DNA of 64,000 nt from Lachnospiraceae bacterium. GTDB taxonomy: Bacteria > Bacillota > Clostridia > Lachnospirales > Lachnospiraceae. The stretch spans positions 23,368-87,367 of the forward strand of contig JAFSYI010000054.1 in assembly GCA_017450065.1 (NCBI GenBank). Direction: 5' to 3'. A program made the translations under genes and the position numbers. Under the pieces are notes generated by a model, which worked only from the letters and a program-made list of their open reading frames with translations, searched no databases and was not told the DNA's origin. Shown here in pieces: positions 1 to 64,000 of the stretch. Numbering within the stretch: position 1 is the first letter of the stretch; every line of letters begins with the position of its first letter.

Positions 1-1383
1 GTATTCCTCGTATTCTACGCTGTTTCTGCCTCCGAGCTCCTTTATCTCCTCCTTCTCCTTCATCTCATATTCAGTATCAAGATCTATAAGATGAAGCATT
101 ATCTTGGCAAATTCCGGATCAAACTGACTGTCCATACCCTTAACGAATTCCTCACGTACCTTATCCTGCGGGATAGGATCCCTGTAACTCCTCTTTGAGG
201 TCATCGCATCATATGCATCCGCCACGGCTATTATCCTTGCTATCGCCGGAATGTCTTCTCCCTTCAGATGATCCGGATATCCGTGTCCGTCATATCTCTC
301 ATGATGGAAATGCGCCCCGATGCTCAGATAAGGCGACCTCACTATACTGGAAAGGATCTGGTTACCTATTGTCGGATGTGTCTTTATGACTCCGAACTCC
401 TCATCCGTAAGCTTACCTTCTTTGTTAATTATATGATCCGGAATTCCTATCTTTCCAACATCATGAAGCAGCGCGGAATAATACACCTCCTCACACATTT
501 CATCATCCCAGCCTGCTGCCCTTGCTATCTTCTCCGAATACTCCGCAACACGTGTGGAATGACCGTGGGTATATTTATCCTTGGCATCAATTGCGGATGC
601 CAGTGCCTGAGCCGTCTGTTCAAAGAGAAGCTTTGTATGCTTCTGTTCCTCTCTGAGAAGGTCAATCTCCATCCTGTTGGCTTTATCTGCAGTATCATTA
701 AGATCGATAAATGCGAGTATATACAAAAGTATGGAAAATACTGCAATAGTAATGTTTACAAGGGAAAAGCCGTATGCGAATACCTGAAGCAGCGATATAA
801 GGAACGGAACCAGTGCAAACAGGAAAAGCGACCACCTCAGCCTTATCCTCAGTCCTTTTGAATACTGTATTATTATGGAGAGATCTATCGCAAGAATAAA
901 CAGAGGAATAATGAAGCTGATAAAGAACCCGCCGGTTCTCTGATAATGATTGGTGGAATCAAAGGTGTAATACAGATCCGTAAACTGCGAAACGAAAATA
1001 AGTATCACACCGATGGCCGAACAGATATCGCACAGTTTAAATCTTCCCGGAAGTTTCTTCATATCAGCTTCATATACATACAGATCCTTCATATACATGT
1101 TAAATCCGTAAATGACAGCTATTGTAAAAAAATACACAAAAAAGTTGGATATCCGTACCATGTAATACCCGAGCTCAGAGGTATTTCCGCGATAAATATA
1201 AGCATATCTGTCGAAAACGAGCAGCATCGCACAAGAAAGCTCCAGAATAATGAGAGCCTTCTTGCGGCTTTTCGAAAGGATCTTTGTCACATAAACAAAT
1301 ACCGCCTGCATAATACATATACCACTGAGTATAAGCATTAGATTCAGTTGTAATTCCCTCAAATATGTGATCATGCCCTGCAT
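1..1383 (-). CDS. HD-GYP domain membrane protein (3' end cut by window edge)
   Basis: The N-terminal half (about 220 residues) is a run of hydrophobic segments, so it is membrane-anchored. A cytoplasmic HD-GYP domain follows, read directly as HGHSTRVAEYS, LLHDVGKIGIPD, HHERYDGHGYP and DAYDAMTS. HD-GYP proteins are usually cyclic di-GMP phosphodiesterases; the GYP loop here is DGHGYP. The start at 1383 has GGAGG seven bases upstream. The C-terminus runs off the left edge after an acidic tail. It lies 33 bp downstream of the esterase gene on the same strand, so the two are probably cotranscribed. The ligand sensed by the membrane part is unknown. Confidence 0.9.
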   Translation of the reverse strand, partial: MQGMITYLRELQLNLMLILSGICIMQAVFVYVTKILSKSRKKALIILELSCAMLLVFDRYAYIYRGNTSELGYYMVRISNFFVYFFTIAVIYGFNMYMKDLYVYEADMKKLPGRFKLCDICSAIGVILIFVSQFTDLYYTFDSTNHYQRTGGFFISFIIPLFILAIDLSIIIQYSKGLRIRLRWSLFLFALVPFLISLLQVFAYGFSLVNITIAVFSILLYILAFIDLNDTADKANRMEIDLLREEQKHTKLLFEQTAQALASAIDAKDKYTHGHSTRVAEYSEKIARAAGWDDEMCEEVYYSALLHDVGKIGIPDHIINKEGKLTDEEFGVIKTHPTIGNQILSSIVRSPYLSIGAHFHHERYDGHGYPDHLKGEDIPAIARIIAVADAYDAMTSKRSYRDPIPQDKVREEFVKGMDSQFDPEFAKIMLHLIDLDTEYEMKEKEEIKELGGRNSVEYEEY

Positions 1384-1416
1384 GATTACACCTCCGTCAA
1401 CCCCTGATCAAACACT

Positions 1417-2316
1417 TTATATAATATCATCATTTCTGCGTTTTAAAAACATCCACTCCCATATTTTCCTGCTTTTTTCATCTGATACCATTACCCAGGA
1501 ACAGTGCGGGTTAACCCCGATCCTTTCAGACATATATCCGGCTGCATATTCTGTATATCTTAAGTCGGCCTTTTCTCCGGCATATTTCTTTATCCTGTAC
1601 GTGGATATATCTTTTCCGTCCGCTCCGTATTTATCGGCTTCCGCTCCCTGTGACTTCGCAAAATGATCGTAAATATCGGCCGAACCGAGATTGGCAGGCT
1701 CATGAATCCTGTCTGTTCTGTATGAAGCCTTCACTATGGCATCATCTGCCGCATGTACCATCCATAAAGGGGTAATAAGAAGCCTGTCTATATCCGTCAG
1801 TCCGGTGGCGCCGCATATTGAGACGGCTGCGGCGAAAACTCCCGGAGCCTCTTTTAACAGCTTAAGAAGTCCCACTCCACCGGCACTGTATCCGTATACA
1901 TAGATCCGCTGTCTGTCAATGTCCTCATGAGTCCTGGTTACTTCGGCAAGAAGCTCCCATAAGGGTTCTCTTATTTCAGGCATGGCCCAGTGTTTCATCT
2001 CTCCGTACTGTGGTGCCAGGACATAGCACGGATGTCTGGACTGCATTTCATCTCCCGCAGGATAAGTTCCTATGTCATGCATCGAAAGCTGAATATCATT
2101 ATCATCCCCTGCCGCATCGGCTCCGTGAAGATACAGGACCAGGGGATACTTAAACGTACCGCCGCGGCACAGTCTTTCATCCGGTTTATCCGGTGTGAAC
2201 AAACGGTACGGAAGCTGTCTGCTGCCATGCCTGTAGATATGTCTTTCAAATCTTTGGCACAATATATCATTCCCTTTTCCTGCCTTATCCCAATCGGCCG
2301 GTAAGATCATCTTCAT
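1417..2316 (-). CDS. alpha/beta-hydrolase esterase (polyhydroxybutyrate depolymerase / feruloyl esterase-like)
   Basis: A serine hydrolase of about 299 residues without a signal peptide. The nucleophile motif is GYSAGG, the acid is probably in HAADDAIV and the histidine in NPHCSWV near the C-terminus; YLHGADAAG looks like the oxyanion region. Such enzymes split carboxyl esters; in a xylan-degrading organism a feruloyl or acetyl ester is a reasonable but unproved substrate. An upstream in-frame ATG at 2394 would overlap xerD and its terminator, so the start at 2316, with GGGAG upstream, is preferred. Confidence 0.75.
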   Translation of the reverse strand: MKMILPADWDKAGKGNDILCQRFERHIYRHGSRQLPYRLFTPDKPDERLCRGGTFKYPLVLYLHGADAAGDDNDIQLSMHDIGTYPAGDEMQSRHPCYVLAPQYGEMKHWAMPEIREPLWELLAEVTRTHEDIDRQRIYVYGYSAGGVGLLKLLKEAPGVFAAAVSICGATGLTDIDRLLITPLWMVHAADDAIVKASYRTDRIHEPANLGSADIYDHFAKSQGAEADKYGADGKDISTYRIKKYAGEKADLRYTEYAAGYMSERIGVNPHCSWVMVSDEKSRKIWEWMFLKRRNDDII

Positions 2317-2350
2317 ACCGCTGCTCTCCCAACACAAGACATCAATACTC

Positions 2351-2379
2351 AAAAGAGGCTCATCCTCTCGGATGAGCCC
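2351..2379 (-). terminator. intrinsic terminator of xerD
   Basis: A 9-bp perfect stem (GGCTCATCC with GGATGAGCC) and a four-base loop, followed on the minus strand by TCTTTT. The hairpin includes the xerD stop codon. Confidence 0.75.
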
Positions 2380-3244
2380 TGTTATATACTTCACGTATGT
2401 GACTGTGATTCATTGCCGCATATATCTGCGTTGTCGAAATATCCGAATGCCCGAGCATTTCCTGCACAGACCTTAAGTCCGCACCGTTTTCCACGAGATG
2501 TGCTGCAAAAGAATGCCTGAGTGTATGCGGAGTTATATCAGTAGCTATCCCGGCCTGCTTCGCATAATGCTTTATAAGCTTCCAAAATCCCTGCCGGCTC
2601 ATATGCTGGCCCGAACAGTTGGAAAAAAGAAGCTTGGAGGATTTGTCGCTGACCATCGCCTCCCGCCCTGTCTTAAGGTATCTGGACAGCGCTTCCCTGG
2701 CAGCATTCCCAAAGGGTATCACTCTCTCCTTGTTCCCCTCCGAGCACAACAGATAGCTCATCTTAAGATTCACATCATCTATTTCCAGATTGATAAGCTC
2801 ACTCACTCTTATTCCGGTTGCATACAGCAGCTCAAGCATTGCCTTATCCCTTATATCCTTGGGCGAATCACCTTTGGGCTGCTCCAGCAGCTTTACCACT
2901 TCCTCCATTGTAAGTATCTCGGGAAGCTTCTTTTCTATCTTCGGTGCCTTAAGAAGTACCGAGGGATCCTGCGTGATCATGTCCCGGGAAAGCAGATAAT
3001 GAAAAAATGCTTTTATCGAGGCTATGCTCCTGGATACGGATGAAGGCTTTGCTCCTCCCTCAAGCATATCATCCACATATTCCTTGACTGCTTTTCCTGT
3101 TACCTTATCCGGCTCTTTTATTCCCTTTGCGCTCAAATAGGTGATCAGCTTCTTTAAGTCGCGGTTATAAGACTGGATTGTATTATCGGATGCTTTCTTG
3201 ATATTATGTAAATATGTTATGAAATCGCTTAACGCTTGCTCCAT
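2360..3244 (-). CDS. xerD: tyrosine recombinase XerD-like
   Basis: A 294-residue phage-integrase-family recombinase, the normal length for XerC/XerD, which resolve chromosome dimers at dif with FtsK. The N-terminal SAM-like domain is followed by the catalytic domain with Arg in ATGIRVSEL, HxxR in HTLRHS, His in LGHSDISTTQ and the nucleophile Tyr in QIYAAM. A longer reading frame exists upstream to 3370, but the start at 3244 fits the family length. No inverted repeats or cargo of an integrative element are adjacent, so a housekeeping Xer role is more likely than an integrase. Confidence 0.88.
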   Translation of the reverse strand: MEQALSDFITYLHNIKKASDNTIQSYNRDLKKLITYLSAKGIKEPDKVTGKAVKEYVDDMLEGGAKPSSVSRSIASIKAFFHYLLSRDMITQDPSVLLKAPKIEKKLPEILTMEEVVKLLEQPKGDSPKDIRDKAMLELLYATGIRVSELINLEIDDVNLKMSYLLCSEGNKERVIPFGNAAREALSRYLKTGREAMVSDKSSKLLFSNCSGQHMSRQGFWKLIKHYAKQAGIATDITPHTLRHSFAAHLVENGADLRSVQEMLGHSDISTTQIYAAMNHSHIREVYNRAHPRG

Positions 3245-3457
3245 AGAATAAAAAATACCCTTCTTCCCATAAAAAAAGCTGGGATCCATGTTCCAGACAA
3301 GAACTATTATAATCAGATTTTTCGAGAAAAGCAATTGTATTTTTCCGCGAAAAATCGGGCTTTCCGGCATTTCCCATCACATTACGCAAGATATTGTTCC
3401 ATTAAAATCCAAGGCAACAATATCTTGTAAATCAAAAGTGTAAAAAAAATGCAACTG

Positions 3458-3490
3458 ATTATGTAAATCTTGTTGTTTGGTTTACATAAT
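3458..3490. promoter_or_regulatory. 10-bp dyad, possible operator, in the xerD / DUF975 intergenic region
   Basis: ATTATGTAAA and TTTACATAAT form a perfect 10-bp inverted repeat with a 13-bp spacer in the roughly 400-bp AT-rich gap (3245-3650) between divergent genes. No other gene is seen in this gap. It could be an operator for either gene. Confidence 0.4.
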
Positions 3491-3568
3491 ATTTGCATAA
3501 TCTTTTCTGTCAACCTTCCCCCTTTTCAAGGATATGACTGCATTTATAACTTTTCTTTCATAATTTCT

Positions 3569-3596
3569 TTGCTTATTCTCTTATATATGATATACT
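3569..3596 (+). promoter_or_regulatory. possible promoter of the DUF975 gene
   Basis: TTGCTT, a 16-bp spacer and TATACT, about 55 bp before the start codon. The -10 is good and the -35 is weak. Confidence 0.4.
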
Positions 3597-3650
3597 TTTC
3601 GCTGTATTTGTTCTATTAAATATTACAATTCAGAACAGGGAGGAGATAAT

Positions 3651-4400
3651 ATGGATTTTACAAGAGCCGAGCTTAAAGAGCAGGCAAAGGAACAGATGCA
3701 GGGGAAACTTGGCGGTCTGATCCTGGTTTATGTTGTTTTTATTGCCGTCACCGGTCTGGCCGGAGGGGTCGGTGCATTCATTCCTTTTGGCTCACTGGTA
3801 GTGAGCATTGTACTCAGTCCAGTGCTTTCAATGGGCTGGATAAAGACCTGTCTTAATGTTACTTACGGGGATGAGCCCAAGGTAGACACCCTGTTTGATG
3901 CATTTAAGAACAATCTGGGCAATACGATAGGAACTGTGCTTCTGGTCGGATTATTCACATTTCTGTGGAGCCTTCTGTTCATAATTCCCGGTATAATCAT
4001 GGGGCTCTCATATTCCCAGGCACTGTACATACTGGCTGAGAACCCCGAAATGAGTCCGATGGAATGTATCAGGGCAAGCAAGGAAATGATGCAGGGACGT
4101 AAGATGGATCTCTTTATTCTTCAGCTCTCATTCATTCTCTGGGGTCTGCTCTGCATTGTTACATTCGGTATTGCTTCACTGTATGTGGCTCCTTACATGC
4201 AGCTTACAATAACCAATTTCTACCACAGGATCAAGGAAGGCGGCGATGGTACGGATCTTTACAAAGGAACGGCCGGAAGCGTTATTAACAAGGTGGAAGA
4301 TGTGGCTTCGGAATTTGACGACGCGCTAAACAGCTTCTCCGACAAGGTTGAAGACGTTGCAGACAATATAGCAAACAAAATAGATGATGCCATTCACTGA
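3651..4400 (+). CDS. DUF975 family integral membrane protein
   Basis: A 249-residue protein that begins with MDFTRAELKEQAK, the typical entry of DUF975 proteins, followed by about five hydrophobic segments. The segment ending IIPGIIMGLSYSQALYIL and the cytoplasmic motif MSPMECIRASKEMMQGRK are family features. The last 40 residues are an amphipathic repeat (KVEDVASEFDDAL, KVEDVADNIANKI) unlike the core. GGGAGGAG lies eight bases before the ATG. The function of the family is unknown. It stands alone between its own promoter region and a bidirectional terminator. Confidence 0.85.
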   Translation: MDFTRAELKEQAKEQMQGKLGGLILVYVVFIAVTGLAGGVGAFIPFGSLVVSIVLSPVLSMGWIKTCLNVTYGDEPKVDTLFDAFKNNLGNTIGTVLLVGLFTFLWSLLFIIPGIIMGLSYSQALYILAENPEMSPMECIRASKEMMQGRKMDLFILQLSFILWGLLCIVTFGIASLYVAPYMQLTITNFYHRIKEGGDGTDLYKGTAGSVINKVEDVASEFDDALNSFSDKVEDVADNIANKIDDAIH

Positions 4401-4446
4401 GAGATAACATCATCCCGTTAGAAACGTGTGCCGCCGGGCGCACAGG

Positions 4447-4477
4447 AAAAAAGGTGTCAGCTCTGCTGACACCTTTT
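4447..4477. terminator. bidirectional terminator between the DUF975 gene and nudF
   Basis: A stem of AAAAAGGTGTCAGC with GCTGACACCTTTTT and a three-base loop. A T-run follows in both orientations, and the nudF stop codon lies inside the stem. Confidence 0.9.
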
Positions 4478-5020
4478 TATATAACTCATTATCCCGGCTA
4501 TCGTTTTGCCATCCACTATCTTTCCTTCAAATATCATTCGGGAAAGCTCATCCGGAGTATATGCGCATACGTCTATGTACTCATCATCATCCAGATGCTG
4601 CTGTGTCTTCTTAAGATTCCTCGCAACGTAAATATCTATCTGCTCATTGCAGAAGGCCACCGTGGAATACATCGTCAGCAGAAAGCTTACATCTTCCTTC
4701 TCCGCATAATATCCGGTCTCCTCTTCAAGCTCGCGCCACGCGCATTCGTGCGTCGGTTCATCCGGGTAATCCCTTGCTCCTGCCGGTATTTCCAGCGTAT
4801 ACCGGTCAAGTGCATTCCTGTGCTGTCTTACCATCAGTATCCTGCCATCATCAAGTACCGGTATAACCGCAGCCGCTCCCTTGTGCTTTATGAAATCAAA
4901 GTATTCCGTACGTCCGTCGGGAAGCTTCATTGTATCGGAATAGAATTCAAGGATAGAGCCCTTATGCACCAGCCTGCGTTCAACCCTTTGAGCATGTTTT
5001 ATTTCATCATTTTTTACCAT
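4457..5020 (-). CDS. nudF: NUDIX hydrolase, ADP-ribose pyrophosphatase type
   Basis: A 187-residue enzyme expected to hydrolyse ADP-ribose to AMP and ribose-5-phosphate. RQHRNALDRYTLEIPAG matches the substrate-binding strand of this subfamily and is followed by the Nudix box ending RELEEETGY. Counting from the Gly of IPAG, there are six rather than five residues before the first box Glu, a one-residue insertion. GGGAGG precedes the ATG, and only 15 bp separate it from argS, so the two are cotranscribed. Confidence 0.88.
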   Translation of the reverse strand: MVKNDEIKHAQRVERRLVHKGSILEFYSDTMKLPDGRTEYFDFIKHKGAAAVIPVLDDGRILMVRQHRNALDRYTLEIPAGARDYPDEPTHECAWRELEEETGYYAEKEDVSFLLTMYSTVAFCNEQIDIYVARNLKKTQQHLDDDEYIDVCAYTPDELSRMIFEGKIVDGKTIAGIMSYIKRCQQS

Positions 5021-5035
5021 CTCCGTACTGCCTCC

Positions 5036-6802
5036 CTACATCTTCTCGGGAGCCTCAAAGCCCAGCAGGTCTATGCCTGTCTCAAGAAGCTCCTTTGTAA
5101 GCTTAAGCAGTGCTATCCATCCTTTCTGCCTGTCCTTATCCTCTTCATTCAGTATCCTGTTCTCATGGTAGAAGCTGTTGAAGGCATTGGCAGTATCATA
5201 AATATAGGCACATATCTTATGGGGGGCCAGATCGCTGTATGCCGATGCCACTACCTGGTTAAATCTTACAAGTTCAAGCATAAGCGTCTTTTCCGTCGGG
5301 TTGACCTCTGTATTGAGTTTTACACCGTCAATGCTGTTGCCCGCTTCTTTGTACTTGTTAAGGATCGACTTGATCCTTACTATGGTATACAGGATGTAAG
5401 GTCCCGTATTGCCTTCAAATGAGGTGAACTTGTCTATATCAAAGATATAATCCTTGGTCGCCTGGTTCGAAAGATCTCCGTACTTAACAGCCGCAAGAGC
5501 AACCATGGATGCTGTTTCTCTCGCTTCGTCTTCATCAACCTCGTGATTGTCCCTTATCTTCTTAAACATCTCCTCGTTGATATCCTTAAGCAGGGTTTCA
5601 AGACGCATCACTCCGCCCTCACGGGTCTTAAACGGCTTACCGTCCTTACCGTTCATGGTACCGAAGCCGAGGAATTCAAGGTCTGTTTCTTCCCTGACCA
5701 CACCCGTCTTTTTCGCACATCTGAATACCTGTGTAAAATGCATTTCCTGACGCTTGTCGGCTATATAAAGCATTCTGTCCGGATCGATCTCTTTACGGCG
5801 TCCCGCAATAGTAGCCAGATCTGTCGTCGTATACAGTGCCGCTCCGTCTGATTTAAGTATCATGCAGGGAGGCATTTCCTTGGTGTCGCTGTCTTCTCTG
5901 ATATCCACAACAAGAGCGCCCTCACTCTCATAAGCGAAGCCGCCGTCTTTCATTTTCTGTACCATACCGGCAATATAAGGCTTCGCATCGGATTCACCCT
6001 TCCACAGGTCAAAGGATACATTGAGCTTCTCGTAATTCCTCTTAAGATCCGGTATCGAAACATTCATTATATGCTTCCACAGGGCTGTTCTTCCCCTGTC
6101 TCCCATCTGAAGCATATAAGTATCATTCATAGCTTCATCCTTATAAGCCTCATCCTCCTTGGATCTTGCAGAGGCTGAAGGATATATCTCTTCAAGTTCC
6201 GAAAGCGTAAAGGGTGCTTCCTCAGGATATTCGCCCTTATAATCCTCATCAAAATACGGAAGTCCGGGATTACGGTGCCTTACCTCAGTCATGATAAGTC
6301 CCATCTGAAGACCCCAGTCGCCAAGATGGATATCTCCGATAACCTCATCACCCATATATCTGCATATACGTTTTACAGCCTCTCCTATTATGGCCGAGCG
6401 CAGATGCCCGACATGAAGCGGCTTGGCCACATTAGGTCCGCCGTAATCTATGACCGTCTTCTTTTTTACATCCGGCATCTCCAGTCCGAACCGGTCCGCA
6501 GAGCTCATCCTGTTTAGGTATTCCGTAAGAAAAGAAGCCTTCACCTTAAGATTTAAGAAGCCCGGAGCAGCAGCATCCACTTCCTCAAACACTTCACTTC
6601 CTTCAAGGGCAGCTGCAACATCCCCTGCTATCATTATCGGTGCCTTCTTATATTCCCTGGCGGCAGCCATAGCTCCGTTGCACTGATACTCGCACAGATC
6701 GGGGCGGTTGCTGAGCGTGACTTTTCCGTATTTCTCATCATAACCTGCGCCTGCAAATGCCTCTGCTACCAGCTGTGATATCTCATCCATTATTGTTTTC
6801 AT
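5036..6802 (-). CDS. argS: arginyl-tRNA synthetase
   Basis: A 588-residue class I aminoacyl-tRNA synthetase that charges tRNA-Arg. Visible features are the N-terminal Add1-type domain, the HIGH motif as HVGH in KPLHVGHLRSAIIGEAV, the signature YGDLSNQATKDYIFD, the KMSKS-equivalent as FKTREGG (typical of ArgRS, which often lacks a canonical KMSKS) and a C-terminal anticodon-binding DALR domain. Length matches the family. It is the second-last gene of a minus-strand run, 17 bp after the zinc-ribbon protein and 15 bp before nudF. Confidence 0.96.
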   Translation of the reverse strand: MKTIMDEISQLVAEAFAGAGYDEKYGKVTLSNRPDLCEYQCNGAMAAAREYKKAPIMIAGDVAAALEGSEVFEEVDAAAPGFLNLKVKASFLTEYLNRMSSADRFGLEMPDVKKKTVIDYGGPNVAKPLHVGHLRSAIIGEAVKRICRYMGDEVIGDIHLGDWGLQMGLIMTEVRHRNPGLPYFDEDYKGEYPEEAPFTLSELEEIYPSASARSKEDEAYKDEAMNDTYMLQMGDRGRTALWKHIMNVSIPDLKRNYEKLNVSFDLWKGESDAKPYIAGMVQKMKDGGFAYESEGALVVDIREDSDTKEMPPCMILKSDGAALYTTTDLATIAGRRKEIDPDRMLYIADKRQEMHFTQVFRCAKKTGVVREETDLEFLGFGTMNGKDGKPFKTREGGVMRLETLLKDINEEMFKKIRDNHEVDEDEARETASMVALAAVKYGDLSNQATKDYIFDIDKFTSFEGNTGPYILYTIVRIKSILNKYKEAGNSIDGVKLNTEVNPTEKTLMLELVRFNQVVASAYSDLAPHKICAYIYDTANAFNSFYHENRILNEEDKDRQKGWIALLKLTKELLETGIDLLGFEAPEKM

Positions 6803-6819
6803 AATACACTTTACTTCCT

Positions 6820-8667
6820 TTACTGCTTACTGTCTTTTTCTTTATCTGTTTCATCTGTAATTTTAACCGTGCTGTTTTCCATACCGCTTCCGGTGCTTTT
6901 TTCCGTTGTCTTTTCCGCACTGCTCCCGGTGCTTTTTTCCGTTGTCTTTCCCGTACCGCTTCCCGTACTTTTTTCTGTGGTCTGTACCGTATCCTTCTTT
7001 TCCGTATTTACACTGCCGGATTCTTTTTGGGAGTTCTCCACCGTCTTACCGTCCGTCTGATCCTGCTTCCGTTCATCTTTCTCTGTAGTATCTGTCATTA
7101 CCTGCGTTTTAGAACCGGTATCTTTACCTGAGATATTCTCCGTTTTCTTTCCGGGCGTTTCCGGACTGTCCGTATCATCAACGGCCCTGCGCTTCATTTT
7201 AACGGGGAAGGTCATTTCATAATTGCCCATAACAAGCGATGAACCGTCTTCCGATGTCAGAGTAAGCACATCCTCCTCTATCACTGCGTCCATTCCGGTC
7301 TCACCTATATACAGTCTTCCGTCTTCCACCCGGTACGGAACCGGCTTATCCATACCCGCATTTTTAAGCAGGGTATCAAGGGCCTCCCTGAAATTAAGCT
7401 GCTTCTTTATTGAATCTTTGATCCCGGATGCGCCATACATATACTTTATCCAGTTGGATACTTCCGAGTCTGTAAGTCCTTCCACTCCTAACCCGTTGTT
7501 TACGGCATCTACAGCAAGATCGAGGATCTTATCAACGTACTCATCCAGTGCATCGTAATCCACCGACACATTTATGGTCTTATCTTCTTTTATGTCAAAC
7601 CGGAAGACAATAGGGATCTTCATCTTTGAAAGATCAACAGTGAATCCCCTGGCCTTGATAAACTCCTCAACCTCTTTATGGGCATCATATTCATATGCCC
7701 ACATACCCACAAGCTGATCGGCTACCGCAGCATTGCACTTAAGTATGTTCTCCTGTGCACGGCTGTAGTATCTTTCATCCTCTTCAATGACCTCTTTATA
7801 TCCATCGATAGCCTCACTGTACTTACCGTGCATGAAGCTCTTCTCTGCCCTATCGAAAGCACGGCGGCTGTCGTTGATACGTTCTATCCTTGCACTTAAT
7901 TCCTCGAATTCGACGCTGTCCTCAAGAACGTTTCCCGCAAGCACGTCATATTCAGCCATAACCTCATCGTAAGTAATCTCTTCTCTGATATAATCATCGC
8001 AGAGCTTTCGTGCCCTCTCTATCATGGACACCTTGACTTCTTCCTTCTTTTCTTCTGTGGGAAGCTTCTCATACAGCTCTGTAACCGTAACTATATCCTC
8101 TGTCTCAATCGCTTCATCTATCTTATCGGAAGGACGTTCTACCAGAATATACCAGGCTCCGAAACCTGCGGCAATAAGGATCAGTATAATCCTGACCGCA
8201 AGAGGCAGCTTACCCTTCTTACCTGAATCGCCGGTATCTGCCGTATACGTTTCCGTATAGGTATCCGGTCTGTATGAAGCCGCAGGGATCCTCTCGTCTG
8301 CATATTCTTTACTCTCTGTCTGTCCGTTGCCGTCCGGTGAACCTTCGGGAAATGTCCCGGCAGTATCTCTTTCCACAGCCTTATCACGCTGCTCGAACAT
8401 TTCACGGACAGTAGCCTCTATCGGATCATCCGATGCCGCCTGACCTGATAACGTGTATGCTGAAGAAACCGCCTTGTTTCCCGAGGAAACGCTGTCAGCC
8501 TTCTCCCACTCATACAGGTTCTTACCCTCTCTGAGACGTTCCTTATCCTTTTCTATCAGTATATCCAGGGCCGAACGGACATTGTTATTAAGACGCGAAC
8601 CGCACATATAGCAGGCATAGTCATCATCTGCCACTCTGGTTCCGCATTTAGGACAAAACATAGACAC
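6820..8667 (-). CDS. zinc-ribbon single-helix membrane protein with Thr/Ser/Lys-rich repeat tail
   Basis: A 615-residue protein. Residues 1-28 are a zinc ribbon (CPKCGTR then CYMCGSRL). A polar linker precedes one transmembrane helix (about 175-195, LAVRIILILIAAGFGAWYIL). A helical, tetratricopeptide-like stretch around 270-310 and a beta-rich domain end with a low-complexity tail. The tail holds three 12-residue repeats of the type EKSTGSGTGKTT. Topology is probably zinc ribbon inside and the rest outside. The family is common in clostridia and has no known function. It ends 17 bp before argS. Confidence 0.75.
   Translation of the reverse strand: MSMFCPKCGTRVADDDYACYMCGSRLNNNVRSALDILIEKDKERLREGKNLYEWEKADSVSSGNKAVSSAYTLSGQAASDDPIEATVREMFEQRDKAVERDTAGTFPEGSPDGNGQTESKEYADERIPAASYRPDTYTETYTADTGDSGKKGKLPLAVRIILILIAAGFGAWYILVERPSDKIDEAIETEDIVTVTELYEKLPTEEKKEEVKVSMIERARKLCDDYIREEITYDEVMAEYDVLAGNVLEDSVEFEELSARIERINDSRRAFDRAEKSFMHGKYSEAIDGYKEVIEEDERYYSRAQENILKCNAAVADQLVGMWAYEYDAHKEVEEFIKARGFTVDLSKMKIPIVFRFDIKEDKTINVSVDYDALDEYVDKILDLAVDAVNNGLGVEGLTDSEVSNWIKYMYGASGIKDSIKKQLNFREALDTLLKNAGMDKPVPYRVEDGRLYIGETGMDAVIEEDVLTLTSEDGSSLVMGNYEMTFPVKMKRRAVDDTDSPETPGKKTENISGKDTGSKTQVMTDTTEKDERKQDQTDGKTVENSQKESGSVNTEKKDTVQTTEKSTGSGTGKTTEKSTGSSAEKTTEKSTGSGMENSTVKITDETDKEKDSKQ
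6868..6975 (-). repeat. 36-bp tandem repeat, three copies, coding
   Basis: Encodes EKSTGSGTGKTT, EKSTGSSAEKTT and EKSTGSGMENST at the C-terminus of the zinc-ribbon protein. Copy number is likely to vary between strains. Confidence 0.8.
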
Positions 8668-8690
8668 CTCCTCTTTAACTAAGGCATTGC

Positions 8691-9689
8691 TTATCTTAAG
8701 TCATCTTCCTCTTCAGCTTTCATCATCCTCTTGTATTCATACATATTCTCATCGGCACGCTTCAAAGTATCTTCGATACCGCAGTCACTGTCCCTGTCAT
8801 ATATTGCATATCCTATTGCAGCACTTGTTCTCTCCCATGGCTCGAGCTCCTCCTCCTTAAGGCTGTGCTCAACACAGGCTCTGAACTGTTCAACATTCTT
8901 TTCTATATTCTGAAGATCGCGGTTCTCTGTCACAACGACAAATTCATCACCGCCTATACGGAATACGGGAGATCGCTTGAATATGGAGCAAAGGGTATCG
9001 CACAGGTTACATATGACCCTGTCTCCTTTTTCATGCCCATAGGTATCGTTTATCGTCTTAAGATCATTCATATCCACCATGACGATACCGATCTTATCGC
9101 GTCCGGACATTATCCTCTCGTTGATCTTGGCAACCTCCGCATCATAGCTTCTCTTGTTTCTGATACCGGTAAGGGCATCCCTGTTGGCTTCCTCGAACAT
9201 TATGGCTGCATGTTCTCTCGTGGAAAGCAGCTCCTGTTTTGTCGCAAACAGGTTCTCTACCTGCTCGTTAAGATCTCTCTCCATCTTCTTCATCGCTTCG
9301 GACAGCGCTTCGATCTCATCACCTGTTTTTATATCAAGCGCGGCAAAATCATTCCTCTCTACTTCACCCAGTTCCATTTCGCCTTCTTTTTCGGAAAACA
9401 CACTGTACGAGGACGCAACAGATGCCATACGGTTTATGGGACTTACTATCATCCTGTCCACAAGGAACATACTTGCCACCGTAAGCACCAGCATAAGGCA
9501 TACCGATACTATACTGTAAACCATCACATAATGCCTCAGGATCATGGTAATATCATCGGCAGAAGTTACAGGCTGTCCGTTTCTTGCCTGCTGTTCGAAA
9601 TAACTGTACAGCCCAAATACGGCAAGGCAGTACAATACCATTATTCCTCCCATAAAGGCTGCGGTTCTTCTTCTGAGTGAAAGCTTCAT
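8691..9689 (-). CDS. membrane-anchored diguanylate cyclase (GGDEF)
   Basis: A 332-residue protein with two transmembrane helices (about 10-30 and 50-75) enclosing a short extracellular loop, a HAMP-like helix and coiled coil (about 75-150), and an intact GGDEF domain (RIGGDEFVVV) preceded by DALTGIRNKRSYD. It should make cyclic di-GMP from two GTP. Its ATG overlaps the nhaC stop as ATGA, a sign of translational coupling. The coupling suggests that cyclase and antiporter are produced in step. Confidence 0.92.
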   Translation of the reverse strand: MKLSLRRRTAAFMGGIMVLYCLAVFGLYSYFEQQARNGQPVTSADDITMILRHYVMVYSIVSVCLMLVLTVASMFLVDRMIVSPINRMASVASSYSVFSEKEGEMELGEVERNDFAALDIKTGDEIEALSEAMKKMERDLNEQVENLFATKQELLSTREHAAIMFEEANRDALTGIRNKRSYDAEVAKINERIMSGRDKIGIVMVDMNDLKTINDTYGHEKGDRVICNLCDTLCSIFKRSPVFRIGGDEFVVVTENRDLQNIEKNVEQFRACVEHSLKEEELEPWERTSAAIGYAIYDRDSDCGIEDTLKRADENMYEYKRMMKAEEEDDLR

Positions 9690-11221
9690 AACTCTGCCTG
9701 AGCCTCCTTAAGATGAATGCGGTTTATTACAAAAATAGCACCTATCATCAGCACAATACCCAGCGGAAGGCAGATGATCCAGTTCCTTACAAAACCGGTT
9801 ATTATATATGCAACAAAGGAAACACCGGCTGTTGTAAGCGCATATGGAAGCTGGGTGGATACATGTCTTATATGGTCACACTGCGCACCTGCGCTGGCCA
9901 TGATGGTCGTATCGGAGATCGGTGAACAGTGGTCTCCGCAGACAGCACCGGCCATACAGGCCGATATTGCAATTATCATAAGCTCATTGGACAGATCTCC
10001 GCCAAACACTTTAACCACTATCGGAATAAGTATTCCGAAGGTGCCCCATGAGGTTCCCGTAGCAAAAGCAAGGAAGGTACCGATAACAAACACTATGGCG
10101 GGAAGCATGCTCATAAGAGCGTGTTTGTCAGCTATGGCCGATACCAGGCCGCCTACATAATTTGCCGCTCCCAGCGAATCCGTCATGGCCTTGAGCGTCC
10201 ATGCAAATGTCAGTATAAGGATTGCCGGAACCATACTCTTAAAGCCTTCCGGTATGGCATTCATACATTCATTAAATGTAAGCACCCGGGTAACCAGCAT
10301 GAAGATCATCGTTATGATAAGGGCAATGACCGAACCGTATACAAGACCCACAGAAGCATCGGAATTGGAAAATGCATCCACAAAGGTCTCACCGCTAAAG
10401 AAGCCGCCCGTATATATCATCCCGATAATACATGCAACTATAAGAACAACTATAGGGAACACAAGATGTATTACCTTCCCTTTTGTGGAAACAGGCGGAT
10501 TAGGCTGATCCTCTGCCCCTGTAAGGCTCGGATGTTCACCTATCTGCGGTTCCTTTATCCTCATCTGCTCCTCTGCCTTTCTCATCGGACCATAGTCAGC
10601 CCTGGAAAAAGTAATGGTCAACAGCATAACCAGCGTAAGTATCGCATAGAAATTATAAGGAATGGCTCTTATAAAGAGTGTAAGGCCGTTCGCTCCATCC
10701 ACGAAACCGGTCACGGCTGCTGCCCATGAGGAAATCGGAGCGATTATACATACCGGAGCTGCCGTTGCATCGATAAGATATGCCAGCTTCTCCCTCGATA
10801 TACTATGCTTGTCAGTCAGCGGTCTCATTACGGACCCCACCGTCAGACAGTTAAAATAGTCATCTATGAAAATAAGTACTCCAAGCACTATGGTAGCTAT
10901 CTGGGCTCCTGTTTTGGTCTTAACATGCTCTACCGACCATTTACCGAAGGCCGCGGAACCTCCCGCCCTGTTCATAAGCATCACCATACTTCCCAGCACC
11001 ACGAGGAAGATAAGTATTCCGACATTCCAGCTGTCTGACAGCTGTGCTATCATACCGTCAACAAATACATGCTCCATTGTCCCCGTGAAGCTGAAGCCCG
11101 AATAAAGCATGCCTCCGGCCAGTATTCCTATAAACAGCGAAGAGTATACTTCCTTTGTTATAAGTGCCAGTGCTATGGCTATGACCGGTGGCAGCAGTGC
11201 CCAAAAAGTGTTGGTAAACAT
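9686..11221 (-). CDS. nhaC: Na+/H+ antiporter, NhaC family
   Basis: A 511-residue polytopic membrane protein with about 12 hydrophobic segments. Family-like stretches include NRAGGSAAFGKW, DDYFNCLTVGSVMRPLTD and GDHCSPISDTT, which carry buried polar residues of NhaC-type carriers. It should exchange protons for sodium; some relatives exchange amino acids or organic acids. A GGAGGG ribosome site is present. The transcript carries a large hairpin just before the ribosome site. It heads the run nhaC - GGDEF - zinc ribbon - argS - nudF. Confidence 0.88.
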   Translation of the reverse strand: MFTNTFWALLPPVIAIALALITKEVYSSLFIGILAGGMLYSGFSFTGTMEHVFVDGMIAQLSDSWNVGILIFLVVLGSMVMLMNRAGGSAAFGKWSVEHVKTKTGAQIATIVLGVLIFIDDYFNCLTVGSVMRPLTDKHSISREKLAYLIDATAAPVCIIAPISSWAAAVTGFVDGANGLTLFIRAIPYNFYAILTLVMLLTITFSRADYGPMRKAEEQMRIKEPQIGEHPSLTGAEDQPNPPVSTKGKVIHLVFPIVVLIVACIIGMIYTGGFFSGETFVDAFSNSDASVGLVYGSVIALIITMIFMLVTRVLTFNECMNAIPEGFKSMVPAILILTFAWTLKAMTDSLGAANYVGGLVSAIADKHALMSMLPAIVFVIGTFLAFATGTSWGTFGILIPIVVKVFGGDLSNELMIIAISACMAGAVCGDHCSPISDTTIMASAGAQCDHIRHVSTQLPYALTTAGVSFVAYIITGFVRNWIICLPLGIVLMIGAIFVINRIHLKEAQAEL

Positions 11222-11240
11222 CTTGATCCCTCCCTGATAT

Positions 11241-11292
11241 ATTTATAAAATATGCCTCTTTCATGCAAGCATAAGAGTCATATTTTATAAAT
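11241..11292. promoter_or_regulatory. 52-bp near-perfect palindrome in the nhaC 5' leader
   Basis: Outer arms ATTTATAAAATATG and CATATTTTATAAAT match over 14 bp. The inside also pairs (CTCTT with AAGAG, ATGC with GCAT), leaving a two-base bulge and a two-base centre. It lies between the probable transcription start and the nhaC ribosome site, so it would form one long RNA hairpin. Confidence 0.7.
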
Positions 11293-11324
11293 CTATGTGC
11301 CGTTATGAATAGTATATACATATT

Positions 11325-11353
11325 AATATACCTAATATGGAACTTTCTTGCAA
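11325..11353 (-). promoter_or_regulatory. nhaC promoter
   Basis: TTGCAA, a 17-bp spacer and TATATT, reading toward nhaC. The predicted start is near 11318, giving a leader of about 97 bases. Confidence 0.6.
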
Positions 11354-11397
11354 GATATCAAAATACAGAAACATGGTAAGTCCCTGTCAGAACGCGC

Positions 11398-11441
11398 AAA
11401 AAAACGCCCTGCAGAATATTCCCGATATCCCGGCAGGACGT
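11398..11441 (-). terminator. terminator of the proline-rich small gene
   Basis: On the minus strand, ACGTCCTGC pairs with GCAGGGCGT (one G-T pair) across a 20-base loop and is followed by a run of seven T. Confidence 0.7.
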
Positions 11442-11460
11442 TATTCCTCTGTTAAATTAT

Positions 11461-11688
11461 TCATGCTTTTGCTTCGAAGAAGCAGCCCATCTGCCGAAAC
11501 CCTTCTTCCTCCTCCTTTTTCAGTAGTAATTCATCATATACAGATCTTCTTTTCTTACCGCTGCCATCCTTATCTCTGCCCCTGTTGCCATACAGGTTCT
11601 TATGCGGCATCGCTGCCACAACGGCCGGTATGTCGGGCGGAGCGGGCGGTGGCGGAAGCTCATAAGCAACGCCTACCATATTGATCAT
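11461..11688 (-). CDS. small proline-rich protein, unknown function
   Basis: A 75-residue protein not recognised. It begins MINMVGVAYELPPPPAPPD, so a short hydrophobic start is followed by a proline block, then a basic middle (GRDKDGSGKKRR) and an acidic helical end (LLLKKEEEEGF). The start at 11688 has an excellent GGGAGGTGA site; an upstream in-frame ATG at 11709 has none. It follows the double-glycine-leader peptide gene by 229 bp on the same strand and has its own terminator. Whether the two work together is unknown. Confidence 0.6.
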   Translation of the reverse strand: MINMVGVAYELPPPPAPPDIPAVVAAMPHKNLYGNRGRDKDGSGKKRRSVYDELLLKKEEEEGFRQMGCFFEAKA

Positions 11689-11828
11689 GCGATCACCTCC
11701 CTCGTGCATATTCCGCTTCTCTTTCTATAGTATATATCGGCTTTTTCCGTGTATTCTAAAGACCGGGAGAGCATCGGAAGCACATTGTTCCATATTCCGG
11801 CGGCGCAAACGGCACAGTATACAGCGTA

Positions 11829-11885
11829 CATCTGAATGTGGGCCGGCACACATTCAGATGAGCCGGAAGAAATATCTCCCGGCTC
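11829..11885 (-). promoter_or_regulatory. two adjacent hairpins between the leader-peptide gene and the proline-rich gene
   Basis: GAGCCGG/CCGGCTC (11860-11885) and the perfect 12-bp pair CATCTGAATGTG/CACATTCAGATG (11829-11860) abut. CCGGC of the first can instead pair with GCCGG in the loop of the second, so the two folds compete. No U-run follows on the minus strand, so this looks like a processing or antitermination structure rather than a simple terminator. Confidence 0.5.
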
Positions 11886-11917
11886 AGCCACATTTCTTTT
11901 TCTGTTGAATACACTTT

Positions 11918-12202
11918 CTACAGCATGCCCTTAAGTTCATTAACATCAAGGGTTCTCATCCACCACTCGGGATTACCCGTATAAGCCCAGTTCTGAGCCA
12001 GAGTATTCCATTCCTGTGCCGTAAAAGTACCTACATTGCCTGACTTATCCGTAAAGGTGCGGTTCCCCATTGCATCTATCGTCAGGTAGCCGCGCATTGC
12101 CTGTTCCTTTCTTTCGCGCTCTCTGCGCTCATCCTCTTCACTCCAGCCTCCGCTTATCTGTTCAAGCTCCTGTTCAGTGAGTTTCTTTTCTATATCTGCC
12201 AT
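11918..12202 (-). CDS. double-glycine-leader peptide precursor (bacteriocin-like)
   Basis: A 94-residue protein that begins MADIEKKLTEQELEQISGG. The pattern of spaced Leu/Ile residues ending in GG at residues 18-19 matches leaders cut by C39 peptidase-ABC exporters (the bacteriocin/ComC type). The predicted 75-residue product is charged (ERRERERKEQ) then aromatic (five Trp in all, including NPEWWMRTL) and has no Cys, so disulfides and lanthionines are excluded. The start at 12202 is set by GGAGGA eight bases upstream; a longer in-frame ATG exists at 12217. No peptidase-exporter, modification enzyme or immunity gene is adjacent. Confidence 0.65.
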   Translation of the reverse strand: MADIEKKLTEQELEQISGGWSEEDERRERERKEQAMRGYLTIDAMGNRTFTDKSGNVGTFTAQEWNTLAQNWAYTGNPEWWMRTLDVNELKGML

Positions 12203-12363
12203 TGTCTTTTCCTCCATTCTGAATAATTACATTACTGTTTAATTCCGTATACCTGTTTTGTTTTGCTTAATTCAGTTCTTATATTCAGGATATTTTTTGT
12301 TTTCTTACAACTGTTTATACGCAGGGGAAAATTTTCTGGCACATAAGATCACAGTTAATCTTC

Positions 12364-13095
12364 TCAGCCCTTGTAGCCGATCTCATCCGCAAGCTTCTTC
12401 TCGATAACCACAATGGCATCGCGGTGCAGACGCATGAAGGTTGCCGGGCACTGAGGATCGATCTTGTCATCAAGAAGAAGCTTCCTTGCAGCGTCCTGCT
12501 TGTTTCCATTTATTATCATAAGAAGAGTCTTGGCCTTCATGATGCTTCCCATTCCCATTGTTACGGCATACCTCGGAACCTCGTCACGGCTCTCGAAGAA
12601 CCTTGTGTTGGCATCTATCGTGCTGTCCTCAAGCGTTTCCTTATGAGCCTTCTCATACAGGAAAGCACCGGGCTCATTGAAACCAAGATGTCCGTCGGGA
12701 CCTACACCCAGAACCTGAAGATCGATATCCGTCTTATCAAGAATATCGTTGAACTCCTTAAGGTTGGCCTCTACATCGCCCGTACCCTTTGCAACATAGG
12801 TATTGGCTTTATCTATATTGATGTGATCAAAAAGATTGTCATCCATAAAGAATCTGTAGCTCTGCGGATGATCCGGAGCCAGACCCACATACTCATCAAG
12901 ATTCACGGAATGAACCTTAGAGAAATCAAGTCCCTCCTCCTTACATCTTCTTGCAAGCTCCTTATACATGCCGACAGGTGATGAACCTGTTGCCAGACCA
13001 AGCGTACATTCCGGATTCTCCCTTACAAGCTTCTCAATGACATCAGCTGCTTTCTTAGCGCCTTCTTCATATGTATCTGCTACTATAACCTTCAT
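12364..13095 (-). CDS. nagB: glucosamine-6-phosphate deaminase
   Basis: A 243-residue enzyme that converts glucosamine-6-phosphate to fructose-6-phosphate and ammonia, opening amino sugars to glycolysis. Family motifs are seen: LGLATGSSPVGMYKEL (phosphate loop), SVNLDEYVGL (catalytic Asp), LGVGPDGHLGFNEPG and the VTMGMGSIMKAK region. Ribosome site AAAGGAG. It lies 106 bp after the beta-helix transferase gene in an amino-sugar block with glmM, so synthesis and breakdown of glucosamine phosphate sit side by side. Confidence 0.95.
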   Translation of the reverse strand: MKVIVADTYEEGAKKAADVIEKLVRENPECTLGLATGSSPVGMYKELARRCKEEGLDFSKVHSVNLDEYVGLAPDHPQSYRFFMDDNLFDHINIDKANTYVAKGTGDVEANLKEFNDILDKTDIDLQVLGVGPDGHLGFNEPGAFLYEKAHKETLEDSTIDANTRFFESRDEVPRYAVTMGMGSIMKAKTLLMIINGNKQDAARKLLLDDKIDPQCPATFMRLHRDAIVVIEKKLADEIGYKG

Positions 13096-13201
13096 ATTTT
13101 TCTCCTTTTTCCTTTGTCCTCTGTCTTTAAAGTTATCTTACTAAAGCTTAATTTTATCTGCAGTTTATTATTCCGAAGCTTCTTTATGCAAACATACTAT
13201 A

Positions 13202-13867
13202 CTACTTCCACTTAACCACTATCTTCTTTGCTTCCTTGTATATGCTGTTGTGAGGGATAACTCCGCGTACACACGAAACAGGATATACATTGGAATTCTT
13301 TCCGATGACCGTTCCGGGATTAAGGACCGTATTACAGCCGACCTCCACTCCGTCTCCCACGAGCGCTCCGACCTTCTTACGTCCGGTTTCGAGGAGCTCA
13401 CCCTCGTTCTTGATAACAACAGGCTGCTTATCCGCCTTTACATTACTCGTAATTGAGCCTGCTCCCATATGAGACTTGTAACCCAGAATCGAATCGCCCA
13501 CATAATTGTAGTGCGGAACCTGAACATTGTCGAAGAGGATAACATTCTTAAGCTCTGTGGAATTCCCTACAACGCAGTTATCTCCGACCAGTGCCGAGCC
13601 TCTGATGAATGCGCCGGGACGCACCTCTGTCTTATGTCCTATTATACAGGGACCGCCTATATAATTATTGGGATAACGCTTTGCATCCTTTGCTATCCAT
13701 ACATCCTCCTGCGGATGATCGTATTCCTCCGGATCCAGTCCCTTTCCGATCTCAAGTATAAGCTCTTTAATACCCTCAAGAGCTTCCCACGGATATGTGA
13801 ACTGCTTAAGATAGTCCGCGGCCTTTGTGTGTGTAAGATCATAAAGATCACTTATAGTCAGCTTCAT
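13202..13867 (-). CDS. left-handed beta-helix sugar-nucleotide transferase-like protein
   Basis: A 221-residue protein made mostly of hexapeptide repeats (IGGPCIIGHKTEVRPGAFI, VGDNCVVGNSTELKN) with a C-terminal stretch VGCNTVLNPGTVIGKNSNVY. This fold carries the acetyltransferase half of GlmU, but the uridylyltransferase half is replaced by about 60 helical residues. It may be a UDP-GlcNAc pyrophosphorylase-related or acyltransferase protein; the reaction is not settled. AGGAGG six bases before the ATG at 13867 favours it over an in-frame start at 13888. Its place directly after glmM supports a role near UDP-GlcNAc. Confidence 0.7.
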   Translation of the reverse strand: MKLTISDLYDLTHTKAADYLKQFTYPWEALEGIKELILEIGKGLDPEEYDHPQEDVWIAKDAKRYPNNYIGGPCIIGHKTEVRPGAFIRGSALVGDNCVVGNSTELKNVILFDNVQVPHYNYVGDSILGYKSHMGAGSITSNVKADKQPVVIKNEGELLETGRKKVGALVGDGVEVGCNTVLNPGTVIGKNSNVYPVSCVRGVIPHNSIYKEAKKIVVKWK

Positions 13868-13913
13868 ATCATTCCTCCTAATGACCATTCTCTGTTTTCA
13901 TAATACCCGTTCA

Positions 13914-15479
13914 CTAACCGCGCACCCTGATCAGATGCCCGGATGCTTTCATTGCATCGATTATCTCATCAACACACTTCTCACAGTCCTTATAAGTCGC
14001 AGCCTCCGACATAACGCGAAGCACGGGTTCTGTACCCGAAGCGCGCAGAAGCACACGTCCGTCATTGCCGAGATATTCGGTGGTATCATCAACAGACTTC
14101 TTAACCGCAGGATCGTCCAATGTCTTTTCCTTGTCGTCCACTTCCACGTTCTTAAGCACCTGAGGATACATCTTAACCTCGGAAGCAAGTACGGAAAGCG
14201 GGAGCTGTGTCTCTACCATAACCGTCATAAGCATGATGGCAGTTACCAGACCGTCTCCTGTATGAGCGTATTTTCTGAAGATAACATGACCGGACTGCTC
14301 TCCGCCGAGCATATGGTTATTTTCCTTCATATTCTCATAAACATATCTGTCTCCGACCTTGGTCTTCTCATAATTGATCCCGACGTTGTCAAATGCCTTG
14401 TAAAGTCCAAAATTCGACATAACCGTCGTAACCACGGTGTTGCTCGGAAGCATTCCTTTATTCTTCAAATGCTTTGCACAGATGTACATTATCATGTCGC
14501 CGTTAACCACATCACCGTACTCGTCAACAGCAAGACATCTGTCTGCATCTCCGTCAAACGCAAAGCCTACATCAACCTTGTTCTCGCGGACATATTTCTG
14601 AAGTCCCTCGATATGAGTCGATCCTGCGTTCATATTTATGTTCACGCCGTCGGGAGTATTGTTCATAACATAGTTCTTGGCTCCGAGTGCATCAAATACG
14701 GCACGTCCTATCATCCATGCGCTTCCGTTAGCACAGTCAAGAGCTACCTTTCGGTTCTCAAAAGATACCGGAGCTATCGAGGTAAGATACCCTATGTATC
14801 TGTTACGTCCCGAGTAGAAATCAATGGTCTGGCCGATCTTGTCATCGGTAGCTTCAGTGACACCTTCAAGCTCTCCGTCAATGTAGCGCTCCACCATGTC
14901 CTGAACCTCATCCTCCATTTTCTCACCTTCACCGTTAAGAAGCTTGATTCCGTTGTCAAAGAAAGGATTATGGCTTGCGGAGATCATGATACCGCAGTCA
15001 AAGCCCTCGGTTCTCGTTATATAGCTTACACACGGAGTGGTCGTAACATGAAGAAGATATGAAAATCCTCCCGTTGATGTGATTCCGGCAGACAAAGCAT
15101 TCTCAAACATATATGAAGAACGCCTTGTATCCTTACCTATTACGATCTTAGCCGGTCTTTCCTTGCTGTAATACCATCCGAGGAACTGGCCAATCTTAAA
15201 TGCATGCTCCGCAGTAAGCACTACACCTGCCTTTCCGCGGAATCCATCTGTTCCAAAGTATTTTCCCATAGTTCTTTTCTCCTTTTTTCCCGAACCGTGA
15301 TCACTGTTTCTTGCTTCCCTGGTTCTGCCGTCATATGGTCTTTGGGCATCTTCGGGGATCAGCCACAGCTTCCCCTCCTTCTTCGCACCGCCTATCTTAC
15401 CGTCGCGACACAGCATGGTGATGCGTCTTTCTGTCATATCCCATTTAACGGCAGCCTCATGAACGTCGACGTATTTCAT
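13914..15479 (-). CDS. glmM: phosphoglucosamine mutase with an N-terminal helix-turn-helix extension
   Basis: Residues 71-521 are a full GlmM: MGKYFGTDGFRG, the phosphoserine loop MISASHNPFFDNGIK, the metal loop FDGDADRCLAVDE, the sugar loop GGEQSGH and the phosphate loop RASGTEPVLRVM. GlmM turns glucosamine-6-phosphate into the 1-phosphate. Residues 1-50 (MKYVDVHEAAVKWDMTERRI, then LCRDGKIGGAKKEGKLWLIP) look like an excisionase/MerR-type winged helix. No stop separates the parts. Both starts, 15479 (AAAGGAGAG) and 15269 (AAGGAGA, the usual GlmM start), have ribosome sites, so long and short forms are both possible. Confidence 0.88.
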   Translation of the reverse strand: MKYVDVHEAAVKWDMTERRITMLCRDGKIGGAKKEGKLWLIPEDAQRPYDGRTREARNSDHGSGKKEKRTMGKYFGTDGFRGKAGVVLTAEHAFKIGQFLGWYYSKERPAKIVIGKDTRRSSYMFENALSAGITSTGGFSYLLHVTTTPCVSYITRTEGFDCGIMISASHNPFFDNGIKLLNGEGEKMEDEVQDMVERYIDGELEGVTEATDDKIGQTIDFYSGRNRYIGYLTSIAPVSFENRKVALDCANGSAWMIGRAVFDALGAKNYVMNNTPDGVNINMNAGSTHIEGLQKYVRENKVDVGFAFDGDADRCLAVDEYGDVVNGDMIMYICAKHLKNKGMLPSNTVVTTVMSNFGLYKAFDNVGINYEKTKVGDRYVYENMKENNHMLGGEQSGHVIFRKYAHTGDGLVTAIMLMTVMVETQLPLSVLASEVKMYPQVLKNVEVDDKEKTLDDPAVKKSVDDTTEYLGNDGRVLLRASGTEPVLRVMSEAATYKDCEKCVDEIIDAMKASGHLIRVRG

Positions 15480-15497
15480 TTAGCTCTCCTTTATAAT

Positions 15498-15573
15498 TAC
15501 CGCAGAAAAGAAAATAACCCGTCTGCGGTATGCGAAACAATATGTCCTGTTTCATTTGTACCGCAGACAGGTT
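15498..15573 (-). promoter_or_regulatory. repeated TACCGCAGA sites and dyad at the HTH-glmM promoter
   Basis: TACCGCAGA occurs at 15498-15506 and 15559-15567, and inverted as GTCTGCGGTA at 15521-15530. The last two form a 10-bp dyad, extended inside by GAAACA/TGTTTC. One arm lies in the promoter spacer and the others in the leader. This is the layout expected of an operator; binding by the encoded helix-turn-helix is an inference. Confidence 0.55.
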
Positions 15574-15583
15574 GATTTGTCAA
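15555..15583 (-). promoter_or_regulatory. HTH-glmM promoter
   Basis: A perfect TTGACA, a 17-bp spacer and TACAAA, with a predicted start near 15548. Confidence 0.6.
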
Positions 15584-15650
15584 GATACATTTTGTATTTT
15601 ATGTCAAATTATTTGTCATTTATGTCAAGATACATATATGCAAATGTCAA
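15578..15650 (-). repeat. four phased TGTCAA repeats upstream of the HTH-glmM promoter
   Basis: On the plus strand TGTCAA begins at 15578, 15602, 15623 and 15645, so spacings are 24, 21 and 22 bp, about two helical turns. The copies at 15578 and 15623 extend to TGTCAAGATACAT. Each reads TTGACA on the minus strand, so these are either stacked -35 boxes or regulator sites. Confidence 0.5.
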
Positions 15651-15701
15651 GTTATTGTTTTCCGAAAGACATGGGAACAGTTCTTTTATCTTGCCCGTGT
15701 T

Positions 15702-17768
15702 TTATGCAAACGGTCCCGCAACAGGCGTTTCAGATCTCTTCATACCATAGAAATCAGTATCAAATACAATATCGCTTCCATCGGGATTCTCGAATCGTTC
15801 CTCAGGTTCAAAAGCTTCACCGAGAGTATCCGAACATATCAGCTTAGCCTCAGGAAGATATTGCGACACATTTGTCTCAACCGTATACTTTCCGCCCTCA
15901 TTCTTTAACTCCACAGTTATCTCATGCTCCGTGTCAACCATATAATCCTCTTCAATATCACACGGCTTTGCACCGTTAAAGAAGACATTTCCGCCCGTCC
16001 ATACAGGAAGCGGAATGTAGAACCTTTCGCGCGACAGGGATGAACCTTCTCCGCCATAACCTTCAAAGCAAGCCTTCCATTCATCCTCCTTCATATAGCC
16101 GCTGTATCGTACGGTTCCTGCAACAAGGTTCATTTCATCCCACTCATACTTCCCTGTCACATTAACCACCGGTACATTTTCTGATATCCTGAACTCTTCG
16201 GGATCCAGACTCTTTCCATCCAGTCCTCCGCCGTCACAGATATCTATCATTCCCTGCCTTACCTTCGGCTGTACAAAAATATTATTATAAAATCTGACAT
16301 CTCCGTGAAGAACAGTCATTACACCAGTGATGGCCGTACTGTGCGGCTTATGGATGGGAGTATATCTCGGAGACGGATATTCTGCCGTCCCATTGAGCAC
16401 ACCTCGTCCGACTCCCGAAACAGATCCGCAGAAGAGATTATGTACAAAGGCAACTCCCTGGGCAGGTATACGTACACAGCGCTCGGACAACATGATGTTA
16501 TTATCTACAAGAGTGGGACCATGTGCTATCTCTATCCACAGATCCTCACCCATTCCAAGACCCTCCATAAATTCAGGCTTAAGGAGATGATCCCTTGACA
16601 TGCAGTTATCATGGAAGAGATTGGAAGAGACTCTGGTCCCCTGACACTGCCAGTCAAGCCATATTCCCCTTACGCAGTCATGAAAATGATTATTCTTTAT
16701 TATCACGTCAATCGCAGCATGAAACTTAATTCCGCCTATCTCGGCGCCTGCGAGATTTCTCTTATTGTTTATGTGATGTATATGGTTATTCTCAATAACC
16801 GAAAATACGCATCCGAGATTGCCGACTATACCCGTCTGTCCGCAATCGTGGATATTGCAGTTCCGTACAATATGTGAACCTATCGTCTCTTTGCTCCATC
16901 CGTCAAGCTGTGCTATGAAAGAACAGTCACGCTGGGTCTGGGCTCCGTCCTTATACTTATACTTAAGCCACTTGTTATCATTGCCCTGCTGTCTGTACTT
17001 GCCAAGCGAGATTCCCGAACACTTTGACTCCGAAATATCACAGTCCTCTATGATCCAGCCCTTAGACCAGTGCGGGCCTATCATTCCTTCCTGAAGTGCG
17101 GTGGGAGGCGCCCATTGCGTGGCAGCCTTGGTTACGGTAAAGCCGCTTAATGTAATGTAATCAACATGCTCGCAAACAGGCCAGAAGCAATGCGGACGCA
17201 CATTTATCTCAACACACTCCTTATTGGGATCCTTCCCCTGAAAATTGGCATATATAAATGTTTCATCCGAGTCCCTGGACTGACACGTGTACCACGTATG
17301 TTTGGTAAAATCACGATCCCACGAATCATCGAACAGTCCGGGCTCAAGCACCTTGTCCAGGCTGTCCTTCTCATACATTGATTTCCCGTTCAGAAAAACC
17401 TCGCCCGTATGCACCGGAACAGTTATATTGAGCCAGTCACCACTCACAAGTGTTGTGTACGGATTATATGCCCCGAAGTAAGAATTTTCTACGGTAAGCT
17501 TCCAGGTATCACCCTCATAAGGCTCCCATGTATCGAATCTGTCCGCTCCTGTTATGACAGCTTCCAGTGGCTTCTCAGAACGGTACACTATCCTGTTATT
17601 CTCTTTTCCGGCATTAATGGGATTTACATCCTCCCTGTATATACCGGGAGCAACAATAACCTCATCACCCGGCATTGCTGCATCAGCCGCAGCTCCTATC
17701 CTCTTAAATGGTTTCTCTTTTGTACCGTTACCGTTTCTTGCCGCATTGCAGTCTACATAAAGTATCAT
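15702..17768 (-). CDS. GH120 beta-xylosidase
   Basis: A 688-residue right-handed beta-helix enzyme. It matches, from memory, the GH120 type enzyme XylC of Thermoanaerobacterium: GDEVIVAPGIYRE near the start, NSYFGAYNPY, WAPPTALQEGMIGP, WSKGWIIED, IGSHIVRN, then the catalytic stretch. The nucleophile Asp is in GIWLDW (about 372) and the acid/base Glu in IEIAHGP (about 413). These are about 41 residues apart versus 23 in XylC as remembered, so a loop is inserted. No signal peptide, so it should cut xylo-oligosaccharides inside the cell. The start at 17768 avoids overlap with the upstream gene. Confidence 0.85.
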   Translation of the reverse strand: MILYVDCNAARNGNGTKEKPFKRIGAAADAAMPGDEVIVAPGIYREDVNPINAGKENNRIVYRSEKPLEAVITGADRFDTWEPYEGDTWKLTVENSYFGAYNPYTTLVSGDWLNITVPVHTGEVFLNGKSMYEKDSLDKVLEPGLFDDSWDRDFTKHTWYTCQSRDSDETFIYANFQGKDPNKECVEINVRPHCFWPVCEHVDYITLSGFTVTKAATQWAPPTALQEGMIGPHWSKGWIIEDCDISESKCSGISLGKYRQQGNDNKWLKYKYKDGAQTQRDCSFIAQLDGWSKETIGSHIVRNCNIHDCGQTGIVGNLGCVFSVIENNHIHHINNKRNLAGAEIGGIKFHAAIDVIIKNNHFHDCVRGIWLDWQCQGTRVSSNLFHDNCMSRDHLLKPEFMEGLGMGEDLWIEIAHGPTLVDNNIMLSERCVRIPAQGVAFVHNLFCGSVSGVGRGVLNGTAEYPSPRYTPIHKPHSTAITGVMTVLHGDVRFYNNIFVQPKVRQGMIDICDGGGLDGKSLDPEEFRISENVPVVNVTGKYEWDEMNLVAGTVRYSGYMKEDEWKACFEGYGGEGSSLSRERFYIPLPVWTGGNVFFNGAKPCDIEEDYMVDTEHEITVELKNEGGKYTVETNVSQYLPEAKLICSDTLGEAFEPEERFENPDGSDIVFDTDFYGMKRSETPVAGPFA

Positions 17769-17811
17769 GGTTCCCGCACTCCTTCTCTGTTTTTCTCTTT
17801 TAAACCCTACG

Positions 17812-20268
17812 TCAGATATCTGTTTGTTTCTCAATACACTTCTTAACACAGAATAAATATTCGTTTGCCCCGGTATCCGGGATCATCATGATAAAGGCTT
17901 CACATTTCCTGTATACCCCATCTGCCTGCTTAATATTGAAAACATCCGCTATATAACCTTCTCCGGACTCTTCTACCCTGCCGGACAGCGTTGATGATCT
18001 CAGGAATTCAACACATCTTTCTTTTTCCGATCCGGGAATCATATTGTCTGCAAAGTATTCTATACTTTTCTGCAGATCACGGGTTTCTATTGCATCCCTG
18101 TCCACATATTTGAAGCCTCCAAGCAAAGGCATAATAGTGTTCTCTCTTAAATTCACTGCCTGTACTGTCTCGAACAGAAGATTCAGCTCCTTTAGCATTG
18201 TATCCATCTTAAGCCTGTCATCCGGCTTGCTGTCAAGTGACAGATTTACGATCGTTCCCTTAATGATGTGGTGACCTCTGTTCTCAGCTATTGACTGAAC
18301 GGTAAGACACAGATAGCTTCCGCCTACTGTATAATAGAAGGTTTCAGGGACACCCGAACTCTCTGTTATATGGGCAAATTCCTGATACTTCTTAATCAGC
18401 GGGGATCCGCTCTTATATGTATATCTGTCTATTTCTTCAAGTGTCATGTCCGGATCTGCAAATACCTGCGTGCGGTAGCTTTGGTTCATAAACAGTGTTT
18501 TAAACTCCGTACCGTCATCCTCAATTATCTCAAGCGGAACATCCGTAAGTCTTGCATGAAAACCCGCAATATCATAAAATTCCTGCCACTCGATACCCTC
18601 AGTTTCGATACCTTTATCGCTGAGATGCTTAAATACATCATCAATGGGCTCAGGCTTGCCGTAATAATATCCCTGGATCCTTCCACAGCCGATATCCTTT
18701 AGGAATTCCAGCTGCTCCTTTGTCTCCACTCCCTCGGCAAGGGTATGCATCCCTATATCCTTGGCCATGGATACAACAGATCTCATTATGCTCTTGGACT
18801 TCTCGGTAAACGGAGACAGAAAGCTCATGTCCATCTTCAGCAGATCGAACCTGAAGCCCTTCAGAACTGTGAGCGATGAATAACCGCTTCCGAAGTCATC
18901 CATCCATATCTCATATCCGGCTCCCGTGAAATCCTCGATGACCTTCGTCATAAGCTTCTCATCGGATGCTATCATACTCTCGGTTATCTCAATGTGAATA
19001 TGATCCTTCGGGATCCTGTATTTCGCAACTGCCGCTTCAACAACTTCGAGCATATCACAGAGCACGAAATCAAGCCTTGAGAAATTAACGGACACGGGCA
19101 CGACCGGCTTACCTTCGTCCATTCTCTCCCGAAGGCATGCGCACACCTTGCGGACAACGAAGGAATCCAGCTTATGTATCGTCCTCGCATCCTCAAGTGC
19201 ACCGATGAATCTGTCAGGAGGAAGGAAGCCAAGCTCCGGATCTATCCACCTTATAAGTGATTCCATACCGCACAGCTTACCCGTAAGCGTCCTGACTACC
19301 GGCTGGAAATATACCTTCAGCCATTCCTTCTCAATCGCCTCGTCTATCTTCTCCGATACGTGTTCCACCGTCCTTATCTTCTCGGCAAGTTCACACGAAT
19401 ACTCGGCTATATCATTGTTCTTGTCATGCTTAATATGATCGCAGGCGATCTTGGCACATGACAGTGCCGATTCCACATCGAAATCATTGCTCTGCGTAAA
19501 CCTGTATATACCCATTTTACAGATAACACTGAATTCATTTCCAAAGGTATCACAGAAGATATGTTCCGCATTGGATGCTTTGGTTATCACTCCTTCATAT
19601 TCCGAAAAAACAGCAAAATGATCATCGGAAATTCTGGCCACGAAGGAATTCTCAAAGCATTTGGTCAATATCTTAGAGATAACCCTTAAGCATTCATCTC
19701 CCTTTGCCACTCCGTTTTCTATATTAAAACGCTTGAAATTCACAAGATTAACATATATTATCGCATATTCGGTCCCATCGGAATCCAAACGGCCACGTCC
19801 AAGATCATTTGCATATCGGTCGAATCTCGACTTGCCCAAAAGACCGGTGATACCGTCATAATCCACCCCTGCATTATCCCTGCTGTGAGGGAATATATAC
19901 GCATAAAAAATATCCCCCGCTTCATCATCATGGACAAGCGTCCAATGATTTACTACCCGGTGGATATTACCCTTGGCTGATTTTATATTAAAGAAAACAT
20001 ATCCGGAGTCCGAAGGTGACTCCTTAAGATACATATTTATTTCCCTGTCTATCACATTGGGAGAAGGATCATGAATAATGCCGCCAAAACTGCCGCCCAC
20101 ATATGTCATGAATTCATCTATGCTTCCACACTCAAACAGACTGACAAGATTATCGCCGGCATACAGAAGCCTGTGCCCCTCATCAGCGCTGTAAACCAAA
20201 GCTCCGCCCAGAAAATTCCGAACAAACGCTTCTTCAAATCTGTTGTCAGTGTTTGGGGGATTGGCCAT
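17812..20268 (-). CDS. GGDEF-EAL protein with degenerate GGDEF, likely cyclic di-GMP phosphodiesterase
   Basis: An 818-residue protein without clear membrane helices. A PAS-like N-terminus (1-140) is followed by a GGDEF domain whose active site reads RISDDHF, so cyclase activity is unlikely. The EAL domain (about 320-570) has ESL for EAL but keeps the metal and catalytic residues in VSVNFSR, IEITES, DDFGSGYSSL, KMDMSF, AEGVET and QGYYYGKP. A second PAS-like C-terminus follows. Activity is therefore probably breakdown of cyclic di-GMP, with the GGDEF half regulatory. AAAGGAGG sets the start at 20268. It lies between the GH10 and GH120 genes. Confidence 0.88.
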   Translation of the reverse strand: MANPPNTDNRFEEAFVRNFLGGALVYSADEGHRLLYAGDNLVSLFECGSIDEFMTYVGGSFGGIIHDPSPNVIDREINMYLKESPSDSGYVFFNIKSAKGNIHRVVNHWTLVHDDEAGDIFYAYIFPHSRDNAGVDYDGITGLLGKSRFDRYANDLGRGRLDSDGTEYAIIYVNLVNFKRFNIENGVAKGDECLRVISKILTKCFENSFVARISDDHFAVFSEYEGVITKASNAEHIFCDTFGNEFSVICKMGIYRFTQSNDFDVESALSCAKIACDHIKHDKNNDIAEYSCELAEKIRTVEHVSEKIDEAIEKEWLKVYFQPVVRTLTGKLCGMESLIRWIDPELGFLPPDRFIGALEDARTIHKLDSFVVRKVCACLRERMDEGKPVVPVSVNFSRLDFVLCDMLEVVEAAVAKYRIPKDHIHIEITESMIASDEKLMTKVIEDFTGAGYEIWMDDFGSGYSSLTVLKGFRFDLLKMDMSFLSPFTEKSKSIMRSVVSMAKDIGMHTLAEGVETKEQLEFLKDIGCGRIQGYYYGKPEPIDDVFKHLSDKGIETEGIEWQEFYDIAGFHARLTDVPLEIIEDDGTEFKTLFMNQSYRTQVFADPDMTLEEIDRYTYKSGSPLIKKYQEFAHITESSGVPETFYYTVGGSYLCLTVQSIAENRGHHIIKGTIVNLSLDSKPDDRLKMDTMLKELNLLFETVQAVNLRENTIMPLLGGFKYVDRDAIETRDLQKSIEYFADNMIPGSEKERCVEFLRSSTLSGRVEESGEGYIADVFNIKQADGVYRKCEAFIMMIPDTGANEYLFCVKKCIEKQTDI

Positions 20269-20344
20269 ATGTACCTCCTTTGTCCGGATCTTCATTTCGG
20301 ATATACAAAGCAAAGTCCTTTTTAAAGCAGTCTTTGGAAATAAT

Positions 20345-20374
20345 ATTATAACATACTCTTCGTTCAGTTGTCCA
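20345..20374 (-). promoter_or_regulatory. promoter of the GGDEF-EAL gene
   Basis: TGGACA, an 18-bp spacer and TATAAT with an extended TG element. The -35 lies inside the 3' end of the GH10 gene. Confidence 0.65.
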
Positions 20375-21890
20375 TGAATGAGTACAGAGCAGGCTTAGGT
20401 TGGTAATTGTCGTCAAAAAGCAGCGGATACTGCTTTATCTTTCCGTCCGCACCCCCACCTGCCGGATTATATGTCCGAAGCCATGAATTTCTGTCCATAA
20501 CTCCCCACGTTGTTATGCCGCTTATATTTATTCCATCCGCATGAGCCTTCTTAAGGACATCATATAATTCACCCAGATAGTCTGCCTGTTCATCGTAGGC
20601 CGCCCTTATCTCCTCCTCCGAGCTCCCCGTCTCCTTCTCTGCTCTCAGATCGAGTTCGGTTAACATAATTTTGTCCACGACCCCGCCGTATGTTCTCACT
20701 GCTTTATCAAACTGTCCGGGAGTGGGCTTGTCCAGACAATAGTGCGCCTGCATTCCGAATCCGTCCAGCCTTGTACCCGGTGCGTTCTTGACATCTTCTA
20801 TAAGTCTGATTATGCCCTTCATCTTCAGATCCATGCATTCATTATAATCGTTGTAATAAAGATCTACTTCAGGCGATGCATATTTATTGGCATATCTGAA
20901 AGCATTTATTATAAATTCATTACTCTTATATACATGCCACCAGCTTGATTTGATGGTATGGACCGGATCCGAAAGACTGTCATTCCCCGCCTCCGTATCC
21001 TTTCTGTAAGTGCCGGTTGCATCGCTTACCGCTTCATTGACGACATCCCATCCATAGAAGAGACCGTTATATCTGCTGTTCTCTCCCGTATAATACTCAA
21101 GCATTGATTTAATGTACCATTCAAGGCGCCTGTCGAGAGTTTCCCTGGATACATAATCCTTAGCTGCATCATAGTCCTCATGGAAGAACCATTCCGGTGC
21201 CATGGAATGCCATACAAGCACATGCCCTCTGACCTTCAGCGGCCTGTCGGGGTGCTGTGCATTCCATTCAAGAATACGGTCAAGCATCTCATCCGGCTTT
21301 GAATGGTCAAGAGTGGGAACCGTTATGGTTTCGCCGTTAAGCACCTCCTCATGCAGACTTCCCGCCGGACATACATTGTTGCTATACCCGAACATACAGT
21401 CCATCTTCAGCTCATTCTCGAAGGTTACCGCGTTGAAATGTTCATGCACAATATCCATCAGCCGTTCATCTTTTATCGTAAATATATTTACGGCCGCACC
21501 CGCTATAGCGCCGGCACCGAGTCCTCTGTCAGACGAAAGCGCTGCGTACAGCGAATCCTCTGTCATCGCATCCTCCCCGCCGGTCTCTTCCTTATCCTCT
21601 TCCATATCCGGACTCCCGCTTCCCGGGGGCACGGTATTCTTATCTGTTCCCCCATCCGTATCCTCATACACATCTTCTCCGGATCGTGCAGTTCCATCAT
21701 CCGTTACATTTACACTCTCTTCCGCGGTTCCCGTTAACTCCTTTATACTCTCCACATACTCCGAGCATCCGGAGGTAACGAGCAGGGCAGCGGTCGCGGC
21801 GGTAGCTATAAATCCTCTCAGGCATACGTACTTTATACGTTTGCGGGTTAATATTTTTCTGTTCTCTGAGGTCATTGTACTTATCTTCAT
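20364..21890 (-). CDS. GH10 endo-1,4-beta-xylanase, lipoprotein
   Basis: A 508-residue secreted enzyme. A basic, hydrophobic signal ends in the lipobox LVTSGC (Cys42), so it should be anchored outside on the membrane. An acidic, Ser/Thr/Gly-rich linker (about 43-115) leads to the GH10 barrel: VRGHVLVWHSMAPEWF, acid/base Glu in WDVVNEAVSD and nucleophile Glu in LTELDLRAE, ending GITTWGVMDRNSWL. It cuts the xylan backbone. It starts 9 bp after queH, an odd partner, so it may share the trxA-queH transcript. Confidence 0.93.
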   Translation of the reverse strand: MKISTMTSENRKILTRKRIKYVCLRGFIATAATAALLVTSGCSEYVESIKELTGTAEESVNVTDDGTARSGEDVYEDTDGGTDKNTVPPGSGSPDMEEDKEETGGEDAMTEDSLYAALSSDRGLGAGAIAGAAVNIFTIKDERLMDIVHEHFNAVTFENELKMDCMFGYSNNVCPAGSLHEEVLNGETITVPTLDHSKPDEMLDRILEWNAQHPDRPLKVRGHVLVWHSMAPEWFFHEDYDAAKDYVSRETLDRRLEWYIKSMLEYYTGENSRYNGLFYGWDVVNEAVSDATGTYRKDTEAGNDSLSDPVHTIKSSWWHVYKSNEFIINAFRYANKYASPEVDLYYNDYNECMDLKMKGIIRLIEDVKNAPGTRLDGFGMQAHYCLDKPTPGQFDKAVRTYGGVVDKIMLTELDLRAEKETGSSEEEIRAAYDEQADYLGELYDVLKKAHADGINISGITTWGVMDRNSWLRTYNPAGGGADGKIKQYPLLFDDNYQPKPALYSFMDN

Positions 21891-21899
21891 ATTTCCTTC

Positions 21900-22532
21900 T
21901 CAAAATAACTGCGAATCCTGTTTCTCCCTTTCCTGCCTCGAATACACACATCCGCAGTAATCCTGCCTGTACAGGTTATATTCTCTACTAAGCTCACAGG
22001 ATATCTTGTATCCGTTGCGTTTTTTGAAATCCGAGGGGAGATGCCTGACCCCGTACTCCTTTTCAAGCTTCTCACCGGTCTCATTTATTTTCTCAGCATT
22101 TTTCAGAGGACTTATGGACAGGGTGGTCGTAAAATAATCATAACCGCCATCCCGGGCGTATTTCGCTGCCTCACGCATTCTCAGCTCATAGCACTTAAAG
22201 CATCTTTCCCCACCCTCCGGGACATTCTCAAGTCCCGCAGCCATATCAAAGAAGGTCCGGGGATCGTACTCGCCCCGTATGAACCTTATCGTACCGGCCT
22301 GCCCCGGGAGGGCGTCTATAAGCCTTTCCTGCTCGGCAGCTCTTTTATCAAATTCCTCCGGCGGATATATATTGGGATTATAATACAGTACCGTTATATC
22401 AAAATACCGTCTTAAATACGTAAGCACATACGAACTGCAGGGTGCACAACAGCTGTGCAGAAGCAAAGAAGGCCTGTAATTCAGACCTTCTATCACCTTA
22501 TCAAGCTCCTTTTGATAATTGCGTTTATTCAT
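21900..22532 (-). CDS. queH: epoxyqueuosine reductase QueH
   Basis: A 210-residue enzyme that performs the last step of queuosine synthesis in tRNA. Conserved cysteines for its Fe-S cluster and metal are visible: LLHSCCAPCSSYV, ERCFKCYELR and DYCGCVYS. The DUF208 core TTTLSISPLKNAEKIN is intact. It starts 9 bp after trxA and ends 9 bp before the GH10 gene. Thioredoxin next door could reduce disulfides, but no link is shown. Confidence 0.92.
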   Translation of the reverse strand: MNKRNYQKELDKVIEGLNYRPSLLLHSCCAPCSSYVLTYLRRYFDITVLYYNPNIYPPEEFDKRAAEQERLIDALPGQAGTIRFIRGEYDPRTFFDMAAGLENVPEGGERCFKCYELRMREAAKYARDGGYDYFTTTLSISPLKNAEKINETGEKLEKEYGVRHLPSDFKKRNGYKISCELSREYNLYRQDYCGCVYSRQEREKQDSQLF

Positions 22533-22541
22533 TCCCGTTGC

Positions 22542-22856
22542 TTATCCTTTTACAAGTGCCACATATTCCTGTTTACTCTTAAGGCCTACAGCCTTATTCT
22601 TTATCTGACCGTTCTCAAATGCTATGACTGTAGGGATGCTCATCACACCATACTGCCCCGAAAGCTCATCCTCTTCATCCACATTTACCTTGCCTACCTT
22701 GAACTGTCCGTCATATTCCTCTGCTATCTCGCTGATTATGGGACCGGCCATCTTGCAGGGACCGCACCACGGTGCCCAGAAATCCACCAGTACGGGTATA
22801 TCCGATTTGATCACTTCTGCTTCAAAATTTTCACTTGTCAATACCAGTTCAGCCAT
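22542..22856 (-). CDS. trxA: thioredoxin
   Basis: A 104-residue thioredoxin with the active site WCGPC in DFWAPWCGPCKM and the cis-proline in SIPTVIAF. It is a general thiol reductant in the cytoplasm. AGGAGG before 22856 selects this start over an in-frame ATG at 22898. It has its own good promoter and heads trxA-queH-GH10. Confidence 0.95.
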   Translation of the reverse strand: MAELVLTSENFEAEVIKSDIPVLVDFWAPWCGPCKMAGPIISEIAEEYDGQFKVGKVNVDEEDELSGQYGVMSIPTVIAFENGQIKNKAVGLKSKQEYVALVKG

Positions 22857-22954
22857 TTTATACCTCCTGTTAATCTTACCTTCAGTTAAGCGGATCAAGG
22901 ATTATCCCCGATCCTGTCACTCTTTAAGTTGTCCGGATAAATCCGTCTGTCATG

Positions 22955-22984
22955 ATTATACCATCAGGGAGGTATATTCCACAA
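22955..22984 (-). promoter_or_regulatory. trxA promoter
   Basis: TTGTGG, an 18-bp spacer and a perfect TATAAT with an extended TG element. Confidence 0.65.
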
Positions 22985-22991
22985 CATAAAC

Positions 22992-24137
22992 TTATTTCGA
23001 CATAAGCCGGCTTATGTTCTTGATCATTATCGATATTGTCCCGTCGGGATTGGTTATGAATTCAACATTATCATTATTATTGTATTCATCCATGGGAATA
23101 TTTATCTCAATACCCGTGTCTGTCTTTAGGTACTGCTTCCGGAACTTTCTAACCGTAGCTTCGGCCCGGGGTCGTACCTCTTCGTCAGCCATATTGTACT
23201 TTTCAAGCTTCTGTGTGAATTCCTCCCTGACCGTCGGATATTCATCATATAATTTTTCAGCGATAACTGTGGGCGTCACCGCTCCCTCTTCCCTTATCTG
23301 CTGCTCGATAACCGCCTTGGTCTCAAGCTGCTTCTCAATATTATCCTCGAAGTACTTATGATTTATCTGGTCTACAGCCTTCTCCACTATCTTCATCCTT
23401 GTCTTCTGCGACATCCTTGCGTGGCAGTTAAGATAAAGCTCGGACAGATAATTGGTCTTTACACCGTTAACCTCATATTTCTTCTCAACTATCCGTATCG
23501 AATAATCGGACAGATCTATGATAACGGCCTCGGACAGTTTAGAACCCACAGCAGGAAGGGTTGCACGCTGCATTATTATGGCATTGTAATTACTGCCGTC
23601 ATCCGCATTCTGCGTCATGTGGATAAAGCTGTCCCTGTAATTCATCTTAAGCATTGCAAGGTAGCGGTTTCCTTCACTCTGGAAAGTCACAACACAGAAA
23701 TCCGCGGAAGGAATATCCGGATTGGAAAGCATAATATCATAAAGCCTTACAGCCGCTTCTTTACTGAATCCTATAAAATCATCCTCATCAAAGCTCCTGA
23801 CAAGATCATAGATTCCCTTATGCTTACTGTTTCTTCCTGTATCCGCACCCTGATCCCGGGATCCGTCACCCCGGAACTCAGTATTATCCGTGCCGTTGCC
23901 CTCCGAAGTCTCATAATCTTCACCGCTCCTGTCCATGCTCTCCCCGGTATCGCCGTTTTCACGGAATACACAGGTTTTAAGATCATCGCCGGCAGCCACC
24001 CTGTAGATATGGCTTCTTAACAGATCATTAAGCTCTTCGTGCCTTTCAAGAACGTACTCCGAGAGGATCGGCATGCCTACCTCCGTTTCCAATATATGCA
24101 CTATGGCATTCGTGATTATAATTTCATCCTTTTGCAT
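22992..24137 (-). CDS. nucleoid-associated protein (NdpA/YejK-like)
   Basis: A 381-residue protein whose N-terminus (IIITNAIVHILE) and C-terminal half (NYLSELYLNCHARMSQKTRM, later VEFITNPDGTISIMIKN) resemble the 37-kDa nucleoid-associated family, which binds DNA non-specifically. A Gly/Asp/Ser-rich insert of about 50 residues (around 60-110) interrupts the N-terminal half and is probably a disordered loop. It starts 9 bp after greA, so the two form part of one operon. The function in Gram-positive bacteria is poorly known. Confidence 0.7.
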   Translation of the reverse strand: MQKDEIIITNAIVHILETEVGMPILSEYVLERHEELNDLLRSHIYRVAAGDDLKTCVFRENGDTGESMDRSGEDYETSEGNGTDNTEFRGDGSRDQGADTGRNSKHKGIYDLVRSFDEDDFIGFSKEAAVRLYDIMLSNPDIPSADFCVVTFQSEGNRYLAMLKMNYRDSFIHMTQNADDGSNYNAIIMQRATLPAVGSKLSEAVIIDLSDYSIRIVEKKYEVNGVKTNYLSELYLNCHARMSQKTRMKIVEKAVDQINHKYFEDNIEKQLETKAVIEQQIREEGAVTPTVIAEKLYDEYPTVREEFTQKLEKYNMADEEVRPRAEATVRKFRKQYLKTDTGIEINIPMDEYNNNDNVEFITNPDGTISIMIKNISRLMSK

Positions 24138-24146
24138 TATGTAAAC

Positions 24147-24650
24147 CTAATATGAGTTTAACTCATCCTGACTGTCATCCGTCGTCTTATCAATATCCTT
24201 AACCGTAACATAATAGGATATGCTGCCATCCACCTGCACAAGTATCCTGTCTCCGGTCTTATGATGCATAAGTGCCTTGCCAAGCGGTGACTCTATACTG
24301 ATAAGACCGTTAAGTGAATTGGCCCGTACCGTTGTTACGATCTTGTACTTTTCCTGCGAATGATCATCCTCGAATTCGACCGTCACCGTGTTGTTTATGC
24401 CTATCTCATCCTCTTTGGAGCTGTCATCTATAACTACTGCCGACTTTATCATCTTCTCAAGATAACGTATCCGGCTCTCGTTCCTGTTCTTCTCCTGTTT
24501 TGCCGCCTTGTACTCAAAATTCTCCGAAAGATCCCCGTGAGCTCTTGCTTCCTTAACATGTTCCAGTAACTGAGGACGCAGGGTTACCTTTCTGTATTCC
24601 GCTTCCTCTTCCATTTTCCTTATATCCGACTGTGTTAATCTGTCATGCAT
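24147..24650 (-). CDS. greA: transcript cleavage factor GreA/GreB family
   Basis: A 167-residue protein with the two-helix coiled coil that enters the RNA polymerase channel; the acidic tip is in HGDLSENFEYKAAK. The C-terminal FKBP-like domain contains ISIESPLGKALMHHKTGD. It rescues backtracked polymerase. The start at 24650 gives the normal family length; the frame stays open to 24788 but that part overlaps the upstream gene. It follows the tandem-repeat protein by 22 bp. Confidence 0.9.
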   Translation of the reverse strand: MHDRLTQSDIRKMEEEAEYRKVTLRPQLLEHVKEARAHGDLSENFEYKAAKQEKNRNESRIRYLEKMIKSAVVIDDSSKEDEIGINNTVTVEFEDDHSQEKYKIVTTVRANSLNGLISIESPLGKALMHHKTGDRILVQVDGSISYYVTVKDIDKTTDDSQDELNSY

Positions 24651-24672
24651 CTTTAGTCCTGCCTTTGTAATC

Positions 24673-25203
24673 TCAGTGTCCTTCTCTTGCTTTTGCCACA
24701 AGATCATCCACCGTATTCTGCTTCGGTTTAAGCAGGGAAGCAAGCAGTGCCTCCTGATCGTCATCCTGCGGCGCGGCACCGTCAGCACCGTTTGTTTCCG
24801 CTGCCATCATTGCAAATACATCATCCACGCTGTTCTGCTTCGCCCCCGCGAACTGTGCCATGATACGCGCCACTTCATCATCCATGGAGGGATCACCCGT
24901 CGGACCCGTACTGCTTTTGTCTGAGCCGCTGTCCGGACTGTTTTCTGCAGCCATGGCGGCAAATACATCATCCACACTGTTCTGCTTTGCGTCCGCAAAC
25001 TGTGCCATGATGCGCGCTACTTCATCATCCATTGCGGCATCGCCTGTAGGGCCCGCGCCGGCGGCAGGCTGTGCCGTTCCTGCTGCCTCCGCAGCGTTTC
25101 CGCCGTTATTCTCCTGTGTACTTTCTTCTGCATCTGCGTTCTTATAAAGCTTTGTATGATCATATTGATACCATTTAATTATAGGATTATGCCGATCGTA
25201 CAT
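24673..25203 (-). CDS. acidic protein with KQNSVDDVF tandem repeats, unknown
   Basis: A 176-residue protein not recognised. A short N-terminal part (MYDRHNPIIKWYQYD) is followed by an Ala/Gly/Asn linker and two near-identical 49-residue units containing GPTGD, DDEVARIMAQFA and AKQNSVDDVFA, then a third degenerate copy (LLASLLKPKQNTVDDLV). Each unit predicts one or two amphipathic helices, like short linear binding motifs. GGAGG before 25203 sets the start. It heads the run with greA and the nucleoid-associated protein, which hints at a link to transcription or the nucleoid. Confidence 0.65.
   Translation of the reverse strand: MYDRHNPIIKWYQYDHTKLYKNADAEESTQENNGGNAAEAAGTAQPAAGAGPTGDAAMDDEVARIMAQFADAKQNSVDDVFAAMAAENSPDSGSDKSSTGPTGDPSMDDEVARIMAQFAGAKQNSVDDVFAMMAAETNGADGAAPQDDDQEALLASLLKPKQNTVDDLVAKAREGH
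24760..25053 (-). repeat. 147-bp coding tandem repeat, two copies
   Basis: Two adjacent units of 49 codons encode nearly the same peptide, with a partial third copy downstream. Identity is high at both DNA and protein level, so the duplication is recent or kept uniform. Confidence 0.8.
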
Positions 25204-25255
25204 GTATGCCTCCATGACATCCGCATCTTTGCGGAGATCACTCCCCTGTTACTAT

Positions 25256-25283
25256 AGTATATCATTTTATCCGGTCTTTGTAA
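25256..25283 (-). promoter_or_regulatory. promoter of the repeat-protein / greA operon
   Basis: TTACAA, a 16-bp spacer and TATACT, about 50 bp before the start at 25203. Confidence 0.6.
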
Positions 25284-25417
25284 TATATCTTTTTTTGTTT
25301 CTTTCCTGTTTGCTTATGGAAATGTCATGCTCACATGCTCGTCCTCATTCCTTAACTTACATGGTATATACAATCTGCGATTGAATTAATAAAGTGGCAT
25401 GATCACATGAGCCATCC

Positions 25418-25446
25418 TTGACTATCAGACCCCCGTAAAGTAAAAT
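25418..25446 (+). promoter_or_regulatory. promoter of the thrH-like gene
   Basis: TTGACT, a 17-bp spacer and TAAAAT, 35 bp before the start codon. Confidence 0.7.
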
Positions 25447-25481
25447 AAACAGGAATCTCAACAAAGCGGAGGGCACACATA

Positions 25482-26084
25482 ATGGAAATCGTATGTTTGG
25501 ATATGGAAGGCGTTCTTGTCCCGGAAATATGGATCGCATTCTCGGAAGCCACCGGCATTCCGGAGCTGAGAAAAACAACAAGGGATGAACCCGATTACGA
25601 TAAGCTGATGAAATACCGCATAGGTATACTTAAGGAACACAATCTCGGACTCAGGGAGATACAGGATACCATCGCAACAATAGACCCCTTCCCGGGAGCT
25701 AAGGAATTCCTGGATGAACTCAGAAGCCTGACACAGGTGATAATACTGAGCGATACCTTTACACAGTTCGCATCGCCTCTTATGAAGAAGTTAGACTGGC
25801 CGACGCTCTTCTGTAATACTCTCGAAGTGGCTGACAGCGGTGAGATAACAGGCTACAGGATGCGTTGCGAGAAGTCCAAGCTCACAACCGTCAAAGCGCT
25901 TCAGTCAATAGGCTATGAGACGATCGCGGCAGGCGACAGCTTCAACGACCTCGGGATGATACAGGCAGGAAAAGCAGGCTTTCTGTTCAGGAGTACGGAA
26001 CAGATAAAAAAAGATTACCCTCAGTACCCGGCTTTTGAAGAATATAACGACTTACTGAAAGCGATCAAAAAGGAGCTGTCATAG
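25482..26084 (+). CDS. thrH: HAD phosphatase, ThrH-like phosphoserine phosphatase / homoserine phosphotransferase
   Basis: A 200-residue HAD enzyme. Motif I is CLDMEGVLVPEIW (Asp nucleophile; ThrH has DMEG rather than DxDGT), motif II is ILSDTFTQF, and motifs III/IV are the Lys in RCEKSKL and AAGDSFNDLGM. This pattern is that of ThrH, which removes phosphate from phosphoserine or passes it to homoserine. It is a single-gene unit with a strong promoter and a terminator that includes its stop codon. Confidence 0.85.
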   Translation: MEIVCLDMEGVLVPEIWIAFSEATGIPELRKTTRDEPDYDKLMKYRIGILKEHNLGLREIQDTIATIDPFPGAKEFLDELRSLTQVIILSDTFTQFASPLMKKLDWPTLFCNTLEVADSGEITGYRMRCEKSKLTTVKALQSIGYETIAAGDSFNDLGMIQAGKAGFLFRSTEQIKKDYPQYPAFEEYNDLLKAIKKELS

Positions 26085-26097
26085 GACAGCTCCTTTT
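26068..26097 (+). terminator. terminator of thrH, stop codon in the loop
   Basis: AAAAGGAGCTGTC pairs with GACAGCTCCTTTT; the four-base loop contains the TAG stop codon. The symmetric stem could also stop the opposite strand. Confidence 0.9.
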
Positions 26098-26142
26098 GTA
26101 AACGCTTCCGTTTGAGCAGCGAAAACCACGGCCTGCTCAGTC

Positions 26143-27072
26143 TTAATCCGTATATGCGGCTATTCCGCCCTTACCCGAGTGCTTGATATTATACATGGCC
26201 TTATCGGCAAGTTCGACCATTTCCACAATATCTCCGGGATCCTTTACATCATGTACATCAACATAACCTATGCTCACGCTTATGGGAACTCCCGCTTCGG
26301 CGGACTTTTCACCGATGCTTTTGCTTATCTCTTTCAGTCTTTCCCTGGCATCCTCAACCGACGAAGGGATGATACCCACGAATTCATCTCCTCCCCACCG
26401 GCTTACCTGTGTTTCATACCTGACTGCATTCCTCAGCTCCCCTGCGATGATCTTAAGCGATATGTCACCGGCATTGTGCCCCGCCTCATCATTCACTCTC
26501 TTAAAATCATCCACATCCAGTATAAAGAATACCGCCTCACGGTAATCCTTATTATCCTTATTCTGCCGCCACCAGACAGCAAAGGAATCGCGGTCGATGA
26601 GATCCGTCAGATTATCCCTCGATGCCTTCTGCAGATCTCTCCACATATGGATCCTGGGCTCTGTGCTGGCGTATACAAGTACTACCGACTGGTCTCTTCC
26701 CTCATCATCCGTCCACGGGATAACGAGCTCATCACCGTCCTTAAGCTCAACACTTTCATCCGGCCTTAATGCCACGCCCTTGTACTTGGTGGGATTGGTC
26801 GTGGATGATGCTATATAACACGTTACACTGTCCTCTGTGGTAAAGATGCCATGCTTCCTCGAAATAAACTGAGCATGTACCGGAATATCCGGCATCCAGT
26901 CTCCCGACGGTCTTCCCATGGTCTGACATCCCGACAGTCTGTATTCGGAAATGGTACGGCCGTAACAGGTAAACAGTGTCGGACGGAGTATCACACTCTC
27001 GGATGTCCCGTTTTTTGAAGGCATCAATGTCTCTGTATTTGATTGTAAGCCGTTAATATTCTCCACATTCAT
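26143..27072 (-). CDS. FHA-GGDEF diguanylate cyclase
   Basis: A 309-residue soluble protein. An FHA-type domain (about 30-130) shows the binding residues in TMGRPSGDW and FISRKHGIF; such domains bind phosphothreonine. The GGDEF domain is intact (SRWGGDEFVGI) with FFILDVDDFKRVND before it. It may couple Ser/Thr phosphorylation to cyclic di-GMP synthesis. It is divergent from another GGDEF gene across a 211-bp region. The ribosome site before 27072 is weak; an internal ATG (residue 17) is possible. Confidence 0.85.
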   Translation of the reverse strand: MNVENINGLQSNTETLMPSKNGTSESVILRPTLFTCYGRTISEYRLSGCQTMGRPSGDWMPDIPVHAQFISRKHGIFTTEDSVTCYIASSTTNPTKYKGVALRPDESVELKDGDELVIPWTDDEGRDQSVVLVYASTEPRIHMWRDLQKASRDNLTDLIDRDSFAVWWRQNKDNKDYREAVFFILDVDDFKRVNDEAGHNAGDISLKIIAGELRNAVRYETQVSRWGGDEFVGIIPSSVEDARERLKEISKSIGEKSAEAGVPISVSIGYVDVHDVKDPGDIVEMVELADKAMYNIKHSGKGGIAAYTD

Positions 27073-27120
27073 TACGGTTAACAGTACCTTTTGATCTTAA
27101 TGTTCATATAATTCAAATTA

Positions 27121-27150
27121 ATTTTACTCTAAAACACTTCCCAAAATCAA
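27121..27150 (-). promoter_or_regulatory. promoter of the FHA-GGDEF gene
   Basis: TTGATT, an 18-bp spacer and TAAAAT, about 50 bp before the start codon. Confidence 0.55.
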
Positions 27151-27213
27151 GATTTATTATTCATTATCTTAATTATAGGCTTACATGATGTTTATTTTTA
27201 CATGGATAGTGTG

Positions 27214-27219
27214 TATAAT
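27214..27219 (+). promoter_or_regulatory. -10 box of the sensor-GGDEF gene
   Basis: A perfect TATAAT 65 bp before the GTG start. No convincing -35 is seen, so an activator may be needed. Confidence 0.4.
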
Positions 27220-27283
27220 GTATTATGTAAATTATTTTAAGTATAATACAGACCTTTAGATTAGCCGTTGGCGGAGGTAAACC

Positions 27284-29140
27284 GTGCGCAGATACATTCA
27301 GATGCTTACAAGTACATGGGATCTTAACTACCTTACTTCTCTTGTAAGCGGGATATCCAAACGACTGCAGAATGAAGATATAAGTCTTCACATATTCAAC
27401 GCCTATGATGAGATTTATGAAAAGGACTACTATGAGCAGGACCGGTCCATATTCTCACTTCCTCATGCCGATAACTATATCGGCATGATCGCTGCGTTTA
27501 ACAGCGTCGATTCCACTCACATCCTTGCGGATCAGGTTGCAGGCTTCAAAAAGAAAAACAAACCTGTGGTAAGTATCGACCAGCACGCTCCCGATGCTCC
27601 CTTCTTCGGTCTCGATAATTACAAGTCAATGTACAGCCTTGTCGAGCACATGCTGACCGTACATGGCTGCCGCACGTTCAACTATGTCGGCGGTCCGGAG
27701 ACAAACGAAGAGAATCAGCTTAGATACAGAGCGTTTACCGACTGTCTCCTGGCTCACGGTCTAAAGCCGGACCCCGGCCGTGTGGGACATTACCGCTTCG
27801 TCGTTGAGGACGGCCATATAGCCTATAATGAATTCAAATCACGTAACGTGCATCTTCCGGACGCCGTTATATGTGCAAACGACGGAATGGCCTACGGTTA
27901 CTGTCTTGCGGCAGCAAAGGATGGTTTTCACGCCCCGAAGGATTTCCGGATAACAGGCTTTGACAACATAGAACAGGCACAGTACTACCTTCCTTCCATT
28001 ACAAGCATTAACCGGAGCTGGGAACAGCTGGGGTATGATGCTGCGGATGGACTCATGAAAATGCTTGCCGGTGGAGAAGATCTGAGCGGCGATCACTTTA
28101 CGCAGGGATTTATCAGGATCAATGAAAGCTGCGGCTGTAATGAGGGCAAGCGCAGCCTTAGTACTGATTACCTCGGACTTCTTAACAAGTTAAGCTATGA
28201 AAGACAGACCACACAGAAGCTCTATGATCTGAGAAAGCAGCTGCTAAGCTCTCCCAATATCCATAATCTCAGGCAAAGCCTGCAGAACAGCTGTGAAGTG
28301 CTTAATATTCAGGAATATGCGGTATGTCTCAGCGAGAACTTCTATAAGGATGAATACGGAAATGTAGCCGAAAGATTTACCGGGAAGATGCGTGCATATA
28401 TGCCTGGAAGCCTTACAGACATAGAAACATCCGTCACCCTGCTTCCACCCGCTTATGAAGAAAAAAAAGATATATATATTTTCTCCGCCCTTCATTTCGG
28501 CCCGGAGACCTTCGGATACTGTGTAATGCCGTTTGATCAAGAGCTGGTATCGAGCGGTGCCCACCGCAGCCTTATGGACAGTCTGGCTCTTGCGCTTATC
28601 AACATCAAGCAGCACATGTTCCTTGATATGATGAATGATAAGCTCAGAAGCCTGTACGTCCAGGATACGCTTACAGGTCTTTATAACCGTTTTGGTTTCC
28701 GTGACCTGAGCGCTTCCTTCTTTGAAGAGAACAACGGCTGCATATTTGTGGTATATGCAGATCTTGACAATCTTAAGACGATCAATGATAATTACGGCCA
28801 CAGCCACGGTGACAGGGCGATCATCGCGCTTGCCGATGCGCTTAAAGATACCTTCAGGGATGAGGATATAAAGATCCGCATGGGCGGTGATGAGTTCATT
28901 GTTATCGGAAGCTATCTCGGAAATTGGATGCTCGACAGATACTGCAGGAATATTGAACAGTATCTTATCAGATACAGTAAAGAAAATGATTTTCCCGTTA
29001 CCATACAGGCAAGCGTGGCTTATGTGAGCAATGACAATCCCGAAAGCAGTATAAATATAGAAGCACTTGTACACGAAGCCGATCAGCGCATGTATGAGAT
29101 CAAGGAACAGCATCATAAAGATAAAAAATCACGGACTTAA
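27284..29140 (+). CDS. LacI-type ligand-binding domain fused to a diguanylate cyclase
   Basis: A 618-residue protein. Residues 1-280 look like the sugar-binding fold of LacI/GalR regulators (YVGGPETNEENQLRYRAF, DAVICANDGMAYG, ITGFDNIEQAQ) but lack the helix-turn-helix. A middle region of about 150 residues leads to an intact GGDEF domain (RMGGDEFIVI). There is no signal peptide, so a cytoplasmic ligand, perhaps a sugar, is inferred to tune cyclic di-GMP synthesis. The start is GTG with GGAGGT seven bases upstream. Confidence 0.85.
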   Translation: MRRYIQMLTSTWDLNYLTSLVSGISKRLQNEDISLHIFNAYDEIYEKDYYEQDRSIFSLPHADNYIGMIAAFNSVDSTHILADQVAGFKKKNKPVVSIDQHAPDAPFFGLDNYKSMYSLVEHMLTVHGCRTFNYVGGPETNEENQLRYRAFTDCLLAHGLKPDPGRVGHYRFVVEDGHIAYNEFKSRNVHLPDAVICANDGMAYGYCLAAAKDGFHAPKDFRITGFDNIEQAQYYLPSITSINRSWEQLGYDAADGLMKMLAGGEDLSGDHFTQGFIRINESCGCNEGKRSLSTDYLGLLNKLSYERQTTQKLYDLRKQLLSSPNIHNLRQSLQNSCEVLNIQEYAVCLSENFYKDEYGNVAERFTGKMRAYMPGSLTDIETSVTLLPPAYEEKKDIYIFSALHFGPETFGYCVMPFDQELVSSGAHRSLMDSLALALINIKQHMFLDMMNDKLRSLYVQDTLTGLYNRFGFRDLSASFFEENNGCIFVVYADLDNLKTINDNYGHSHGDRAIIALADALKDTFRDEDIKIRMGGDEFIVIGSYLGNWMLDRYCRNIEQYLIRYSKENDFPVTIQASVAYVSNDNPESSINIEALVHEADQRMYEIKEQHHKDKKSRT

Positions 29141-29144
29141 AAAC

Positions 29145-29167
29145 AGAGGGGAGATCATCTCCCCTCT
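29145..29167. terminator. hairpin shared by the convergent sensor-GGDEF and small membrane protein genes
   Basis: AGAGGGGAGA pairs with TCTCCCCTCT around a three-base loop. On the minus strand a run of five T follows. Confidence 0.7.
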
Positions 29168-29538
29168 CAGTCTTCTATTGAATCCCATCCCTCTTCTCTT
29201 TCTTTTTTCAGCTCAAGCATCCTGTCATACTGATCATACATCTTCTGGGTTTCATTCTCAAGCAGGTAATAATGCATTATATACGGGATAAGAAGTACCA
29301 GCAATATGCCTATAAGTGCCAGAACATATACTGCTCCCGTGATAAGATACACTCCGACAGCCATAAAGGTCAAAAGTGCAAACAGCATTGTTACCAGCCA
29401 GTGGATAAGCCGTTCATGCTGAAAGAAACCGATCTGGATAAGATGCTCTTCTATCACCCTGTCCCAGTCTGTCTCTTCGCTGTTCATGCTTATAAGATTA
29501 TCTATCCTGTTCCTGTAATTAAGTATCCGTTCTTTCAT
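29167..29538 (-). CDS. small membrane protein, unknown
   Basis: A 123-residue protein not recognised: an N-terminal amphipathic helix (MKERILNYRNRIDNLI), two hydrophobic helices (about 45-90) and a charged C-terminal coil (MYDQYDRMLELKKEREE). The frame extends to a GTG at 29586 that overlaps the radA stop (GTGA), so translational coupling to radA is possible. The ATG at 29538 has no ribosome site but has a promoter whose start would fall on the ATG itself. Confidence 0.6.
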   Translation of the reverse strand: MKERILNYRNRIDNLISMNSEETDWDRVIEEHLIQIGFFQHERLIHWLVTMLFALLTFMAVGVYLITGAVYVLALIGILLVLLIPYIMHYYLLENETQKMYDQYDRMLELKKEREEGWDSIED

Positions 29539-29544
29539 GATTAT

Positions 29545-29574
29545 ATTATACTCATCATCAGTGGAAATCCGCAA
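29545..29574 (-). promoter_or_regulatory. possible leaderless promoter of the small membrane protein
   Basis: TTGCGG, an 18-bp spacer and TATAAT; only six bases separate the -10 from the ATG at 29538. Confidence 0.4.
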
Positions 29575-29582
29575 CAGAAATG

Positions 29583-30962
29583 TCACAGACAGTCAAGAGC
29601 CTCCTTTACACTGTCAACAAATACAAGCTTCACATTCCCGTCTATTCCCGACATCTGCCCTGAAACACTCTTTGGAAGAATGCAGGTACCAAATCCGAGC
29701 TTATAAGCTTCCCTTACCCTCTCCTTTGCCATGCTCACGCTTCTGACCTCCCCGCTCAGTCCCACTTCGCCGAAGGCAGCCACGTCCTGTGGGATTACTA
29801 TGTTCTTAAAGCTTGATACTATGGCCAGTACAATGCCAAGGTCGACTGCCGGTTCATTAAGCTTCATACCGCCTGCCACATTTACATATGCATCACATTC
29901 ACCCAGTTTAAGCCCCACGCGCTTCTCAAGAACAGCCATAAGCAGGTTGACCCTGTTAAGATCGGCTCCCGTAGTCTGACGCCTCGGTATTCCGAAGCTT
30001 GTACGGCACACCAGCGCCTGAAGCTCTATAAGAAGCGGTCTGGTTCCTTCCATTGCACATACCACCACGGATCCGCTGGCTCCTCCCGGGCGGCCGTTAA
30101 GCATATATTCCGAAGGGTTACCCACCTCGATGAGGCCTTCATTTCTCATTTCAAAAACGCCGATCTCGTTGGTGGAGCCGAATCTGTTCTTAACTCCTCT
30201 GAGTATCCTGTATGAAGCATGGCGGTCTCCCTCAAAATACAGCACCGTATCCACCATATGTTCAAGCACTCTCGGACCCGCCACCGTTCCTTCCTTGGTT
30301 ACATGTCCCACAATGAATATCGTTACGGACAGGCTCTTGGCCAGGCGGAGAAGTATTCCGGTCGCTTCACGTACCTGGGATACACTTCCGGGCGCCGAAG
30401 AGACTTCTTCAGAGAACATTGTCTGGATAGAGTCTATTACAACTACAGCCGGCTTTTGCTTCGTTATGGTATCTTCTATGATACCAAGATCCGTTTCGCA
30501 CAAAAGCGATAACGAATCGCCGAACTCTCCCAGCCTCTGAGCCCTCATCTTTATCTGTTTAAGTGATTCCTCTCCCGAAATATATAAAACAGATATATCG
30601 TCCTCTGTCAGCTGTCTGCATACCTGAAGAAGAAGCGTGGATTTTCCTATACCCGGATCACCTCCCACAAGCACAAGCGATCCTCTTACGATCCCGCCTC
30701 CCAGTACACGGTTAAGCTCCGGCATATGTGTATCAAGCTTATCCTCATCTTCGAGTGTGATCCCCGAAAGCTTCATCGGTAAACTGCCCGGCGAATGTGC
30801 TCCGGCACCGGAACCCGTTTTACCGCCGGATGCGGATCTTTTATTAACCGTTTCCTCAACAAGAGTATTCCATGACCGGCAGGACGGACACTGCCCCATC
30901 CATTTGGATGATTCGTATCCGCAGCTGCTGCAGAAAAATACGGTTGTTTTACCCTTTGCCAT
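29583..30962 (-). CDS. radA: DNA repair protein RadA (Sms)
   Basis: A 459-residue protein with the family's three parts: a four-Cys zinc finger (CSSCGYESSKWMGQCPSC), a RecA-like ATPase with Walker A GGDPGIGKSTLLLQ and the RadA signature KNRFGSTNEIG, and a C-terminal Lon-protease-like domain (GGMKLNEPAVDLGI). It acts as a branch-migrating helicase in recombination. GGAGAG precedes the ATG. Confidence 0.96.
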   Translation of the reverse strand: MAKGKTTVFFCSSCGYESSKWMGQCPSCRSWNTLVEETVNKRSASGGKTGSGAGAHSPGSLPMKLSGITLEDEDKLDTHMPELNRVLGGGIVRGSLVLVGGDPGIGKSTLLLQVCRQLTEDDISVLYISGEESLKQIKMRAQRLGEFGDSLSLLCETDLGIIEDTITKQKPAVVVIDSIQTMFSEEVSSAPGSVSQVREATGILLRLAKSLSVTIFIVGHVTKEGTVAGPRVLEHMVDTVLYFEGDRHASYRILRGVKNRFGSTNEIGVFEMRNEGLIEVGNPSEYMLNGRPGGASGSVVVCAMEGTRPLLIELQALVCRTSFGIPRRQTTGADLNRVNLLMAVLEKRVGLKLGECDAYVNVAGGMKLNEPAVDLGIVLAIVSSFKNIVIPQDVAAFGEVGLSGEVRSVSMAKERVREAYKLGFGTCILPKSVSGQMSGIDGNVKLVFVDSVKEALDCL

Positions 30963-30987
30963 TGCTCTCTCCTGTCCTTAAACCGCA

Positions 30988-31026
30988 AACACGGCTGCGT
31001 ATATATAGGTTTACGCGGCCGTGTTT
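30988..31026 (-). terminator. hairpin between the conserved small protein gene and radA
   Basis: AACACGGCTGCGT pairs with ACGCGGCCGTGTT over 13 positions (one mismatch-type pair) with a 12-base loop. The T-run is better on the plus strand than on the minus strand. Confidence 0.55.
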
Positions 31027-31071
31027 TCTCATATTCTTGTAACTATTAAGAACGGTAACACTCCTGACCTT

Positions 31072-31482
31072 TTACAGCTGAACTGCCACCATTACATATC
31101 CGTTGCCTTCCAGTTCAACGCTGAAGCTTAACTTGCCGCCAAGGTTGCTCTTAACCCTTCCCGTACTCTTGCCATCCAGCAGCACTTCATACTCAGTGTC
31201 TTCCTTAACGCCAACCGTGATCTGTGCATCCTCATTTCCCGATACCGAGAAAAACACTCCTTCGTTAGTAGCATGAAAACCGTGTACACTTGTTCCCGGA
31301 ACGGATTCGTATACAAACATTCCGTCGCGTTCAAGCTTGGTCATATCCTTGAATGTTTTAACCTTATAGATGTTACCTGCACATTCATGATCATCCTTCT
31401 TGGCCTTCTCATTAAGCTCATAATTGCCGAAGCTTAACCCCCCGTCGGCCTCCGTCCTTATCAATTCCGTTACAACTGCCAT
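31072..31482 (-). CDS. conserved small clostridial protein (often labelled endosialidase), function unknown
   Basis: A 136-residue, beta-rich cytoplasmic protein that begins MAVVTELIRTEADGGLSFG and contains TKLERDGMFVYESVPGT. I recall close relatives in many Lachnospiraceae and Clostridia, sometimes annotated endosialidase on weak grounds; no catalytic motif is visible. AAGGAG precedes the ATG. It lies between clpC and radA with its own flanking gaps. Confidence 0.6.
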   Translation of the reverse strand: MAVVTELIRTEADGGLSFGNYELNEKAKKDDHECAGNIYKVKTFKDMTKLERDGMFVYESVPGTSVHGFHATNEGVFFSVSGNEDAQITVGVKEDTEYEVLLDGKSTGRVKSNLGGKLSFSVELEGNGYVMVAVQL

Positions 31483-31636
31483 CTTTTCTTCTCCTTATTA
31501 CCACCTGTTAAATTAGATACCTGTAAAAAGGATCGTTCAGAACATACATATGTCCTCAACATTCCTGTATTCAGTATACTAAATATGCGCCGTATTTTCC
31601 ACATAAATAAGAACAACTTTCACGGATTCTTTACAA

Positions 31637-34087
31637 TCATTCCTGTACGGTGATCTCTATTTCATTGTTCTTAAGGCTTACCTTTACCTTATCGTTCTCC
31701 TTTATCCTGCCGTCAAGCACCGCCTCGGCCAGCTTATCCTCAAGCATGGTCTGTATGGCTCTTTTAAGAGGTCTTGCGCCGAACTTCTTATCCGCTCCCT
31801 TTAATGCTATGTGCTTCTTCACCTGATCCGTAACAGTCAGGATCACATTCATCTCTTCCTTCATCCTGGCCGCAAGCTGTCCCGTAAGAAGAGTGACGAT
31901 CTTTTTCATGTCATCCTGCGACAGAGCCCTGAAAACTATGATCTCATCGATCCTGTTAATGAATTCGGGCTTAAATATCCTCTTAACCTCTTCCATAACT
32001 CCCGACTTCATTTTATTGTGATCCGCTTCTTCATTTGCCTCTGTGACAAATCCGAGATGCTTGGGCTCGATTATCCGGTTTGCGCCGGCATTTGATGTCA
32101 TTATGATAACACAGTCCTTAAAGGAGACCTTACGTCCGTTTGAATCCGTTATATTTCCCTCGTCAAGTACCTGAAGAAGTATATTGAAAACATCGGGATG
32201 TGCCTTCTCTATTTCATCAAACAGCACGACCGAATACGGATTGCGCCTTACCTTCTCGGACAGTTGTCCGCCCTCTTCAAAGCCTACATATCCGGGAGGG
32301 GATCCTATGAGCTTGCTTACCGTATGCTTCTCCATATACTCGGACATGTCTACTCTTATCATTGCGTTTTCCGTACCGAACAGTACCTCTGTCAACGCTT
32401 TTGACAGTTCGGTCTTGCCCACGCCCGTGGGACCGAGGAAAAGGAATGAACCAATAGGCCTGTTTTTCTCCTTAAGACCCACCCTTCCTCTCTTGATCGC
32501 ACGTGATACCGCAGATACCGCTTCATCCTGACCGATAACCCGTTTCTTAAGGGTCTTCTCCATACGGTTAAGCTTTGCGCTCTCACCTTCCTTAAGCCTG
32601 GATACCGGAATCCTGGTCCACTGTGCCACCACATCAGCCACCATATCTGCCGTTACCGTTGCTTTATCCTCTGCATCGCTTAAGTATTTCTTCTGCTTAC
32701 GCTTATACGTCTTTTCAAGCTTTGCCTGCTCCTTCTTAAGCGCTCCGAAGAGTGCGGGATCATCATTTCTCAGGGCTTCTTCCTTCTGCTCTTCTATCTC
32801 ATCCAGCCTTTCCCTGAGTTCATCCATGGCCGCAGGTGATTTAAGTGTACTGATCTTAAGCCTTGCGGCTGACTCATCCATAAGATCTATGGCTTTGTCA
32901 GGAAGGAACCTGTCATTTATATATCTGTCTGAAAGCCTGGCACAGGCTTCAAGAGCTTCATCCTCATATACAACGCTGTGGTGTTTCTCGTATGCGCCGC
33001 GTATTCCTTTCAGTATGGCTATGGTATCCTCAACCGAAGGCGGTTCAACACTTATCGGCTGGAACCTTCGTTCAAGCGCCGCATCCTTCTCTATGTACTT
33101 CCTGTACTCATCATGGGTAGTGGCTCCGATGATCTGTACTTCTCCTCTCGAAAGTGAAGGCTTAAGTATATTGGAAGCATCCAGAGAACCCTCTGCTCCT
33201 CCTGCTCCTATCAGAGTATGCAGCTCGTCCACAAACAGAATGATATTCTTATTCTCGGTAACCTCATTTATAACTTTTTTTATGCGCTCCTCGAACTCTC
33301 CTCTGTACTTCGTTCCGGCTACCATTGATGCCATATCGAGAGTAAGAAGACGTTTCCCGAGGATGGTCTTTGGAACAGCTCCTTCCACGATCCTTCTTGC
33401 CAGTCCTTCAACTATCGCAGTCTTGCCGACGCCCGGTTCACCCACCAGGCACGGATTGTTCTTGGTACGTCTGCTGAGAGTCTGGATTATTCGCTGTATC
33501 TGTGTCTCCCGCCCTATTACCGGATCAAGCTTTCCCTGCTCCGCCAGCTTTGTAAGATCCCGGCTGTATTTATCTATAAGCATCTGCGATCCCGGCATTC
33601 TGGTCTGGCCCTGACGCATATTCTGGATCTGATCCCTGTACTTATTTACATCCTCGCCTATGGCTATAAGCGTATCCACATAGAGCTTCTGTATATTTAC
33701 CCCAAGTGTATTAAGCAGCCTTACTGCGAGATTGTCATCATCCTGTATCATTGCTATCAGAAGATGTTCCGTACCTATCCTGTCCTCATCCATCGAGGCA
33801 GCCACATCCTGCGCCATATCAAGCAGCATCGCAAAACGGGGCGTGTATCCGCCCCTGTCTATTACCTTAACATCCGCATCCGGTGCTATCTGTTTATCTA
33901 TCAGCTCCCGGACCTTCTCGGCTGTGACCTCATTTTTTTTAAGCACTTCATATGCCACCGAGGAGCCGTCTGCCATAAACGCAAGCAGAAGATGCTCCGA
34001 TCCCACATATCCATGATGAAGATTCCCGGATAACGCCTTGGCGATATCCAGGATCATCTTTGCTTTATCCGTATACTCCATTGCCAT
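31637..34087 (-). CDS. clpC: ATP-dependent Clp protease ATPase subunit ClpC
   Basis: An 816-residue Hsp100 unfoldase. It has a double Clp-N domain (about 5-145), AAA-1 with GEPGVGKTAIVEGLA and LFVDELHTLIGAG, a middle domain with a Lys/Glu-rich coil (about 410-460), and AAA-2 with GPTGVGKTELSKAL and VVLFDEIEKAHPDV. The motif ending GSPPGYVGFEEGG is the substrate pore loop. It should feed proteins to ClpP. Only 23 bp separate it from the upstream surface-protein gene. No McsA/McsB or CtsR is in the operon. Confidence 0.95.
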   Translation of the reverse strand: MAMEYTDKAKMILDIAKALSGNLHHGYVGSEHLLLAFMADGSSVAYEVLKKNEVTAEKVRELIDKQIAPDADVKVIDRGGYTPRFAMLLDMAQDVAASMDEDRIGTEHLLIAMIQDDDNLAVRLLNTLGVNIQKLYVDTLIAIGEDVNKYRDQIQNMRQGQTRMPGSQMLIDKYSRDLTKLAEQGKLDPVIGRETQIQRIIQTLSRRTKNNPCLVGEPGVGKTAIVEGLARRIVEGAVPKTILGKRLLTLDMASMVAGTKYRGEFEERIKKVINEVTENKNIILFVDELHTLIGAGGAEGSLDASNILKPSLSRGEVQIIGATTHDEYRKYIEKDAALERRFQPISVEPPSVEDTIAILKGIRGAYEKHHSVVYEDEALEACARLSDRYINDRFLPDKAIDLMDESAARLKISTLKSPAAMDELRERLDEIEEQKEEALRNDDPALFGALKKEQAKLEKTYKRKQKKYLSDAEDKATVTADMVADVVAQWTRIPVSRLKEGESAKLNRMEKTLKKRVIGQDEAVSAVSRAIKRGRVGLKEKNRPIGSFLFLGPTGVGKTELSKALTEVLFGTENAMIRVDMSEYMEKHTVSKLIGSPPGYVGFEEGGQLSEKVRRNPYSVVLFDEIEKAHPDVFNILLQVLDEGNITDSNGRKVSFKDCVIIMTSNAGANRIIEPKHLGFVTEANEEADHNKMKSGVMEEVKRIFKPEFINRIDEIIVFRALSQDDMKKIVTLLTGQLAARMKEEMNVILTVTDQVKKHIALKGADKKFGARPLKRAIQTMLEDKLAEAVLDGRIKENDKVKVSLKNNEIEITVQE

Positions 34088-34110
34088 ATACAGTATTACC
34101 TGCCTTATAA

Positions 34111-36747
34111 TTATTTCACATCAATGAAATTGAACTCAAAATCATCATCAAAATCAGCTGTGTTATACATAGGCTGCTGAGGATATTCCTGATACTGCAT
34201 TCCATCCTGCTGATATCCCTGGCCATAACCGCCCTGGCCATAGCCCTGGTTCATATATCCCTGCTGTCCCATGTTATATCCTGCGCCCTGCGGGTACTGC
34301 TGATATCCCTGATCATAGCCGCCCTGACCGTAGCCCTGGTTCATATATCCCTGCTGTCCCTGGCTGTAGCCTGCGCCCTGTGAGTACTGCTGATATCCCT
34401 GATCATAACCGCTCTGACCATAGTCCCGGTTCATATATCCCTGCTGTCCCTGATTGTAGCCTGCGCCCTGCGGATACTGCTGGTATCCCTGGTCGTAGCC
34501 GCCGCGCCCATAACCCCGGTCCATATATCCCTGCCTTGCAGCCGTTCCCTGACCGCGCTGAGAGCCTCCTCTGCGTCCTTCATTTTCATCGGGTGCATCC
34601 TCATACATATCCTCGTCCGTATTCCTGCCCCGGCGTCCACGTCTGTCTTTCTGCTCTACTTTTTTAGGCACTTTATTCTTATTTCTTCTGAAGAAGCTGA
34701 AGCCTTCATCCTCATCGTCGTCTTCATCATCTTCGTCTTCCGTAACATCATCCGGCTCGTACATTCCTCTGCGTCTGCCGTACGATCCCATTCCGGCTTT
34801 TTCAGCCTGAACCTCTTCTCTCATTGTGGGTGCCTGTTTCTGTTCATCCGCATAATATGCCGGAGCGTCACCGCGCTGCTGTGCCGGAGCAGGTGTCCTT
34901 GCCGGCATATTGGCCGGAACAACCGGCGTAGCCTTGGGAACTGCCCTGTTCTTTGATGCAGCGGCTGCTTCGGCTATCGCCAGTGCACCTGTATTGTCTG
35001 TCCTTGCCGCTGCGGCAGCTGCTGTCTTCTTAATTGAAGCTGCTTCCTTACCCGAAACAGCCTCGCCTGTTTTCGAGCTTATCACAGGTGCGTCCGTCTT
35101 TCCGGGAGCCTGTTTATTCCTGGTTTCGTTTACATTCGTCTTCTTTGCTTCCGGCTCATCGTTCAGCCTGTATCTCGGAGGCAGGGCGGAGGTATTGTTT
35201 CCAACCGGTCTTCTTGAATCCGATGCGGCGTTCTTCACAACGCTTTCCATCTCGGACCAGTCGATAGCTTCTGTCCTTGCGATCGGCTGGTTCTTACCTC
35301 TTACCTTGTCCTTACGCGATCTTGGATTGAGAACATCCGGCGAATTAACGTCATCATGCTGTACGGGAGTCCTTACACCCCTCTTTTCCGGAACGGGTTT
35401 TACATATTCCTTTACATCGTCGTCCTCGTCATCTTCTTCGTCTTCATCGTCGTCTTCGTCATCTTCGATTTCCGCTGCTGCGATGCGGCGTCTCTGCTGA
35501 CGTGCACTTCTTTTGATCTCACTCGGATCTATACGGATATCATCCTCTTCATCCTCTTCCTCTTCATCTTTTCCCGATCTTACCGCCAGAACTATGACTA
35601 TTATGAGAAGTATCAGTGAAATAGCACCGAGTGCACATATTATAATCAGCCTTAAGCGCATGGGCTTCTCATATTTTTCAGCTGCAGCCTCCGTTGCCGC
35701 TTCTGTTATGGGCATCTGATTCCCTTCGTTGTCAACAGCCGTTCTTATAACCTGAAGATAACGCTGATATGTGCCTTCCTTCTGATCGTACAGATACCAG
35801 CCCTCGCTTCCTTCGGAGCTCATCGCATAAACGAGGAAGAAATCCTTGGCCGAAACGTTTCCGTTGCTGTATGCAGGCTGCGCCTCATCACCGGTACCGT
35901 CTTCTCCCTGTGTTGTATCTGCGATCATATATGCCTCGAGGGTCTGATCATTCCACATGAGAGTTGCCTTGGTGAAATTAAGCGGAACTTCAACATTCTT
36001 TGGAGCTTTAAGAATAATTATGAACTTATTTTCGATTCCCCTTATCATCCTGAAATCGGTAAGCTCACCTGTGCTCTGGTCTATCACGCAGAAACCGCCC
36101 GTATTGGTAGCTTCATCAGTAACATATACAAGGAGGATATTACCCATGTCAAACTGTGCCGCTTCTATTGTGGTACCGCTGTAGGCCGCCGTTGTCTTAT
36201 GGAACAGCTCAGGCATCATCTCATCCGGAAATACCGTGGATATTGTCTTGGTACCATCCAAAGATGCAACCGTACCTGCTTCCACCCCGGTACTTGTAGT
36301 TTCGGCGGATGCCGCACCGGATGAAGCGGCTGCCGTATCCTCACCTTCAACATTTATGGTGGCACTTCCCGTTGCGGGATTGGCTCCGTCACCGTCAAGA
36401 ACCGCCGTTACATATACTTCGGCGGGACCGCCCGACAGTATGGAAAACGTAATGGATGCTTCGGAATCCGTGAAGGTCAGCTTGCCGCCTCCCCCTCCAT
36501 ATGTCTTGTCACTTTCAACAACAGAAAGGCGGTTCTCATCATATTCAACGGATATCTCCGGAGCCTCTGCCCCATCACCGGCGCCCTCAGTTTTGTAAGC
36601 TATGATGCAGGTATCTCCTACAGCTGCAGTTTCCTTGTCCGCCGCAACTGTCACGGTTCCGGCTGCAAATACTTTAACAGCCGGGAGAAGAAGGAATAAT
36701 CCTGTCATCAGTGCCGTTCCCCATATTTTAACTCTTGTACGTGCCAT
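34111..36747 (-). CDS. membrane protein with extracellular cohesin-like domain and cytoplasmic Gln/Gly/Tyr-rich repeat tail
   Basis: An 878-residue protein. A signal peptide (1-29, ending VKVFAAG) leads to an extracellular beta domain (30-135) whose pattern resembles cohesin-type or bacterial Ig-like folds. A second outside domain is followed by one transmembrane helix (about 370-395, LIIICALGAISLILLIIVIV). The inside part is long and disordered: acidic blocks, an Ala-rich stretch and a tail of 30-residue repeats (GYDQGYQQYPQGAGYNQGQQ). It precedes clpC by 23 bp. It has no sortase signal, and its function is unknown. Confidence 0.75.
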   Translation of the reverse strand: MARTRVKIWGTALMTGLFLLLPAVKVFAAGTVTVAADKETAAVGDTCIIAYKTEGAGDGAEAPEISVEYDENRLSVVESDKTYGGGGGKLTFTDSEASITFSILSGGPAEVYVTAVLDGDGANPATGSATINVEGEDTAAASSGAASAETTSTGVEAGTVASLDGTKTISTVFPDEMMPELFHKTTAAYSGTTIEAAQFDMGNILLVYVTDEATNTGGFCVIDQSTGELTDFRMIRGIENKFIIILKAPKNVEVPLNFTKATLMWNDQTLEAYMIADTTQGEDGTGDEAQPAYSNGNVSAKDFFLVYAMSSEGSEGWYLYDQKEGTYQRYLQVIRTAVDNEGNQMPITEAATEAAAEKYEKPMRLRLIIICALGAISLILLIIVIVLAVRSGKDEEEEDEEDDIRIDPSEIKRSARQQRRRIAAAEIEDDEDDDEDEEDDEDDDVKEYVKPVPEKRGVRTPVQHDDVNSPDVLNPRSRKDKVRGKNQPIARTEAIDWSEMESVVKNAASDSRRPVGNNTSALPPRYRLNDEPEAKKTNVNETRNKQAPGKTDAPVISSKTGEAVSGKEAASIKKTAAAAAARTDNTGALAIAEAAAASKNRAVPKATPVVPANMPARTPAPAQQRGDAPAYYADEQKQAPTMREEVQAEKAGMGSYGRRRGMYEPDDVTEDEDDEDDDEDEGFSFFRRNKNKVPKKVEQKDRRGRRGRNTDEDMYEDAPDENEGRRGGSQRGQGTAARQGYMDRGYGRGGYDQGYQQYPQGAGYNQGQQGYMNRDYGQSGYDQGYQQYSQGAGYSQGQQGYMNQGYGQGGYDQGYQQYPQGAGYNMGQQGYMNQGYGQGGYGQGYQQDGMQYQEYPQQPMYNTADFDDDFEFNFIDVK
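34190..34535 (-). repeat. 90-bp coding tandem repeat, nearly four copies
   Basis: The 90-bp unit encodes the Tyr/Gln/Gly-rich 30-mer in the C-terminal tail of the preceding membrane protein. The shared CATATATCCCTG marks copies near 34250, 34340, 34430 and 34520. Confidence 0.85.
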
Positions 36748-36841
36748 ACAGCCCCTCCTGATCCTTTGTTCCCTGTCATAAACGGTTCTTATGACGGTTC
36801 ATTATTAACGGTCTTCATAATATATCTATAGTTCATCGCAG

Positions 36842-39613
36842 CTACGGATTCCGCTGCACATATATGGTATATGTCCTCGTGTTTCCGTTCTGTGCCTTAC
36901 ATACCACTGTTATCGTATTTGTTCCTACATTAAGCTCTGCGGTACCGACACCGCCTATCGAAGAAGTGTTCGCAACCGCCGTAGCACCTACGCTGATCAT
37001 GTTCACGCTGTTGTCAACGATCAGATAATATGTATCTGTCGCAGGTGAGAATACAGGTGCCAGCGTCAGTCCGTCTACCCACAGACCCGACAGATAGTTA
37101 TTCGGATTTGACTCACTCGTAGGTTTTTCGCAAGGTGTATCAGGCATATTATAATAGTATGGAATTCTAAAAACAAGGGTTGAATTATCGTCCGTATAAG
37201 CTTTTTTCATCCTTGCAGATTCCGATGAAGCCGCCTGGATATTACTCATATACTGATGCGAGTATATTCCGTTAGTCTTGTTGACAACATTAAACTTCTC
37301 GAAATACAGAGTATTCTGTCCTCTGCCTATATACCTGTCCGCAAGATATTTGGCACTTCCCAGTATCGACCTGTATCTTGTATTCCACGGTCTGTTGAAG
37401 CCTTCGTCGTATCCCTTCGCATATATCAGCCCGTTTATTATGGGAGTTCTTCCGTTTGCCGCATATGCTCCGATATTAAAGTAATTAAAATATCCTTCAT
37501 ATCCCGGAACGGTTCCGGATATACTCTGCGAACGTCCGTACAGTCCCTGTTCCTGTATTATCCTTGTCGCAAGATGATACGGGCTTATTCCCGCCTCCCT
37601 TGCAGCATCGGTTATGGCATTTATATAATTCCTCTGCACACCGTCCGTATCCATGAACGCGGAATCAATAAAGGTTCCCGCAGCTATGTTCTTAACGCCT
37701 TCTTCGTTCTGGTAATCAAGACAGTCCAGCCTTTCGAACTGGTATATACCGCTTTCCGTAAGGAAATTCCTGGGATCCATGTAATATGCTATAAGCTCGG
37801 GGGATGCAGATGCCCAGGTACCTCCGTCGAAGCCGTACCAGCTGTTGTTATTCCAGTTATATGCCTGCGGAGCGGTTGATTTCCATGATGATATGCTGTT
37901 CTTTGCCACCAGGTTCTTACCCACCGAGCATTCGGCAACCAAAGCCTCCATCCACTCAAGACCGGTTTCTACCGTTTCGAACTGCCAGTAAGGATGTTTC
38001 TCATGCAGCGCTCTTAAATTGGCCTTATAGGATTCCGGAAGCTTGCTTATGGCGTTCTCAAAATCAGTATCCGAGGTCGGCTTCGTATTCTGCACAGTCG
38101 CGATCACATTTACAAAGTCGGCATTTACATAGCCTTTTCTGTCGTAACCCTTAACCGTAAAGCTTACATAATACCATTTTGCACCATCACTGCCGGTCAC
38201 TTCACCGAGAATATTAAGCCTGTGTCCGGAGTTAAGCTGCTCAACGACTGTTCCGTTTACTGCGCTTTCCCTGATCCTGACGCCATAGCCCTTAACCATT
38301 GCCGTCATGGCATCGGTATAATCGGTCACATCATTTTTCTCGAGCTTCACATAGTCCGCGATCATAAACCCTTTTGTTTCCGAACCGCCTACCTTATAGC
38401 TGATCTCATACCACCACGTTCCGTCCTCGGTCTGTCTCTCATTCAGTACGTGTACGGTGCTGCCGGTACTCAGCCATGTGATTATCTGACCGGTTCCCGG
38501 CGTTTTTCTTACATTTACATTTATTCCGTTTACTGCGCCGTTCTTGTTAACTTCGGTAGGTTCGCTCTGGATCTCTTCTTTCTTATCCTTTTCCTCATCC
38601 TTACCGCTGTCGGTATCACCGTCTTCCTTCTTATCCTGCTCACCGGCGCTGTTCCCGGAAACAGAAACGGAGTTACCTGTTTCCGTCGCCTGCGCAGTGA
38701 CGTTTTGGGTAACTCCTTCCACAAAGTCAGATCTTATATATCCCGTCTGTGGTGTCATGTCGCTGATGAAAGAAATCTTATACCATACATTTCCATCACT
38801 TCCGGCCATCTGTTCAGTGACTGTGACCGACCGTCCCGTGGATACACGTCCCACCACATTTCCGTCTACGGCCTTCTCTCTTACATTTACTCCGGTTCCT
38901 TTGACAACACCCACCTGAACGCCTGTTGATGTATTACCCGCCGCAGAGGCTGCCGGCGCTGCAGATGCAGCCGCTGTGTTTGTCTGCTGCTTTGAACCGG
39001 TCTCTGCCGTCACCGTTCCTTTAGCCTTGATCAGATCCGACCGGATATATCCTTTATGAACGATGCCGTCCCGGCTGTAGCTTACCGAATACCATACCTT
39101 TCCGTCATCTCCGGTCGACATACTGAGCAGGCTTACGTCCGTATCCTGTTTGAGACACATCTGAAGGTCCGATGCCGTAGACGGCGATTTACGCATTATC
39201 GCCACGTCAACGATAACCGTTCCGCTCACTCCGGCTCCGCCGGCGCCCCCCGCAGATGCATCGCCTTTCTGCGCGGTTGTCGCAGCAGCCGTATCCTTCT
39301 TGCTGTCCGTATTATTCACTGCAACCTTCTCTTTGGATTTACTGATCAGATCCGATCTTATATACCCGGTGCTTTCTCCTATCCTGATCTGATACCAGAG
39401 CTTGCCGTCAGCTCCCTTCTTCTCATCGATCACGGTAACCGTTTCATCCTTTCGCACCCCAAAGGCAAAGGAAGAATTCGTCGATGCATCCTTCCTTACC
39501 TTTCCGCTCGAGCACGTCACGGTTCCTTTCACCGCAGTATATGCATATGTAGAATGTGAACCTGCCAAAACCATTGTTACGGTTAACGCAGGCAACATGA
39601 GATAGCGTAGCAT
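36842..39613 (-). CDS. secreted N-acetylglucosaminidase with five SH3 domains and a cadherin-like C-terminus
   Basis: A 923-residue wall hydrolase. The signal peptide (1-28) is followed by five bacterial SH3 domains, each ending like GYIRSDLI or GYVNADFV, separated by Ala/Thr/Ser linkers. A glucosaminidase domain of the LytD/GH73 type (about 540-800) has ITDAAREAGISPYHLATRIIQEQG, where the Glu is the likely catalyst. A C-terminal cadherin-like beta domain (TDTYYLIVDNSVNMISVGAT) follows. It should cleave peptidoglycan outside the cell. The start at 39613 fits the signal peptide better than 39661. Confidence 0.85.
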   Translation of the reverse strand: MLRYLMLPALTVTMVLAGSHSTYAYTAVKGTVTCSSGKVRKDASTNSSFAFGVRKDETVTVIDEKKGADGKLWYQIRIGESTGYIRSDLISKSKEKVAVNNTDSKKDTAAATTAQKGDASAGGAGGAGVSGTVIVDVAIMRKSPSTASDLQMCLKQDTDVSLLSMSTGDDGKVWYSVSYSRDGIVHKGYIRSDLIKAKGTVTAETGSKQQTNTAAASAAPAASAAGNTSTGVQVGVVKGTGVNVREKAVDGNVVGRVSTGRSVTVTEQMAGSDGNVWYKISFISDMTPQTGYIRSDFVEGVTQNVTAQATETGNSVSVSGNSAGEQDKKEDGDTDSGKDEEKDKKEEIQSEPTEVNKNGAVNGINVNVRKTPGTGQIITWLSTGSTVHVLNERQTEDGTWWYEISYKVGGSETKGFMIADYVKLEKNDVTDYTDAMTAMVKGYGVRIRESAVNGTVVEQLNSGHRLNILGEVTGSDGAKWYYVSFTVKGYDRKGYVNADFVNVIATVQNTKPTSDTDFENAISKLPESYKANLRALHEKHPYWQFETVETGLEWMEALVAECSVGKNLVAKNSISSWKSTAPQAYNWNNNSWYGFDGGTWASASPELIAYYMDPRNFLTESGIYQFERLDCLDYQNEEGVKNIAAGTFIDSAFMDTDGVQRNYINAITDAAREAGISPYHLATRIIQEQGLYGRSQSISGTVPGYEGYFNYFNIGAYAANGRTPIINGLIYAKGYDEGFNRPWNTRYRSILGSAKYLADRYIGRGQNTLYFEKFNVVNKTNGIYSHQYMSNIQAASSESARMKKAYTDDNSTLVFRIPYYYNMPDTPCEKPTSESNPNNYLSGLWVDGLTLAPVFSPATDTYYLIVDNSVNMISVGATAVANTSSIGGVGTAELNVGTNTITVVCKAQNGNTRTYTIYVQRNP

Positions 39614-39760
39614 GCGGCCACCCTCAGACCGCATTCTATTCGCACACGTATAAGAACGCATGATATACCGATTCCCCTTTCAGTATATATGTTTCGAATA
39701 CTGTAGATTGACCAATTAAGTCATGGCCCCTTCTGCATTATTCATTTTCCCTCGCTTCAT

Positions 39761-39789
39761 ATAATACAACCTGGCCTCGTTTATGTCAA
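39761..39789 (-). promoter_or_regulatory. promoter of the SH3-glucosaminidase gene
   Basis: A perfect TTGACA, a 17-bp spacer and TATTAT. The predicted leader is about 140 bases long. The 355-bp gap 39614-39968 holds only this promoter and the purD terminator. Confidence 0.75.
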
Positions 39790-39844
39790 CCATTATCTTA
39801 AAATTGTTTCGGATTTATTACATTGTCATTTTCGTAACAGCAAA

Positions 39845-39870
39845 GAAAAGCCCGTAAATACGGGCTTTTC
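39845..39870 (-). terminator. terminator of the purE-M-N-D operon
   Basis: GAAAAGCCCG pairs with CGGGCTTTTC around a six-base loop, about 100 bp after the purD stop. On the minus strand T-rich sequence follows. Confidence 0.9.
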
Positions 39871-39968
39871 CTACACATTTGCTATTTCGTTTTTTTATTA
39901 TTTTCTACGGGTTATAGCGCTTGATTCAGGGGATTTTATGTCGACCATACCGGTCAAATTTCTCCCGG

Positions 39969-41240
39969 TCATGCTTCATCGATCGCCTTCCCTATATCGC
40001 TGCGGCAGTATTTATTATCAAAATCGATCCACTTAACCGCTTCGTATGCGTTGCTCCTTGCCTGCTTAAGATCATCACCAAGAGCCGTTACTCCGAGTAC
40101 CCTTCCTCCGTTCGTTACGATCTTTCCATCCTTAAGTTTTGTTCCTGCATGGAAGCAGTAATAAGAATCCTGTCCTTCAAAACGGTCCAGTCCTCTTATC
40201 TCAAAACCCTTTTCATACTTAACCGGATAGCCTTCGGAAGCAAGCACTACGCAGACAGCCGCATTATCGTTAAAATCAAGTTCTGTCTCATCAAGCCTTC
40301 CGTCTATACAGGCCTCCATTACATCTATGATATCATTGTTCATCCTCGGAAGGACCACCTGTGCTTCGGGATCTCCGAAACGAGCGTTGTATTCAAGTAC
40401 CTTCGGTCCGTCATCGGTTAACATAAGTCCAAAAAATATAACTCCCTTAAAGGGTCTTCCCTCTGCGGTCATTGCATCTACCGTAGGCTGATAAATATTC
40501 TTCATGCAGAACTCATCCACTTCCTTTGTATAGAACGGACTGGGAGAGAAGGTTCCCATACCTCCGGTATTAAGGCCTGTATCTCCGTCGCCGGCTCTCT
40601 TATGATCCTGAGCCGATGTCATGGGGCGTACAGTCTTACCGTCGACAAATGTAAGCACGGATACTTCTCGGCCTGTCATAAATTCCTCTATGACCATCCT
40701 GTTCCCTGCGTTTCCAAACTTCTTATCAAGCATTATCGACTTAACGCCCTCCTTCGCTTCCTCAAGGGTGTTGCATATGAGAACACCCTTTCCGAGCGCA
40801 AGACCGTCAGCCTTAAGAACTATCGGCATTCTTGCCGTCTCAAGATATTTAAGGGCATCATCTGCATTATCGAAATTCTCATAAGCGGCAGTAGGTATTT
40901 TGTATTTCTTCATAAGATCCTTGGAGAAAGCCTTGCTGCCCTCCAATACAGCCGCATTCGCACGCGGTCCGAAAGCCCTGAGTCCTTTGGCTTCAAAAGC
41001 ATCAACCGCACCTGCGACCAGGGGATCGTCCGGAGCCACTACAGTCAGATCTATCTCCTCCTTAAGAGCGAAATCCGTAAGTCTGTCGAACTCCATAACT
41101 CCTATGTCCACACACTCGGCAAGCTTCGCTATTCCCGCATTCCCGGGAGCGCAGTATATCTTATCCACACGTGGACTCTTAGCTATACACGTTACAAGCG
41201 CATGCTCCCGTCCGCCGCTTCCAACCACAAGTACCTTCAT
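39969..41240 (-). CDS. purD: phosphoribosylamine-glycine ligase
   Basis: A 423-residue ATP-grasp enzyme that joins glycine to phosphoribosylamine in purine synthesis. MKVLVVGSGGREHAL, the ATP-grasp stretch PIVLKADGLALGKGVL and FGDPEAQVVLPRM are diagnostic. AAGGAG precedes the ATG. Last gene of purE-purM-purN-purD. Confidence 0.97.
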   Translation of the reverse strand: MKVLVVGSGGREHALVTCIAKSPRVDKIYCAPGNAGIAKLAECVDIGVMEFDRLTDFALKEEIDLTVVAPDDPLVAGAVDAFEAKGLRAFGPRANAAVLEGSKAFSKDLMKKYKIPTAAYENFDNADDALKYLETARMPIVLKADGLALGKGVLICNTLEEAKEGVKSIMLDKKFGNAGNRMVIEEFMTGREVSVLTFVDGKTVRPMTSAQDHKRAGDGDTGLNTGGMGTFSPSPFYTKEVDEFCMKNIYQPTVDAMTAEGRPFKGVIFFGLMLTDDGPKVLEYNARFGDPEAQVVLPRMNNDIIDVMEACIDGRLDETELDFNDNAAVCVVLASEGYPVKYEKGFEIRGLDRFEGQDSYYCFHAGTKLKDGKIVTNGGRVLGVTALGDDLKQARSNAYEAVKWIDFDNKYCRSDIGKAIDEA

Positions 41241-41275
41241 ACTTATCTCCTTTTTCTGTTTTTGATGACATCGTC

Positions 41276-41878
41276 TCAGCCTGTCTTAATTCTTCCATCT
41301 GCTATCATGCGGATAGCCTGCGGGAGTATTATCCACTCCGCCTGTTCCATCACTCTCTTCTGCAGGATTTCAGGCGTGTCGCCGTCCTCTACGTTTACAG
41401 CCTTCTGCAGAATGATCGGGCCGGTATCGGTCCCCTCATCCACAAAATGCACGGTGGCTCCGGTTACCTTAACGCCTCTTTCAAGAGCCTTTTCATGAAC
41501 CTTCAGTCCATAATAGCCGTCACCACAGAAGGACGGGATAAGAGAAGGATGTATATTTATTATCCTTCCCTGCCATTCCCTGACAAAACCGGGCGACAGG
41601 ACAACAAGGAAACCTGCAAGCACTATCAGCTCTGTTCCGGCATTTTTAAGTTCCTTTGAGAGCGCCTCAAAGTAGTCTGCCCTGTCCTCATATGATCCGG
41701 GACTTATACAGACACCTTCTATCCCGTGCTTTGCAGCCCTCTCCAGCGCATATGCGCCTTCCTTATTGCTTATGACTTTAACTATACGGACGTTATCAAG
41801 CTTACCGCTCTCTATCGAATCTATTATCGCCTGGAGGTTTGTACCGCCTCCCGAAACAAGAACCGCTATATTAAGCAT
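41276..41878 (-). CDS. purN: phosphoribosylglycinamide formyltransferase
   Basis: A 200-residue enzyme that formylates GAR using 10-formyl-tetrahydrofolate. It begins with IAVLVSGGGTNLQAI and has the catalytic Asn/His/Asp in INIHPSLIPSF and FVDEGTDTGPII. It lies between purM (22 bp) and purD (35 bp) in one operon. Confidence 0.96.
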   Translation of the reverse strand: MLNIAVLVSGGGTNLQAIIDSIESGKLDNVRIVKVISNKEGAYALERAAKHGIEGVCISPGSYEDRADYFEALSKELKNAGTELIVLAGFLVVLSPGFVREWQGRIINIHPSLIPSFCGDGYYGLKVHEKALERGVKVTGATVHFVDEGTDTGPIILQKAVNVEDGDTPEILQKRVMEQAEWIILPQAIRMIADGRIKTG

Positions 41879-41900
41879 ATCTGTTCATCCTCCGGATCTT

Positions 41901-42926
41901 CTATATAAGAGTCACACCCTTCTTACCGGCTTCCACATGACCTACCTTATACGGTGTTTCTCCCGCCCTGTCTATTGCCTTCATTGTCTCATCGGCATCG
42001 GCGGGATCTACAGCGAGCATCATACCGATACCCATGTTGTAGGTATTGTACATCATTTCTTCCGCAATGTTTCCACTTGTCTTAATAAGATTAAATATCG
42101 GAGGCATGTCATAGGAATCCTTCTTAATGACTGCCCTCATACCATCAGGCAGCATCCTGGGGATATTCTCATAGAAGCCTCCACCCGTGATATGGCTGCA
42201 ACCCTTGACCGTAATACCGGAGTTCTTAATCTCATTAAGGGCCTTAACATATATCTTCGTCGGTGTAAGAAGCGCCTCCCCGAGTGTCATGCCAAGAGAT
42301 GAAACCTGTTCCATCATACATGATTCCCGCATCGGAAAGACCTTGCGTACCAGAGAATAGCCGTTACTGTGCACACCGGATGAAGCCATTCCTATTATGA
42401 CGTCGCCTTCCTTAATACTGTCGCCCGATATGAGCTTCTTCCGGTCCACTATTCCCACTGCAAAACCGGCAAGATCATATTCATCCTCCGGATAGAAGCC
42501 GGGCATTTCGGCGGTTTCACCTCCGATCAGTGCACAGCCTGCCTGACGGCAGCCCTCTGCGACTCCTTTCACTATGGATGCTATTTTCTCGGGTTCATTC
42601 TTCCCGCATGCTATATAATCGAGAAAAAACAGCGGTTCACCGCCTGCACACGCAATATCATTTACGCACATGGCAACGCAGTCTATACCAATCGTATCAT
42701 GTTTATCAAGTAGGAATGCAAGCTTGAGCTTGGTCCCCACTCCGTCAGTTCCCGAAACAAGCGTAGGACTTTCCATATCCTTGAATCCGTCAAGTGAAAA
42801 TGCACCCGAGAATCCTCCAAGGCCCGAAAGGACCTCCGGACGCATGGTTGTCTTAACATGTTCCTTCATAAGTTCAACAGCCTTGTAACCTGCTTCAATG
42901 TCAACACCGGCGCTCTTATAATCCAT
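41901..42926 (-). CDS. purM: phosphoribosylformylglycinamidine cyclo-ligase
   Basis: A 341-residue enzyme that closes the imidazole ring to make AIR. The Asp-rich ATP loop [15 protein letters not shown], the family motif [14 protein letters not shown] and [14 protein letters not shown] are present. AGGAG precedes the ATG. Second gene of the purine operon. Confidence 0.97.
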
Positions 42927-42973
42927 GTTTATTCTCCTTTTTGTGTAATGATCGCGTTTTCTGTTACACAGAG

Positions 42974-43492
42974 TTATTTCTTCATCGACGCAAGATACTC
43001 CCTGTATCCTATCTTATCAAGCTTCTTGGCCTTCTCCTCAACCGCGTGTCCGAGGTCTTCCCTGTAATCCTTAAGCTTTTCAAGCAGCACACTGTCTGAC
43101 ATGGCAAGCATCCTTATTGCCAGAAGTCCGGCATTGGCACCACCGTTTATCGCAACAGTCGCAACAGGAACGCCTGCCGGCATCTGCACGATCGAATACA
43201 GAGAATCGCGTCCTCCGAGAGACGCTGTATGCATCGGGATTCCGATCACCGGAAGAGGGAACAGTGAGGCGCACATACCGGGAAGATGAGCTGCCATTCC
43301 CGCACCCGCTATTATTACCTTATACCCTCTTTCTTCGGCGGATCTGGCATACTCGAAGAACTGTTCAGCCTCCCTGTGTGCCGAAATGATCGTCATTTCG
43401 TAATCCACCCCGAACTGATCGAGGATCTCCGCAGCCTTACTCATTACAGGCATGTCGGAATCGCTTCCCATTAAAATACCTACCTTTGCCAT
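42974..43492 (-). CDS. purE: N5-carboxyaminoimidazole ribonucleotide mutase
   Basis: A 172-residue enzyme of purine synthesis. [16 protein letters not shown] binds the phosphate, and [10 protein letters not shown] and AGMAAHLPG are class I PurE motifs. AAGGAGG at five bases fixes the start at 43492, although the frame is open to 43588. No purK is adjacent. It is the first gene of purE-M-N-D; no purine riboswitch is evident upstream. Confidence 0.95.
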
Positions 43493-43587
43493 GATAGCCT
43501 CCTTATTCTTTATATATAAATGTACTGCATCTAAACATTTTCTATGTAATTGTACTCCATTATCCGGATTATGAACAGAGAAAATCA

Positions 43588-45657
43588 TTAAACAAGCGGA
43601 GCATTCAGCTCAGAGAGTCCGTCAAGAACAAACAAACCGTTCTCTATTATTGCTGTCTGGCTGCCATCCATCGCAATGGCGTATATTCCCTCAATCTCAT
43701 CATACGGAATGGTTATATCCGTATGACAGTGGAAATATGCTCTCTCCGGATCCGTTTTTCTGAGATCGGCATAATCGTTAGAGCGCGCCACTATTGCCTT
43801 GCCGTCCGGATTGTAGGTTATAATATCTTCTTCATAGCTGTAACAGGTATCTCCTACTGCGAAATGCGGCCCGGTCTTTTCTCCGATCAGTATGGGCAGC
43901 AGCTTTTCGATACCGTAATCCCTTGCCATTCTGTATGCCGTGGTATTGGTACCTATCGCAAATTCTCCCAGCGGGAGAGTCTTATGATGCTCCAGCAGAT
44001 TATCTTCTATGTACTTCTTATTAAGGGCTTCGTCATCGAAATTCCTGCATGAATAATGTACGATGACACCTGCCGAGAATTCAAGCTTTAAGTCTATATA
44101 TTTCAGTCCGTTAAGGTAAACCTGAGGTACATGCAGGACACCTGCCGTTCCCGTAAGCCTGGGGGTTGTAAACACCTCTCCGACCGGAATATTGACATCG
44201 GCCACACAGTTCTCAAAATTCGTTTCATGCTCCGGATCCTTAAGCTCATTCAGGGCAACTATCATCTCCGTCACGTTGCCGTTCTTTCCGGCAATCCTTA
44301 TAAAGCTTGCCTTATCCAGTACATCAATAATGATCTGCTGCATGTTTTCATACCGCACATAATCAAGAGTGTTCAGCTTAACGGTCTCCCTGAATATTTC
44401 TTCAAAGTCCTTACCGATACACGGCTTTGGAAAGGCGATTATCGTAAAGCTGCGTTCCTTTCCCGGAATGAATTCATTGGTCAGTATGCCTGATTTCTCC
44501 TCATATTTAACCATCAGCCTTCGCTGTTTATCAGAAAAAGCGGCAGCTTCCTTGTTCTTTTCAGGAAGAAAGGGGGACTCCCCGAAATCCTCTACGACCG
44601 CAGGTCCCCCGTGTGTAGCCGCCAGCTCCCTGTTATCCTCATAGGCCGCTCTTAACACTCCGAGCTTCCGGTTTACATAATCATTATCGAGATATACTGC
44701 CGCATCTTCACGGTGATCGTAATCATACTGCCTGTTCGGTATGGCTCCGTAATAACCTGTCCTGCTCTGCCCGCGCTTATTTATTGACAGTGTTGCCGCT
44801 CTGTATATTACCGGCTTAAGCCCGGCTTCTTCAAACATTTCTATCGCGAACCTGATCATCCTTTCGAAGCCCACAGGATATCTTATGTTAACCGTTTTCT
44901 TTTTTGAAATATCTTTTCCGGTTTTTTCAAATCCCAGTATATATCCCTGTGTATAAGTTCTTGCCATGCTTAATACATCTTCATCGGGAAGACTGTTTAA
45001 AAATCCGGCAAGCCTTATCTCCGTCTCCGTTATATACTCTCCGTAATAATACAGATACTTAAGATCGGTAAGATCACACTTCCTGATGATATCCGTCGCA
45101 AAGCTGCAGGACGGATCAAGCTGCTCTCTCACTCTTCGCGATACGACTATCTCGCAGTTATCTCTCTCAAACCAGTAAAGGCACTGTCTTATCTCACTGC
45201 TTTCAGGTACCTCACCTTTCTTCTGCTCATATGCAAAAACAAAACAGCAGTATATCTCTACAAAGAGTTCCATATAAAGGGTAAGTATATCCTCATCCGC
45301 TTCAAACGCATATGGGATCAGAGCTCTCATCTCCGTATACAGAAAGCACAGATACTGAGCCAGAAGTGTATCATAACCTGCCTCTCTCACAAGCTCCGCA
45401 AAATATCCGGGATTTGTATAGCTCCTTTCGTAATTCTCACCCAGAATATCCTCATAAAGAGCTGTATTCAGGTCTTTGAGAGCATTTAATCCAAGCGTTC
45501 TTATTTCTCCGGCGGCAGCCTTCTTATATACATCATCAAGCATCACAAGAAATGAGGCAGCCTTACTGAAAAACGTACAGAAAGGCTCCCCCACCGCTTT
45601 TTCTTCTTTGATCTCTCTGATTCTTACGGTAACAAGTTCATATCTTGTATCGGTCAT
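43588..45657 (-). CDS. M29-type aminopeptidase with a long N-terminal extension
   Basis: A 689-residue protein. The C-terminal 300 residues keep the five M29 metal ligands: Glu in PVGEVFTTP, Glu in LGEFAIGTN, His in [11 protein letters not shown] and His/Asp in HCHTDITIP. Such enzymes remove N-terminal residues from peptides and use two metal ions. The first 380 residues are helical and not recognised, about doubling the usual family length of roughly 410. It precedes purE by 95 bp. The ribosome site is weak (GGGAAG, 13 bases). Confidence 0.8.
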
Positions 45658-45727
45658 ACTGTCTGTTTATCTTCCCATTCTCCCAGATTCCGGACTCTTC
45701 ACTGTCCGTGTCCACGTGTCATCCCCT

Positions 45728-46060
45728 TTATATACCCCAGAATATAGTAACTGTCCACAAAATCATTCCAAGCATATTGATCCCCATGCCGGAATATGCA
45801 ACCCATTTGTAGATATCTCTCTCATTAAAACAGCCGAGCGCCGCAAGCGCTCCCACAATATTGCCCAGCATTCCGAACAGTCCCACGCCTCCAAGATGCA
45901 CGGGCGGACTTCCCTTCTCGCCAAAAGCCATGAATACAGCCCCTATAAATCCCGCCAGCGAGCATAATCCCACAGCTACGGAAACAATGCTTTGCATTGA
46001 ATAATGCCTGGAAGTAAACATGAAGCTTTTTTTCTTCCTGATCTTTTTGGGTCTGGGCAT
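45728..46060 (-). CDS. small integral membrane protein (DUF6142-like), unknown
   Basis: A 110-residue protein with a very basic start (MPRPKKIRKKKSF) and three hydrophobic helices. I associate it with the DUF6142 family of Lachnospiraceae, but that is from memory. It starts inside the pyrE stop (TAATG), so it is translationally coupled to pyrE. Function unknown. Confidence 0.6.
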   Translation of the reverse strand: MPRPKKIRKKKSFMFTSRHYSMQSIVSVAVGLCSLAGFIGAVFMAFGEKGSPPVHLGGVGLFGMLGNIVGALAALGCFNERDIYKWVAYSGMGINMLGMILWTVTIFWGI

Positions 46061-46743
46061 TACTTCACTCCGTACTCACTGTAATACCTGTCAAGCGCTT
46101 CCTTTATCGTATCATCTATCACAATTTCCCCACCGACAGGTTTATTATAAAGGCATTCCGTTACTTCGCTCATGTTTACTATTGCCCTGGTTTCAATGCC
46201 GTATTTTTCACGTATCTCATCAAGAGCGCTCAGCTTACCGCCCAGACCTACCTCCATGCGGTTCAGCGAAACAATGAGTCCGCATATCTTAACATCTGCC
46301 TGTGCTTTAAGGATCGGACAGGTCTCCTCTATTGATTTCCCGGATGTAGTCACATCCTCGATCATTATCACCCTGTCGCCGTCATTCAGCTTAGAGCCGA
46401 GCAGTATTCCGGTATCGCCGTGATCCTTGATCTCCTTGCGGTTGGAGCAGTAACGGACATCCTTTCCGTAGAGCTCGCTGATAGCCATCGATGTTGCCAC
46501 CGACAGTGGTATCCCCTTATATGCCGGTCCGAAGATAACATCAAAATCCAACCCGAAATTATCATGAATGGCTCTTGCGTAATACTCTCCGAGCTTTCTT
46601 AACTGTGTTCCGGTAACATATGCACCGGCATTCATGAAAAATGGTGATTTTCTTCCGCTCTTAAGAGTAAAATCACCGAATTTAAGGACCTTGCATTCCA
46701 CCATGAATTCAACAAATTCCTGCTTGTACCGTTCCATACGCAT
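46060..46743 (-). CDS. pyrE: orotate phosphoribosyltransferase
   Basis: A 227-residue enzyme that joins orotate and PRPP to form OMP in pyrimidine synthesis. The PRPP-binding loop VIMIEDVTTSGKSI and FGPAYKGIPLSVATS are clear, and FTLKSGRKSPFFMNAG is the orotate-site N-terminus. GAGG precedes the ATG. It is followed by the overlapping small membrane-protein gene. Confidence 0.96.
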   Translation of the reverse strand: MRMERYKQEFVEFMVECKVLKFGDFTLKSGRKSPFFMNAGAYVTGTQLRKLGEYYARAIHDNFGLDFDVIFGPAYKGIPLSVATSMAISELYGKDVRYCSNRKEIKDHGDTGILLGSKLNDGDRVIMIEDVTTSGKSIEETCPILKAQADVKICGLIVSLNRMEVGLGGKLSALDEIREKYGIETRAIVNMSEVTECLYNKPVGGEIVIDDTIKEALDRYYSEYGVK

Positions 46744-46763
46744 TTATCCTCTGTATCATCTAT

Positions 46764-46791
46764 AAAGAGGAGAATATCCATCCTCCTCTTT
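46764..46791 (-). terminator. terminator of the rsbV-rsbW pair
   Basis: AAAGAGGAG pairs with CTCCTCTTT around a 10-base loop, between the rsbW stop and pyrE. Confidence 0.65.
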
Positions 46792-46800
46792 AGCGTTAAA

Positions 46801-47208
46801 TCACATCTTCTTTCTGACGGTCAGCACATTCATGCCGTCCTCATATCTGTACACTACCTCATCCATCATCTTTTTGACCATGAAAATACCCAGACCGCCT
46901 ATCTTTCTGTCCTCAACCGACAGTGTCACGTCAGGGTCTTCCCTGCTGAGGGGGTCAAACGGCATTCCCCTGTCCTTAAATGTTATTGAAATCACCTTGG
47001 GTTCATCGCTGACATCAACGCAGACCGTAGCATCTCCTTCGCTGTTTTCGTATGCGTATAAGGCTATGTTGGCAAATATCTCATCCAATACAACATCAAT
47101 CTGCATCTGTATCTTTATGGGACATTCAGCTTCTTCCAGTGCTTCATTAACGAAATCGGTAACTACAGGTATATTCTTAACATCAGCCTTTAGTGTTAAT
47201 TCTTTCAC
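46801..47208 (-). CDS. RsbW-like serine kinase / ATP-binding anti-sigma factor
   Basis: A 135-residue GHKL-type ATPase. The N-box is VVLDEIFANIALYAY, the G1 box FKDRGMPFDPL and the G2 region RKIGGLGIFMVKKM. Relatives bind and inactivate a sigma factor or phosphorylate a STAS partner. The STAS protein is 57 bp upstream, so the two probably form a partner-switch. No sigma factor is adjacent, so the target is unknown; in clostridia such pairs also act in other pathways. Confidence 0.85.
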   Translation of the reverse strand: MKELTLKADVKNIPVVTDFVNEALEEAECPIKIQMQIDVVLDEIFANIALYAYENSEGDATVCVDVSDEPKVISITFKDRGMPFDPLSREDPDVTLSVEDRKIGGLGIFMVKKMMDEVVYRYEDGMNVLTVRKKM

Positions 47209-47265
47209 TCCGGCAGCTCTCCTGTAAGATTATTATCTGTCATACAGTTTATATAGGCAGGCAAA

Positions 47266-47562
47266 TTACGCAAAAGTCAGAATATCCGAGAAACCGGTAA
47301 CCTCAAATATCTCCATTATCTCAGGGCTTACTCCTGTAAGAGTCATCTTGCCTACCTTATTCATCTGCTTCTGAGCTGACAGAAGAACTCTGAGTCCTGC
47401 TGATGAAATGTAATCAAGCTTACTGAAATCAAGGACAAGATCCTCAACTCCTTCAAGAGAGTTCTTGAATTCCTCTTCAAGCTGAGGAGCTGTCGTCGTA
47501 TCAAGACGTCCCTCTACCGCTACTGTTAACTTGCTTCCCTCTAAATTCTTGTTGATCGTCAT
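47266..47562 (-). CDS. STAS anti-anti-sigma factor (RsbV-like)
   Basis: A 98-residue STAS domain with the phosphorylation site in DYISSAGLRVLL. In the unphosphorylated state it should bind the kinase next door and release its target. GGAGAG precedes the ATG. Confidence 0.9.
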   Translation of the reverse strand: MTINKNLEGSKLTVAVEGRLDTTTAPQLEEEFKNSLEGVEDLVLDFSKLDYISSAGLRVLLSAQKQMNKVGKMTLTGVSPEIMEIFEVTGFSDILTFA

Positions 47563-47711
47563 TTTTGTCTCTCCTTAATTAAATATATTAATGCTTTTAT
47601 TACATTTAACAGTATTGCATTTCATCTTCCATGCGGCCCGTTTCACCGTTATGCATTATTAAAGCGCACCGAAAATCCATAATGGCGTATCTGCCTTAGC
47701 AATACACACAC

Positions 47712-47720
47712 AGTATAACA
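47712..47720 (-). promoter_or_regulatory. extended -10 of the rsbV promoter
   Basis: TGTTATACT reads toward rsbV and gives a leader of about 140 bases; no clear -35 is seen. The gap 47563-47748 holds no gene. Confidence 0.45.
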
Positions 47721-47748
47721 CAAATCCCGAATAAATACACTTAAATTT

Positions 47749-49677
47749 TTAAGCTATTTTATTTCCCGTATAGAGATGATAATATTTTCCCTTCTGGGCA
47801 AGCAGTTCGTCATGAGTTCCTCTCTCTATTATCCTGCCCTGTTCGAGAACCATTATGCAGTCACTGTTTCTGATCGTGGACAGGCGGTGGGCAATAACAA
47901 AGGTCGTCCTGCCCTTCATCAGCTTATCCATCCCCTGCTGGATCAGCTTCTCCGTACGTGTATCGATGGAGCTTGTGGCCTCGTCCAGAATAAGTACGGG
48001 CGGATCGGCAATGGCGGCTCTTGCTATCGCAAGGAGCTGTCTCTGTCCCTGGCTTAAGGATCCTCCGTTGCCTGTGATCACGGTATCATATCCCTGAGGC
48101 AGATGGCGTATGAACGTATGGGCATTTGCAAGCTTTGCAGCTGCTACTATCTCATCATCCGTTGCATCCAGCTTACCGTATCTTATGTTGTCCCTGATGG
48201 TACCGGAAAACAGATGGGTATCCTGCAGCACGATACCGAGCGACCTTCTCAGGTCTGCTTTCTTTATCTTATTTATATTTATGCCGTCATATCTTATCTT
48301 GCCATCCTGAATATCATAGAAGCGGTTGATAAGATTGGTTATCGTGGTCTTCCCCGCTCCGGTCGAGCCGACAAAGGCGATCTTCATGCCCGGAGTCGCA
48401 GAAATATCCACGTTATGCAGCACTATTTTCTCATCGGTATAGCCAAAGTCCACATCATTGAACACAACATCACCCTTTAGCTCAACATAGGTTGTCGTAT
48501 CGTCAGCCCTGTGATAATGCTTCCATGCCCACATGCCTGTCCTCTCATCCGACTCGGTTATATTGCCCTGCTCATCCTTCCGTGCATTTACGAGCATTAC
48601 GTATCCCTCATCCACCTCGGGCTCCTCATCCATGAGCTTAAATACCCTGTCCGCTCCGGCCAATGCCATGACAACGGTGTTGAACTGCTGGCTTATCTGG
48701 TTAATGGGCATATTGAGATTCCTGTTAAAAGTAAGAAAGCTTGCAAGGGATCCGAGCGTAAAACCTCCGATATTTCCTATTGCCAGTATGGCTCCGACTA
48801 TCGCCACCAGTACATAGCTCACATTACCAAGCTGTGCATTTATCGGACCCATCACATTTACGTATTTATTAGCGTTGTCGGCACTGTGGAACAGATTCTC
48901 ATTAAGTCTGTTAAAATCATTCTTCGCTTCATCTTCATGACAGAATACCTTTATTACCTTCTGTCCCTCTATCATTTCCTCAATATAGCCGTTGAGTGCT
49001 CCGAGCTCACCCTGCTGCTTCACAAAAAACTGCGAACTCTTTCCAACAACCTTTCTGCTTGCGAACATCATGACGGCTACCATCGAAAGAGTCACAAGCG
49101 TAAGCGGAAAGCTCAGGGCTATCATACTTGCAAGGATACTTACAACCGTTATAAACGAATTAAGAAGCTGAGGCATTGTCTGGCTGATAACCTGACGGAG
49201 AGTATCAACGTCATTGGTATATACCGACATGATATCGCCGTGACTGTGCGTATCGAAATACTTTATCGGAAGATTCTCCATCCGTTCAAACAGCGTAGTC
49301 CTTATCCTGCGAAGCGATCCCTGCGATACGTAGATCATCAGCTTATTGTACATAAAGGTGGACAGTATTCCGCATGCGTAGATGACCGCCATCTTTGTTA
49401 TCGCGTTCCTGAGCGGGATATAATCAGGATCCGTACTTCCGATAAGAGGCAGAATGTAAACATCCACAAGTTCTTTCATAAACAGAGTTCCGCGTACGGT
49501 GCACAGAACAGATGTGATTATCCCGATCACAACAAATACTATCCGGAGCTTATAATGTCCGAAGCTTATGGCTATAAGACGTTTAAATATCTTTCCGGGA
49601 TTCTCAAGCCTGGGTTTGGGTCCCATACCTCTTGCGCCTCTTCCCATCTTCACCTCACGGGGTTTTGATTCAGCCAT
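47749..49677 (-). CDS. ABC exporter half-transporter, catalytic-site subunit
   Basis: A 642-residue protein with six membrane helices (about 40-330) and a nucleotide-binding domain. Walker A is VGSTGAGKTTITN, the signature LSQGQRQ, Walker B LILDEATSSID and the H-loop IAHRLSTI, all intact. An insert of about 30 residues lies before the Walker A strand. Its ATG is within the end of the partner gene (8-bp overlap). The pair should form a heterodimeric exporter; the substrate (drug, lipid or peptide) is not known. Confidence 0.88.
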   Translation of the reverse strand: MAESKPREVKMGRGARGMGPKPRLENPGKIFKRLIAISFGHYKLRIVFVVIGIITSVLCTVRGTLFMKELVDVYILPLIGSTDPDYIPLRNAITKMAVIYACGILSTFMYNKLMIYVSQGSLRRIRTTLFERMENLPIKYFDTHSHGDIMSVYTNDVDTLRQVISQTMPQLLNSFITVVSILASMIALSFPLTLVTLSMVAVMMFASRKVVGKSSQFFVKQQGELGALNGYIEEMIEGQKVIKVFCHEDEAKNDFNRLNENLFHSADNANKYVNVMGPINAQLGNVSYVLVAIVGAILAIGNIGGFTLGSLASFLTFNRNLNMPINQISQQFNTVVMALAGADRVFKLMDEEPEVDEGYVMLVNARKDEQGNITESDERTGMWAWKHYHRADDTTTYVELKGDVVFNDVDFGYTDEKIVLHNVDISATPGMKIAFVGSTGAGKTTITNLINRFYDIQDGKIRYDGININKIKKADLRRSLGIVLQDTHLFSGTIRDNIRYGKLDATDDEIVAAAKLANAHTFIRHLPQGYDTVITGNGGSLSQGQRQLLAIARAAIADPPVLILDEATSSIDTRTEKLIQQGMDKLMKGRTTFVIAHRLSTIRNSDCIMVLEQGRIIERGTHDELLAQKGKYYHLYTGNKIA

Positions 49678-51637
49678 TCTCACTCACCCCGCTTTCCTTA
49701 TCTGTTTCGGAATCCTTCTTATTATTTTCCGCGGCAGTGTATTCCTCATCCTCCCGGTAAACCGTATAGGTTTCATCCATTATACCGGTCTGCGGATCTG
49801 TGGAAGGAGCATCCGACTCAGGCTTGTCGAAATCACGCTCGCCTGTCTGACTCTCATATACATCATGATAAATATCATTGCTATTTAACAGCTCTTCATG
49901 AGTTCCGATGCCGTTGATACGTCCGTCATCCATAACTATTATCCTGTCCGCATCCATTACCGAGGATACACGCTGGGCTATTATTATCTTGGTAGTATCG
50001 GGGATTTCTTCATAGAAGGCATGCCGGATCCTTGCATCCGTTGCCGTATCCACGGCACTGGTGCTGTCATCCAGTATCAGTATCTTAGGTTTCTTAAGCA
50101 GCGCTCTTGCGATACAGAGCCTCTGCTTCTGACCGCCCGATACATTGGTACCGCCCTGTTCTATATAGGTGTCATACTTATCCGGCATACGCTCTATGAA
50201 TTCATCCGCACACGCCAGACGGCAGGCACGGCGGCATTCCTCTTTAACCGATTCCGGTATGTTATCCTTTGGGGTACCAGGGGACGGTTCTCTGGTACCC
50301 CAGGAACGAGGTACCAGAGAACCGTCCCCTGGTACCCCCGTTATCCCCCAGCACAGATTCTCATATATCGTCCCTGAAAACAGTACATTCTTCTGGAGTA
50401 CCACCGCCACCTCATTCCGCAGTGTTTCAAGATCGTACTCCTTTACATTCCTGCCTCCGACCTTAACTTTTCCCTGGGTTACATCATACAGGCGGCAGAT
50501 AAGGTTCACGAGTGTTGTCTTGCCGCTTCCGGTTCCGCCTATGATACCTATGGTCTCACCGGATTTGATCTTTAATGTGATATCCTTAAGCACGGGCGAT
50601 TCACTTTCCTTATAATAGGAAAAATCAACATCCTCGAATTCAATGCTTCCGTCGTTTACCTTTGTAACCGGAGATTCGGGATTCACGATATCAGCCTTTT
50701 CATCAAGCACCTCCACTATCCTCTCACCGCTGGCCATGCTTATCGATACCATGACAAAGATCATGGACAGCATCATGAGGTTCATCAGGATGTTCATACA
50801 GTAGGTGAGCAGGGTCATAAGTTCCCCCGTTGTAAGCTCACTGTTAACTATCATATGTGCACCCAGCCAGCTTATCACCAGTATGCAGGTATAGATAGCG
50901 GTCATCATGACAGGCGCGTTTAACACAACCTTGCTCTCTGCGTTAACAAAGAGGTTATATATATTCTCACAGGCCTTATACATGCGGGTTTTTTCATAAT
51001 CCTCGCGTACGTATGCCTTGACCACTCGGATCGCGTTTACATTTTCCTGAACGGTCTCGTTAAGCTCATCATATTTTTTGAACACCTGCCGGAAGCTCTT
51101 CATCGCAGACAGCATGATCGTAATGATTACGGCTGCAAGAATAAGTACGGCGATCAGATAAACACGGGCTATTCGCGCCGACACAAGAAATGCCGCAGTC
51201 ATTGCAAATATAAGCGAGAACGGCGCACGAAAGCTCATTCTTATTATCATCTGGAATGCATTCTGGACATTGGTCACATCGGTTGTCAGTCTGGTTATAA
51301 GACCGGCAGTCGAAAATTTGTCAATATTCGAGAACGAAAAGGTCTGTATGTTCTCATACATTGCCTTTCTTAAGTTCTTGGCAAAACCCGTGGATGCACG
51401 TGCTGCAGTAAAGCCTCCGAACAGACCTGCTGCCAGACCAAAGAGGGCACACAGAAGCATAAGCAGACCTATCCTGACTATATATCCGATATTTCCGGCC
51501 TCCACCCCATTATCCACAAGCAGTCCCATAAGCCGGGGTGTTATCGTCTCCGCAATAACCTCCAGTATCATACAGACAGGCGTTATAAGAGCTGCAGTCT
51601 TATATTCTTTTAGATGTGATCCTAATTTCTTTACCAT
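49670..51637 (-). CDS. ABC exporter half-transporter, degenerate-site subunit
   Basis: A 655-residue partner of the preceding gene product. Walker A IGGTGSGKTTLVN and signature VSGGQKQR are good, but Walker B ends LILDDSTSAVD (Asp for Glu) and the switch His is Gln in IIAQRVSSV, the pattern of the non-catalytic site in TM287/288-like heterodimers. About 23 residues (GVPGDGSLVPRSWGTREP and on) between the Q-loop and the signature come from an inserted palindrome. A long acidic C-terminal tail follows the domain. GAGGATTT precedes the ATG. Confidence 0.88.
   Translation of the reverse strand: MVKKLGSHLKEYKTAALITPVCMILEVIAETITPRLMGLLVDNGVEAGNIGYIVRIGLLMLLCALFGLAAGLFGGFTAARASTGFAKNLRKAMYENIQTFSFSNIDKFSTAGLITRLTTDVTNVQNAFQMIIRMSFRAPFSLIFAMTAAFLVSARIARVYLIAVLILAAVIITIMLSAMKSFRQVFKKYDELNETVQENVNAIRVVKAYVREDYEKTRMYKACENIYNLFVNAESKVVLNAPVMMTAIYTCILVISWLGAHMIVNSELTTGELMTLLTYCMNILMNLMMLSMIFVMVSISMASGERIVEVLDEKADIVNPESPVTKVNDGSIEFEDVDFSYYKESESPVLKDITLKIKSGETIGIIGGTGSGKTTLVNLICRLYDVTQGKVKVGGRNVKEYDLETLRNEVAVVLQKNVLFSGTIYENLCWGITGVPGDGSLVPRSWGTREPSPGTPKDNIPESVKEECRRACRLACADEFIERMPDKYDTYIEQGGTNVSGGQKQRLCIARALLKKPKILILDDSTSAVDTATDARIRHAFYEEIPDTTKIIIAQRVSSVMDADRIIVMDDGRINGIGTHEELLNSNDIYHDVYESQTGERDFDKPESDAPSTDPQTGIMDETYTVYREDEEYTAAENNKKDSETDKESGVSENG
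50271..50338. mobile_element. REP/MITE-like palindrome inserted in frame in an ABC-transporter gene
   Basis: Two 29-bp arms (50271-50299 and 50310-50338) are exact inverted repeats around a 10-bp centre. Each arm also begins with GGTACCAG and ends with CTGGTACC (or vice versa), so the element has four GGTACC ends. GGGGACGGTTCTCTGG resembles palindromic repeats scattered in clostridial genomes. The reading frame passes through without a stop. No transposase is nearby. Confidence 0.8.
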
Positions 51638-51709
51638 AAATCCTCATCCGTGAGCCGGATCAGTATGCGAACATATCATCGGGCCCGTTCTTTCGTTTAC
51701 GGTTATATA

Positions 51710-53047
51710 CTAAATATGCAGCAGATGCGTTGCTATAGTAAAATATATGGCCAGTGACAGCGCATCGACTATCGTTGTAATAAAAGGTGAAGCCATAACC
51801 GCAGGGTCAAAGCCTACCTTCTGCGCAAACATAGGCAGGGTACAGCCTACGAGCTTGGCAAAAAGCACTGCAAGAAGGAGTGTGAGACATACGACCAGCG
51901 CCACCGCTACCGGTACTCTGTCGATAAGCATTATCTTCACGAAATTGGCGGCCGCCAGGGTAATCCCGCACAGAGCAGCCACCCTTACCTCCTTCCATAT
52001 AACCCTGAGCATATCTTCGAATTCTATCTCATTAAGCGACAGACCACGGATGATCGTAACCGAAGCCTGCCCTCCCGCATTTCCGCCTGTATCCATAAGC
52101 ATCGGAATAAAGGCCGTAAGTACGATATATGTCCCCAGCGCATCCTCGTAATGCGTGATTATCTTGCCTGTCACGGTAGCCGAGATCATGAGAAGCAGAA
52201 GCCATGGGATCCTCTTCTTCCATGTTTCGAATACACCGGTCTTCATGTACGGCTTATCCGTGGGAAGGATGGCCGCCATCTTCTCGATATCCTCCGTTGC
52301 CTCTTCCTGCATGATGTCGACAACGTCATCGATCGTGATGATCCCGACAAGTCTGTTCTCGTTATCAACAACCGGCATGGCCGTAAAATCATATTTCGAA
52401 AACAGCCTGGCAACCTCTTCCTGGTCGGTCATGGTATTTACGGAGATGATGTTATCGTTCATGAAGTCTCCGATAACCTCATCCGACCTGCGAAGAAGCA
52501 GATATCTTAATGATACGGTTCCTATAAGATGCCGCTCCGTATCCAGCACATAACAGATATTGATCGTTTCCTTATCTATTCCCGTCCTGCGTATACGCTC
52601 TATTGCCTGGGCAACAGTCAGATGAACCTTCAGGTCTACGAACTCGACCGTCATGATGCTTCCGGCGGAATCCTCCGGATATCTTAACAGGTGATTAATA
52701 TCCCTTCTTGTTTCCGCACTGGCATTGGCAAGCAGCTTCTTCACTACACCTGCCGGCATCTCCTCCATAAGGTCTGTTGCATCATCGGCCATCAGGTTGT
52801 TTATGATGTTCGCGGCCTCACGGTCTGTCAGGGCAGTGATTATCATCTGCTCCGTTTCTATAGACAGGTACGCAAATACATCTGCCGCCATAGTTTTCGG
52901 CAGAATCCTGAATACTCTTATCAGTTCATCCCTGGGTAATTCCTCAAGTACGGCAGCTATATCTGCCTCCTGCAGCTCGGCCAGCTCCTGACGGAGCCTG
53001 GTATACTGCCTGCTGTCAATAAGCTCCTTGATCTCTTCCATAGACAT
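51710..53047 (-). CDS. mgtE: magnesium transporter MgtE
   Basis: A 445-residue channel for Mg2+. The N-terminal helical domain (about 20-125), two CBS domains (about 130-250), a plug helix and five membrane helices (about 280-445) follow in the standard order. PMLMDTGGNAGGQAS is the pore signature. Cytoplasmic Mg2+ normally closes the channel via the CBS domains. AAAGGAGG precedes the ATG, and its leader holds a small overlapping frame and palindromic repeats. Confidence 0.95.
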   Translation of the reverse strand: MSMEEIKELIDSRQYTRLRQELAELQEADIAAVLEELPRDELIRVFRILPKTMAADVFAYLSIETEQMIITALTDREAANIINNLMADDATDLMEEMPAGVVKKLLANASAETRRDINHLLRYPEDSAGSIMTVEFVDLKVHLTVAQAIERIRRTGIDKETINICYVLDTERHLIGTVSLRYLLLRRSDEVIGDFMNDNIISVNTMTDQEEVARLFSKYDFTAMPVVDNENRLVGIITIDDVVDIMQEEATEDIEKMAAILPTDKPYMKTGVFETWKKRIPWLLLLMISATVTGKIITHYEDALGTYIVLTAFIPMLMDTGGNAGGQASVTIIRGLSLNEIEFEDMLRVIWKEVRVAALCGITLAAANFVKIMLIDRVPVAVALVVCLTLLLAVLFAKLVGCTLPMFAQKVGFDPAVMASPFITTIVDALSLAIYFTIATHLLHI

Positions 53048-53138
53048 GACGATATCCTCCTTTATGTCGTGGGATGGTAGTTTCTATTGTCGCGTGATGA
53101 GGAACATCCGATGACTGTTTGACTTTACTCTTCTTCAT
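53016..53138 (-). CDS. candidate mgtE leader peptide, 40 residues, overlapping mgtE
   Basis: A 40-codon frame (MKKSKVKQSSDVPHHATIET and on, ending GRDQGAY) has a strong GGAGGTGG ribosome site. It runs through the mgtE ribosome site and ends 32 bp inside mgtE in another frame. Translation of it could open or block the mgtE start. It could also be a chance frame. Confidence 0.4.
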   Translation of the reverse strand: MKKSKVKQSSDVPHHATIETTIPRHKGGYRHVYGRDQGAY

Positions 53139-53153
53139 AGAAACCACCTCCTT

Positions 53154-53256
53154 TCTCACTGCCCACGACTTTATGTCGTGGGAGCCCGTCGGCTTTGAGA
53201 CATCAAAGAAATCCGTCAGGATTTCTTCATCTCACTGCCCACGACTTTATGTCGTG
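53154..53256. repeat. 27-bp direct repeat carrying the palindrome CCCACGAC-N5-GTCGTGGG
   Basis: Copies at 53154-53180 and 53230-53256 are identical over 27 bp (TCTCACTGCCCACGAC then TTTATGTCGTG). A third partial copy (TTTATGTCGTGGGA) is at 53061-53074 and abuts the mgtE ribosome site. Between the copies are two further hairpins (AGAAATCC/GGATTTCT and AGCC/GGCT). The palindrome resembles ends of IS200/IS605-type elements; no tnpA or tnpB remains. Confidence 0.65.
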
Positions 53257-53335
53257 CTCTCTCTGCTAAAGGAAAACATCTTTAAAATGAAAATTCAGCG
53301 GACCGGCATTACTTCCAGCCCACTGAATCAGTTTA

Positions 53336-53576
53336 TCAAACCAAAAAAATATCGTCAACCGTAAAATCACAGCTTGGACAGAAATCAAAGTCTTCTTCCG
53401 TAGTAAATCCACAGTTTTTGCAACGTTTAACGGTATATCCCCGATCTAAGACCTTTGTGAGATAATCCTGCCGGATTTTTACATCTTCTCCACGTGTTAT
53501 CCTCTTCCCGATTTCCGGATCCAACTCATATACCGCATTACAGCAGGTAGACTGCGCATAGTAATGCTTATTTCAT
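53336..53576 (-). pseudogene. small zinc-ribbon protein, broken next to its start
   Basis: The frame from about 53572 reads NKHYYAQSTCCNAVYELDPE, then YTVKRCKNCGF and FCPSCDF, so a two-CxxC zinc ribbon is clear. The only ATG (53576) is followed by AAATAA; removing one A would give MNKHYYAQ and join it to the frame. Alternatively it starts at the TTG at 53524 (62 residues). No strong ribosome site is seen. Family not recognised. Confidence 0.5.
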
Positions 53577-53598
53577 TTAAAGCAGCCAAAAATATGTC

Positions 53599-53721
53599 TT
53601 AATGCCTGTGTCCTTCCTCTTTTGTGGCTATAAGATCTGCTTCATCCTCCGGGGTGATGCAAGTCTTATATGCTACGCCCCCGAACACATCATCACATTT
53701 AAGGTCGTATATACATATCAT
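53599..53721 (-). CDS. small protein of 40 residues, unknown
   Basis: The frame starts MICIYDLKCDDVFGGVAYK and ends TKEEGHRH. Composition looks coding, but there is no ribosome site. It lies between the toxin-antitoxin terminator and the broken zinc-ribbon gene and may itself be a remnant. Confidence 0.35.
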   Translation of the reverse strand: MICIYDLKCDDVFGGVAYKTCITPEDEADLIATKEEGHRH

Positions 53722-53767
53722 CTTATCATAGGAAATATATAGAGTGTAGATATGTGTAAATAATACA

Positions 53768-53792
53768 CCCCACCGTCCTATGACAGCGGGGG
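53768..53792 (-). terminator. terminator of the toxin-antitoxin pair
   Basis: CCCC-GCTGTC pairs with GACGGTGGGG (one bulge, two G-T pairs) around a four-base loop; TGTATTATTT follows on the minus strand. Confidence 0.55.
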
Positions 53793-53805
53793 AAATATCA
53801 AATAA

Positions 53806-54132
53806 CTATACTCGATCCAAGGCTATATCATATACTTCATTATCACTCCTTATCCCTATAATTATTATATTCATATTTTCGGAATCAGGTGGCACCAATT
53901 TATAGATAATGCGTATGCCATAATCACGAAGTTTAATCTTACAGCATCCGGATAGTTTCCCAGCCAAGGGTTTACCATAACCGTCGGGCCTGGGTTTGGG
54001 ATTAGATGCTACTTTTTTTATTGCTTTGAAAACCACAAGACGTTGTGTATTATCCAAAGCAGCAAAATCATTATCAGCGTCGTGTGTAAATGACACATTT
54101 TCAGGCCACTTGAATTTATTCGATTTCGGCAT
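53806..54132 (-). CDS. RelE/ParE-type toxin
   Basis: A 108-residue protein with the RelE-fold pattern: an N-terminal helix (ALDNTQRLVVFKAIKKV), PDGYGKPLAGKLSGCCKIKLRDYGIRIIYKLV and a C-terminal strand. It should be a ribosome-dependent mRNA interferase or gyrase poison. Its start lies inside the antitoxin gene (17-bp overlap), the usual type II layout. Confidence 0.8.
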   Translation of the reverse strand: MPKSNKFKWPENVSFTHDADNDFAALDNTQRLVVFKAIKKVASNPKPRPDGYGKPLAGKLSGCCKIKLRDYGIRIIYKLVPPDSENMNIIIIGIRSDNEVYDIALDRV

Positions 54133-54436
54133 CAGGAATATTCTCCAAATCTTTTTCGCTTATGTTATATTTTCCGGCCATCTCATCCATGGATAATAAC
54201 TGTTCATCACTATGAGAAAGCCTCTCTTCTGCCCACTTTGAATCATAATAATCCTCTATTTCATCAATGAGCTTGTCATAAGCCTCCGGAGAGATAAGTA
54301 TGCATTTTACCTGATTATTCTTTACTACATATCGAAATCCGTCACGACTGACCTCATCGAATATCTTATTTGCCTCGCCTTTATTAAAACGTGTTATTGG
54401 TACGATATGTTCATTTATGTGATGCATTGCAATCAT
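54116..54436 (-). CDS. Phd/YefM-type antitoxin
   Basis: A 106-residue protein. The N-terminus has the Phd pattern (ITRFNKGEANKIFDEVSRDG then VVKNNQVKCILISPEAYDKL) and should bind operator DNA; the C-terminal helices should mask the toxin. GGAGGTG precedes the ATG. It is the first gene of the pair. Confidence 0.82.
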   Translation of the reverse strand: MIAMHHINEHIVPITRFNKGEANKIFDEVSRDGFRYVVKNNQVKCILISPEAYDKLIDEIEDYYDSKWAEERLSHSDEQLLSMDEMAGKYNISEKDLENIPDAEIE

Positions 54437-54627
54437 CCTAACACCTCCAGCAAATAAATAGTTGTATTTATCAGTATTATTATAGATATATTTGTCGAGA
54501 TTGTCAATCTGAAACGTATAATTTACTTCTCTTCTTCTATCTTAATATTCAAAAGAAAAACAAGCTCTTTCACACTGTTTTCTTTGGGGTTCCCTGTGCT
54601 CTCATGTAACCTTATTGCTACCCCTCA

Positions 54628-54875
54628 TTACAGTACATCAAAAGCCGCCAAAATCATTTCCCCGAATGCCTTTTCCCGGTTCAGGACTGTTTTTTATTTA
54701 AGGCATTCTTAAATTGTCTTGTTTTTCTTTTCTCTTCAACCTTTACACTCAATTTGTTCTCAATTATAACCTCCGTTAATAAATTATTTTCTTCTGTCAG
54801 TTTATCCAGAGCATCACTGTATTTCTGTAAGATTTCCGCAAAACTGATAAAAATAACAAAGAAAACGCTGTCACT
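54628..54875 (-). pseudogene. remnant of a coiled-coil protein gene
   Basis: From 54875 to 54681 an open frame with no start codon reads FAEILQKYSDALDKLTEENN and on to a Lys-rich end and a TGA. A shift of one base at an A-run continues as LNREKAFGEMILAAFDVL to TAA at 54628. This looks like the 3' end of a decayed gene. Family not recognised. The rest of the gap 54437-54955 shows no gene. Confidence 0.35.
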
Positions 54876-54955
54876 TTATGCGAAAGCGCTTACTTTGTGG
54901 TAAGAAATTTTTTCAAAAGCTGTATTTAATGGCAAGAAAAATCCCAGTCTTTGTA

Positions 54956-56710
54956 TTATCCGCTATATAATCCTGCAATACACGATTTTTTACAGAAGCA
55001 TATTCCATATGCTATAACTTCATCATAGCCTTCATTATGTAAACCATCCACATATTTCCTGTCCCTGATCTGATTGAACGCTTCCTGAAGCCCTGTCTTC
55101 ATCCCGGAAAATTCCTTGCAGGATTTGCACTCAAATATATATGCCGGAATACCCGGGCGGTTTGGATACAGTATTATATCCGGCCGTCCTATGCCCGACT
55201 CACGGTTAGACTTTACAGAATACCTGGGAATACCATACAAAATGCTCAGGAAAAAACCGTGATAGAACCCCTCAGCACTGTCAAAAGTACTTATGCATTG
55301 GTCCAACAGGTCCGATACATAGTTTGCAATTCTGTCCGTATCCCTGTTAAGAATCGCCTCATGCAGGGGTGTTATATCCGTTTTCTTCACTATATCATCA
55401 AACCATTTTCTTATATGATTGCTGTATATGCTCCTTATTTCCCTGTTTGGTATACACATGGTCACGTATATGTCATCATCCACCTGCCGTTCGGATATCT
55501 TCCGCATATACCCCGTAAAGAACAGGAAGTTCCACAGATTATCTTCTGACTCATGTATATCATCATAGGTGATATCATCATGTATCTTTTTTTCTATCGT
55601 TCCTCCAGATATAAGAGCATCAAGTTCTTCTCTTACACTCTCATCATTATTGTATACGAAATCCCTGATCACTGAATTGGAGGAAGTATTGGACCAGTAC
55701 GGCTTCGGGAACCTATGCCCCCCATTCACTACTCCGTCTACATAACTCGTTATACTCCATGGATTATAGATCTCGGTTTCCCCGAACAGATAACCGTCAT
55801 ACCAGTCTTTAGCCTCTTCAAACTTTTCAGCCAACCCGTAGACATTCAGCATTTCTTCTGTTTCAGTCTGTGTGAATCCAAAATCCTCGGCGAAATCATC
55901 ATCCTGAATTGAATTGATCTTTAGATTGTTAAGCCCGGTAAATATACTTTCCTTACTGATCCGCAGGCAACCGGTCACTACTGCCTGTTCAAGTGCATCA
56001 TTGGTCTTTAATGCAGACTCAAACAACGAACGGACAAATCCGACCATCTCCTCATAGAAACCTTTATGATAGGCATTCTCAAGCGGAACATCATACTCAT
56101 CAAGAAGGATCACAACGTTAGTGCCATGATGCTTTTTCAGGTATCCTGAAAGTATCTGAAGTGCAGCTGCATATTTACTTTGTTCTTTCCTCAGCTCTTC
56201 CCTTTCTTCCTCTTTACTGTCAAAGTGTAATGATTTTTCAGTCCACTCTGATCTTCCATTGAGCAATTGGTTAAAATTCTTTCTTTCTTCATCCGTCAGT
56301 TTATCAGAATTTGAGAGATAATCATGCCTGCCAAACTCTGATATGACAGAATCCCGCAGTTGAATAAATGATCCATAGAAATCAGGCTGTTTAGCAGACT
56401 TAAGAGAAAGCTTTACCACAGGATACTTTCCCATTCTTGACAGAATATCATCTCCGGCTTCCATTATCTTCTTTCCCCCGAAATACCTGCGGTTATCTAC
56501 AATATTACCATTATAGTCATATTCGCATTCAAAGAAAGTTCGCAACATAGACAGAGCCAGTGTCTTCCCAAATCGTCTCGGACGGGTAAAAAGCGTAACC
56601 TTTCCGCCTTTCTCAATAACATCCCTTATCAGCAATGTCTTATCAACATAATACATATCCTGATCTATGAATTCTTTATAGTTCTCATATCCTATTCCGA
56701 TCTTTTTCAT
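54956..56710 (-). CDS. AAA-ATPase-like / PD-(D/E)XK nuclease-like protein
   Basis: A 584-residue protein of the AAA-ATPase-like plus DUF1703 type. The ATPase part has RPRRFGKTLALSML (Walker A, with the family's RRFGKT) and VVILLDEYDVPLE (Walker B). The C-terminus has a PD-(D/E)XK core: GRPDIILYPNR, then AYIFECKSCK. These proteins occur in many copies in gut anaerobes; the biological role is not known, with defence or DNA processing suspected. GAGGAG precedes the ATG. It stands alone with AT-rich flanks. Confidence 0.88.
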   Translation of the reverse strand: MKKIGIGYENYKEFIDQDMYYVDKTLLIRDVIEKGGKVTLFTRPRRFGKTLALSMLRTFFECEYDYNGNIVDNRRYFGGKKIMEAGDDILSRMGKYPVVKLSLKSAKQPDFYGSFIQLRDSVISEFGRHDYLSNSDKLTDEERKNFNQLLNGRSEWTEKSLHFDSKEEEREELRKEQSKYAAALQILSGYLKKHHGTNVVILLDEYDVPLENAYHKGFYEEMVGFVRSLFESALKTNDALEQAVVTGCLRISKESIFTGLNNLKINSIQDDDFAEDFGFTQTETEEMLNVYGLAEKFEEAKDWYDGYLFGETEIYNPWSITSYVDGVVNGGHRFPKPYWSNTSSNSVIRDFVYNNDESVREELDALISGGTIEKKIHDDITYDDIHESEDNLWNFLFFTGYMRKISERQVDDDIYVTMCIPNREIRSIYSNHIRKWFDDIVKKTDITPLHEAILNRDTDRIANYVSDLLDQCISTFDSAEGFYHGFFLSILYGIPRYSVKSNRESGIGRPDIILYPNRPGIPAYIFECKSCKEFSGMKTGLQEAFNQIRDRKYVDGLHNEGYDEVIAYGICFCKKSCIAGLYSG

Positions 56711-57048
56711 GCTTTCTCCTCAAGAAAATTTTTACTTTATATTAATTTATTGCTGCTGTTAACTGTCATCTCACAGCAAATCAATTAATTTGTACATAAT
56801 ACATAAAAATTGTAACATAATTACGTTATAAAAAACACATCTCAAATCCACTTATTGAACACTTCTTTACAAGTAAGAGCTGTGTATTAAAGTGCGAACC
56901 TTGAAGGTACACCATTTTCCCATTCATCAAGATCGGTGTCTATGAGGAACAATTCTTACGATGATGTATCAGACAATTATAAAACAAAATATTTTTTCCT
57001 ATTATTATGACATTTCAATAATTATCTGATCCAGCAATACAGAATATT
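56711..57048. other. AT-rich intergenic region, no intact gene
   Basis: Upstream region of the AAA/nuclease gene. A possible extended -10 (TGTTACAAT) for it lies near 56810. On the minus strand at 56887-56955 a short frame reads ELFLIDTDLDEWENGVPSRF before TAA and has a stop just upstream; it may be the last codons of a lost gene. Confidence 0.3.
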
Positions 57049-57050
57049 AA

Positions 57051-57081
57051 AATGAGTCGGAATCAGACTTCCCGACTCATT
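57051..57081 (-). terminator. terminator of the GAF-GGDEF gene
   Basis: AATGAGTCGG pairs with CCGACTCATT around an 11-base loop; TTAATATTC follows on the minus strand. Confidence 0.75.
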
Positions 57082-57201
57082 TCATATCCATTATGCAAAA
57101 TCTTTTGTCAGATTATCAGACTATGTAACCATACGGATTATCAGCTCAAAACACTCCTCGCCACATGAATCAACATGCCGGTGCTCTTATAAATATTGTG
57201 G

Positions 57202-58611
57202 TTATCTCTTTCGTTCGGGGTGACGTTCATAGTACAGTCTCTTGTCCTCGTACATATTCTCATCGGCATGCCGTAACGCTGTTCTGACATTCCTGCTGTC
57301 CGGCTCGTGGCTGTATCCCAGTGCAAACGAAACACCAACATACTTTTCTTCAGCCGACCTGATAAGCCCGACCCTGTTACGGAGCTCCTCTTCTTCCATA
57401 CCTTCAACAATTATCGAGAATTCATCGCCTCCTGCCCTGAAGATGGTATTTTCGTCAAATACCTCTCTGAGCGCGTTGGCCGCATTACGCAGAAGATTAT
57501 CTCCGGCGACATGTCCGTCCCGGTCATTTACCGCTTTAAGTCCGTTCAGATCTGCGAATATCACTCCCACCGGATCCGGCAAGGTTTTCTCTCCGGCACA
57601 CAGACTGTCTACATAATTATTCATCTCGTTACGGTTCATCACTCCCGTCAGCATATCCCTGGAGCTTAATATCTTAAGCCTGTCTACAAGAAGGTAATTA
57701 CCCAGCTCAGAACCAAGGATAAAAGTCGTCAGCTCCAGTATTTCCTTAATATCCATCGCCTTTTCCGCATTAAAATTGAGCACCCATATATATCCGAGAA
57801 GATGCTCCTGTGATCTTAAAGGAAAAAGAACTATCGAGCGTGCACCCGCACCTGTAAACGAAGCATACCAGACAGGATTGCGTTCCTTTACAACCTCCAT
57901 ATCCTGATCGTCCTTGGCGATCAGGCAATTGCTTCCGGCTATCGTATCTTCCCACGAATCCGCAATATCATAGAAGCTGTCATCCAGATATGTTTCCATG
58001 GGAAGTAAGGGGGAGCCTTCCGCAAATGCTTCACACATAACACCGCATTTTCTTTCATAGGTATCCATGGTCAGGATACAGCAATGCTCTGCATCGCACA
58101 GTTCCCTGATATCCTCTATTACCTCCTGCATCGTACGCCTGAAATCTCCCGTTCCCCTCAGCTTGATACAGGTTTCGAGTACTGCCGACGCCTTTTCTCC
58201 GGATATATTGGACATTCTTTCGGAACTTGCCTCGAAATTGATCTCCATGATATACATACAGTGTTTTATATTTCCGATATCTGGTTCCACCGGAAGAAAA
58301 GTCATATTGAACCAGACCGGTATCCTGTCAGGATGAACATATGAATGAAGGCATTTCTTCTTCACTGCCGCACTGTAGCAGGCATCCTCAAAGTTAAGAT
58401 CCCTGGTAAGATAATCTGTGTATTCGGCATTGGGCGTAAATCTGTCGGTCAGCATCTCCGTACCCGGCGCAGGATGTTCAATAGAATCAATGTAAGCCTT
58501 ATTCCCTGTTACTATTCTGAATTTACCCTTCTTTCCGTCTCCGAGATCCTCCACCGAAACAATGCATGCCATGGCTCCTATTCCGTCAACCACCTTCTGA
58601 TAATGCTCCAT
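57202..58611 (-). CDS. PAS/GAF-GGDEF diguanylate cyclase
   Basis: A 469-residue soluble protein. A PAS-like N-terminus (1-140) is followed by a GAF-like domain (about 150-310, RELCDAEHCCILTMD and RSIVLFPLRSQEHLLGYI) and an intact GGDEF domain (FRAGGDEFSII, with DMLTGVMNRNEMNNY before). It should make cyclic di-GMP under control of a small ligand or redox signal; the Cys-rich spots are noteworthy but unproved. The start at 58611 has GGGAAG; the ATG at 58629 has its G-run too close. Confidence 0.87.
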   Translation of the reverse strand: MEHYQKVVDGIGAMACIVSVEDLGDGKKGKFRIVTGNKAYIDSIEHPAPGTEMLTDRFTPNAEYTDYLTRDLNFEDACYSAAVKKKCLHSYVHPDRIPVWFNMTFLPVEPDIGNIKHCMYIMEINFEASSERMSNISGEKASAVLETCIKLRGTGDFRRTMQEVIEDIRELCDAEHCCILTMDTYERKCGVMCEAFAEGSPLLPMETYLDDSFYDIADSWEDTIAGSNCLIAKDDQDMEVVKERNPVWYASFTGAGARSIVLFPLRSQEHLLGYIWVLNFNAEKAMDIKEILELTTFILGSELGNYLLVDRLKILSSRDMLTGVMNRNEMNNYVDSLCAGEKTLPDPVGVIFADLNGLKAVNDRDGHVAGDNLLRNAANALREVFDENTIFRAGGDEFSIIVEGMEEEELRNRVGLIRSAEEKYVGVSFALGYSHEPDSRNVRTALRHADENMYEDKRLYYERHPERKR

Positions 58612-58694
58612 ATCCACTTCCCATAACATCCCCTTTCAACGAAATACCATATATCTGACTGTTTGGAACAGGCTCAAAATACTCTGTATTTATT

Positions 58695-58725
58695 TATAGT
58701 GAACGACTTTAATCCTTTCACTATA
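58695..58725 (-). promoter_or_regulatory. 9-bp dyad abutting the -10 of the GAF-GGDEF promoter
   Basis: TATAGTGAA and TTCACTATA form a perfect inverted repeat with a 13-bp spacer. On the minus strand TATACT (58730-58725) is the likely -10, so the dyad covers the start of transcription. It is placed as a repressor site would be. Confidence 0.5.
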
Positions 58726-58769
58726 GTATATCATGATTAAAATACCAATACTATCTTTTTAAGTAAATT

Positions 58770-58798
58770 AAAAAGGTCCCTGATGCACCGGCCTTTTT
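58770..58798 (-). terminator. terminator of the metallophosphoesterase operon
   Basis: AAAAAGGTC pairs with GGCCTTTTT (one G-T pair) around an 11-base loop. Confidence 0.7.
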
Positions 58799-58853
58799 AT
58801 GGCACATTCAATCAATCCTGTCAGATGACCCATAGGTCAAAACACAGCTGACA

Positions 58854-59144
58854 TTATAAAAAATCTATGATATCATAGAAGATATAAACTGGTTCAAAAG
58901 TCAAGGACTTTTTTGGGACAGAAATAAGGCTTTGATTTTCCAGCGGATCACCCGCCATTATAACGGTACCTTCCTCAAAAAAGTCTTCAACAGGAATCCA
59001 GGTTCTATCTTGAGCTGCCTCTACAACATTTCGCCATAGTGAAATAGAGTTTAAACCAACAAAGCCGCTCTCCTGTGCATCATTCACTTCAATCAGAATC
59101 CACCTTCCATCAGCAGTCTTTGCCAGATCGATAGCCGGGAACAC
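58854..59144 (-). pseudogene. C-terminal fragment of an ATP-grasp protein
   Basis: About 96 residues starting FPAIDLAKTADGRWILIEVN, which is the metal-binding end of an ATP-grasp domain (DUF4343-like). The N-terminal two thirds are missing, and an in-frame TAA lies just upstream. The only start is a GTG without a ribosome site. It directly follows the DUF4116 gene (24 bp), so a deletion has probably fused two loci. Confidence 0.6.
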
Positions 59145-59168
59145 AGCTGATAAATTTCTTTAACCTCA

Positions 59169-60587
59169 TCAGTCTTCTTGATCATATAGTTTTTGAATGC
59201 GCTTGCTCATCTGATAGATTTTCCAGCTTTTCTCAGTTTCCAACAAAGCTTTTGCGACTTCATCATTATCTCGCAACCTCTTTGAATAGTCCCGAATACA
59301 TGCATGGCCTTCTCGTATATCAAGTAATGCGATATCTAAATTGTCACGTAATCTTGCACTCAAATTACAAACTGTGCTTTCCGGATAATAATCTTTCTGG
59401 TTTCTGATCGCAAAAGCAGCCATTTCAAAATCATCTTTTATTCTCTCGGATGCCCATTCAATGTTCCGTCCGTTTGCCTCCAGCGCAATCTTCACCAGTT
59501 CTTCATTGTCCCGGTATGGAATCATACACCGCATCTTTAATGTATCACCATATTTACTTGAAAGTGCCAGCCTTATATATTCATCCTTGTACCTTAATTC
59601 CTTATTTACATACCGGATTGCCTCTCCGTTATCATGTAATGCAGCTATAATCACGTCTTCATCAGCATTGAATCTCTTAAACCTTTTCAGCGAAATCCCC
59701 ATTGCTGATACTGCCAAGAGAACAGAATCTTTTTGATTGAACACAAATGCAGGCATCTCGAGAGCCATGCGCGGTGCCTGCTTTAATACAGCTTCCATTA
59801 GTTGTAGCCATCTTGTCCGTTCATCTGCAGCCATTTTTCTGCTACATAGAATTGCCACATCATATGGAATAATATCCCAGTTCTTTGCATTATACGCATC
59901 AACAAATTCCTTAAATACCCGATATTGAATTTCAGTTAGCTGATATTTCGAAGCTAGCTTTTTGAACCGCTTCACATCAAGTACAATAGATCTTACTTTC
60001 TTTTTTGCCTTCTTAGCAGCCTCGTACTTATCAGGTTCATCTGCATACTTCTCTAAAATAGAATCCGGATAATCTCCCATAAGAGCTTTATATAACCTGC
60101 GCAAATGTGAAAAAGTAAAATCATCATATATGCTTCTGTAAAATGGATTCTCGTAATCAAAAGAATCAATAACCATCGAAGCTATTCTTAGCGTTATTTC
60201 AGATGACAAATTGTCAGGATGCCCTTCCTCAAAATCTAATTTCTGACCATGAATATACTTATTCCTGATACCCAAGCCCATTCCAAAGTGATGTCCAGTA
60301 GAGTCAGGATGATCAAAAATATAAGCTTTATCCTCATCACTAAGCCCGTCGTATACTTCCTTCGCTACAGAATATACAAATTCGTCACGTTTACGGTTTT
60401 TCTCCTTCACCTTTGCATAATAGTTTTCTATTGCCTGAATCAGCTCCTCAGATGGATTTTTTGAGATCGTATACTTCACAAGCCAATCATATTCTTTAGT
60501 CACATCGAAATATTCCGGAAAATTATCATAAATAGCTTTCGTATCTTCATTTTCATAGAAAACATTACCTACTTGAATTTTTTTCAT
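59169..60587 (-). CDS. DUF4116-type repeat protein, unknown
   Basis: A 472-residue protein. The N-terminal 300 residues are helical, charged and not recognised. The C-terminal part has repeated helices of about 22-25 residues (LVKIALEANGRNIEWASERI, MAAFAIRNQKDY, IALLDIREGHACIRDYSKRL) that match DUF4116 repeats. Such repeats form binding surfaces; no catalytic motif is visible. AGAGGT sets the start at 60587. It is the third gene of the operon headed by the metallophosphoesterase. Confidence 0.65.
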   Translation of the reverse strand: MKKIQVGNVFYENEDTKAIYDNFPEYFDVTKEYDWLVKYTISKNPSEELIQAIENYYAKVKEKNRKRDEFVYSVAKEVYDGLSDEDKAYIFDHPDSTGHHFGMGLGIRNKYIHGQKLDFEEGHPDNLSSEITLRIASMVIDSFDYENPFYRSIYDDFTFSHLRRLYKALMGDYPDSILEKYADEPDKYEAAKKAKKKVRSIVLDVKRFKKLASKYQLTEIQYRVFKEFVDAYNAKNWDIIPYDVAILCSRKMAADERTRWLQLMEAVLKQAPRMALEMPAFVFNQKDSVLLAVSAMGISLKRFKRFNADEDVIIAALHDNGEAIRYVNKELRYKDEYIRLALSSKYGDTLKMRCMIPYRDNEELVKIALEANGRNIEWASERIKDDFEMAAFAIRNQKDYYPESTVCNLSARLRDNLDIALLDIREGHACIRDYSKRLRDNDEVAKALLETEKSWKIYQMSKRIQKLYDQED

Positions 60588-60626
60588 GATCTGTACCTCT
60601 TTCAAAAAAGATATACCTCTTCCAAA

Positions 60627-60797
60627 TCAAAAATCCGCCAATTCCCTGTCTCCGGCATCATCTGGCAACAAACAAATGAATCCCTTGCCATCATATGTAA
60701 AAAACAGCTTCGTAACCATTCCGTAATCTCTTACTGTTCCATGTATATCATACTTTTCGGAATATACTTCTACTTCTTCGAGTAACAACTTTGCCAT
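60627..60797 (-). CDS. small protein of 56 residues, unknown
   Basis: MAKLLLEEVEVYSEKYDIHG, then VRDYGMVTKLFFTYDGKGF and a short acidic end. It has a ribosome site (AGGTGAAG), good codon structure and sits 22 bp after the metallophosphoesterase and 39 bp before the DUF4116 gene. Its small beta-rich pattern could suit a partner or inhibitor. No family recognised. Confidence 0.65.
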   Translation of the reverse strand: MAKLLLEEVEVYSEKYDIHGTVRDYGMVTKLFFTYDGKGFICLLPDDAGDRELADF

Positions 60798-60819
60798 ATT
60801 CTTCACCTACCTTCTTGAA

Positions 60820-61371
60820 TCAGCTCTCCGATCTTCCTCCGATATTGTTCTTCTTAAATGCCTCGTTATTTCTAACAAGCTCATTAAACGATGCAGGTGC
60901 GTAGTTGTTGATCATACATCCAGCATTCAGCGCATGATCCTTCTTCTTCATAACCTCATACGCCTCGTCCTTACGGTTATGGATATGGCCATATATATGA
61001 TAGCTTTCATGGAAATAAGCGTTCCACTCAACTATTGGGAAATGGCAAAGGCTAATCTGATGCTCCCCGTCCTTGACATGTGGTCTAAGCTCATGCACCT
61101 TACCGCCATGCCACATCTTCACTGGGTATCCGTTCAACCTGTCGATATTCTCATGATTACCATCAATGAACAAAAGAGTGTAAGATCGCTCCTCAAACCA
61201 GTCAAGCCAGTGCTTTTCATGCTTGCTTTCCCATCCGACATCCCATACACCGCCGAAATCACCGCAGATCAGCACATAATCGTCCTTGGACATCTCCTTC
61301 TGTTCCGGGAAATTTTCCATATTAAATCTATGCTTAAACTCTCCGTGAGTATCTCCGGTAATGTAAATCAT
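60820..61371 (-). CDS. metallophosphoesterase
   Basis: A 183-residue calcineurin-like phosphoesterase with all core motifs: ITGDTHGE, ICGDFGG, FIDGNHEN and YGHIHN. A two-metal site should hydrolyse a phosphoester or nucleotide; the substrate is unknown. GGAGGA seven bases upstream sets the start at 61371. It heads the operon with the 56-residue protein and the DUF4116 protein, under a promoter that shares a dyad with the XRE gene's promoter. Confidence 0.88.
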   Translation of the reverse strand: MIYITGDTHGEFKHRFNMENFPEQKEMSKDDYVLICGDFGGVWDVGWESKHEKHWLDWFEERSYTLLFIDGNHENIDRLNGYPVKMWHGGKVHELRPHVKDGEHQISLCHFPIVEWNAYFHESYHIYGHIHNRKDEAYEVMKKKDHALNAGCMINNYAPASFNELVRNNEAFKKNNIGGRSES

Positions 61372-61391
61372 CAAAATTCCTCCACAATACA

Positions 61392-61437
61392 ATTTTATCT
61401 GCGGTTACGGGCTTTGTCATTCAACGTATGGTTGAAT
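61392..61437 (-). promoter_or_regulatory. metallophosphoesterase promoter with XRE-type dyad operator
   Basis: ATGACA (61420-61415), a 17-bp spacer and TAAAAT (61397-61392). The perfect dyad ATTCAAC-N5-GTTGAAT (61419-61437) overlaps the -35. The same arrangement occurs before the XRE gene. Confidence 0.7.
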
Positions 61438-61440
61438 AAG

Positions 61441-61468
61441 CAAAACTCCCAACATTTCAGTCGGGAGT
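61441..61468 (-). terminator. terminator of the XRE-ATPase operon
   Basis: On the minus strand ACTCCCGA pairs with TTGGGAGT and TTTTG follows. It lies seven bases after the stop codon of the 42-residue gene. Confidence 0.75.
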
Positions 61469-61474
61469 GATCTG

Positions 61475-61603
61475 TCAAAACTGATTTACGAATTGCTTGA
61501 ACTCTTCAAAATCTGCTTTCGTCATGACTGTATCGGAATAACAATAGTCCTTACATAATCTCTCCGTATCCTTAAATACTGTTACATTTTCATCTCTTCC
61601 CAT
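61475..61603 (-). CDS. small protein of 42 residues, like the N-terminus of PARG-type (TIGR02452) proteins
   Basis: MGRDENVTVFKDTERLCKDY resembles, from memory, the first residues of microbial poly(ADP-ribose) glycohydrolase-like proteins; the rest (TKADFEEFKQFVNQF) does not continue that family. AGGAG precedes the ATG, and it is 12 bp after the ATPase gene. It may be a gene cut short by deletion or a real small protein. Confidence 0.55.
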   Translation of the reverse strand: MGRDENVTVFKDTERLCKDYCYSDTVMTKADFEEFKQFVNQF

Positions 61604-61615
61604 AATTCATATCTC

Positions 61616-62428
61616 CTATTCAAATTCAATCTCGTGCTTCTTAAAAAAGTTGTAGAAATAGCGTACATTTTCCAGATCCTGCCATCTTGATACATCCATA
61701 CATTCATCATCCATGTTGTATATTCGGGCATTTAATGTTCCCAGCATAAACGGTGAATGAGTCGCTATAATGAATTGACAGTTCAAAAATCGGGCCAGCT
61801 TGTTGATCTCCTCCGTAAGCTTTTCCTGATTAGACGGGGACAATGACACCTCCGGTTCATCAAGCAAATATAGATTTTCAGGTTCCAAGCTATTCTCTAG
61901 AATAGTCATGGCAGTTTCACCATTAGAGTATTTCTCCTGGTTAAACTGAATACATGCAAGCCGTGACGGTGCACCTTTCATGACCGGTGAGTGAAGCTTA
62001 AGGATTGCTTGCTCCTTTGTGAGGTTATTGATGCGCATCTCATCGAAAACATAGCCATTTTCTAGAGCGCTTTCCTGTTCAACCTTTTTCACCTCATAAA
62101 GCAGATCCTCACTCTTTAAGTAAAGACTACCTTTAGGTATCATCAGCTCATGGCCGTAGTCATCTTCTCCGTAACTTATCGTACATTCTGAAACAAATTG
62201 CTCTATTCCAAGCTGACTGACAGTATAGTCCTCATATCCCCTTGCCTGTATTTTCTTGGCAACCAGGTTTAAAAGAGTTGACTTACCGCAACCATTGTTA
62301 CCATAGAAAATTGTTATCGGAGCAAATATAAAAGGATATATCTCTTTGTTTCGGAACACGTTGTATGGATAAAGATTGGGATTATTTACACGGTGTTCCG
62401 ATACCTTAAAGCTGCTCAAATATATCAT
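61616..62428 (-). CDS. AAA family (ABC-like) ATPase
   Basis: A 270-residue single-domain ATPase of the AAA_21/SMC-like type. Walker A is YGNNGCGKSTLLN, the signature-like stretch YSNGETAM, Walker B LYLLDEPEVSLSP and the switch FIIATHSPFML. There is no membrane part and no nuclease domain. Such ATPases power defence and DNA-repair systems, often with a separate effector. It follows the XRE gene by 41 bp and precedes the 42-residue gene by 12 bp. Confidence 0.85.
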   Translation of the reverse strand: MIYLSSFKVSEHRVNNPNLYPYNVFRNKEIYPFIFAPITIFYGNNGCGKSTLLNLVAKKIQARGYEDYTVSQLGIEQFVSECTISYGEDDYGHELMIPKGSLYLKSEDLLYEVKKVEQESALENGYVFDEMRINNLTKEQAILKLHSPVMKGAPSRLACIQFNQEKYSNGETAMTILENSLEPENLYLLDEPEVSLSPSNQEKLTEEINKLARFLNCQFIIATHSPFMLGTLNARIYNMDDECMDVSRWQDLENVRYFYNFFKKHEIEFE

Positions 62429-62469
62429 CAGATAAATACCTGTCCTTCAAAACACTTATAATAGTATCC

Positions 62470-62751
62470 TTAAGCAGCCATCATATACTCAATAATATGA
62501 ACAGAAGAGGACTGTTCGTCCTCTTCGTGATCCTTGATTATATCGTAAAGATTGGCTTCGTAAAGTTCCATCAATGCGAACATGGTATCTGCCTGGGGAT
62601 AGCTCTTGCCCTTCTCGTATTTGTAGATCGCCTGAACTGATCCAAGGCAAAGATACTCTCTTACGTCATCTACGGAGAGGTTTTTCGCTACACGAAGGCG
62701 CTTCAAATTCTGTCCAACAACCTTCATGTCATATTCCGGACGGTAAATCAT
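62470..62751 (-). CDS. XRE-family transcriptional regulator
   Basis: A 93-residue protein with a helix-turn-helix (about 15-70): VGQNLKRLRVAKNLSVDDV, then VQAIYKYEKGKSYPQADTM, and a short acidic C-terminus. GGAGGAGG eight bases upstream sets the start at 62751; the frame is open to 62844 but that part lies in the promoter. A dyad at its promoter and at the metallophosphoesterase promoter suggests it controls itself and both operons. Confidence 0.88.
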   Translation of the reverse strand: MIYRPEYDMKVVGQNLKRLRVAKNLSVDDVREYLCLGSVQAIYKYEKGKSYPQADTMFALMELYEANLYDIIKDHEEDEQSSSVHIIEYMMAA

Positions 62752-62815
62752 CACATTCCTCCTCCTGTACTCGATACGCGAGCACGCGCTACATGTATTA
62801 TTGGGGAACTTTAAT

Positions 62816-62861
62816 AGCATAACACCGCAGAAACACTTTGTCATTTAACTGTTAGTTGAAA
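62816..62861 (-). promoter_or_regulatory. XRE gene promoter with dyad operator
   Basis: ATGACA (62844-62839), a 17-bp spacer and TATGCT with extended TG (62821-62816). The dyad TTTAACT-GTT-AGTTGAA overlaps the -35, one mismatch from perfect, and matches the site at 61413-61437 at TTTGTCATT, AAC and GTTGAA. Confidence 0.7.
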
Positions 62862-62862
62862 T

Positions 62863-63055
62863 TCACAGATTGCTAACGGCTTTTCTACCGAACGTTTCAT
62901 CGAACCGACTTTTTATATATCGGAATAAATTATCAAAGGATAATACCTTAGCCTTAGGTGCAGGAGGATAACTTTCTTCGGAAGAAGTATCTTCTCTCAT
63001 TTTTATAGTAAACGAAATCGGCTTCTGTTATTTCTTCTACTGTATATAGCTGCAT
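62863..63055 (-). pseudogene. two overlapping short frames, probably one frameshifted small gene
   Basis: Frame 1 (63055-62954) reads MQLYTVEEITEADFVYYKNE before drifting; frame 2 (63000-62863) reads MREDTSSEESYPPAPKAKVL and on to GRKAVSNL. Joining them near 62998 would give one protein of about 64 residues. Frame 1 has a moderate ribosome site. Family not recognised. Confidence 0.35.
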
Positions 63056-63080
63056 AATACCCTTAAATTATATTGGTTTT

Positions 63081-63113
63081 AAAAGCAGCGGATCGTTTCG
63101 ATCCACTGCTTTT
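63081..63113 (-). terminator. terminator after the Rpn-like remnant
   Basis: AAAAGCAGCGGATC pairs with GATCCACTGCTTTT (one G-T pair) around a five-base loop, five bases after the stop codon. Confidence 0.8.
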
Positions 63114-63118
63114 AATGA

Positions 63119-63719
63119 TTATACTTCGCCGGCTTTAAGATGTTCTATTTCCTTCAGCGCTGCTTCAAGCTGCTTAGAGGTTTCATCAAGCTTTTGCTCG
63201 GCTTCGCTGCATTTCTGCTCCGCATCATCGGCACGCTTCTTTTCACGATCGGTATTATCCTTCTCCTGTTTAATACCTTTCTTAACGCCTTCTTCAACAC
63301 CGGCCTTAAATCCGGTTTTGTAGCTGCTTGCCCAGTCGCGCTCATAGCGTTCCCTGGCCTCACATTGTAGTCTGATTGCTTCATCCGATGATACAGCATA
63401 TATTGAATTTGCCGCCTCTTTAGCGAAATCATACTGATTGGCGATCATCTTTATTTCCTCCCAGGTCTTGGCCTTAAACAGGCGTGCCCATACATCCAGA
63501 TCATTCTTTTTATCATCTTCAGTCGCACTATCTATACATCTTAAGTTTAGCACATTTATCCCAAATTTGTCAGTATAAACATGCCCGTCTCGGATGTTTT
63601 TGATCCTGTAACGGGAATAAAACTCGCTCATACCGTCAAACAGATCAAAGTCTATGATACCTATATGCAGGCATGGCATAGCATATGGCTGTATTTCTTT
63701 TTCCTTTTATCTCAAACAT
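63119..63719 (-). pseudogene. Rpn/PD-(D/E)XK transposase-like gene, truncated and frameshifted
   Basis: The long part (from 63679) reads IGIIDFDLFDGMSEFYSRYR, later DLDVWARLFKAKTWEEIKM and EEGVKKGIKQEK, which fits the C-terminal half of Rpn-type recombination-promoting nucleases, ending in a Glu/Lys coil. Upstream, MFEIKGK (ATG 63719) is in another frame and would join EIQPYAMPCLHIG by a one-base change at an A-run. The N-terminal nuclease half is missing. Confidence 0.6.
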
Positions 63720-63740
63720 GACTACCTGGTTCCTCCTATG

Positions 63741-64000
63741 CTACGATCCTTTCATATCTTCGGAGTTTACCACCTTCATCATGTATGTATAAGGATCGAG
63801 CTCATTATTTTCTATCATCGAGAATATCTGGGGCGTGCATCCTGAAACCAGGATCACACCTGCCTCGTTCATGGTAACGGGTTGCTGCCTGTTCCGGCTG
63901 CACACATTCCAGAAAACCAGCTGGGGCAGCTTATACCCGAACTTCCCGAATTCTGACTTTGCATATTCAAAGTTGGTGAGTGAGGAATTACCTGCGCACC
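63741..64000 (-). CDS. DUF2828 (vWA/TROVE-like) protein, 5' end outside the window
   Basis: The last 86 codons of a gene that enters from the right edge. LPQLVFWNVCSRNRQQPVTM and ILVSGCTPQIFSMI match the conserved C-terminus of DUF2828 proteins, which are related to von Willebrand A / Ro60-like folds. The stop is at 63741. Function is unknown in bacteria; RNA binding is suspected for relatives. Confidence 0.7.
   Translation of the reverse strand, partial: CAGNSSLTNFEYAKSEFGKFGYKLPQLVFWNVCSRNRQQPVTMNEAGVILVSGCTPQIFSMIENNELDPYTYMMKVVNSEDMKGS

Follow-up and report, generated by a model that had tools for sequence, protein, structure and literature searches.

An operator-promoter element linked to a small XRE regulator in Lachnospiraceae points to RNA repair and tRNA supply

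Two similar promoters and the genes behind them

The window, meaning the whole 64-kb stretch of Lachnospiraceae DNA analyzed here, carries a minus-strand island of two short operons (Table 1). The gene order is as the first-pass annotation gave it: a small XRE regulator, an AAA ATPase, and a 42-aa ORF lie behind one promoter, and a metallophosphoesterase, a 56-aa ORF, and a DUF4116 protein lie behind the other. That annotation also had the two promoters right. Both combine a −35 box ATGACA with a 17-bp spacer and a −10 box, TATGCT in one (62860–62816) and TAAAAT in the other (61436–61392). Both are matches to the sigma-70 consensus, of which this stretch holds 17 against 14.3 expected, a number not above chance. 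What the promoters have in common is a 17-bp dyad, TTCAAC-N5-GTTRAA, fused to the −35 box so that the box begins on the dyad's final base. The dyad, rather than the consensus match, is their significant feature. The 22-base pattern has two exact matches in the 3.2-Mb host assembly, both in the island, and the other matches listed for that assembly carry three mismatches each. Beyond these two, the window contains no further site with a −10 box and at most three mismatches. Each operon had also been credited with a clear terminator; this is true of the upstream operon only, since the hairpin 3′ of the second is weak (z −0.4).

Table 1. Coordinates of the island's features in the window
Feature	Position	Strand	Remarks
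Operator-promoter site 1	62839..62860	−	Dyad TTCAAC-TAACA-GTTAAA over −35 ATGACA; −10 TATGCT at 62816–62821
Small XRE/HTH_3 regulator, 93 aa	62470..62751	−	92% identity to a congener's, 83% over 84 aa to that of locus L139
AAA_21/AAA_15-type ATPase, 270 aa	61616..62428	−	
42-aa ORF	61475..61603	−	In-frame deletion scar
Terminator-like hairpin, upstream operon	61445..61468	−	z −3.9
Operator-promoter site 2	61415..61436	−	Dyad TTCAAC-CATAC-GTTGAA over −35 ATGACA; −10 TAAAAT at 61392–61397
Metallophosphoesterase, 183 aa, natural hybrid	60820..61371	−	Residues 1–99 from one metallophosphoesterase family, 100–183 from another
56-aa ORF	60627..60797	−	No family match
DUF4116-repeat protein, 472 aa	59169..60587	−	Function unknown
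Truncated R2K-clade ATP-grasp remnant	58854..59144	−	C-terminal part only

The regulator's only Pfam domain is its helix-turn-helix (PF01381, HTH_3; 27.8 bits against a curated cut-off of 23). Its start is most likely at 62751. A 124-aa reading from 62844 was rejected: that start lies upstream of the −10 box, and DNA similarity to a related locus (L089) begins only at 62808. The ATPase has copies beside the same element in four other genera (96, 94, 89, and 87% identity), and its relatives found in a plasmid search all fall below 60% identity. The metallophosphoesterase scores above the PF00149 cut-off, and D7, H9, G37-D38, G71-N72-H73, and G128 are invariant among ten sequences; these residues correspond to the GDxH, GD, GNH, and GH-type motifs of the superfamily. 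Neither a metallophosphoesterase nor a Ro-like protein, when compared with the sequences of solved structures, had a match.

Judged from its sequence, the window copy is a remodelled one, with a deletion scar, a hybrid phosphoesterase, and a decayed ATP-grasp fragment trailing the operon. In the 42-aa ORF, the opening 18 aa come from a TIGR02452/PARG-like gene and the closing 25 aa from a 116-aa gene, a structure that rules it out as a genuine small protein and as the member it had been taken for. The 56-aa ORF is likewise rejected as a conserved member, with no relative in the loci fetched for comparison. The DUF4116 protein, proposed as a conserved partner, occurs in only 2 of 79 other relatives, with no site within the 3.4–3.7 kb around those copies; stops part its gene from the ATP-grasp remnant in the stretch from 58854.

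The expectation that the island genes would occur together elsewhere was thus borne out in part. XRE, ATPase, metallophosphoesterase, and TIGR02452 genes recur beside the element in varying company: ATPase and TIGR02452 with either XRE (L092) or metallophosphoesterase (L141); XRE, TIGR02452, and metallophosphoesterase (L139); ATPase, a truncated XRE, and metallophosphoesterase (L145); and ATPase with a metallophosphoesterase-like piece (L144).

The element across Lachnospiraceae and its link to the XRE regulator

Generalized as TTNWAC-N5-GTWNAATGACA-N17-TANNNT, with the −10 box required and the half-site relaxed, the element turns up 83 times, spread over 58 of the 299 genomes sampled from the family, against none for the reversed control. 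An earlier pattern that did not require a −10 box gave 60 sites in the same genomes, against 2 when reversed, and 46 of the 60 have TANNNT 16–18 bp away. A stricter form appears in just 1 of 281 genomes of the class outside the family. Only 1 of 167 distinct sites lies within a same-strand ORF. The symmetry is likewise real: the outer positions of 51 among 123 physical dyads complement each other, where shuffling gives a mean of 30.2 and none of 10,000 shuffles reaches 51. Within the genus, an exact site is found in only 4 of 37 genomes. The window's exact 22-base motif was set aside as a search key; the other 36 congeners match it only with one or two mismatches.

The proposal of one regulon under the XRE protein is strongly supported by comparative evidence from well beyond this locus. 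A strong XRE is encoded in 49 of 58 site-bearing genomes and in 23 of 241 others (p 3e-29), an association that persists without the 11 seed genomes (p 5e-23). Exceptions run both ways: 23 genomes encode a strong XRE but lack an exact site, and 9 have a site but no strong XRE. Among 61 RtcB ORFs, a site lies upstream in 11 of the 16 with an adjacent XRE gene and in 3 of the 45 without one (p 2.8e-6). In the host genome, the one XRE of this family and the two exact sites all lie inside the island.

Could this linkage reflect joint mobility rather than regulation, the element being a constitutive promoter cassette that spreads with its islands? Some of the 45-mers hardly differ from one genus to the next, even in the spacer, and the islands look transferred. 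However, spacers to the −10 box differ between most sites compared, and the half-sites vary yet retain dyad symmetry. The half-sites also track the regulator's recognition helix, GTWCAA accompanying 21 of 22 XREs with a YH helix and 21 of 76 with YK, in counts that ignore relatedness. We therefore regard a mere cassette as very improbable.

The sense of the regulation deserves more thought. The dyad is centred near −43, as in a class II activator site; lambda CI at PRM is an example, and the XRE protein might likewise recruit polymerase on a signal. A fixed phase with the −10 box would fit an activator better than a repressor. Indeed, 4 of 6 extra strict dyads that lack TGACA, have an imperfect −35, and were not used in choosing loci keep TANNNT at 17 bp. 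However, the other two do not keep this phase on the promoter side, and the pattern by which most loci were chosen contains TGACA or the −10 box, so that the fixed phase is partly built in. The −35 and −10 boxes are near consensus across sites, often with TG before the −10, as is typical of strong promoters that need restraint. The regulator shows no Pfam domain besides its DNA-binding one, and an activator that must itself be translated would be ill suited to switching on a response when translation fails. Activation of the same regulon is thus possible but doubtful, and repression by the XRE protein is plausible.

Genes downstream of the element

The genes found behind the element are the XRE gene itself, RtcB, DRB0094-type RNA ligases, metallophosphoesterases, TIGR02452/PARG-like proteins, DUF2828 proteins, and tRNA genes. 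The RtcB, RNA ligase, metallophosphoesterase, TIGR02452, and DUF2828 families are enriched near sites relative to random family DNA (400 kb), in a count biased in their favour because its profiles were built from site loci. RtcB is followed by XRE in 11 of 20 loci. On the same strand and within 3 kb downstream, tRNAs accompany 32 of 191 sites; on the opposite strand, 1 of 191. About 105 bp behind the gene for a 219-aa protein there is often a tRNA gene, whose identity varies. This protein family hits a PHROG annotated as tail fibre, a function that we do not assign to it. Rfam at the gathering threshold returned only tRNAs in 13 loci, with no Y RNA. No downstream operon was recognized at 33 of 167 sites. 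One site locus also holds a TIR-LRR gene.

The company these genes keep suggests a role in repairing RNA and supplying tRNA. The link is confined to a subset of loci, since 47 of the family's 61 RtcB ORFs have no site. The window island itself is without the most telling partners: the window genome (88% complete) has no RtcB match, the window has no tRNA gene, and the island has no RNA ligase, whereas sister loci encode RtcB or another RNA ligase, and other members place tRNA genes and RtcB under one common site.

The same gene content bears on whether the island serves defence, as the first-pass annotation suggested, or abortive infection, with a PtuA/AriA-like ATPase whose effector would be the phosphoesterase, all governed by the XRE protein. 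The ATPase matches the PtuA1 and AriA ATPases in PADLOC, one site locus has the TIR-LRR gene, and transfer is suggested by the island's patchy distribution and by the presence of DNA 93–98% identical to it in a second genus. However, the PADLOC matches concern the common AAA_21-type core. In contrast with the Septu PtuA and AriA models, the 270-aa protein has no partner nuclease or Toprim protein alongside, neither an HNH (PtuB) nor a Toprim (AriB) gene being present among the ten neighbouring ORFs scanned. Moreover, the genes that recur behind the promoter are XRE, RtcB, RNA ligases, phosphoesterases, unnamed families, and tRNAs. A dedicated defence island is therefore unlikely, with the proviso that the two readings overlap, since repairing RNA can also protect against phage.

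A candidate regulon for damaged tRNA or failing translation

About a fifth of the sampled relatives carry the switch, often before its own small regulator, spare tRNA genes, and enzymes of RNA repair, which gives it the look of an emergency regulon. We accordingly think that the island is probably a remodelled local member of an XRE regulon that answers damaged RNA or failing translation in Lachnospiraceae. In this regulon, a small XRE dimer would bind the 17-bp dyad TTNWAC-N5-GTWNAA, whose final base is also the first of the −35 box, and its targets would often include its own promoter. In the window, the promoters would drive XRE with the AAA ATPase and the hybrid metallophosphoesterase with two proteins of unknown function. 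Elsewhere they would drive varying sets of RtcB or DRB0094-type ligases, end-processing enzymes (metallophosphoesterases and PARG-like macrodomain proteins), Ro-like proteins, uncharacterized families, and extra tRNA genes. The XRE protein may be an autoregulated, short-lived repressor that is lost when translation stalls, so that the regulon opens; a similar mechanism has been proposed for TrcR, an unrelated protein. The predicted output is tRNA repair and replacement. Overall, this looks like an XRE-controlled tRNA-damage or translation-stress regulon, apparently unrecognized before.

The RNA repair systems that Burroughs and Aravind reportedly described in 2016 are said to be modular, each drawing on a ligase, an end-processing enzyme, a scaffold, and a non-coding RNA, and that account is said to be concerned with gene content and not with a common operator-promoter. 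The sets found here are likewise modular; the common operator-promoter is the difference.

It is useful to compare the putative regulon with three known systems. In Anabaena sp. PCC 7120, TrcR is a small autoregulated DNA-binding protein over a tRNA operon, RtcB, and RimK, with a binding site conserved across a bacterial group; its deletion raises a TIGR02452 protein and an AAA ATPase, and translation-inhibiting antibiotics relieve its repression while TrcR protein falls (Wang et al. 2023, PMC10272220). The gene set is similar, down to tRNA genes and RtcB under a common site in other members of the putative regulon. However, TrcR is an unrelated ribbon-helix-helix protein where the regulator here is XRE/HTH_3, and its site at its own promoter overlaps the −10 box, whereas our dyad ends on the −35. 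The set here also adds RNA ligases, metallophosphoesterases, and Ro-like proteins, in another group, the Lachnospiraceae. The RtcR-controlled rtcBA and rsr-yrlBA-rtcBA operons, which pair RtcB repair with a Ro60-related protein and a tRNA-like RNA (Hughes et al. 2020, PMC7790460), similarly place RNA repair genes under dedicated transcriptional control. However, RtcR is a sigma-54 enhancer-binding activator with a CARF ligand domain, while the island regulator is a small XRE that would act at sigma-70 type promoters of a dispersed regulon. Finally, tRNA array units are dense arrays described as thought to be present in few phyla, particularly Firmicutes (Front Microbiol 2018, PMC5966550); some arrays here differ in standing under a defined promoter common to RNA-repair genes.

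On balance, we favor the view that this is a third system besides RtcR and TrcR, independently evolved, in which the promoters of an XRE-operator regulon drive undescribed families, the 219-aa one included, along with RNA ligases, end-processing enzymes, and arrays of reserve tRNAs, and in which islands such as this one are shuffled, transferable modules. If so, a bacterial family prominent in gut and rumen would have a dedicated, previously unnamed regulon by which damaged tRNA is repaired and replaced. Its DNA signature would be readable, so that members could be predicted in any genome. The 219-, 175-, and 213-aa families, the AAA ATPase, and the phosphoesterases would gain hints of function. 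Convergence would be clear if three regulators of unrelated origin governed such similar gene sets, and the sensing of failing translation would become testable in bacteria that have neither RtcR nor TrcR.

The shared promoter element

The island comprises two minus-strand transcription units, each preceded by the same element (table). The first-pass annotation had described two like-built promoters with a shared dyad, and these are indeed seen at both units: each carries TTCAAC-N5-GTTRAA, the final A of which also opens the -35. In the 3.2-Mb assembly, TTCAACNNNNNGTTRAATGACA has two exact matches, both inside the island, and they flank the genome's single XRE (small HTH_3 regulator) of this family. 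Upstream of the island, at 63119-63679 of the window, lies a PDDEXK_2/Rpn-type nuclease-transposase gene. A large protein with a similar start (YYYVDKTLLIRDF type, judged by eye) is encoded near islands in three genomes (window 54956-56710; loci L091:444-2363 and L141:9476-11359).

Features of the island and of related loci
Feature	Position	Strand	Description
Units 1 and 2	62860-58854	minus	two transcription units
Unit 1 promoter		minus	-35 ATGACA, -10 TATGCT
Unit 1 genes		minus	93-aa HTH_3/XRE, 270-aa AAA_21/AAA_15 ATPase, 42-aa ORF
Hairpin closing unit 1	61445-61468	minus	
Unit 2 promoter		minus	-35 ATGACA, -10 TAAAAT
Unit 2 genes		minus	183-aa metallophosphoesterase, 56-aa ORF, 472-aa DUF4116 protein, truncated R2K_3 ATP-grasp fragment
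219-aa family	L091:5526-6242; also L143, L151, L156, L168, L177, L228, L237, L249, L296		phrog_1491 match
Near-identical promoter copies	G002:C58:165854, G035:C110:2484, G036:C7:159177, G040:C44:16950, G272:C8:3169		

Among 299 family genomes from 298 genera, the relaxed pattern TTNNACNNNNNGTTNAATGACA found 60 sites in 41 genomes, versus two for the reversed pattern used as control. TANNNT lies 16-18 bp downstream in 46 of these sites, the search pattern itself containing no -10; the remaining 14 were retained as a control set. When the -10 was required and GTA half-sites were admitted, the count rose to 83 sites in 58/299 genomes and 57/298 genera, versus none reversed. Across the class, a stricter form with the -10 occurred in two of 291 genomes (10 of the 291 being family members), one the window genome and the other from outside the family. 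A wider search of named genomes returned at least 118 stretches with the element. Among the matches listed, 42 of 80 have Lachnospiraceae in the title; others listed are Butyrivibrio, Pseudobutyrivibrio, Coprococcus and unresolved Clostridia, as well as Flavonifractor, Dysosmobacter, Oscillospiraceae and Ruminococcus, with a few distant carriers (Treponema, Oceanobacillus, Methylococcales and others). Given these non-family carriers, the family border of the element is not sharp. Carriage is patchy: of the 37 genomes in the window's genus, 4 have an exact site. Near-identical 45-base promoter copies, spacer included, occur in five genomes of three genera and are a recurring promoter cassette.

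In several properties the element behaves like an operator-promoter. When each physical dyad from the named-genome search was taken once, the outer free half-site positions were complementary in 51 of 123 (shuffled mean 30.2), a count reached by none of 10,000 shuffles. The strict dyad TTNAACYNNNRGTTNAA had 174 matches, or 91 physical dyads, across the 1.24 Mb of site loci against two in 400 kb of random family sequence, both strands counted; changing its spacer to 4 bp left no matches, and to 6 bp, two. Counting same-strand ORFs alone, one of 167 distinct sites falls inside an ORF. Seven strict dyads have no TGACA on either side (six places once a duplicate is removed); TANNNT stands 17 bp past AATG in four of the six (L139, L142, L226 and L238) and is absent in two. 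The dyad is likely in fixed phase with the promoter, a relation partly built in because of how the loci were chosen. At L194:1000, L214:4890 and L263:1261, TGACA flanks the dyad on both sides, and one dyad may be common to two divergent promoters there.

Genes, tRNAs and remodeling of the island copy

Near the sites lie genes for RtcB (PF01139), a DRB0094-type RNA ligase (TIGR02306 above cut-off), PARG-like TIGR02452/PARG_cat_microb proteins, several metallophosphoesterases (MPEs) and DUF2828/DUF7788 proteins, which we take to be Ro-like; ClpX-like, UvrD, PD-(D/E)XK and MoxR/DUF2201 proteins are also found. With profiles built from site-locus members and 13 overlapping loci dropped, 1.13 Mb of site loci held 67 XRE, 29 MPE, 7 RtcB, 5 RNA ligase, 4 PARG and 10 Ro-like genes. 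The 400 kb of random family DNA held three XREs, all in a single locus, a single match to each of two MPE profiles out of three, and no RtcB, RNA ligase, PARG or Ro-like gene; in the 14 control loci (174 kb), a Ro-like gene was the sole hit of any of the six kinds. Recurring 219-aa, 175-aa and 213-aa families, with no Pfam or NCBIfam match above cut-off, supply first genes behind sites. By a simple ORF rule, 33 of the 167 sites are not followed by an operon. Among 20 loci with GTA-type half-sites, RtcB lies downstream in 12, XRE in 17, and RtcB then XRE in 11. One site-driven locus encodes a TIR plus leucine-rich-repeat protein downstream of its DUF2828 gene (L147:9141-11324).

Same-strand tRNA genes (ARAGORN) start within 3 kb downstream of 32 of 191 distinct sites, 108 tRNAs in all; opposite-strand tRNAs lie downstream of one site, and upstream tRNAs accompany eight on the same strand and two on the opposite. 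The 400 kb of random family sequence contain 20 tRNAs. Arrays reach 18 tRNAs in one locus (L146, L158); in these two and in L342, L326 and L337, arrays of 5 to 18 have XRE, RtcB or Ro-like genes scattered among them. Eleven of the 17 genes of the 219-aa family are followed by a tRNA gene of varying anticodon at a nearly constant distance (85-126 bp past the stop); L168 and L277, the same place, both figure in this count. The 64-kb window contains no tRNA gene, and RtcB has no match in the window genome.

The window copy is remodeled. Locus L141, which belongs to another genus, aligns with 62437-61550 (92.6%) and 61552-61076 (97.7%). The two blocks overlap by 3 bp here but lie 1.9 kb apart in L141, where the gap holds the TIGR02452 gene body, a 187-aa gene and the first part of a 116-aa gene. 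By sequence, the 42-aa ORF marks the point where the TIGR02452 and 116-aa genes are joined in frame: 18 aa are identical to the TIGR02452 protein start, and 25 aa match the 116-aa protein end at 96% identity; earlier annotated as a gene of its own, it joins two genes that L141 keeps apart. The window phosphoesterase is, on alignment, a hybrid of two MPE families: residues 1-99 share 97% identity with one family in L141, and from residue 100 on the second family matches at 62% (80 aa, L090) and 74% (53 aa, L139). Two PHROGs match the hybrid, one covering residues 1-99 only. The R2K fragment is a remnant; R2K proteins have a proposed role in phage-host conflict (PMC4431377). Because of the cross-genus identity and the fusions, we suggest that the island modules have been transferred and shuffled.

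The XRE as candidate regulator

The 299 family genomes were also searched with a profile of 12 XREs, of which eleven come from site loci. Strong XREs (E up to 1e-26, a cut-off picked after the table was seen) occur in 49/58 site genomes versus 23/241 site-free genomes (p 3e-29; p 5e-23 once the 11 seed genomes among the 299 are left out). With a limit of 5 kb, 47 of the best 80 XRE matches have a site nearby, and 59 of the 83 sites have one of these matches nearby. RtcB was found in 46 of 150 genomes at 61 places, 60 of which were fetched; a relaxed site stands at most 1.5 kb upstream of 14 of the 61 RtcB-like ORFs they hold: 11/16 with an XRE within 2.5 kb versus 3/45 without (p 2.8e-6). Kinship ignored, the half-site varies with the recognition helix: GTWCAA accompanies 21/22 YH-type XREs and 21/76 YK types. 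At L145:12787-12960 (genome G202), the XRE adjoining the AAA gene is only 57 aa long, and that regulator copy is therefore truncated.

The first-pass claim of one regulon under the XRE holds with different firmness in its two halves. That the shared element marks a regulon is near certain; the XRE is its likely regulator, with exceptions in nine site genomes without a strong XRE and 23 strong-XRE genomes without an exact site.

Sign of control and proposed function

It is useful to compare the island with known regulators of translational-stress and RNA-repair genes. For TrcR of Anabaena, antibiotics are reported to lift repression as TrcR protein drops; the reported targets include a tRNA operon, RtcB and RimK, and among the proteins that rise on trcR deletion are an AAA ATPase and one of the TIGR02452 family (PMC10272220). 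TrcR is thus a functional counterpart of the XRE regulon, as is RtcR (PMC7790460); however, TrcR is an RHH repressor and RtcR an enhancer-binding activator, both unrelated to the XRE, and because of this the island stands outside both systems. Among the best matches in the open-access literature, no paper describes a Lachnospiraceae regulon in which an XRE controls RNA-repair or tRNA genes.

We lean modestly toward the XRE acting as a repressor. A class II activator would suit the fixed phase of the dyad and is a tentative, less probable alternative. As a repressor, XRE dimers would keep the near-consensus promoters closed; when translation fails, an unstable XRE would not be replenished and the promoters would open, bringing RNA-end processing, ligation and fresh tRNAs. 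The regulon would probably serve, in effect, to provide RNA-end processing, ligation and tRNA supply when translation fails.
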